This document shows, one piece after another, positions 1-22,539 of a stretch of 22,539 nucleotides of DNA (its first letter is position 1; each line of letters begins with the position of its first letter). The notes below the pieces were generated by a model that saw nothing but the letters and a program-made list of their open reading frames with translations, was not told the origin of the DNA and made no database searches. Source of the DNA: a virus; IMG/VR virus record IMGVR_UViG_3300032323_000151, positions 1 to 22,539 of that record, one strand, 5' to 3'. Made by a program: the position numbers and the translations under genes.

Positions 1-3000
1 AAGAACTTAGATCAGATTTTGATGGGCGCTGGCCTTGGCGCTATTGGCGCTTCGACTGGTGTTGAGCCTGCGCTTGCCCGTCAGCTTGCCAAAGGCATCG
101 CTACCAAAGAAGCGACTAAAGCCGCAATCAAACAGAGCGCTGAGAGAGAAACCGCCCCTGCTGCTAAACGTGGCGTGGTCAAGCAAGGCGCTATCACAGG
201 CGGTAAAGAGTTTGTTACTGAAGGCGCACAAGGTAGTCAGGAACAGTTGGCACAGAACATCGCACTACAACGTGAAGGACTTGATGTCCCAACGATGCGC
301 GGTGTCTACGGTCAAGGCACGCTGGAAGGTCTTGCTGGTCTCGGTATGGGCGCTGTGACAGGCGGACGCGAAGGGGCTAAAGCTAGGCGTGAGTTGGCTG
401 AAGATGCTACTAGGGGTGGCGACATCCCCGGCCAGTTCACCACTGCCAAAGAAGAACAACAACGTGCTGGCGTAGGCTTCAGCCAAGAGACTGCTGACTT
501 ACTCATGCCTGCTTCTGATGCGGCAGGCGCTCCTCTTGTCGCTGGCGTTACGCCTCCTGAGGTTACTGAAACTACCCCCGCGCCGCCAGCGCCTAAGAAA
601 CCCAGAACAACAGGTGTTGCACTAGACACTGTTGAAGCCGCTGCTGACTATATGCAGGCGATAGATTCTGGCACTAAGAAGCCAAACACAATGCAAGTAA
701 ATGCATTGATGAAGAATCTAGGTATCACTCCTCCTGAGAAAGGGGAAGGTTATCTGGGCCGCTCAGTTGCGGCAGTTAAAGCGCATCTTGCACAACAAGG
801 AGCACCCGATGCTACAGGAACTGACACCGACACAAGTGGAACAGGCGCTGGAGTGGCTCCACTCGCCGCTACAGGTCAGCCCGCCGCAGGGGCTGCAGGA
901 CCTCAACCCGATGGAATGGTATCTACTGGAGCAGCTACTCAACCAAATCTGGGTGGAGCAGGCGCACAGCCCGCTGCACTGAACGCCGGTACGCAACGCC
1001 TCATCGCTGACGAACTGCAAGGCGGCGCAACTCCTGCGGAGCTGATTACTAAATACGGCGGCACGCCAGAGCTTGCTGCCAGCGTTGACACGTTCATTAA
1101 ATCCATACCACCTCAAGGAACTCCAAGTGGCCCTGCGACCTCTGAAACCCAGCAAACAGAAACGAAAAGACAAGAAGCACCAGCTGCCGGACCAGCAGTA
1201 ACGCCTGAAGTTAAACCCGCTGGCTCTGTAAGCCTTGGCGATTTAGCGCCAGAACTGCAAGATGATATTCAGTCTCGCAGGGACGCTATCTATGAAATGG
1301 TTGCTGATGGCGCTAAGGCAAACAAAGTTGCTGCGGCGTACAAAGCTCTAAATGCTTTGGAAGAGCGGCACGGTTTAGATATCACTAGCCCTACTACGCT
1401 TAGTGCTAAGCGGGATAAACAAGGTCGTCTTAAAACCCAAGACATCATTGACGAAGGTGGTCAAGCATCCGCCGTTGAGCAAGACAAAACACCTGCGTAT
1501 CAAGGCACTGACTTGCAAGAGGCAATGAACCTCGCGGACAAGTACGAGAAGCAGGAAGAACAAGAGAAGCAGCAGGCCTACCAAGAGTCCTTGGGCGCAG
1601 GTAAAGCACGCTACGACCAGAAAAATCTTCCTCCCAACACTGAGGAGAACTACGACGCTGTAGCCGAAGAAATTAGCGCAAGGACTGATACGGCTAACGC
1701 AACCCGTAGCGAACTTGTCAAAAGAACGGAAGATTTAAATAAACAGCACCGTGAAGCTGTGGCTGAAGTCGAGCGTCTTGAAGATGCCATTGAAGCTGCT
1801 GAACGTAACAACGATCAGAAAAAGTTAGCGATACTGCGTGAGCAAGAGAACGAGGCCACCCGACGTGAAAGCGATTTGCTTGGTGATCTGATTGATGCGC
1901 AAACAGCGCTGCAAGACCACGGTCCCGTGCAAAACAAGCTTGAGCCTTGGGCTAAGCTTGACTCTGTTGACAAGGACATCTACTTTAGCTTCATCCGCAA
2001 CAACACTCCCGCTGAACACCGTCAAGCTGCCGCTGCGTTGTTGGATGCAAAGAACAAGGCAGGCGTTAAGTCTCGTGAAGGCGAAGGCAAGATGGATGCA
2101 GCGGAGCGCCGCGCTGCTCAAAACTACGAAGACAACCGCGCTCAAATGAGCAAGATATTCGGGCTGCAGTTTCCTGCATGGGACAAACTGTCTCCTGCGG
2201 CAAAGGCTGTGTATCTCAGAGAGATTGTCAACAACGCAGGCCAACAACAAGACGTAGCGTTTGCCAAGCTTGGCGTCAAGCTAACTCAAGACAACAAGTC
2301 GCTGAGCGAGAAAGAGAAGCAGAAGGATATTCAAGCTCTCCAGCAGCACCAACGCAGAGTGCAGGTGATGCGCGAGCGCAGACGCCGCCTTGACGAACGC
2401 CTTAGACGCGACTACAACCGCCGCGCTTCGCTGGGTATCGGGCAGACTTTCTACGGCATGCTGCCTGACAACGTCGTCAAGCTTATTAAGGACGGCAACC
2501 TGCAAGGCGTGTTGAACTACCTGCGTAACATTCCAGAAGCTGCTGGCGGTACAACAAGCCAAGGCCGTCAGATTGCCAAGACCGTGGCCAACGTCATCTG
2601 GAACATGGGTCTTAAGACCAAGATTCGTATCGTTGATACGTTGCCTGACGAAGACTTGGCTATCTACGATCCTGTCAAGGATGAGATTCTTGTAACACCT
2701 GAGGGCTTAAGCGGCTCAACTATTTTGCATGAGGCAGTGCATGCTGCAACGGTGAAAATTCTGAGTCACTTCGTCGCTGGCAGATTCAATATGCTGACAG
2801 CCTCACAGTTGGCTGGCGCTAAACAGCTTCAGGCCATCATGGACATGACCAAGAATGATCTTGGCAAAATGTTCCCTAGCCACTACGCAAACCTTCTTGA
2901 GTTTGTTTCCTATGCGCTGACCGATTCATCTTTCCAGCAAGCGCTAAACGATTTCTCAAGCACGTTGTTGACTGGCAAAGAGAAGGCTGCGTATGACAAA

Positions 3001-6000
3001 CTGAGTTCTGTATTTAGAAAATCTTTGTTCCTAAAAGACGGCGTGCAATCAGAGCCAGAATTTAAATCTGCCTTGCCGACTGTGAGAAAAGCGTGGACAG
3101 ACTTCAAGCTGGCGATGGCAAAGATTTTTGTTGTTGGCAGTACGGTCAACCAAAAGACTGGCGCGGTTAAAAACATCTCGTTGAAAGACGTGATGTTTAA
3201 GAAGGACGGGACACTCAACGAAGCTGCGCCAAGCAATTTGCTGATGGAAGTATCCGCAGCGTTTGAAGATATTCTTGAAGTGCCGACAGAGCCAATCTAC
3301 ATGGCTAAACTGCCAGCTAAAAAGGGCGCTGCCCCTGCCGCAGCGCCTAAGAAGGCGGATGAGTTCCGTGAGTCTGGTCTCTATGACGAAGACAAGTCAT
3401 ACAACTTGAGCGAGCGTGAGAACCCGACCAAGCAAAGCGCTGCGTTCTACAAGATGTTTACTACCCGTGAAGGCTGGAGGAACATCACCCGCGTGGTGCA
3501 AGACAAGAGCTATGCATCGCGTAGTCTGTTCACCAAGCTTGATAGGGCGAAGAAAATTAATCGTGACATGTCTGGCACGTTTAATAACTGGGAAGAGCAG
3601 GGCGATCTGTCTACGGGCGAAGCACGTCAGTTCTTTACTGACTATCTGCAAGAGCCGATGGATAACATCCGTCAGTCTTTCCAAGACTGGATTAAGTTGA
3701 CTGACAAAAAGACTGATCAGGCCCTCAACGAGTTCCATAGAATTGTTGAGATGTTCCACGAGCCAGAGCGCCGTCTAGCTAAGTGGATTACATCCGTGCC
3801 TCTGAGCAAAACTCAGAACCTGACACAAAACGGCAAGCCTATCAGCGCGGCTGAACGGCGTATTGCTATTCTTGGCGATCAACGCAACGGCACTGCTGGC
3901 CTCATCCACAAAGTTGAGTTGACTCAACAGCAAAGGCAAGCTCTCTGGCAGGAGTTGACATACCTTGCTGAAAACCACGCAGACGAATTTGGTGATAGCC
4001 CACGCATCACTGAGAAAATGCGCGAGCGTTTTGCAAAACCGGGGTCGAAGCACAAAGGTATCGACATTAAACTGGAAGCGCCTATCTACAACGTGCTTGG
4101 TATTGAGAAAGCCACCGTAAATAAACGCATGGCTGAATACATGGCCAAGAGTCCAGAAGAGCGCGCAGCTATCGAGAAGATTCTTGCCGAGGCTAGAGTC
4201 TTGAGTAGCGCTACGGCTAAGCTCAATCAGGTCGGCAACTACTGGTCATCGCCTGTGTCCAATCTGGTTGGCATGTACGACTACCAATACTACATGCCGT
4301 TCAAAGGCCTGTCTAAGCACAGCAAGAGCGACGAGTTGATTGACCCTGAAAGCCACGGCAAAGAGATGCAGGAACTAGAGCACTCTGCCGATGGCCGTTT
4401 CAAGACCTCTGACAACCCCATCTTGCAATTGATCAACGATGGATACAGATCAGCTGGGCGTGCGGGTCGCCGTAACTACACACAGGCAATCAAGAACGCT
4501 GTTAAATCCAACAAGTACAACCCTAACGGCACGGGGATACTGCCGGGCGAAGTCGTAAATACGATCAAATTTGAAGAGCGCAACACCGTCGATATGTCGA
4601 AGTACAAAGGCGGGGCCAACATCTTTCACTACAACCCCGACGGTTCTATCGACATCATCCGCATCAACGAGCCAAAGATTCTGAACGCGCTGCGCTACAC
4701 CTTCCGTGATGCAAAACCGTGGGTGGACCTTGCAAACTCTATAACAGGGTTCTTCGGGGCAATGCACACACGCTACAACTACAACTTCGCACCTCTCAAC
4801 TTTGTGCGCGACACGTTGACCAACGCATGGACTATCGGTGCTAGCCGCCAGATGGGTCCGATAGCTGCGGCGCAGTATCTAGGTTCTGTCAGTGCGCAGA
4901 TAGTTAAGAACGGTCTTGGCAAAGCGATGCACGTTGCGCTGCTGGAAGAAAAAGGCGACGCGTCAAGCAAGAAGATGCTGCTCGACGCTGCCCAAGACCC
5001 ATTCGTCAGAGACATGCTTGAGTACCTCCGCTTTGGTGGCAAGACAACGTACCTGCAAGGCTTCTCTCTGAAGTCAAACCTTGAACAGCTCAGTGAAAAT
5101 ACTATTGGGCGTTCACGGATCGTTACCAACTTGGAAGATGCTGGAAGACTGATTGACACTTGGAACAACATGTTCGAGTTCACAGGCCGCACTGCTGCGT
5201 ACACCATCTACAAAGACAAAGCTTTGGCAAAGAATATCAAAGCCGGTATGTCTAGCGCGAAAGGGCCTCAAGGCCAGATGTCTCCTGCAGAGCGCGCCGC
5301 TGCGGTGGAAGCTGCGGCGTTTGTAAAGAACCTCGCTAACTTTGAAAAGGTTGGCGAGAAGGGGCGTGAGTTGGGCGCGCTGTACATGTTTATTCGCCCT
5401 GCTGCCACTGGCGCTGTTAGAGCAATCGAAGCAGTGATGCCTGCCTTCACCCGCGAGAAATACGAAGAGGCTGATCTACCCCCGCAGATCGCAAACGATG
5501 AAGCAGCCAAAGCCGAGTACATGGAGAACTTTAAAAAAGAACGCATGTACGCACAGATCATGGTTGGGGCATTAACGGGCGCTGGCGTGGGGCTTTACTT
5601 GCTGTCTATGCTGGGCGCGCCAGATGATGAGTGGGGTCGTAACAATACCAAGACTGACAACATGGAGCAGTGGACACGCTTTGCGCGTTTCCATATTCCA
5701 AACGAAGTGTCAGAGCAACTTGGGCTAGGCAAAAACGTTGTGTTCCAGATTCCTTGGGGCTTTGGCTTGGGGGCGTTTGCCGCAACGGGTGCGCAGATTG
5801 CCGGTATGGGTACGGGCAACGTGTCTATCAAAGAAGGCCTTGGCAATATCATGGGAACAATCATGTTGGATTCGTTCCTGCCTTTGCCGATATCCAAAAT
5901 TCCAGTCACAGAGTCGCCTTTAAATTGGTTTATAGATTCAACCGTGCCTAGCGTTATGAGGCCGTTAACTGAGTTCATTTCGAACATGAACGGTATCGGG

Positions 6001-6624
6001 CAGACCATTAACAGCGCCTCTCAGCGCCGTATGGGTGACGCGTTTACTGGCAGTGACCGCATCCCTGAAATCTACAAGGAAGCAGCAAAGTGGTGGTTTA
6101 GGGCAACGGATGGTGAAGGCTTTGCTGGGGTCCCCGGTGACATCAGCCCCAACACTATTTATTTCTTGGCCAACAGCTACTTAGATGGTCTTTCTAAAAT
6201 TGCTGAAATCACATACAACTGGGCCAATCTTGACAAAGGTGAGAAAGAGTTCAACCCTAAGAGCGACATCCCACTGTTTGGCTCGTTCTTCGGCGCTAAG
6301 ACTAACGTTGATTCGCGCCTGTACACCAAGGTGGAGAAGAAGATCAAAGAGATTGACAAGCGCCTTGTCTCTATGGAGAAAGATAATCCCGTGCAACACG
6401 CGCTGTACGTAGCCAAGAACCCTCTGTACCCAAGCATTGTTGATGTGTATCAGTCTAAGCAGGGCGAATTGAACGAGCTTCGTCAAAAAGCCACTGAGAT
6501 TCGTACCGCGAGATACCTGAGTCCAAAAAGTCGTGATCAAATTTTGAGGACAATCACGCTTGAGCAGAACATGCTCAAGTACCAGATGGTTGAAGAGTTC
6601 AAGGTGCTGGGCATAGAACCTTAA
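1..6624 (+). CDS. Large polyvalent virion-associated protein with zincin motif and LPD38-like C-terminus (5' partial)
   Basis: The frame is open from base 1 with no upstream stop, so the N-terminus is missing; the TTG/ATG at 19-24 is probably internal. Residues below count from the codon at 19. The N-terminal 140 residues are Gly/Ala-rich with hydrophobic helices. A Pro/Ala/Gly/Thr-rich linker spans about 185-400, and charged, probably coiled-coil stretches lie near 500-525 and 568-634. HEAVH at 904-908 is a zincin-type HExxH metalloprotease signature. NFVRDTLTN near 1594-1602 and the Arg-rich C-terminal helices resemble the LPD38 domain of large polyvalent phage proteins. One hydrophobic segment, 1843-1866, could cross a membrane. 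Such proteins are usually packaged in the virion and ejected with the DNA. The metalloprotease role is inferred from the motif. The stop overlaps that of the convergent gene. Confidence 0.85.
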   Translation, partial: KNLDQILMGAGLGAIGASTGVEPALARQLAKGIATKEATKAAIKQSAERETAPAAKRGVVKQGAITGGKEFVTEGAQGSQEQLAQNIALQREGLDVPTMRGVYGQGTLEGLAGLGMGAVTGGREGAKARRELAEDATRGGDIPGQFTTAKEEQQRAGVGFSQETADLLMPASDAAGAPLVAGVTPPEVTETTPAPPAPKKPRTTGVALDTVEAAADYMQAIDSGTKKPNTMQVNALMKNLGITPPEKGEGYLGRSVAAVKAHLAQQGAPDATGTDTDTSGTGAGVAPLAATGQPAAGAAGPQPDGMVSTGAATQPNLGGAGAQPAALNAGTQRLIADELQGGATPAELITKYGGTPELAASVDTFIKSIPPQGTPSGPATSETQQTETKRQEAPAAGPAVTPEVKPAGSVSLGDLAPELQDDIQSRRDAIYEMVADGAKANKVAAAYKALNALEERHGLDITSPTTLSAKRDKQGRLKTQDIIDEGGQASAVEQDKTPAYQGTDLQEAMNLADKYEKQEEQEKQQAYQESLGAGKARYDQKNLPPNTEENYDAVAEEISARTDTANATRSELVKRTEDLNKQHREAVAEVERLEDAIEAAERNNDQKKLAILREQENEATRRESDLLGDLIDAQTALQDHGPVQNKLEPWAKLDSVDKDIYFSFIRNNTPAEHRQAAAALLDAKNKAGVKSREGEGKMDAAERRAAQNYEDNRAQMSKIFGLQFPAWDKLSPAAKAVYLREIVNNAGQQQDVAFAKLGVKLTQDNKSLSEKEKQKDIQALQQHQRRVQVMRERRRRLDERLRRDYNRRASLGIGQTFYGMLPDNVVKLIKDGNLQGVLNYLRNIPEAAGGTTSQGRQIAKTVANVIWNMGLKTKIRIVDTLPDEDLAIYDPVKDEILVTPEGLSGSTILHEAVHAATVKILSHFVAGRFNMLTASQLAGAKQLQAIMDMTKNDLGKMFPSHYANLLEFVSYALTDSSFQQALNDFSSTLLTGKEKAAYDKLSSVFRKSLFLKDGVQSEPEFKSALPTVRKAWTDFKLAMAKIFVVGSTVNQKTGAVKNISLKDVMFKKDGTLNEAAPSNLLMEVSAAFEDILEVPTEPIYMAKLPAKKGAAPAAAPKKADEFRESGLYDEDKSYNLSERENPTKQSAAFYKMFTTREGWRNITRVVQDKSYASRSLFTKLDRAKKINRDMSGTFNNWEEQGDLSTGEARQFFTDYLQEPMDNIRQSFQDWIKLTDKKTDQALNEFHRIVEMFHEPERRLAKWITSVPLSKTQNLTQNGKPISAAERRIAILGDQRNGTAGLIHKVELTQQQRQALWQELTYLAENHADEFGDSPRITEKMRERFAKPGSKHKGIDIKLEAPIYNVLGIEKATVNKRMAEYMAKSPEERAAIEKILAEARVLSSATAKLNQVGNYWSSPVSNLVGMYDYQYYMPFKGLSKHSKSDELIDPESHGKEMQELEHSADGRFKTSDNPILQLINDGYRSAGRAGRRNYTQAIKNAVKSNKYNPNGTGILPGEVVNTIKFEERNTVDMSKYKGGANIFHYNPDGSIDIIRINEPKILNALRYTFRDAKPWVDLANSITGFFGAMHTRYNYNFAPLNFVRDTLTNAWTIGASRQMGPIAAAQYLGSVSAQIVKNGLGKAMHVALLEEKGDASSKKMLLDAAQDPFVRDMLEYLRFGGKTTYLQGFSLKSNLEQLSENTIGRSRIVTNLEDAGRLIDTWNNMFEFTGRTAAYTIYKDKALAKNIKAGMSSAKGPQGQMSPAERAAAVEAAAFVKNLANFEKVGEKGRELGALYMFIRPAATGAVRAIEAVMPAFTREKYEEADLPPQIANDEAAKAEYMENFKKERMYAQIMVGALTGAGVGLYLLSMLGAPDDEWGRNNTKTDNMEQWTRFARFHIPNEVSEQLGLGKNVVFQIPWGFGLGAFAATGAQIAGMGTGNVSIKEGLGNIMGTIMLDSFLPLPISKIPVTESPLNWFIDSTVPSVMRPLTEFISNMNGIGQTINSASQRRMGDAFTGSDRIPEIYKEAAKWWFRATDGEGFAGVPGDISPNTIYFLANSYLDGLSKIAEITYNWANLDKGEKEFNPKSDIPLFGSFFGAKTNVDSRLYTKVEKKIKEIDKRLVSMEKDNPVQHALYVAKNPLYPSIVDVYQSKQGELNELRQKATEIRTARYLSPKSRDQILRTITLEQNMLKYQMVEEFKVLGIEP

Positions 6625-6827
6625 CGGATGCGCCAAGCGCGTACCCCAATGTGATTGTCTTTGTGCGTGACATAGCACTTGATTCTCACATCGGCGCGCT
6701 TGGCTCCGCTTTCTAGGGCGTAGATTATCTCGGCAGGGCGCAAGGTGGGGATGAAGAAACTCTCCCCCACCTCCATCACCTCAAATGGAAATATCCACTC
6801 TGGCTCTTTAATGTCACTGGGATTCAT
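6621..6827 (-). CDS. Small conserved phage protein, 68 aa
   Basis: I start this at the ATG complementary to 6825-6827, inside the last codons of the primase-helicase gene (14-base overlap), with GAGTGG upstream as a weak ribosome site. The longer frame to 6971 would lie mostly inside that gene and has an Arg-rich, shadow-like sequence. The protein has the pattern FPFEVMEVGESFFIP near the N-terminus and GVRAWRIR at the C-terminus. I associate this pattern with a family of short phage proteins of unknown function in replication regions. It is the last gene of the leftward arm, and its TAA stop shares the TTAA at 6621-6624 with the convergent virion gene. No catalytic motif is visible. Confidence 0.75.
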   Translation of the reverse strand: MNPSDIKEPEWIFPFEVMEVGESFFIPTLRPAEIIYALESGAKRADVRIKCYVTHKDNHIGVRAWRIR

Positions 6828-9666
6828 CAAACCACTCGCCGGGGATTTGAGTCTTGAACCAATAGAGATACGCAGGGTCAACAGCAATCGCTGACTTCCA
6901 GCCAGTGGTGAGGCGTCCCTTCTTGTCGTCCACAAGAATCTTCTTCTCTCGCATATCAAACTCAAACTCACGCAAGCTCACTTGGCGCTCTGCCAAGAAC
7001 TTCTTGAACTCTGCCTTTGATACTTGCAGGAGACCTTCTTCACTGACGATGCGCGCTACAAGCTGGCCGCGTGGCTCCATCGTGACTTTGCCATCCTTGA
7101 GCACAAGCGTGTTGCCCATGTTCTTGTTGATGAAGTCACCAAGCAAGGACGGGTAGTCTGTGCGGTTAACCTTCACGACCTTGTCCCTGATCTCAATCAT
7201 TGCCAGCACAGTATGGTGATAGATGCGGTCAAGTTCATAGCCTGTGATGTTGTGCTCGTTGGCAATCGATGCGCCGCCAAACGCCGCGCCGATCAAGTTC
7301 TGATAGAAGCGGTACTCAGCATACGAGCCGAAGTCTTTCTGGAATCGTTCGTCCCACTTGGCGATGTGGTCCAGCACGTAGTTATCGCCGCCACGCAGAA
7401 CTTCTTTGATGTACATCGGCCCTGCATGCCCGTAGTTGAAGCGGAACGCATCGAAGATGTATTTACCCATCGAGCCATCTTGGTTGAGCAGGTTAGGCCT
7501 GTGGACCAAGAACTCTATCACACGAGCAGCTTCACCGTCAGGGTTGGCCTTCAGCGCATCGAGCTTGCCGTAGACAGAGTGGTTGTTAGTCAGCATAGCA
7601 ATCAACGACGCAGACATCTCGTACTCACGTTCAGCGTTGACTGAACCCTGCATACGAATCTTGGCTTTGCCATGAGATACGTTGTGAATCAACTGCCCCA
7701 ACTCCTCGGGCTTCTTGTCACCCACCTCATCAAGTCCGAACATCAAGCTGTGCAGGCCAAGGTAGCGGCCAGTCAAGCCGTTGTCAGTAGCCTTCACCAC
7801 GCTCAAGTCTTTGGGGTGTCCAAAGATGCTCAGACCTGCGTACATAGCGCCCGTCTTGGCGTTGCCAGAGCGCCCAGTAAGGCTCACAGTCACCCCTGAA
7901 GTTGACGTATATGGCATCAGCGGGGAACCGAACCCGCACATAGAAGCAAAGGCATGCAACTCAAACTCTGGCTTGTTCAGATAGTCCATCGACTCACGCC
8001 AACGTGCGTATGTACCAGCTTGCGTCAGGTGCTTAGACAGTCCACGAACGAACGGCGATGATGGCGCATCAATGACTTCTCCAGACCGTGTGTATTCTTT
8101 TTTGCCGATAACAAAACTACGATTGTCCCAGTTGGCGTTGTCAGCAGTGCGCTCTTCTGTCCATCCCATCTGCATGCGCATCTGTAGCGCCTTGTCAGTT
8201 GTCTGGAGGTACTGCCCCCATTTGATGATGTAGTTCATAAGGTGTTGGTCATGTATTGATGAGAACAATACGCCATTGCTGGTCGTGATCGCTTTGAACG
8301 CTTCCTTCGCGTAGACGCTTTTCATTGGAAGCAAGAAGTCACGAAATCCATCGTGCGGCAACTCGTACCGCATCTGCAAACACTCACCGTCATGTGGGCT
8401 GATCATGCGTGTCAGCGGGTAGAGATCACTGGAGAGAATCAGTATGGGGTCATCTTGATGCTTGCCGCCCTTTTTGTCTATTTTGGGAGGGGGGACAAAG
8501 TAGATGCCTCCGTTTTCTCCTCGGACAAAGGGGAAAAGGAACTGGGGGAAATCAGGAACTTTTTTGGGATTCGGGACTTCCCAAACTGCGTCCTCTTTAT
8601 TTGTCGCAGGGGCTGGCTTGAACTGCCTACCCAACACAATTGGACTTGTGATCTTTCCTCTATGCCTGCATCCATCGCATCGGCTAGGGTAGTTATCAAT
8701 GAACCACTCACAGGTTCGTGGAGCAGGAAAGCGGCTTGCCTTTTCTTCTGTATCTTCATAGGTGTATCTTGGGTCTGGGTTAGATAACTCATGGATAGCA
8801 GTCGCACCGTCATCGCAGAACTTGGCGATGGACAAACCTGCAAACCACAACGGCTCTTCTAATGCGGCGGCGTTTTCGCAGATGTATTTGATCTGTGCGC
8901 AACCGCCTTCATCGTCGACACTCTTTTGTGCCAGTACCTCAAATGTTTTTGCGAAGTTATCTAACTTCAGAATTGCTTTGGTGTCCTCATCGACACCCTT
9001 GGGGATGCTTGCCAGAATCTCATCGGCGGCAAGTTCTTCCTGTGTTGGGGTAGCTGCGGGTGCTGCCTCTACGCCGAAGAACTCTTTGAACTCGTTCCAG
9101 CTATAGACGTGTATCTCATCGCTGACGACTGACGTTGGCTCTGGCGGGTCGAACTTGTGATTGAACGTCTCAGGTGCGCGCATGATGCGTGCGGCATCTG
9201 CCGTAACCACTGGGTCAATAGATATGTGCTGGAGACACAACGCTTTGAATTTCTCAGCGATAGGCTTCCACTCCTCTCGCGGGATGTCTTCATCCATAAT
9301 CCAGTAGGCATGGACCCCGCCACCTGAATCGATCACTACTGGGTCAGGTAGCCCAGTCTCCCCAACTAGTTTGTAGAGCGCCGTGTGTGCATCGCCCTTG
9401 GACTGATAGTCTTTCCCTGTGCCAACATCTAGGTCAATAAAGAATGACCGAACGAAGAGGCAGTCATCTGCTTTTCTGCTGTATCCGTCGAACGTCCCCA
9501 GTGCGACGAATGTGTTCAGCTGTTTTGATTTGAACTTTTCGATTTGTTCAAATACGCCATCAAGTGTCTCGGCAAATTTGTTTGAAACCTTCTTGTCGGT
9601 CCCAATGCTGGTAATGCAATAGACACCCTGCGTAGGCAATGCTTTCTCGTAGAATTGTTTTAACAT
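6814..9666 (-). CDS. Primase-helicase fusion (AEP-like primase plus DUF927/D5-like ATPase)
   Basis: This 950-aa protein probably synthesises primers and unwinds DNA at the phage fork. The N-terminal part looks like an archaeo-eukaryotic primase: FFIDLD at 75-80 gives the metal-binding DxD, SGGGVHAYW at 114-122 supplies the sxH-type histidine, and DPVVTADAARIMRAPETFNH at 151-170 fits the third motif region. A PriCT-like segment follows (about 255-345), with Cys256, Cys263, Cys319, Cys330 and Cys333 that could hold zinc. The C-terminal half resembles DUF927 helicases. It has a Walker A-like GRSGNAKT at 598-605 (Lys604), a Walker B LMFGLDE ending at Asp646-Glu647, a sensor-like LTNNH stretch and a following EAARVIEF with a candidate arginine finger. 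Only about 80 bases with two hairpins separate it from the upstream HTH gene. Confidence 0.88.
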   Translation of the reverse strand: MLKQFYEKALPTQGVYCITSIGTDKKVSNKFAETLDGVFEQIEKFKSKQLNTFVALGTFDGYSRKADDCLFVRSFFIDLDVGTGKDYQSKGDAHTALYKLVGETGLPDPVVIDSGGGVHAYWIMDEDIPREEWKPIAEKFKALCLQHISIDPVVTADAARIMRAPETFNHKFDPPEPTSVVSDEIHVYSWNEFKEFFGVEAAPAATPTQEELAADEILASIPKGVDEDTKAILKLDNFAKTFEVLAQKSVDDEGGCAQIKYICENAAALEEPLWFAGLSIAKFCDDGATAIHELSNPDPRYTYEDTEEKASRFPAPRTCEWFIDNYPSRCDGCRHRGKITSPIVLGRQFKPAPATNKEDAVWEVPNPKKVPDFPQFLFPFVRGENGGIYFVPPPKIDKKGGKHQDDPILILSSDLYPLTRMISPHDGECLQMRYELPHDGFRDFLLPMKSVYAKEAFKAITTSNGVLFSSIHDQHLMNYIIKWGQYLQTTDKALQMRMQMGWTEERTADNANWDNRSFVIGKKEYTRSGEVIDAPSSPFVRGLSKHLTQAGTYARWRESMDYLNKPEFELHAFASMCGFGSPLMPYTSTSGVTVSLTGRSGNAKTGAMYAGLSIFGHPKDLSVVKATDNGLTGRYLGLHSLMFGLDEVGDKKPEELGQLIHNVSHGKAKIRMQGSVNAEREYEMSASLIAMLTNNHSVYGKLDALKANPDGEAARVIEFLVHRPNLLNQDGSMGKYIFDAFRFNYGHAGPMYIKEVLRGGDNYVLDHIAKWDERFQKDFGSYAEYRFYQNLIGAAFGGASIANEHNITGYELDRIYHHTVLAMIEIRDKVVKVNRTDYPSLLGDFINKNMGNTLVLKDGKVTMEPRGQLVARIVSEEGLLQVSKAEFKKFLAERQVSLREFEFDMREKKILVDDKKGRLTTGWKSAIAVDPAYLYWFKTQIPGEWFDESQ

Positions 9667-9681
9667 GTCTCGCCAGAGTTG

Positions 9682-9705
9682 AAAAGAGCGGGACTATGCC
9701 CGCTC
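9682..9705 (-). terminator. Rho-independent terminator after the HTH gene
   Basis: On the - strand, GAGCGGG, loop CATAGT and CCCGCTC form a perfect 7-bp stem (9686-9705) followed by TTTT (9682-9685). It lies downstream of the HTH gene and just before the primase-helicase start. The T tract is short, so partial read-through is likely and would set a lower level for the primase-helicase. Confidence 0.6.
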
Positions 9706-9717
9706 GGTGAATGGGTG

Positions 9718-9747
9718 GGGGGACGCTAGTACCCCCGATTTTTATTT
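9718..9747 (+). terminator. Second hairpin, terminator-like on the + strand
   Basis: GGGGG (9718-9722), a 9-base loop and CCCCC (9732-9736) are followed on the + strand by GATTTTTATTT. On the - strand the same stem sits directly after the HTH stop but lacks a T tract. It may block antisense transcription or work with the neighbouring hairpin. Confidence 0.4.
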
Positions 9748-10060
9748 AGCCAAATTTCCTCCCGACCATATCTTCAAGGTACGCTTTAGCCGCCGCAGTG
9801 CTTTTTGCTGGAAGAATGCCCTTGGCGGTGTCACTCTCAATCAGGTCAGTCAGTGTCTCAACCTTGATCAGGTTTTTGTGGCGCAGGGGTTTGCCACGGA
9901 ACCAGCTGAAGACCGTCATGCGAGTTACCTCTAGCGCACTAGCCACATACTTTGCAGGGAGGTTTGCCTTCACGCAAGCGAGTGCCAACGCAGTGCCAGC
10001 CCTGTGGGGGTTGGCCTTGTGCAACTCAATCAAAAAAGCTTCGCTGTATGTCCGTGACAT
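9746..10060 (-). CDS. Small HTH DNA-binding protein, 104 aa
   Basis: Probably a phage transcription or replication regulator. The central part, roughly residues 25-62, reads as a helix-turn-helix: two short helices around LPAKYVASALEVT followed by a recognition-like RMTVFSWFRGKPL. Trp and Arg residues in that last helix are typical of DNA contacts. The start is the ATG complementary to 10058-10060, preceded by AAGGAACAGGG. That ribosome site overlaps the stop of the putative ssDNA-binding protein gene, whose end is only 9 bases away, so the two are probably translationally coupled. The gene is the last before the tandem hairpins at 9682-9747. The target site is unknown. A role as repressor versus replication accessory cannot be decided from sequence. 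Confidence 0.72.
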   Translation of the reverse strand: MSRTYSEAFLIELHKANPHRAGTALALACVKANLPAKYVASALEVTRMTVFSWFRGKPLRHKNLIKVETLTDLIESDTAKGILPAKSTAAAKAYLEDMVGRKFG

Positions 10061-10069
10061 CCCTGTTCC

Positions 10070-10927
10070 TTATTTCTTAGACCACTTTTTTACCACGTCC
10101 GAGATGTCTTTTTCATCGGTAGTGGCGGCTTTTTTAGACTCGACCTTGACGGGCGGCGCTTCGTCTTCGGCTACTTCGTTGCGGTGGCTAGGCACCTCAA
10201 CTTCGCCTGTGTTATCCGCTTGGAAGACGTTCATCTTGATAGCGGCTTCAGCGGCAGGGCTCTTGGCTTGATTTGCAATGATCTGCAAGTCTTCATCAGG
10301 AACCTTGCCAGCGGGCGAGAACACAACCTTTGGCGTAGGAGATTTTGTATCGAAGGCCATCTTTGTGATTACGCGGCCAGCGCTCACATTGTGTGACGCC
10401 AAGTGCTGGATGTAGGGACGGAAAGGCCAGCGACCATTGTCCTCTTTGCCGAACGCAGAGGTTGCGGGAAGCACCAACTGCATCACATCGCCAGATGGAT
10501 CGTTAGGCAACACCACGGCTGTGCGCCACGACAAGCGGCAAGCTGTACCTGTACCGCCTTGACCAGAACCTTTGACCGACTTGGGGCAGTCGAGGCAGGT
10601 GGAAGCGCAGGGAGTCTTGACATCTGCGTCAGGCTTCTCGGAGTCAGTAGACCAGCACACTGGGCTGACCTTCTGACCTTCTTGGTACGTTGCGTCATAG
10701 AACATGCGAGAGGCTTTGTGAGCCATCTTGACGAAGATCACGTTCATGTGGCGGTCTTCGATTGCACCGATTTCCTTGCCGCCAGAATACTTGCGGAACA
10801 CGCCACCCTTGATGGAGATGCGTTTGCTACCTTGACGAGCGCCACCTGCTACGGCAAGGGTGTCATCATCCAAACCAGCGATAGGGGCCATTGCGCCGCT
10901 GAACATTGTTGCGAGATCGTTACTCAT
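10070..10927 (-). CDS. Putative Cys-rich ssDNA-binding protein, 285 aa
   Basis: Assigned mainly by context and overall pattern. It lies between the HTH gene and the 136-aa replication-associated gene, downstream of the SNF2 helicase. The N-terminal half has beta-rich stretches such as RISIKGGVFRKYSGGKEIG. A cysteine group at 107, 111, 114 and 130 (CxxxC, then CxxC, then a distant Cys) looks like a zinc site inserted in an OB-fold-like domain. After about residue 205 the protein becomes Ala/Glu/Lys-rich and probably disordered, ending in WSKK. The basic end differs from the acidic tails of classic SSBs such as T7 gp2.5 or T4 gp32. AACAGGAAAAAATC precedes the ATG. An alternative is another replication-module protein without DNA binding. 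Confidence 0.6.
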   Translation of the reverse strand: MSNDLATMFSGAMAPIAGLDDDTLAVAGGARQGSKRISIKGGVFRKYSGGKEIGAIEDRHMNVIFVKMAHKASRMFYDATYQEGQKVSPVCWSTDSEKPDADVKTPCASTCLDCPKSVKGSGQGGTGTACRLSWRTAVVLPNDPSGDVMQLVLPATSAFGKEDNGRWPFRPYIQHLASHNVSAGRVITKMAFDTKSPTPKVVFSPAGKVPDEDLQIIANQAKSPAAEAAIKMNVFQADNTGEVEVPSHRNEVAEDEAPPVKVESKKAATTDEKDISDVVKKWSKK

Positions 10928-10953
10928 GATTTTTTCCTGTTACTAAATTGAAC

Positions 10954-11364
10954 TTAATTGGAGGGTTTGCGCACGACAATCGTGAACTCCCTCATCACAT
11001 TCACACCGGGCGGCAGACCTTCGTCTTTGTGCTCGGCCATGAACTCCTTGAAATTGCCCTGATGGATACGGCGCTCCAGCAAGTCAATCGCCTCGTTATC
11101 CAGAACAAACTTCTTGAAGTTGTCCCAGTCGTTTGTCGTGAATCGCTCCTTGAGAGAACGAATCACCGTACCGCTTTCGGTGCGGATACTACTCGCGTTC
11201 GTATCGTTGCACACCGTCAGCATAGATTGCTCCAGCAGTTTCATCTCCTGCTCAAGCTCGCTATCTTTGACTTCCCAATTAGATTTGAGTTTCTCACGCT
11301 CAGTCCTAATTGTCAAGTAAATCTTGACTAATTCTTCAAGATTCAACTCAGTAGTTTCACTCAT
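10954..11364 (-). CDS. Conserved phage replication-module protein, 136 aa
   Basis: The first 55 residues are charged and heptad-like (EELVKIYLTIRTEREKL, then LEQEMKLLEQSML), so a coiled coil is likely. The C-terminal half has a recognisable pattern of SIRTESGTVIR, DWDNFKKFVLDN, DLLERRI and LPPGVNVMREFTIVVRKP. I recall this arrangement from uncharacterised phage proteins encoded near ssDNA-binding proteins; no biochemical function is known to me. Its ATG overlaps the SNF2 helicase TGA by four bases (ATGA), implying coupled translation. The Cys-rich putative ssDNA-binding gene starts 26 bases downstream. A helicase or ssDNA-binding partner is a reasonable inference from this position. Confidence 0.7.
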   Translation of the reverse strand: MSETTELNLEELVKIYLTIRTEREKLKSNWEVKDSELEQEMKLLEQSMLTVCNDTNASSIRTESGTVIRSLKERFTTNDWDNFKKFVLDNEAIDLLERRIHQGNFKEFMAEHKDEGLPPGVNVMREFTIVVRKPSN

Positions 11365-12917
11365 ATCCCTAACTCCTCTTTGTACAGATCGACTAGTCGT
11401 TCGTGCGTATCGACCTTGCCTTGCAACATCTGATAGACCTTGCGTTCAGCTTCGGAGCCTTGCAGGTGAACAACTGTCATGCTGTTCTTCTGACCGACTC
11501 GGTCAATACGTGCGACGCATTGCAGGTATGTCTCGACGCTCATAACGGGAGACCAAAACACAATAGTGTCTGCGGCAGTTAACGTGACGCCATGCGATGC
11601 GGACTGTGGTTGAATTACTAAAACTCGTGGATCGGTTTGCGTTTGGAATCGGTTGATGATCTCAGACCGCTCCCTTGCAGACACCTCTCCGTTGATTACT
11701 TCATTTGCTACTCCTTGTGAACTTAAATGACGTGCGACTAATTCGATGGTGTGGCGGAACGGGACGAACACGACTACCTTGTGCTTGGTCTCCTCCAACA
11801 CCTCCATCAATGCATTCAGGCGTGGTGACACGTCAAACTCCACCACCTCCTTGTCATCGGTATAGATTGCTCCTCCCGACAACTGCAACAACTTGCTCAA
11901 CTTCGCCGCCGCATTGACAGCGCTGATCTGCTCGCCAGCCGCCTCTATCAGCAGTTGGCTTTTTAGTTCACGGTAGTACCTGTTCACCTGAGGAGTCAAC
12001 GGCACTTCACGGGTCTGGTACACCAACTCAGGCAGGTCAAGGCAGTCTGCCTTCTCAAAACGAATCGCAGGTTGCAAAGCGCCGAATACCTCTTGCTGTG
12101 CGATAGCGCGAGGAATCCACTTGAACTTGGTGATGGGCTGCATCACGCGATCACGCCAAGCCGTGAAGTACTTGGGTACGCCAGCGGGGTTGACCAGCTT
12201 TGCAAGACCGAACGCGTCCAGTGGAGACTGTGAGGCGGGAGTGCCTGTCATCATCCAGAGGCGGGTCGAGGGGGTGATCAGTTTAGCCAAGGTCTTCCAG
12301 CGTTTTGTAGATACTGTTTTATATGCGTTGGCCTCATCAACGACAATTAGGTCAAACCCTACTTTACTAATATCTTCCTGAACAATCCCCACGCCATCGA
12401 AGTTGATGACCACGAACTCGTACTCTCCGTTAATGATCTTTGTACGTTTGGATGCAGTGCCGTATGCAACGCCGACCGTTCTGTGCATGGCGGTCTTGAA
12501 GATGTCGGCTTGCCACGCTGAGTACATGATGGACAGGGGGCAGACGACAAGGACTCGTTTGACCAGACCCAACTGCATCAGGTAGTCTGCCGCCCAGATG
12601 ACTGAGGAGGTCTTGCCTGTGCCAGCTTCATTGAAGCAGAAACAGCGGTCCCGCAAGGAGAGGAACGATGCTGTAACTTTCTGGTGAGCGAACGGCTGGT
12701 ACATCCCCGGCCAGTTGTACTGTTTGAGCATTGGGTTAGGAGCATCTCCGTAGATGCGTACAAGGCGTTGCATCTCGGCTACGCCCCAATAGACCGCTAC
12801 CTCTGCGTTCGTACCATCGTCCTTGAGTACTTCGCATCGGTCTATGTGTCCTACGAGAAATTGCAACTCGCTGGACGGAATCGTCATGTGGACAACTGTG
12901 TCCTGTACTACATTCAT
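11361..12917 (-). CDS. SNF2-family DNA helicase/translocase, 518 aa
   Basis: A superfamily 2 ATPase of the compact SNF2 type found in phage replication modules. Walker A is NEAGTGKTSS, with Lys102. Motif II is VVDEANAYK with Asp194, Glu195, Ala196 and Asn197, so the usual DEAD/DEAH/DEXQ position ends in Asn. Motif III is MTGTPAS at about 223-229. The second RecA domain carries VVVFVPFRHTI, VLVIQPQSASHGVTLTAAD and motif VI QCVARIDRVGQ at 466-476. All ATPase residues appear present. AAGGAACAGT precedes the ATG, and a 166-base leader with a candidate promoter lies upstream. The gene opens a cluster with the 136-aa, putative ssDNA-binding and HTH genes. It could remodel forks or remove bound proteins; the substrate is unknown. 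Confidence 0.92.
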   Translation of the reverse strand: MNVVQDTVVHMTIPSSELQFLVGHIDRCEVLKDDGTNAEVAVYWGVAEMQRLVRIYGDAPNPMLKQYNWPGMYQPFAHQKVTASFLSLRDRCFCFNEAGTGKTSSVIWAADYLMQLGLVKRVLVVCPLSIMYSAWQADIFKTAMHRTVGVAYGTASKRTKIINGEYEFVVINFDGVGIVQEDISKVGFDLIVVDEANAYKTVSTKRWKTLAKLITPSTRLWMMTGTPASQSPLDAFGLAKLVNPAGVPKYFTAWRDRVMQPITKFKWIPRAIAQQEVFGALQPAIRFEKADCLDLPELVYQTREVPLTPQVNRYYRELKSQLLIEAAGEQISAVNAAAKLSKLLQLSGGAIYTDDKEVVEFDVSPRLNALMEVLEETKHKVVVFVPFRHTIELVARHLSSQGVANEVINGEVSARERSEIINRFQTQTDPRVLVIQPQSASHGVTLTAADTIVFWSPVMSVETYLQCVARIDRVGQKNSMTVVHLQGSEAERKVYQMLQGKVDTHERLVDLYKEELGI

Positions 12918-12943
12918 ACTGTTCCTTACTGTGTTAAAACGTA

Positions 12944-12958
12944 GCCCCTTACGGGGGC
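12944..12958 (-). other. Small hairpin in the helicase leader
   Basis: CCCC, GTAA, GGGG on the - strand gives a 4-bp GC stem with a GTAA loop, followed by CTACGTTTTAAC. It sits between the candidate promoter and the helicase start. It could be a weak attenuator, a remnant terminator or an mRNA-stabilising structure. Confidence 0.3.
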
Positions 12959-13014
12959 CAGTCGGCTCAGCCTGTCACGCGGAAAGGGAGAAAGAACGCC
13001 GCTGAACTGACACG

Positions 13015-13044
13015 GTTATAAAAGGGCAGGCAACTGCAAGACAA
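13015..13044 (-). promoter_or_regulatory. Candidate sigma70 promoter for the helicase cluster
   Basis: On the - strand, TTGTCT (13039-13044, four of six to TTGACA) and TATAAC (13015-13020, five of six to TATAAT) are separated by 18 bases. Predicted initiation near 13008 leaves a leader of about 90 bases before the helicase ATG. The 13000-base region between the HNH-like and helicase genes holds no convincing ORF. It also contains an interrupted inverted repeat, TGTCA/GCGG at 12973-12982 with CCGC/TGACA at 12999-13012. Confidence 0.45.
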
Positions 13045-13083
13045 ACCACCCTCAGCCTACTCACTCATGCCTAACAGTAGAGA

Positions 13084-13395
13084 TTACTTCTTGCGTTCTT
13101 TCTTGCTAGTCTCTGACACCAAGTTTCCTTGCGAGTCTCGACGGAACGAACGGTTCTTTGCCGCGCTTTGAATGCGCAGACCATCTTTGTTCAGGCCACC
13201 CTTGTCAAGGGCTTTGACGTGCGATACGTCTTTGCCTTCACGCTTGTCGGCTTTGCCGTTGCCGTTGGCATCGACTCCAGTCTTGTCGATTGCGCGGCGT
13301 CCACGTTGTCGCTCCATGCGGCGCTCATGCTCGTCACGGGCTTTCTGTTGCTGGTACTCTTTCTTGTACGGGCGGGGTTTATTGACGTAGGCCAT
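13084..13395 (-). CDS. HNH-like small basic phage protein, 103 aa
   Basis: A very basic protein, Lys/Arg-rich throughout. Its C-terminal half shows GKDVSHVKALDKGG followed by NRSFRRDSQGN. This matches the DVxHxxxLxxGG...NRSFxR pattern of short HNH-like phage proteins often annotated as HNH endonucleases. Only one clear His is present in the core and no zinc cysteines are visible, so nuclease activity is uncertain; structural nucleic-acid binding is an alternative. Two adjacent ATGs exist (13398 and 13395). AAGGAAAG upstream fits the second better by spacing, and both overlap the TGA of the Cas4-like nuclease gene. The longer frame to 13467 lies inside that gene. This is the last gene before the helicase leader. 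Confidence 0.7.
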   Translation of the reverse strand: MAYVNKPRPYKKEYQQQKARDEHERRMERQRGRRAIDKTGVDANGNGKADKREGKDVSHVKALDKGGLNKDGLRIQSAAKNRSFRRDSQGNLVSETSKKERKK

Positions 13396-14048
13396 CATCT
13401 TTCCTTGTGGTGGGGGCAGGTGTTCACGGGACACCAGCCGCAAAGGGGTGTTGGGTTCGGGTTCCAAACATCGTTTATATACGATGCGTCAAGGCGATTC
13501 AAGTCGGGTTTGAAGGCGTCCCACAGCTTGGGGATGTCTTCCCTAGAATACTCTTCGTCCAAGAAACTGTTGTACGCAACGAAGAGGAGTCCGGCTTTGA
13601 TTCGGTTGATTTGTGGGTAGTGAGCGAACGCCATGAGCGCCATGAGCTTTAACTGTTTTGGCTCAGGGTACTTGTTGCTCCCGGTCTTGTAGTCAATGAT
13701 GAACGCTGTGTCACCATCGATGATCATCAAGTCCACGATGCCCCGCACCCAGTAGCCCTTGCCGTACTCACATGCGTTACCGTCAACATCAAGCGCCATT
13801 TTCTGCTCAGGGTATCGAGTCCCCTCAATCTCCAAGAGCGTGTCGAGCACAGGTTTGAACTGCTGGTAGTTCTTGGCAAGGGGCTTGCCTTCTCCAACGT
13901 AATCTTCACAGGCCTTATGTACCTCGTTGCCATACGTCATCTGCGGGGTCGGCTTCTTGTGAAAGCGCTTTAGCACCTTGATTTCGTGGTACTGCTTTGG
14001 GCAGTTAATGTAGTCCTTGAGGGACGAAAAAGACCATGTGAAGTTCAT
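13395..14048 (-). CDS. Cas4/RecB-like PD-(D/E)XK nuclease with possible Fe-S cluster, 217 aa
   Basis: Probably a DNA exonuclease of the Cas4/AddB-like group that serves phage replication or recombination. The sequence starts WSFSSLKDYINCPKQYH, typical of these nucleases. His44 in the GNEVHK stretch, Asp106 in GIVDLMIID, Asp119 and Lys121 in IIDYKTG and Gln132 form the PD-(D/E)XK active-site set. Cys16 plus Cys203, Cys206 and Cys211 (CxxCx4C) match the four-cysteine layout that ligates iron-sulfur in Cas4 and AddB, with the last spacing one residue shorter than usual. It overlaps the upstream 55-aa gene at an ATGA and the downstream HNH-like gene by one base. No CRISPR array is present, so a CRISPR role is unlikely. 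Confidence 0.88.
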   Translation of the reverse strand: MNFTWSFSSLKDYINCPKQYHEIKVLKRFHKKPTPQMTYGNEVHKACEDYVGEGKPLAKNYQQFKPVLDTLLEIEGTRYPEQKMALDVDGNACEYGKGYWVRGIVDLMIIDGDTAFIIDYKTGSNKYPEPKQLKLMALMAFAHYPQINRIKAGLLFVAYNSFLDEEYSREDIPKLWDAFKPDLNRLDASYINDVWNPNPTPLCGWCPVNTCPHHKER

Positions 14049-14212
14049 TTTTTCATATTCCTAACGTATGCCGCAAAGGATGCGGCGGTATCACCCAGTG
14101 ACTTCATCTTATCGAACTCTCTGGCAACTTCTTCCAGTGTTGCGTTGCGCAGGTTGCGCTCATATTGTTTTGTGTCAACGTAGTCCTGAATGTCGTCATC
14201 GTCTTCTCTCAT
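14045..14212 (-). CDS. Small acidic protein, 55 aa
   Basis: An ORF shorter than usual gene-calling cutoffs, supported by context. Its ATG (14210-14212) has AAGGAG seven bases upstream. It overlaps the TGA of the wHTH gene at one end and the ATG of the Cas4-like nuclease at the other, both as ATGA. The N-terminus is strongly acidic (MREDDDDIQDYVD), followed by a helical, mixed-charge stretch with LRNATLEEVAREFDKM. It fills the whole gap between its neighbours in a chain of coupled genes. I do not recognise a family. A small partner or inhibitor of the nuclease is possible but only inferred from adjacency. Confidence 0.75.
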   Translation of the reverse strand: MREDDDDIQDYVDTKQYERNLRNATLEEVAREFDKMKSLGDTAASFAAYVRNMKK

Positions 14213-14598
14213 AGTGATCTCCTTATTTCTCTAACTTTGTCGCGTGGCAACCCCATGTTGAACACGCTGGTCATGCGGATTGCTTTGATGGCCTTGTGCT
14301 CACTGCGCTGTCGGTTCAGTCGGATGTCTGGCTTGGGCCTTGGCTTGTCGGGCTTGTCGCCCAGCATGAACACCGCCCGTGGGTAGCGCCTTGCATCGTC
14401 GTGTGCATGGGTCCAGTCTGCAACGTAGATGCGCTTCTCGCCAGCCTTGGTGCGTTTGTTCATGCGGTTGAGCACAGCGTGTGCATCATAGCGACCGATG
14501 TCGGCGTAGTCGGCAAACTCTTGTGCGGTCAAGCGACCGAACTCTGCGAATGCCTCCAGTGCCTTGATGACGTGAAAGCCTGTGTTGGTTGAGGTCAC
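14209..14598 (-). CDS. Winged-helix-like DNA-binding protein, 129 aa
   Basis: The N-terminal 75 residues read as a winged helix. Helix HVIKALEAFAEFGRLTAQEF is followed by the turn-helix YADIGRYDAHAVLNRMNK, then a wing-like GEKRIYVADWTH. After that comes a Lys/Arg/Pro-rich linker (DKPDKPRPKPD) and a basic tail ending in REIRRSL. Phages often encode such proteins for control of replication genes. The start is GTG at 14596-14598, preceded by GAGGAAAGC, and it overlaps the TGA of the upstream 75-aa gene by four bases. Its own TGA overlaps the 55-aa gene start. The DNA target is unknown. Confidence 0.75.
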   Translation of the reverse strand: MTSTNTGFHVIKALEAFAEFGRLTAQEFADYADIGRYDAHAVLNRMNKRTKAGEKRIYVADWTHAHDDARRYPRAVFMLGDKPDKPRPKPDIRLNRQRSEHKAIKAIRMTSVFNMGLPRDKVREIRRSL

Positions 14599-14822
14599 GC
14601 TTTCCTCGCTTTCAGCATCTGATCTGCTACGTCATACGCCCATAGAGCAACGCGCCACGGGTCATTCGGACAAGCTTCAAAATTGAACGCGCCGCTGCTC
14701 TCCCTTGCAATAAGCCCCTGCATCGCCTTGGCTGCAAAGTAGTCGCGCAGGGTCATGCCGCCCTCTGGTTTGTCAATCATTACGGTGGGAAACGCTGGCC
14801 CGCCTGTGTTTGTATTGCTCAT
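14595..14822 (-). CDS. Conserved small phage protein, 75 aa (GGPAFPT...GMTLRDYFAAKAMQ type)
   Basis: Contains GGPAFPT near the N-terminus and GMTLRDYFAAKAMQ in the middle. I recognise these as the hallmark of a widespread uncharacterised phage protein family. The C-terminal half is helical (PWRVALWAYDVADQMLKARK). I place the start at the ATG of 14820-14822 because GGAG lies seven bases upstream; the TTG at 14834 would add four residues with no ribosome site. The ATG overlaps the stop of the 29-aa Cys-rich gene, and the TGA overlaps the GTG start of the wHTH gene. No enzymatic motif is seen. Confidence 0.82.
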   Translation of the reverse strand: MSNTNTGGPAFPTVMIDKPEGGMTLRDYFAAKAMQGLIARESSGAFNFEACPNDPWRVALWAYDVADQMLKARKA

Positions 14823-14908
14823 ATAAATCTCCAATCACCACAGCGGGTGCAACGGTATGCGGGTCGGTCTTTGTTGTCGCCGGGTTCCCAGCGGTGTTTA
14901 CAGGTCAT
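14819..14908 (-). CDS. Tiny Cys-rich, zinc-ribbon-like protein, 29 aa
   Basis: A micro-ORF that fills the gap between two conserved small genes. Its ATG (14906-14908) overlaps the TGA of the MKTTIEL gene, and its own TGA overlaps the ATG of the GGPAFPT gene, both as ATGA. AAGGGGGAACAC precedes the start. The sequence begins MTCKHRWEPG and ends YRCTRCGDWRFI. This gives Cys3, His5, Cys20 and Cys23, a CxH...CxxC set able to bind one zinc ion. Trp7 and Trp26 could form a small core. The size is at the lower limit for a folded zinc ribbon. Function is unknown. Confidence 0.7.
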   Translation of the reverse strand: MTCKHRWEPGDNKDRPAYRCTRCGDWRFI

Positions 14909-15132
14909 GTGTTCCCCCTTGCTCGGATGGCATCTTGTATTTTCATTGCCGTGCCAGCTTCATGGTCTGAACTTGAATCGACATAGCCGTCACACACCTT
15001 TGCACACGCCTCACGCTCATCAGCACGAACAAGGGCAACAAGGCGCTCAAGTTCGGGTGAAACGTATGTCACGCCCTCAAAGGACATCAATGGGAAGCCA
15101 GCTTCTTTGCAGAGTTCTATCGTGGTTTTCAT
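14905..15132 (-). CDS. Conserved small phage protein, 75 aa
   Basis: The pattern ELERLVALVRADEREACAKVCD in the middle is very common in short phage proteins of unknown function. The N-terminus MKTTIELCKEAGF and the C-terminal helix TAMKIQDAIRAR flank it. I chose the ATG at 15130-15132 because GAGGAG lies upstream. The longer frame to 15192 lies within the upstream TM-protein gene and includes no better ribosome site. It overlaps the upstream gene's TGA and the downstream 29-aa gene's ATG by four bases each. A folding or binding role cannot be assigned from sequence. Confidence 0.78.
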   Translation of the reverse strand: MKTTIELCKEAGFPLMSFEGVTYVSPELERLVALVRADEREACAKVCDGYVDSSSDHEAGTAMKIQDAIRARGNT

Positions 15133-15326
15133 AAACAACTCCTCAGTGTCATTAGGCCAAGCATCAGGACAATGAATCCCAACACAGCCCACACCAATTG
15201 CCCGTCAGCAGGGGTGGGCTTTTCGTCTTCGTCATTCACAGTGGAGCCTCTTCGTGGTTGCCGGGGTTGAACTTGGGGACTCGGTTGCCCGTGTCTTTGG
15301 GGTTTGGGAATGGTGGGAAAGGCCAT
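15129..15326 (-). CDS. Small tail-anchored membrane protein, 65 aa
   Basis: The first 30 residues are Pro/Gln/Arg-rich (IPKPQRHGQPSPQVQPRQP), followed by an acidic stretch (NDEDEKPTPADGQ). A single C-terminal hydrophobic segment of about 17 residues (LVWAVLGFIVLMLGLMT) ends in LRSCL. This predicts one transmembrane helix anchored at the C-terminus with the N-terminus probably cytoplasmic. I start at the ATG 15324-15326, one base after the TGA of the coiled-coil gene, with AAGGAG about 11 bases upstream. An in-frame TTG at 15356 is less likely. Holin or spanin function is possible, but neither is supported by position among replication genes. Confidence 0.68.
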   Translation of the reverse strand: MAFPTIPKPQRHGQPSPQVQPRQPRRGSTVNDEDEKPTPADGQLVWAVLGFIVLMLGLMTLRSCL

Positions 15327-15327
15327 G

Positions 15328-15534
15328 TCATAAGCCACTCTCCTTGTACTCCTCAATGCGATCTTTCAATCTCTCAATCCTTGCCTCGTTGTATGCCACC
15401 ACGCTGTTGGCGTAGTCTGCCGCCGACTCAGCTTTGAGTTTCTCCAGCTGTGCTTCACGCAACTCCTCTTTGGTGATTTCCAAGAGGGTGATCGGCCTTC
15501 TCAGGCGCTTGTACAACTCTAACATCTTATTCAT
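15328..15534 (-). CDS. Small coiled-coil phage protein, 68 aa
   Basis: Nearly all helical and highly charged: LELYKRLRRPITLLEITKEE, then repeated Ala/Glu/Lys/Arg positions to IERLKDRIEEY, consistent with a two-helix coiled coil. I recognise the general type (small proteins with AEARIERLK-like ends) from many phages, without known function. AAAGGAG upstream of the ATG (15532-15534) is a strong ribosome site. The polymerase stop is 25 bases upstream, the largest gap in this part of the cluster. Its end contains the ribosome site for the membrane protein that follows. Confidence 0.78.
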   Translation of the reverse strand: MNKMLELYKRLRRPITLLEITKEELREAQLEKLKAESAADYANSVVAYNEARIERLKDRIEEYKESGL

Positions 15535-15559
15535 CTTATGTCTCCTTTAATTTGACATA

Positions 15560-17428
15560 TTAACATTCGCCGTAGGTCTGTGCGTACTTGGCTTCGCAAG
15601 TTACGGGTAAACCCTTAGCCCACTCAGGTGGCGTAGACATGCACTCAATGATGAACGCCATAGCCGCATCCTTCTCCGCCTCCGGAACCACGATCACCGC
15701 CGCATCGTGGACAGTCAGTGCAACGCGATAACGCTCGTTGATCTTGAGCATCTGCTCACCCACGATGATTCGCGCCAAGGCTTGAACCACGTTCTCAACT
15801 AGCGACCCACCCCACAGTGACACTGGGCCTTTGCGGGACTTGTAGACGTACTGACTCTTAGACTCGGACGTGTCGCGTTTTAGTTCTGGGTATCGAATAG
15901 AAAGACCATTAGGGAGGTGAACCCCGTCCTTGGTGATCTTCAGGCACTTGTGTTCGCCGTAGTAATAGGGCTTGCCTTCCCAGTTGGCTAGGTCAGCAAT
16001 CACCTTGTCACCGTCACGCCAAAGCTGAATCACCTTGTCGTTGGCCTCGCGGTATGTGTCAACATAACTCTTGGCCTCCTCCTCAGTGACGACTGCGCCC
16101 GGCGGCTGAGTCTTGAGCGTGTGCTGAAGCTTTAACGCCCCAGTGCCGTAACCCAGACCCAAGATGCAGGTCTTGCCCACGAAGCGTTCAACGGGGTCAG
16201 CCTTGCTGATGGGGCGGTTGTATATCTTGGATGCGAACAGCGAGTAGACATCCTCTCCCTTGCGGAACTGCTCAACCACGTCCTCCTGTCCAGCCAGCCA
16301 GACAAGCACACGGGCCTCAATCTGAGAGGAGTCGCAGTTGATGACGATGTGGTCATCAGGCGCTACGACAGCGTTCTTGAGGGCTTTCTTTTTCTTGTCT
16401 CTACTTGGTAGATTCTGGAAGTTAACCTTATCACTTCCCGCCCAACGCCCCGTATGCGCTCCGTAGTATTTGAGTGGGATAGGTAGGCGGCCTTTGTTGC
16501 GCTTACCAACGTCAATGAATCTCTCGATTCGTGACTCTTCGATGGTGGACTTTGTGCCGAGTCGCACAGCGCACAGTTGCTGGATGGTTGGGTCATCATG
16601 TTCAGTGAGTTTCAGAAAGCCTTCGTCGTTCTTCGCCAAGGCATAGGTCTGCTTGCCTGTTGTTTTGCTCTCTTTCATGGGGACTTCAACCCCGCGCTCG
16701 ACTAAAACTTCAGCAAACTGTTTATTACTGGCTAAGCGTTTACGCACAGCCTCAGTGGTTTCGCATTTTAATTTCTCCATCAAGCCCTCAAGAAGTTGCT
16801 CCTTTTCCTCCTTGAGTTCGTCATAGCGCTCTTGCAAGAGTGCGTCATCCACAAGGAACACTGGGTGCGTGAACATCCGCAGTGTCATGTCGATCAGCTT
16901 CATCTCGTTCTCAGGGAACGCGCTCGACAATATCTTGAAGAGCCTAAGGGTGAGATCAACGTCATTCATGCAGTACCTGCCGTATCGCTCAAGTTCATCT
17001 TTGGTGAAGTCGAGCCGAGCCTTGCCCTCAGCCGCTATCACTTCCTCGCCCTTGACGCCAATCCCGTAGCGTTCAGCCAGCGCCTTGAGTGAGCCACCTG
17101 CCTCAACGCCATGAATTGCTCTCGCCATACACAGAGTGTCGAACATGAACGCGGGCGTCACGCCGTAGAGCCAGCTAAGAATTGCTCCATCGAAGAGCGT
17201 GTTGTGGCACAGGAGAGCGCTGTTGCTCCAGTCAAATGACGCCAAGAACTCTTTGATCTTGTCCTTGCCGCCCGACACCCAGACAGTCTCACCATCGTCC
17301 ACCTTCACGCCCACACCGATAACTTCAAAGCGCTTGTCGCGTATGTATTCCTCAGTTGTTTGGTGCTTGAAGCCGAGCTTGATCTTGCTGTCGTAGTAGG
17401 TCTCAAAGTCAATCGTTATCAACGACAT
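15560..17428 (-). CDS. polA-like: Family A DNA polymerase with 3'-5' exonuclease, 622 aa
   Basis: The phage replicative polymerase. The proofreading domain has Exo I DFE at 7-9, Exo II HNTLFD at 75-80 and Exo III YCMND at 152-156. The polymerase domain has motif A NCDSSQIEARV with Asp366, motif B RFVGKTCILGLGYG with Arg415, Lys419, Leu423 and Tyr427, and motif C VHD with Asp575. No 5'-3' exonuclease domain is present, as usual in phages. Leu423 aligns with E. coli Pol I Phe762, so this is the Leu762 type. GGGAAGC lies just before the ATG, and the start overlaps the 62-aa gene by 20 bases. All catalytic residues I can place are intact. Confidence 0.95.
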   Translation of the reverse strand: MSLITIDFETYYDSKIKLGFKHQTTEEYIRDKRFEVIGVGVKVDDGETVWVSGGKDKIKEFLASFDWSNSALLCHNTLFDGAILSWLYGVTPAFMFDTLCMARAIHGVEAGGSLKALAERYGIGVKGEEVIAAEGKARLDFTKDELERYGRYCMNDVDLTLRLFKILSSAFPENEMKLIDMTLRMFTHPVFLVDDALLQERYDELKEEKEQLLEGLMEKLKCETTEAVRKRLASNKQFAEVLVERGVEVPMKESKTTGKQTYALAKNDEGFLKLTEHDDPTIQQLCAVRLGTKSTIEESRIERFIDVGKRNKGRLPIPLKYYGAHTGRWAGSDKVNFQNLPSRDKKKKALKNAVVAPDDHIVINCDSSQIEARVLVWLAGQEDVVEQFRKGEDVYSLFASKIYNRPISKADPVERFVGKTCILGLGYGTGALKLQHTLKTQPPGAVVTEEEAKSYVDTYREANDKVIQLWRDGDKVIADLANWEGKPYYYGEHKCLKITKDGVHLPNGLSIRYPELKRDTSESKSQYVYKSRKGPVSLWGGSLVENVVQALARIIVGEQMLKINERYRVALTVHDAAVIVVPEAEKDAAMAFIIECMSTPPEWAKGLPVTCEAKYAQTYGEC

Positions 17429-17597
17429 TTTGCTTCCCTAGAAGTTTTTCGTAGTACTGCTTGGGCATGGGCGCTTTCTTCTCTAAGAGAGCGCGTAGCC
17501 ACTCTGCGCCGCCAAGCTGGTTGAGTATCAGCCACTGCTTGTCGGACAGTCTTATGTACCTAGCCTTAAGAGGCGCGGGAGGTCTTGGTCTTGGCAT
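17409..17597 (-). CDS. Small phage protein, 62 aa
   Basis: The N-terminus is Pro/Arg-rich (MPRPRPPAPLKARYIRLSD). The middle, RLSDKQWLILNQLGGAEWLR, resembles the short helix-turn-helix or RHH-like segment of small phage proteins with an LSDxQWxxLxxLGGxxWLR pattern. The C-terminus is Lys-rich. It overlaps the polymerase start by 20 bases, and its ATG overlaps the stop of the 159-aa gene as TAATG. Its role is unknown; DNA binding or a polymerase partner is a guess from position. Confidence 0.65.
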   Translation of the reverse strand: MPRPRPPAPLKARYIRLSDKQWLILNQLGGAEWLRALLEKKAPMPKQYYEKLLGKQNVVDND

Positions 17598-18076
17598 TAG
17601 TCGGCTCTCCCAAATTTAAATATATTTCCAAACATACCGCCCACCCCTGTGTTTTGGGCGCGGTTCCTAGAGCGCTCTGACTCCATCTCCATCTGATTCA
17701 TCAGGTTCTGTTGTATCGCCATTTCTTTTTTGTATTCTTCGTGGGCATCGACCGGATTGCCAAACAGACCCCGCACGTCAGTCGTGCCTGTCTGGTATCT
17801 ACCTTGCGCCTTGTACGTGATAGTTCCTTCCGTCTGTTCCGGTTCGCTTTCTCCCGCCAGCGTCTTCAACACTCGCTCGTTGAATCTGTCGATGTAGAGT
17901 TGTTTCATACCCGCTTCAAGCGCATCAACGTCTTCCTTGGGCAAGTGCTCTCTTGCGTCACGTAGAACTCTGTCCCAACGCAGTCCATCGTACCCAAGCG
18001 TTCTGTTGTCGAGGTTGACGAACTCCTCTGGATATTCTTTCATCCGAGCCAACAGAATTTCTGTTCCCATTTCCAT
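17597..18076 (-). CDS. Unknown phage protein upstream of polymerase, 159 aa
   Basis: The N-terminal 70 residues are helical with EILLARMKEYPEEF, LRWDRVLRDAREHLPKEDVD and a long helix to about residue 75. A Gly/Thr-rich middle (TGTTDVRGLFGNPVDAHEEY) and a Met/Gln-rich helix (IQQNLMNQMEMESERSR) follow. The C-terminus has repeated GxMFGN. I do not recognise a domain. It is the first gene after the strong terminator at 18157-18182. AAGGAG sits about eight bases before its ATG. Its stop and the 62-aa gene start form TAATG, so translation is coupled towards the polymerase. Confidence 0.8.
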   Translation of the reverse strand: MEMGTEILLARMKEYPEEFVNLDNRTLGYDGLRWDRVLRDAREHLPKEDVDALEAGMKQLYIDRFNERVLKTLAGESEPEQTEGTITYKAQGRYQTGTTDVRGLFGNPVDAHEEYKKEMAIQQNLMNQMEMESERSRNRAQNTGVGGMFGNIFKFGRAD

Positions 18077-18126
18077 TACTTAATCTCCTTAATAACTGGT
18101 TTCAAAATAGCGTCCCACTGAGGCAT
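18076..18126 (-). CDS. Possible 16-aa leader peptide
   Basis: An ATG at 18124-18126 opens a 16-codon frame, MPQWDAILKPVIKEIK, whose TAA overlaps the ATG of the 159-aa gene as TAATG. The composition is protein-like, but I see no Shine-Dalgarno before it (CCTCCC instead), so translation is doubtful. If used, it could couple or regulate translation of the 159-aa gene. Confidence 0.25.
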   Translation of the reverse strand: MPQWDAILKPVIKEIK

Positions 18127-18156
18127 GGGAGGCTATCTAAGAAAAGGTACGATTAC

Positions 18157-18182
18157 AAAAAAGGGCATGGCGAACCATGCCC
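18157..18182 (-). terminator. Strong rho-independent terminator with TTCG loop
   Basis: On the - strand GGGCATGG, loop TTCG and CCATGCCC form a perfect 8-bp stem followed by TTTTTT (18157-18162). It lies just downstream of the DUF3310 gene and separates the VWA-to-DUF3310 unit from the polymerase unit. A promoter for the next unit would have to lie within the roughly 80 bases to 18077, but none is convincing. Confidence 0.85.
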
Positions 18183-18189
18183 TATGGGT

Positions 18190-18612
18190 TTACTTCAGTG
18201 TGGCGATTTCTCGTGAGAGATACCATTGAGCCTTGCGCAGGTCTTCCAGCTTGTTGCCCTTGTGGTCTGCCCTAGTGATGTACTTCACCACGTTGCCCAA
18301 GTTGTACCCAAGCTTCTTGGCCTCAATGAAATCAATCGTCTCAATGCCACCCGTGGTGTAGTGCGCGGGACTATTCACTGGGTCAGGCTGTTTGTTGATT
18401 GTTTCAATCACAGGATTCTCAATCGCTCTCTGCATAGGAATCTTGTGCGCCCATGTCCCGTCACGTTGTTTGACCAGTCGCAGGTCTTTACGGCCTTTGC
18501 TCAACAGCACATAGGCGTAGTTCTTGACAACGCCTAGCGTCTTCATTAGGTACTCAGCGCTAGTGTTCGGGTCTGACGCAAGGTATTTCTTGGTTTGATC
18601 TAAGTTACTCAT
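18190..18612 (-). CDS. HTH-DUF3310 phage protein, 140 aa
   Basis: The C-terminal 60 residues are a clear DUF3310 (phage SaV-like) domain: VNSPAHYTTGGIETIDFIEA, NLGNVVKYITRADHKGN and KLEDLRKAQWYLSREI. DUF3310 proteins are widespread in phages, and their biochemical function is not settled. The first 55 residues look like a helix-turn-helix (TSAEYLMKTLGVVKNYAYVLLSKG), so the protein may bind DNA. I place the start at the ATG of 18610-18612 because AAGGAGAAGG lies before it; the longer frame to 18690 lies within the 67-aa gene. It is the last gene before the strong terminator. Confidence 0.85.
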   Translation of the reverse strand: MSNLDQTKKYLASDPNTSAEYLMKTLGVVKNYAYVLLSKGRKDLRLVKQRDGTWAHKIPMQRAIENPVIETINKQPDPVNSPAHYTTGGIETIDFIEAKKLGYNLGNVVKYITRADHKGNKLEDLRKAQWYLSREIATLK

Positions 18613-18808
18613 TTGCCTTCTCCTTCTTGGTTTGGCGTTTAATTGATACGATTCCAGCCCCATGCTGGTTTCGTGCTTCCTGCATTTCATCGGCGTACAA
18701 GTACGCTTTCATTGGGATGTTGTGCGGCTCTTCTCCTTTCATAATTAATCCCAACATCGCAAAGCCAGCGTGTAGGTCACGCAGATTGCTACGATCTTCA
18801 TCATTCAT
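18605..18808 (-). CDS. Small conserved phage protein, 67 aa
   Basis: Contains LRDLHAGFAMLGLIMKGEEP in the first half and MKAYLYADEMQEARNQ in the second. The layout resembles the GMTLRDYFAAKAMQ family: a helix with LxAGFAM, then a helix with YxxADxMxxAR. The C-terminus is Lys/Gln-rich. The ATG at 18806-18808 has GGAG upstream, inside the end of the VRR-NUC gene. Its end overlaps the DUF3310 gene by eight bases. No function is known to me, and the family assignment is by eye. Confidence 0.72.
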   Translation of the reverse strand: MNDEDRSNLRDLHAGFAMLGLIMKGEEPHNIPMKAYLYADEMQEARNQHGAGIVSIKRQTKKEKANE

Positions 18809-19091
18809 CTAAGTTCTCCAGTAACAGTGTCAGGTCTGCTATGTTGTTCTCATCAATTACTAGCGTGAAGCCACCAACTGAACGAATAGCTGACATATGT
18901 TTTTCTTGTAGGGCGGTCGGCTTGTTGCCGTTCGCCTTTGCCTCAATCCCTATGAATGCCCCCTTGTAACAACATACAAAATCAGGGACACCCGCCGCAC
19001 CGTACCCAGTACCAATAGGCATGGTGAAGTAGGCTCCCTTTGTTTGAAGAATATCTTTGATCTTCTTCTTGACTGCACCCTCAGGCGTCAT
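18801..19091 (-). CDS. VRR-NUC domain nuclease, 96 aa
   Basis: A single-domain PD-(D/E)XK nuclease of the VRR-NUC type, expected to act on branched DNA during phage recombination or resolution. Counting from the chosen Met, Glu4 and the early helix are followed by GVPDF with Asp37, then FIGIEAK with Glu50 and Lys52, and Gln62 in ALQEKH. The length is typical of phage VRR-NUC proteins. I start at the ATG of 19089-19091 because AAAGGTGG has suitable spacing; the GTG at 19103 would add four residues and lacks a spaced ribosome site. The start overlaps the preceding 119-aa gene. Confidence 0.9.
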   Translation of the reverse strand: MTPEGAVKKKIKDILQTKGAYFTMPIGTGYGAAGVPDFVCCYKGAFIGIEAKANGNKPTALQEKHMSAIRSVGGFTLVIDENNIADLTLLLENLDE

Positions 19092-19440
19092 CTTGTGTCC
19101 CACCTTTCAGTGACTCTAGAGTTGGTCGGTCTACCACTAAACAGTAGTAGGTCTCAGACGCACGCCACCCAATCTCGTCGAGTTCAAGTGGCCCCGTGTT
19201 TGTGTAGAGTGTCAATCTAAGTATTTTTGAATCAGCCACGAACGCACTATCTCCGTTGGCAAGCACCATTGCAAACTTAGACTTCAACACATCAGGCAAG
19301 GTATCGTCCGTGTATATACGGTGATACCCATCAGCCACATACACGATGTACTCGTTGTTCACCCTGCGCACAGGCAGACGAATCAAATCCCAACGCTTGG
19401 GGTGAACCACAGGACTCAGTTCACCGATCAGATGGGGCAT
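19081..19440 (-). CDS. Unknown protein, 119 aa
   Basis: A mixed alpha/beta sequence with strands such as WDLIRLPVRRVNNEYIVYVA, RLTLYTNTGPLELDEIG and ASETYYCLVVDRP. I do not recognise the family. The start is uncertain. The ATG at 19438-19440 is preceded by GGATGG, while the one at 19453-19455 has no purine-rich site, so I prefer the former. Either way the gene begins within the end of the 320-aa gene. It ends overlapping the VRR-NUC gene by 11 bases. Its place between the 320-aa unknown and the nuclease suggests one transcript, not a role. Confidence 0.7.
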   Translation of the reverse strand: MPHLIGELSPVVHPKRWDLIRLPVRRVNNEYIVYVADGYHRIYTDDTLPDVLKSKFAMVLANGDSAFVADSKILRLTLYTNTGPLELDEIGWRASETYYCLVVDRPTLESLKGGTQDDA

Positions 19441-20390
19441 GGGGTAGCCATCCATGCGTGGTCATATTGAGAGGGTTGACTGCTGTAAAAGAACACTGCG
19501 TCAAGCCCTTCGTCATACTTGTCCATGATTGGAAAGTTCATCGGGCCTAGCTTGTTCTCGCCCCTGTTCTCGTATGAGATTTTCATCATCGTCATCAGGG
19601 GCAACAACTCGGGGTAGTCCTCGACTGTCTTGTACCGCTTGAAGCCTTCGATGGTTTCGATATCGCAGTCGCTTGAACTAGTACCAATCTTGGTCATCTT
19701 GAATTTGCCTATGAGTAGGTGTTTGTGGGCATCTATGCCGACAAGATAGAAAGGATTCTTGAAGAACCGTGTGGATTCTTCTATCTTCACATCTCTTATC
19801 TTATCAGCTTCTTTGTAAATGTCAAGTATATTTTTACATTTATTTAGGTCGAGAGCAACAGGAATTCCATCAGTACTTTCCCCTAGTAAGGTAGCCAACA
19901 TCGCATGAATCTCGTTTACTGTAAAAGAGTTCTGTTTGGTGCTCTCGCCCATAGCCGACTGCAAGTAGGACACGCCAGCCCTAGCTTGCCTGACCTTGGT
20001 GCTTGTAAGTTCTTTCATGTCCTTGACTATGCCTTGCCGTTTCAGCGTTGCCATGAGTGACGAAAGTTTTATGCTACGAATAGTCTCCTTGTCGTTATGG
20101 TCTTGCCCACGGGCTTTCCGGTAGTAGGGTGTGCGAAAGCAATACTCTAGCTGATCGTTGTTCGTCCCGCCCTCGTTCGTTACCCACACCTTGCCGACAG
20201 CCACGCCGTTGGGGTGACACATCATGTACCCCGCTTCGGCGGTTCGATAGCTGGAACTCACTACCTTGCCCATGACCTTCAGGCCGAACTTAAATTGCAT
20301 CTCACGCACCAGTGGGAGCGCATCTGAAGCAAGCAACTCATTGAGTTCATTCTCAGAGCCAAACCCGTCAAGAAAATATCTGCTAATCAT
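19428..20390 (-). CDS. Unknown protein near the VWA gene, 320 aa
   Basis: A full-length protein with no family I recognise. The N-terminal half has a beta-rich stretch (MGKVVSSSYRTAEAGYMMCH, then GVAVGKVWVT) and RTPYYRKARGQDHNDKETI, which reads like a compact globular domain. The middle is helical (SSLMATLKRQGIVKDMKEL, then VNEIHAMLATLLGES). The C-terminal part has FYLVGIDAHKHLLIGKFKM and ends with DAVFFYSSQPSQYDHAW. Strong AAGGAG precedes the ATG and overlaps the TAA of the 60-aa gene ten bases upstream. It is encoded with a VWA protein and a 348-aa unknown, so a shared module is plausible. Confidence 0.82.
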   Translation of the reverse strand: MISRYFLDGFGSENELNELLASDALPLVREMQFKFGLKVMGKVVSSSYRTAEAGYMMCHPNGVAVGKVWVTNEGGTNNDQLEYCFRTPYYRKARGQDHNDKETIRSIKLSSLMATLKRQGIVKDMKELTSTKVRQARAGVSYLQSAMGESTKQNSFTVNEIHAMLATLLGESTDGIPVALDLNKCKNILDIYKEADKIRDVKIEESTRFFKNPFYLVGIDAHKHLLIGKFKMTKIGTSSSDCDIETIEGFKRYKTVEDYPELLPLMTMMKISYENRGENKLGPMNFPIMDKYDEGLDAVFFYSSQPSQYDHAWMATPCPI

Positions 20391-20400
20391 TTCTCTCTCC

Positions 20401-20583
20401 TTAAAAAGTTACTGTTCTGGACACTTTGACCGAATACCCAAGCGCTTCGATCTTCTTGATCGTTTCCAATGTGAGAGTCTTAGTTCCTGCGATGTCGGCG
20501 AACAGCCGCGCCTTCTCGCACACGGGGTAGTACTTCACTGCCCCATACACATCCTTGACCTCCACTTCAATCGTTTCATTCAT
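20401..20583 (-). CDS. Small conserved phage protein, 60 aa (DVYGAVKYYPVC type)
   Basis: A short protein with VEVKDVYGAVKYYPVCEKAR, then AGTKTLTLETIKKIEALGYS. I associate this pattern with small uncharacterised phage proteins. I start at the ATG of 20581-20583 because GGAGGTACAGCAGT precedes it. The ATG at 20604 would add seven residues lying in the 348-aa gene. It overlaps the end of the 348-aa gene by eight bases, and its TAA forms part of the ribosome site of the 320-aa gene. The C-terminal KVSRTVTF could be a beta strand. No function assigned. Confidence 0.78.
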   Translation of the reverse strand: MNETIEVEVKDVYGAVKYYPVCEKARLFADIAGTKTLTLETIKKIEALGYSVKVSRTVTF

Positions 20584-21622
20584 ACTGCTGTACCTCCATT
20601 CCATCGACCATGACTGTGTATCCCCACTCGCTAGGCGGGTACATCTCGGAGTTGGTGTACTCGACCTTCTTGAACACTTGTTCGTTCTGTTTGTATATCT
20701 CCTTGTTTAGTTTGCGCTTGAGGTTCAAGAACATCATGTGTGGCGTGTCTTCATGTGCGCTGTACCTCGTCATGCTTGAGTCAATGTATCGGCGCACGTT
20801 CCAACGCATACCGCCAACGTCCCACGCAATCATGTAGAGAATCGCTGCATCAAGTGGCGCAGTGTGGATGAGAGCATCTGCTATCGATGTGTACTCAGTG
20901 TGGCGGCGGTGTAGCAAGTAGTGTTCTGACTCTGGGTTTGCGAGACTCATGTGTTCTGTTAATACCTCAGCCGCTGTCTTGACGAACACCCCGTAGTCCA
21001 TCGCCTTGGTCATCACCTCAGTCGTGGTGTAGAAGTCTGCATAGTCAGCAAGCAAAGTCTTACCCACCTTGCGGTCAACCTTCCTACCGATGACCGTGAT
21101 CGGTTTGGTTGGTTGCATAGTTTCACAGTCGATGCGTAGGCCTTTGTACGCTGGAATAATCTTGCGACTACCATCAGCTACCTTGCGGCCCCACCATATC
21201 ATCCCACCCCTGCGTGAGTCGGTACAAAAGTACCCGTCAGAGTAGTCAGACATTATGCCTCGCTCACCCTGCCCATATCTATCACCAGTGAACTCAAACG
21301 TATTGTCAGGACGTACCACGCCAAGGATGTTGGACAGTGTCTCGTACCTCCGGTAAACATACTCATCCTCTAGGTTCTTGTACTTCTGCAAACGGGGGAA
21401 GCCTACCTTCTCCAGTGCTTCGTACTCATCCTTGGATATGGTCTCACCTGTCCAAGTCTGCCCATACACGACATCGAACACGCGCTGTCCATCCTCCTCT
21501 CGCACAAGAAAGTATTTGGTGTTGTGCTTGCGGTTACCAATCGGGAATCTATTTAGCGACCCACGGTAGGGTGAGGTGCTATTTGTGATGCTGTTGAGCC
21601 TCTTGTAGTTCAGTCCGCGCAT
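20576..21622 (-). CDS. Unknown protein near the VWA gene, 348 aa
   Basis: Not recognised. The N-terminus is basic (MRGLNYKRLN). A central region has FTGDRYGQGERGIMSDYSDG and RGGMIWWGRKVADG, and a helical part holds DYGVFVKTAAEVLTEHMSLA, HYLLHRRHTEYTSIADALIH and DAAILYMIAWDVGGMRWNVR. The C-terminal YTVMVDGMEVQQYE looks like a terminal strand. Several conserved-looking Trp, His and Arg residues suggest a structured enzyme or adaptor rather than a disordered protein. AGGAG precedes the ATG (21620-21622). It overlaps the upstream and downstream small genes by 13 and 8 bases. It lies two small genes downstream of the VWA protein. Confidence 0.82.
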   Translation of the reverse strand: MRGLNYKRLNSITNSTSPYRGSLNRFPIGNRKHNTKYFLVREEDGQRVFDVVYGQTWTGETISKDEYEALEKVGFPRLQKYKNLEDEYVYRRYETLSNILGVVRPDNTFEFTGDRYGQGERGIMSDYSDGYFCTDSRRGGMIWWGRKVADGSRKIIPAYKGLRIDCETMQPTKPITVIGRKVDRKVGKTLLADYADFYTTTEVMTKAMDYGVFVKTAAEVLTEHMSLANPESEHYLLHRRHTEYTSIADALIHTAPLDAAILYMIAWDVGGMRWNVRRYIDSSMTRYSAHEDTPHMMFLNLKRKLNKEIYKQNEQVFKKVEYTNSEMYPPSEWGYTVMVDGMEVQQYE

Positions 21623-21792
21623 TTGTTTTCTCCTGTTTCCTGTAAGTCGTGAATCTCCATCTCGCCGCTTATACCGTCTCCCATCGGATTTGCTTGGTCA
21701 TACATAAGCAACTCGGCTTCCTCTTTCGTGTTAGCCAGTACTATGAGTTCTTCCAGATATGTAGTTATCACTACGCCTTTCCATGCTTTCAT
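21610..21792 (-). CDS. Small phage protein, 60 aa
   Basis: The first half is a beta-helix pattern (KGVVITTYLEELIVLANTKE), then EEAELLMYDQAN. This is the look of short phage proteins with a strand followed by an EEAE helix. The C-terminal part is acidic and Gly-rich. GGAGGCCAAGA precedes the ATG at 21790-21792. It overlaps the 71-aa gene by 62 bases in another frame, which is a long overlap for this region, but both have credible starts. No function assigned. Confidence 0.72.
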   Translation of the reverse strand: MKAWKGVVITTYLEELIVLANTKEEAELLMYDQANPMGDGISGEMEIHDLQETGENKCAD

Positions 21793-21946
21793 TCTTGGCC
21801 TCCAGTTTGTCCAGTTCAGTCAATACACTTCGCCACAGGTCAGGGTTGTGACCGTTGATGATTTGTTCCAGCGCATATGCATGCGCATGTTCAGGTTGTT
21901 GTCCCATGAGAACGTTAGCGATCTCATCAGCCATGCGGTACTTCAT
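21731..21946 (-). CDS. Small helical protein, 71 aa
   Basis: The first 50 residues are helical (KYRMADEIANVLMGQQPEHA, then AYALEQIINGHNPDLWRSVL, then TELDKLEAKN). The last 20 residues (RRSDNYISGRTHSTG and before) are low in pattern and lie over the start of the 60-aa gene, so the functional part may be the first 50. The ATG at 21944-21946 is two bases after the VWA gene's TGA and has GGGGATGACTGACC upstream. Coupled expression with the VWA protein is likely. I do not recognise a family. Confidence 0.65.
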   Translation of the reverse strand: MKYRMADEIANVLMGQQPEHAHAYALEQIINGHNPDLWRSVLTELDKLEAKNESMERRSDNYISGRTHSTG

Positions 21947-21948
21947 GG

Positions 21949-22539
21949 TCAGTCATCCCCGAACATCACCTTCTTCCCCACAGGCGGCACAAAGTCTTTA
22001 CGCTGAGTGACCATCCACAGGGTTGGGCTAGTAATCTTCCAGTCGATGTTGCTCTCTACATACCCGTCAGTGAACACAAGGACGCACTCGGCCTTGATCT
22101 TGTTCTTGTTTACGTAGTCACTGACACATGAGACGTGAGTTCCCCCACCGCCCATAGGCTTGAGCAATGTCGCAATGTTGGAGTAGTTGTCCTTGAAGAT
22201 TTGTTCGCCATGCACTTCGGTGTCCCACCAAAGAACACGCACGACTTCGGGCTGACAGAGGTCACAAATTGATACCAGTTCGGTAGCGAACTCGGTTATC
22301 TGCTCCCCGCCAATCGAGCCTGAGGTATCGATAGCCACAACAATCTCACCGATGCTCTCGTTCTCCACGCTTGGCAAGTAGATGTCATTAGCCATGTGAC
22401 GCTTGTTCATGCGCCGCCATGTGAACTCATCGTTGCCTTTGGTTGTTGCCGACACGAACTCACGCAATGCTTCACGCCAGTCGATCTTGGGTTCCAACAG
22501 GTCAGAGATAACTCTAGGAATCTTTGCACCCATGCGACC
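21949..22539 (-). CDS. VWA-domain protein, CobT/DUF2201-like (5' partial)
   Basis: The frame is open to the right edge, so the N-terminus is missing; 196 codons are visible. The internal ATG at 22531-22533 is probably not the start, and residues are counted from it. The pattern KIDWREALREFV, then FTWRRMNKRH, then IGEIVVAIDTSGSIG is typical of putative metallopeptidase or CobT-like VWA proteins of the DUF2201 type. The MIDAS metal site has Asp69, Ser71 and Ser73 in DTSGS, Thr132 in GGGGTH and Asp156 in FTDG. The C-terminus TLWMVTQRKDFVPPVGKKVM fits the family ending. These proteins commonly pair with a MoxR-type AAA+ ATPase, which would lie upstream beyond the window. Confidence 0.88.
   Translation of the reverse strand, partial: GRMGAKIPRVISDLLEPKIDWREALREFVSATTKGNDEFTWRRMNKRHMANDIYLPSVENESIGEIVVAIDTSGSIGGEQITEFATELVSICDLCQPEVVRVLWWDTEVHGEQIFKDNYSNIATLLKPMGGGGTHVSCVSDYVNKNKIKAECVLVFTDGYVESNIDWKITSPTLWMVTQRKDFVPPVGKKVMFGDD

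Follow-up and report, generated by a model that had tools for sequence, protein, structure and literature searches.

A 29-codon gene for a candidate minimal zinc ribbon, overlapping both its neighbours and apparently exchanged as a gene-exact cassette among aquatic phages

The 90 bases at 14908-14819 of a viral genome fragment are, on comparative sequence evidence, a real phage gene of 29 codons, which probably encodes a minimal zinc-binding protein and which, to judge from its changing surroundings, passes between unrelated aquatic phages as a cassette whose limits are exactly those of the gene. We consider it likely that the account as a whole is correct, namely that a translated zinc-ribbon mini-gene, coupled to its neighbours by reinitiation, is exchanged as an optional cassette. 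The window, by which we mean the whole 22.5-kb stretch of DNA analysed, is an IMG/VR virus record with a family A DNA polymerase, an SNF2 helicase and an exonuclease. Its DNA had no match among 50,697 phage records, and its polymerase shares at most 36% identity with the polymerases of listed phages. At one end, an open frame of more than 2200 codons (1-6624, plus strand), cut by the contig end and perhaps encoding a giant internal virion protein, runs in the direction opposite to the replication genes.

The mini-gene and its overlapping neighbours

The mini-gene (MTCKHRWEPGDNKDRPAYRCTRCGDWRFI; 14819..14908 on the minus strand, stop included) starts with ATG at 14908, the only ATG, GTG or TTG start after the preceding in-frame stop, and ends with TGA at 14819. 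Its ligand layout is C3-x-H5...C20-x-x-C23. It belongs to a run of small minus-strand genes joined by eight successive 4-base overlaps, which leads from near the family A DNA polymerase (15560..17428, minus strand, 3.2e-38) to a PD-(D/E)XK exonuclease (13395..14048, minus strand; PDDEXK_1 1.3e-15, phrog_69). The run opens with a 68-aa gene (15328..15534, minus strand), followed by a 31-aa proline-rich micro-gene (15236..15331, minus strand; MTWPFPPFPNPKDTGNRVPKFNPGNHEEAPL) and a 36-aa gene that starts with GTG and whose product, on visual inspection, probably has one membrane stretch (15129..15239, minus strand; VNDEDEKPTPADGQLVWAVLGFIVLMLGLMTLRSCL), both coupled on both sides. The proline-rich micro-gene is 72-94% identical in most polymerase relatives and is likely unlisted too; a relative of the GTG-start gene was found among the exchanged cassettes described below. 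Then come a 75-aa gene (14905..15132, minus strand; MKTTIELCKEAGF...EREACAKVC...AIRARGNT), for which no Pfam or PHROG family was found at threshold, the mini-gene itself, and a second 75-aa gene (14595..14822, minus strand; GGPAFP...GMTLRDYFAAKAM), which matches PHROG 2201 (E=2.7e-22). A 129-aa possible winged-helix protein (14209..14598, minus strand; a weak MarR_2 match, below cut-off), whose gene has a GTGA overlap with the preceding one, and a 55-aa gene with ATGA overlaps on both sides (14045..14212, minus strand) complete the run before the exonuclease.

On its upstream side, the ATG of the mini-gene and the stop of the first 75-aa gene (15132-14905) form the ATGA at 14908-14905; on its downstream side, the mini-gene TGA and the start of the second 75-aa gene (14822-14595) form the ATGA at 14822-14819. 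The initial annotation credited the mini-gene with a purine-rich ribosome site of its own. Such a site, AAGGGGGA, does stand directly before the ATG. It belongs, however, to the upstream gene, for whose last residues (-ARGNT*) it is coding sequence, and it is part of a joint common to many genes (atccgagcaagggggaacac; 14909..14928, minus strand), which encodes IRARGN(T) at the end of the upstream protein and contains the Shine-Dalgarno AAGGGGG. The arrangement recurs elsewhere. Among 86 contexts of the zinc gene, 71 have an ATGA-coupled upstream open reading frame of at least 30 codons, where the scan pattern demanded ATGA and not an open upstream frame, and in 77 a downstream start overlaps the mini-gene stop. 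The Shine-Dalgarno sequence lies inside the last codons of the upstream gene (in the window, the tail -AIRARGNT*); it is of the type AAGGRG-(0-3)-AACAY in 37 contexts, of another type in 42, and not clear in 7. From this arrangement, termination-reinitiation is the natural inference for how the mini-gene would be expressed.

The reading frame itself is conserved. Within the same polymerase lineage it is intact, with an identical protein in L002 and three substitutions in L003. A pattern scan of viral contigs, which required an ATGA start, CxH, W and CxxC, matched 105 stretches, and together with other loci it gave more than 80 distinct homologous proteins, mostly of 28-46 aa, some with longer C-termini. 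In three subgroups, variation is greatest at third codon positions, Nei-Gojobori dN/dS is 0.22, 0.13 and 0.33, and synonymous change prevails; attention to synonymous versus nonsynonymous change had been suggested as a check. The proposal of a real CxH...CxxC micro-gene is therefore borne out by intact frames in relatives, by the number of viral homologs and by the mostly synonymous substitutions.

The carriers found are all metagenome assemblies. A tblastn search of the 29-mer against the phage collection returned chance-level matches only, and a scan of genome contigs gave 19 matches, none of them a convincing homolog after inspection of the reading frames, so that neither a named bacterial host nor a prophage came to light. 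Only a search with a different member of the family brought out a relative in phage DSL-LC05, itself a metagenome assembly. This 30-aa protein (WJZ48147.1; OR003940.1 10522-10614, L285:3001-3093) is annotated as 'DNA-directed RNA polymerase', which a protein of 30 residues cannot be, and this implausible label might spread to other records. Its presence in the record also qualifies the expectation that genes this short are missed by gene finders, which does not always hold. The view that the family is poorly described was right. According to Fremin 2022, as cited in PMC11323111, thousands of small phage genes have been predicted from metagenomes.

A candidate zinc site in a protein of 29 residues

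In the pattern-fetched alignment (A1), C3, H5, C20 and C23 are conserved and W7 and Y18 are nearly invariant; conservation of ATGA, CxH, W and CxxC there is partly by construction, because the scan pattern required them. Since the ligands were part of that pattern, we used an independent profile with the ligand columns masked, applied to 384 loci fetched by the polymerase, the GGPAFP gene or joint patterns. About 35 clear homologs were recovered, not counting two short matches regarded as spurious. The two knuckles and four Cys/His ligands that characterize the zinc ribbon fold group were found in 33 of these as CxH...CxxC, one other had CxxH, and one was cut by a contig end. The initial annotation had named loss of the Cys/His pattern in close relatives as grounds for abandoning its proposal of four potential zinc ligands; this comparison did not go against the proposal, and the four potential ligands are present and conserved.

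Structure prediction is compatible with this. AlphaFold (AF2), run with a 57-row alignment on a 30-aa relative from L115, placed strands at residues 8-10, 18-21 and 27-29, with a pLDDT of 83 and a low pTM of 0.41. The best PDB folds include the zinc ribbons of XPA, RPB9-C11, aIF2-beta and ZifS, all at E>1 and not significant, so that they are consistent with a zinc ribbon and no proof of one. Like these domains (RPB9/C11, XPA, aIF2-beta, ZifS), the mini-protein has two knuckles and four potential ligands, and three strands are predicted for it at low pTM; it differs from them in standing alone, mostly at 28-46 aa, in its CxH first knuckle, and in the absence of a significant sequence or fold match to them. 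The best Pfam match, PF23549 Zn_ribbon_GRF_2, covers 23 residues at 19.4 bits, below its gathering cut-off of 27 bits, and NCBIfam gave no match for the window mini-protein. PHROG 7696 matches residues 1-25 weakly (E=1.9e-4), over profile positions 27-53 of 78 only and not over its full length; 52 of its 72 members match at E up to 0.1, and at E 0.001 the DSL-LC05 homolog was missed by its family model. In the proposed fold, the CxH and CxxC knuckles would hold one zinc on a three-strand sheet.

Such a protein may most likely act on its own by binding nucleic acid or a host protein, for example RNA polymerase, as a take-over accessory. A narrower form of this role, whose probability overlaps with it, would be regulation through sequence-specific binding of RNA or DNA. 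Among very small zinc-binding phage regulators are Mu Com and P2/P4 Ogr-Delta, both with Cys4 sites. The mini-protein resembles them in its very small size and candidate zinc binding, and its one candidate zinc site, the basic residues near the knuckles, its autonomous distribution and the presence of RNA-polymerase and repair zinc ribbons among the nearest folds would all suit a Com- or Ogr-like function. Its ligands, however, are C,H,C,C and not Cys4, no Com model was among its Pfam families at E up to 1, there was no Pfam match to the Ogr family either, and the fold matches are not significant; we regard this specific role as possible and, on balance, unlikely.

Exchange of the mini-gene and a joint shared by unrelated genes

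The mini-gene lies in a variable island bordered by the polymerase and the exonuclease. In relatives this stretch measures 31-4662 bp and carries differing sets of small genes, and among the relatives compared only the window, L002 and L003 have the mini-gene there; it was found in 1 of 21 relative records searched whole, records that may be fragments. Across contigs its partners come from 25-32 unrelated upstream families and 33 downstream families. The mini-gene had been described as locked to both neighbours. In the sense of ATGA overlaps on both sides, this is accurate; in the sense of fixed partners it is not, given dozens of partners and the absence of the gene from most close relatives.

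The limits of similarity coincide with those of the gene. The window and L003 become identical at the joint and have unrelated genes upstream of it. Of 54 pairs whose mini-genes agree at 90% or more, 42 show similarity that stops at the two edges of the gene; the left limit lies at most 30 bases before the ATG in 49, and 12 pairs have no other similarity within 1 kb. L162 and L240 are 100% identical over the whole mini-gene, from -1 to +2, between unrelated flanks and with no shared joint. More generally, 54 of 247 isolated matches (80-500 bp, at least 95% identical) end at a coupled ATGA on both sides, compared with a mean of 1.3 and a maximum of 5 under random placement; this set includes zinc- and joint-selected loci, and the zinc gene itself accounts for many of the 54. 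Both the mini-gene pairs (42/54) and the isolated matches (54/247) thus show the breakpoints at gene borders that boundary mosaicism would lead one to expect. Separately, on each of the contigs L224 and L193 there are two distinct CxH...CxxC mini-genes, of 30 aa and 40-43 aa, separated by a few hundred bases. In L208 and L192 a longer C-terminal part, which resembles another cassette family (VMRID..GVTV.P), follows the CxH...CxxC module in one fused protein, so modules may shuffle within genes too.

At these borders, unrelated upstream genes share the joint AAGGRG-AACAC-ATGA over 12-25 identical bases, and unrelated upstream proteins have the same ends, KLKEKNT, IRARGNT, IRARSNT or IKENT, encoded by nearly the same DNA. 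This is the short conserved DNA at the borders of unrelated genes that boundary mosaicism predicts. In a comparison of zinc-anchored contexts, with upstream DNA unused in their selection, an exact match of at least 12 bases before the ATG was found in 31 pairs from different upstream families, and one of 25 bases in 12 of them (chance expectation <0.001); these pairs involve few families and so represent few independent events. AACAC is the commonest 5-mer before a coupled ATGA in polymerase-fetched loci, at 28 of 696 (about 0.7 expected with equal base use), and was found at none of 143 in bacterial loci. In pattern scans, the two commonest joints each occur in at least 119 viral contigs, and relatives of the joint are present in the DSL-LC04, DSL-LC05 and Manatee Spring records. 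For each tail, the genes upstream of the joint come mostly from a single large family (of the WxGLT or REACA type), and the family of the upstream 75-aa gene of the window recurs in this position; downstream of the two joints there are 77 and 57 gene families. The joint stands on both sides of 66 single genes, at loci partly selected by the joint. In a 29-aa candidate zinc protein at L485:1103-1188 on the plus strand (MTGYCPICMRPYPDCKCASWSAIRARGNT), the final quarter of the sequence consists of the joint tail. Our literature search found no report of the joint AAGGRG-AACAC-ATGA.

Could the joint have arisen repeatedly, by selection for a strong Shine-Dalgarno sequence and tight ATGA coupling, with no recombination at the joint? 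The core of the joint matches the anti-Shine-Dalgarno sequence and is well spaced, and about half of the zinc-gene contexts have a different Shine-Dalgarno sequence (42 against 37 with the joint) and show gene-exact exchange as well. Convergence does not readily account, however, for identity of 19-25 bases between unrelated proteins that continues through the codons 5' of the Shine-Dalgarno, for a spacer AACAC that recurs without obvious need, or for unrelated proteins sharing KLKEKNT or IRARGNT ends, and we consider it rather improbable.

The tight overlaps on both sides in the window might suggest a dedicated partner of an adjacent product, such as half of a toxin-antitoxin pair or a subunit. 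We dropped this fixed-partner reading, which is very unlikely, because the neighbours vary, with dozens of unrelated families on either side and near-identical copies lying between entirely different genes. Every carrier, DSL-LC05 among them (PMC10611076), comes from a metagenome assembly, so some of the mosaics could be artefacts, chimeras formed at a 90-base repeat. That this explains the mosaics is very unlikely: the repeat is shorter than ordinary reads, the combinations and the samples are many, the window and its relatives L002 and L003 have polymerase and exonuclease in common but part company exactly at the joint, and the ATGA frame is kept precisely in the contexts, which chimeras need not do. 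Finally, it is extremely improbable that the 90 bases, for all their very high DNA identity over exactly the open frame, are an element conserved for its DNA or RNA, or a site of recombination, that is open by chance, since synonymous changes predominate, length differences among homologs keep the frame, and Cys and His are kept while the middle of the protein varies.

Coupling, cassette exchange and phage mosaicism

For the exchanged, coupled mini-gene we propose the following scheme. A ribosome would end the upstream gene at the TGA within ATGA and restart on the overlapping ATG, helped by the Shine-Dalgarno sequence coded in the last codons of that gene, and the gene after the mini-gene would be reached likewise by termination-reinitiation. 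Because each gene carries what the next one needs, a single gene could be exchanged, cut exactly at its start and stop, with expression unbroken, and the mini-gene would be one optional cassette in the variable island between polymerase and exonuclease. Neighbours with AAGGRG-AACAC-ATGA in common have 12-25 identical bases on which a phage recombinase could plausibly act, exchanging genes by homology at the joint. Since many exchanged pairs, L162/L240 for instance, have no joint in common, joint homology cannot be the only route; elsewhere, joining without homology may be followed by selection for an intact ATGA, and the gene-exact limits of such exchanges presumably reflect selection for intact coupling.

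A wider reading, which we offer tentatively and with some doubt, is that aquatic phages share a pool of tiny genes with standardised ends, in effect an integrase-free plug-in system. The last codons of a gene would serve both as its own C-terminus and as the place where ribosomes bind and begin its successor; genes down to 90 bp might then plug in anywhere, and the standard joint would be kept because it makes exchange productive.

Lambdoid phages provide the classic cases of conserved boundary sequences. Such sequences have been proposed as a basis of phage mosaicism (PMC3029335; PMC3974807), yet were not found at most borders, and at Island3 gene 67/68 unrelated neighbouring genes share C-terminal residues and DNA (PMC3029335). 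The joint resembles them in being short conserved DNA at borders where unrelated genes swap. It differs from them in that it encodes the end of the upstream protein as well and supplies the Shine-Dalgarno sequence and start of the gene downstream, in its presence in hundreds of contigs, and in flanking units down to 90 bp; from these comparisons, its double function, its frequency and the size of the units look new.

These findings bear on the old question of how phage genomes become mosaic at gene borders. Here the boundary sequence is common, short and has a putative function of its own in coupling, so that homology-driven and selection-driven models make different predictions. They suggest that a gene of 90 bp can spread as a unit, and the mini-gene family offers a defined set of minimal zinc-ribbon candidates for biochemistry.

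Follow-up and report, generated by a model that had tools for sequence, protein, structure and literature searches.

Do the VWA protein at the edge of this viral contig and the two large uncharacterised proteins encoded beside it belong to one module, and what might such a module act on? In the window, meaning the whole 22,539-nt stretch analysed, the ORF list places all named genes on the minus strand, and a giant ORF occupies the strand opposite to the VWA cassette and the replication genes. The genes considered here are:

21949..22539, minus strand: C-terminal part of a predicted metallopeptidase-VWA fusion (residues 231-426 of 426), MIDAS present, 5' end beyond the contig
21731..21946, minus strand: p71, a 71-aa ORF after the VWA gene, conserved in part of the clade
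21610..21792, minus strand: p60, a 60-aa ORF overlapping both neighbours, detected in some relatives only
20576..21622, minus strand: p348, 348 aa, assigned to a wider ~340-aa family (X) found before or after the ATPase-VWA core
20401..20604, minus strand: p67 (p67a), 67 aa, lying between p348 and p320 and conserved across the close clade
19428..20390, minus strand: p320, 320 aa, always adjoining p348 within its clade; weak possible remote kin of a ~300-aa family (Y)
19081..19455, minus strand: p124, 124 aa, a relative of the family Y C-terminal domain
18801..19103, minus strand: VRR-NUC-type endonuclease, named after its annotated homologue in Rhizobium phage RHph_TM3_14A

The last of these opens the adjacent replication block and serves as context rather than as part of the module. 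The 348- and 320-aa ORFs lie where the original prediction had placed them, on the same strand as the VWA gene. The small genes described between the larger ones are also present (71, 60, 67 and 124 codons), and the accompanying description of overlaps throughout is nearly right: overlaps occur at p71/p60 (62 nt), p60/p348 (13 nt), p348/p67 (29 nt), p320/p124 (28 nt) and p124/VRR-NUC (23 nt), but gaps of 2 and 10 nt separate VWA from p71 and p67 from p320.

The ATPase-VWA core and its DUF3150-like partner

The VWA ORF is open at the contig edge and comprises 196 codons, matching Pfam DUF2201 (E 9.9e-18) and the last part alone of DUF2201_N (profile positions 209-270 of 271). A complete homologue of 426 aa, encoded in the near-identical contig IMGVR_UViG_3300042507_000580 (loci L005/L027/L042), matches PF13203 (DUF2201_N, E 2.8e-26) followed by PF09967 (DUF2201, E 5.4e-17). 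An HExxH metallopeptidase motif falls in the half of the protein that is off the window, and both HExxH and the MIDAS motif DxSxS occur in 140 of 140 full-length homologues. Judged from its sequence, the protein is a predicted metallopeptidase-VWA fusion (DUF2201_N+DUF2201). Its earlier description as an intact MIDAS VWA protein of the CobT/DUF2201 kind is thus half right: the MIDAS motif is intact and the DUF2201 assignment stands, but the protein as a whole is truncated, and no CobT family is listed by Pfam at E up to 0.1 for the window protein or 0.05 for the full homologue. The label 'HNH endonuclease' attached to this widespread protein family is misleading and is corrected here.

An AAA+ partner upstream, whose absence the original prediction had named as counting against a module, is present: an ATPase gene directly adjoins the VWA gene in the near-identical contig, and all 40 VWA-fetched clusters with room for it have one no more than 2.5 kb upstream. 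The ATPase matches phrog_1297 'ATPase' (E 2.9e-47) and N4 gp24 (HMM match, E 5e-47), and its Walker A stretch (two glycines and a lysine) and DE pair are conserved in 96-99% of 136 aligned sequences. Pfam returned PF00004 alone, below its cut-off (15.5 of 21.2 bits); the homologue in cyanophage MinM2 is annotated 'MoxR family ATPase'.

Before the ATPase in the near-identical contig lies a further gene, p315, which we describe as DUF3150-like. Of 50 members of its family, 19 match Pfam DUF3150 (PF11348), at best with E 2.6e-4, and the member beside this window has no such match. This link is weak alone, since an unrelated family reached 8.4e-5 in three members. Comparison of the p315 profile with genes annotated as DUF3150 gave E 1.8e-38 for MinM2 and E 3.4e-52 for a plasmid locus (L314). 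The nearest constant partner of the ATPase-VWA pair is this DUF3150-like gene, off the contig, rather than the 348- or 320-aa gene. The full row reads DUF3150-like, AAA+ ATPase, metallopeptidase-VWA, p348, p67, p320, p124, and the window genes could well be the downstream half of a row encoding an ATP-driven protein-remodelling machine, a reading to which we give about even weight.

Linkage of the 348- and 320-aa proteins to the core

Both large ORFs are genuine genes, given 121 homologous ORFs for p348 and 123 for p320 in the fetched loci (identical ORFs counted once) and dN/dS values of 0.16-0.25 and 0.12-0.30 (four comparisons; p67a rows, with a faulty alignment and impossible dN, are left out of the set). 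The predicted co-occurrence with VWA genes holds from their side (41 of 41 clusters with room for p348, 35 of 35 for p320), but from the VWA side the 348-aa gene is present in 39 of 53 only. The p348/VWA co-occurrence is weak evidence in any case, because VRR-NUC (53/53) and the DNA polymerase (42/42) are equally linked to the 348-aa gene. For p320, the linkage to the module is no tighter than for any other gene of its clade.

Gene order is more informative for p348. Because any locus retrieved through p348 or p320 necessarily carries that gene, p348-family counts in the wider set are inflated; a fairer set is anchored on the polymerase and was fetched without reference to VWA, comprising the best 80 loci listed, ranked by similarity to the polymerase of phage Rollin. 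Among its 18 clusters (1.5 kb margins), DUF3150 lies beside the ATPase-VWA pair in 18 and the p348 family in 12, and of the six counted without the latter one (L306) has a member just outside the margin. With X for the p348 family, A for ATPase, V for VWA and D for DUF3150, eight of the 18 read X-A-V-D and four D-A-V-X: in one lineage the family follows VWA, in another it immediately precedes the ATPase, and DUF3150 takes the opposite flank each time. The X profile was partly built from these same loci, with seeds chosen downstream of VWA and the upstream copies found afterwards. Its relationship to p348 depends on the enlarged X set (hhalign probability 95.9 and E 6e-9 across 169 columns, against E 0.028 for the best of the reversed controls over all pairs), the first profile of five sequences having given a weak probability of 4-5. 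Since its fast-evolving family and DUF3150 trade positions on the two flanks of the ATPase-VWA core, p348 probably belongs to the phage module.

Membership is not invariable. p348 is missing, with the cassette and p320 kept, at L079, L090/L091, L093 and L094, and p348, X, p320 and Y profiles found no match in 4 plasmid and 58 bacterial loci, which indicates that p348 is not essential to the machine. In favour of the link, p348, p320 and DUF3150 were undetected in the whole records of KPP25, Rollin and phiA008, three relatives that lack DUF2201 but share the polymerase and helicase. The 12 large contigs used for absence checks were picked among loci found via VWA, p348 or p320. A scan of bacterial genomes with one narrow pattern from the p348 alignment yielded 30 fitting stretches, none encoding a relative, a result that does not imply absence.

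Structure prediction, proposed earlier as a check and covering p348 and p320 only, gave confident models for both (mean pLDDT 90.7 and 90.5) but no informative PDB match (second-look best Z 4.0 and 3.7). Each model had three BFVD matches at E < 1e-3, uncharacterised or nameless in the tables, and neither fold is put forward as new. Single-sequence searches with either protein found no match in 50,697 phage records, and PHROG matches were marginal only. The idea that p320 is a proven family Y member was dropped (probability 16, E 0.0016).

Relatives in other phages and plasmids

The DUF3150/ATPase/VWA trio occurs in three gene orders in the phage group related to RHph_TM3_14A, Rollin and KPP25; the window's own phage is known mainly from metagenome contigs, with relatives of ~60-69 kb. 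In the lineage ordered A-D-V, the associated families X3 and Y3 may, from profile comparison, be related to X (X-Y3 probability 44). The trio is also carried by MinM2, where 301- and 347-aa genes after VWA gave no convincing match to the window proteins.

The window polymerase is far closer to those of RHph_TM3_14A (2e-104) and KPP25 (7.7e-102) than to that of N4 (E 0.0018, or 1.9e-7 with a family profile), and the other tested genes follow the same pattern. The giant ORF, itself a fragment, matched the N4 vRNAP at E 0.063, the N4 and RPP1 vRNAP genes being cut in the searched stretches; the N4 primase had no match among the window phage genes searched, which are part of the genome. An initial placement of the window as an N4-like phage was dropped, as other genes fit other phages better. 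RHph_TM3_14A shares the polymerase, helicase, exonuclease, primase-like and VRR-NUC genes and has an ATPase-VWA pair upstream of the polymerase, but its whole record contains no detectable DUF3150, p348 or p320, and a 257-aa gene of unassigned function, which matched none of them, stands in that place.

N4 gp24 and gp25 are homologous to the ATPase and the metallopeptidase-type VWA protein and are adjacent in the same order (E 5e-47 and 4.7e-53; EcP1, 1.5e-82 and 3.4e-114). The core set of 14 genes in N4-like phages (Schitoviridae) includes both, labelled 'unknown' and 'vWFA domain' (PMC4193335). N4, EcP1, DSS3phi2 and RPP1 have no detectable DUF3150, p348 or p320 relative; DUF3150 was undetected beside the pair in these four and in RHph_TM3_14A, and the five clusters without it in the wider cluster count are isolates added by hand. 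Group 2.2 MoxR-vWA systems of jumbo phages, likened here by description rather than sequence comparison, also pair an ATPase with an N-terminal metallopeptidase-VWA fusion, but the passages on that group mention no DUF3150 or p348-like partner (PMC7824862). MoxR-vWA ternary conflict systems are described with a third component of VMAP, iSTAND, FtsH or beta-propeller type (PMC7159879).

The plasmid and ICE cassette likewise has adjoining ATPase, DUF3150 and VWA genes, but in the order A-D-V instead of D-A-V or A-V-D, and without p348 or p320 relatives in the 4 plasmid loci (other than pCAR1) and 58 bacterial loci searched. Among the 48 bacterial loci with flanks, mostly from Burkholderiaceae, 45 show A-D-V, in a scan seeded by four plasmid loci already of that order. 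In pCAR1, annotation places ATPase, DUF3150 and VWA side by side as ORF101-103; the MoxR-like ORF101 and VWA ORF103 have been reported, with genes within ORF100-103 conserved and relatives in SXT, R391, R478 and Rts1 (PMC2642839). Plasmid cassettes adjoin conjugation genes.

Candidate mechanism and competing explanations

We posit ATP-driven remodelling or processing of a protein target as the best mechanism, held at roughly balanced confidence. The ATPase would assemble into a ring and use the VWA protein to grip the target, the DUF3150-like protein would be a structural third subunit, and the HExxH domain may cut or process what is gripped. Proteolysis would not be a universal function, because HExxH is absent from 2 of 4 plasmid VWA proteins and 7 of 56 bacterial ones. 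Selecting or presenting the target would fall to p348, and less surely to p320 and p124, as quickly evolving partners specific to the phages. As target we favour a host or host-interface protein over a virion protein, because the cassette is also found on conjugative plasmids, which make no virion.

That plasmid distribution bears directly on an alternative we consider rather unlikely, in which the ATPase-VWA pair is a virion-assembly chaperone, acting on proteins of the tail or other parts of the virion by folding or processing them, with p348 and p320 as its clients or as middle-phase minor virion proteins. Such a role was proposed by Iyer et al. 2021 for the jumbo-phage pair, citing a tail-assembly pair of Acidianus two-tailed virus (PMC7824862), and four virion proteins are encoded near the RPP1 gp24/gp25 homologues (Chan et al. 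2014, PMC4193335). It sits poorly with cassettes beside conjugation genes, with the grouping of the window cassette with replication genes on the strand opposite to the giant ORF, and with the lack of any recognisable p348 or p320 match in RPP1, DSS3phi2 and N4. We regard as possible, if doubtful, that p348 and p320 are independent genes that merely share the replication block with the ATPase-VWA pair: within the close clade the other block genes tested (VRR-NUC, polymerase) are retained together no less completely, some genomes have lost p348, which is also undetected beside plasmid cassettes, and no fold match gives either protein a function. Against this stand the exchange of flanks between the p348 family and DUF3150 in separate lineages and the failure to detect the family in the three core-less relatives. 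For p320 this explanation stands, because that same absence is the sole comparable evidence. The AAA+ plus VWA architecture is also that of chelatase motor subunits, yet a CobS/CobT-like metal chelatase or cofactor-insertion role is very improbable, as Pfam lists DUF2201 and DUF2201_N with no CobT family, and no chelatase large subunit was seen among the scanned genes of L042 and the window, which cover part of the genome.

For the remodelling mechanism, the p348 family stays with the cassette across changes in gene order, and the first three genes of the row are common to other phages and plasmids. A broader proposal, which we offer tentatively, is that DUF3150, AAA+ ATPase and metallopeptidase-VWA form one protein-remodelling or processing machine that many mobile elements direct at the same host target, with the phage-added, fast-evolving p348 family setting what the machine acts on. 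The parts have been published separately, and our literature search found no paper joining them; in the portions of the literature covered, no tested function is given for N4 gp24/gp25 or for plasmid AAA+/DUF3150/VWA cassettes such as that of pCAR1, and the sole proposal for a phage pair of this kind is virion assembly in jumbo phages. Linking the phage and plasmid versions through DUF3150, together with a phage-specific fourth family that travels along, narrows the search for a common target, for which N4 in E. coli K-12 and pCAR1 in Pseudomonas are indicated as tractable test systems.

Extension of the window and the ATPase-VWA core

The window is a virus record of 22,539 bases with the following features, listed from the right edge leftwards:

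21949-22539, minus strand: VWA protein, ORF open at the contig edge
minus strand: small ORFs
minus strand: p348 (348 aa)
minus strand: p67 (67 aa)
minus strand: p320 (320 aa)
minus strand: p124 (124 aa)
minus strand: VRR-NUC-like nuclease
18190-18690, minus strand: DUF3310 protein
minus strand: DNA polymerase
minus strand: exonuclease
minus strand: helicase
6814-9666, minus strand: primase-like protein (950 aa)
1-6624, plus strand: giant ORF (2207 codons) running off the left edge, convergent with the minus-strand replication genes

The original prediction proposed extending the contig rightwards to seek an AAA+ gene, and this gene is present in the near-identical contig IMGVR_UViG_3300042507_000580 (protein identity 100% for the VWA part, 96% for p348 and 99% for the polymerase), where it is visible because that contig continues beyond the window. 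The order there is p315 (315 aa), ATPase (371 aa) and full VWA gene (426 aa), followed by the genes of the window.

The full-length VWA protein comprises the Pfam domains DUF2201_N ('putative metallopeptidase') and DUF2201, and all 140 full-length homologues, out of 170 HMM hits, carry both HExxH and a MIDAS-type DxSxS motif. The ATPase and VWA protein are homologues of N4 gp24 and gp25, and the p315 gene is probably DUF3150-like. With a limit of E 0.1, PF11348 matched 19 of 50 p315 family members, the best at 2.6e-4; this is weak alone, the unrelated family Gp23 having scored 8.4e-5 in three members. Firmer is the match of the p315 profile to a gene of cyanophage MinM2 annotated as DUF3150 (E 1.8e-38). 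PHROGs and several phage records label the VWA family 'HNH endonuclease'; for the VWA protein this label (phrog_1314) lacks Pfam support, Pfam and motifs indicating a metallopeptidase-VWA protein.

Neighbouring families and gene orders

Co-occurrence was counted per cluster of loci sharing 400-base words, using only clusters with room for the gene in question. VWA lies upstream of p348 in 41/41 clusters and of p320 in 35/35, p320 lies downstream of p348 in 62/62, and p348 lies upstream of p320 in 39/40 (the exception is L079); starting from VWA, p348 is found downstream in 39/53 clusters and p320 in 40/50. The proposed association of both genes with VWA thus holds as co-occurrence, but it singles out no functional link, because VRR-NUC (53/53) and the polymerase (42/42) are equally constant downstream of p348.

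Many loci without detected p348 and p320 have similar-sized uncharacterised genes in the same interval. Among these, family X (about 340 aa) was merged with p348 by iterated profiles. Profile-profile comparison of X without p348 members against p348 gave probability 95.5 and E 1.6e-8, and larger sets gave 95.9 and 6e-9 over 169 columns; the sole reversed-sequence control under E 0.05 was a different pair (0.028). Against this link, the initial five-sequence X profile reached a probability of only 4-5.

Depending on lineage, X lies downstream of VWA or directly upstream of the ATPase. In a set anchored on the polymerase and fetched independently of VWA (the best 80 loci among the matches listed, 73 clusters), DUF3150 adjoins ATPase and VWA in all 18 clusters with 1.5 kb each side. 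Writing A for ATPase, V for VWA and D for DUF3150, the orders among these listed matches are X-A-V-D in 8/18 and D-A-V-X in 4/18, with no X inside the margin in 6/18; a third order, A-D-V, occurs in 3/18 and also on plasmids, and MinM2 has it with small genes in between. In a wider count of 64 clusters having ATPase, VWA and 3 kb margins, in which p348 is inflated because it served to fetch many of the loci, DUF3150 lies within 3 kb in 59 and the p348/X family in 50, with D-A-V-X in 40 and X-A-V-D in 10. In the A-D-V lineage (L243, L259, L289, L295, L307, L311, L238, L276), VWA is followed by the uncharacterised families X3 and Y3, possibly remote relatives of X.

Family Y (roughly 300 aa) occupies the same interval as p348/p320. 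Its C-terminal domain is related to p124 (probability 77 with first sets, 97 with merged sets, and direct HMM matches), and p320 may, on a weak match (probability 16, E 0.0016), be the counterpart of the remainder. Both p348 and p320 are under purifying selection and diverge faster than the polymerase (dN/dS 0.16-0.25, 0.12-0.30 and 0.07-0.10, respectively). Their models have confident folds, with no PDB match above Z 4.0 and three hits each in a viral structure library, all uncharacterised or without name. The p320 matches of G003 (L158) and G004 (L063) each contain one in-frame stop (TAA and TAG).

Plasmid and bacterial cassettes and the proposed role

A DUF3150 relative was matched in 42 of 72,556 plasmid records, and in all four loci inspected, with an HMM check, it stands consecutively with an ATP-binding protein and VWA. 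On plasmids, the A-D-V cassette (L312, L313, L314, L374) has PRTRC genes or genes for type IV secretion or conjugation as neighbours. A bacterial genome scan returned 58 loci, mostly from Burkholderiaceae; 45 of the 48 with at least 2.5 kb each side are A-D-V, the remainder being D-V, A-D or D alone. Profiles of p348, X, p320 and Y had zero matches among the 58 bacterial loci or the 4 from plasmids. Plasmid pCAR1 is annotated with consecutive AAA ATPase, DUF3150 and VWA-type ('NorD') genes, which we take, assuming the gene numbering, to be the published ORF101-103; that source reports the ORF100-103 group as conserved in R478, Rts1, SXT and R391 (PMC2642839).

Gene content, motifs, homology and recurrent adjacency in several orders are observed directly. 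By analogy with established MoxR-VWA pairs, we posit a ring ATPase that would engage a target jointly with the VWA protein; more loosely, the HExxH domain could carry out processing, DUF3150 could be a structural third subunit and p348 could be the partner choosing the target. Published work on phages (PMC7824862; PMC4193335) points towards virion assembly, and this stays a rival reading, but as the sole role it is less likely because the cassette is also present on plasmids. The open-licence literature yielded no paper on DUF3150, on N4-like phages jointly with MoxR and VWA, or on Schitoviridae jointly with von Willebrand and AAA; DUF2201 came up in four papers.

Phage affiliation

Rhizobium phage RHph_TM3_14A matches the polymerase, helicase, exonuclease and primase-like protein far better than N4 does, as do Pseudomonas phages Rollin and KPP25 for polymerase and helicase. 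No match to DUF2201, p348, p320 or DUF3150 turned up anywhere in the full records of KPP25, Rollin and phiA008; RHph_TM3_14A, EcP1, N4, DSS3phi2 and RPP1 have DUF2201 alone of these four, and MinM2 has DUF2201 and DUF3150. The group is known here chiefly from metagenome contigs, of which 12 of about 60-69 kb, chosen among loci found with VWA, p348 or p320, were examined: p348 and p320 occur in 10, DUF3150 in 12 and DUF2201 in 11, and in the twelfth the VWA gene may be cut off, since p348 lies near the contig end. A terminase was matched in 11 of the 12, 10 above the curated cut-off.

The giant ORF had no PHROG match and no significant similarity to the searched stretch of N4 virion RNA polymerase. 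The 950-aa protein has primase-type PHROG matches, and its RHph_TM3_14A homologue (L230, 30610-33693) is annotated 'putative integrase'. The DUF3310 protein carries an additional N-terminal part, and the position of its profile family around the polymerase differs among relatives.
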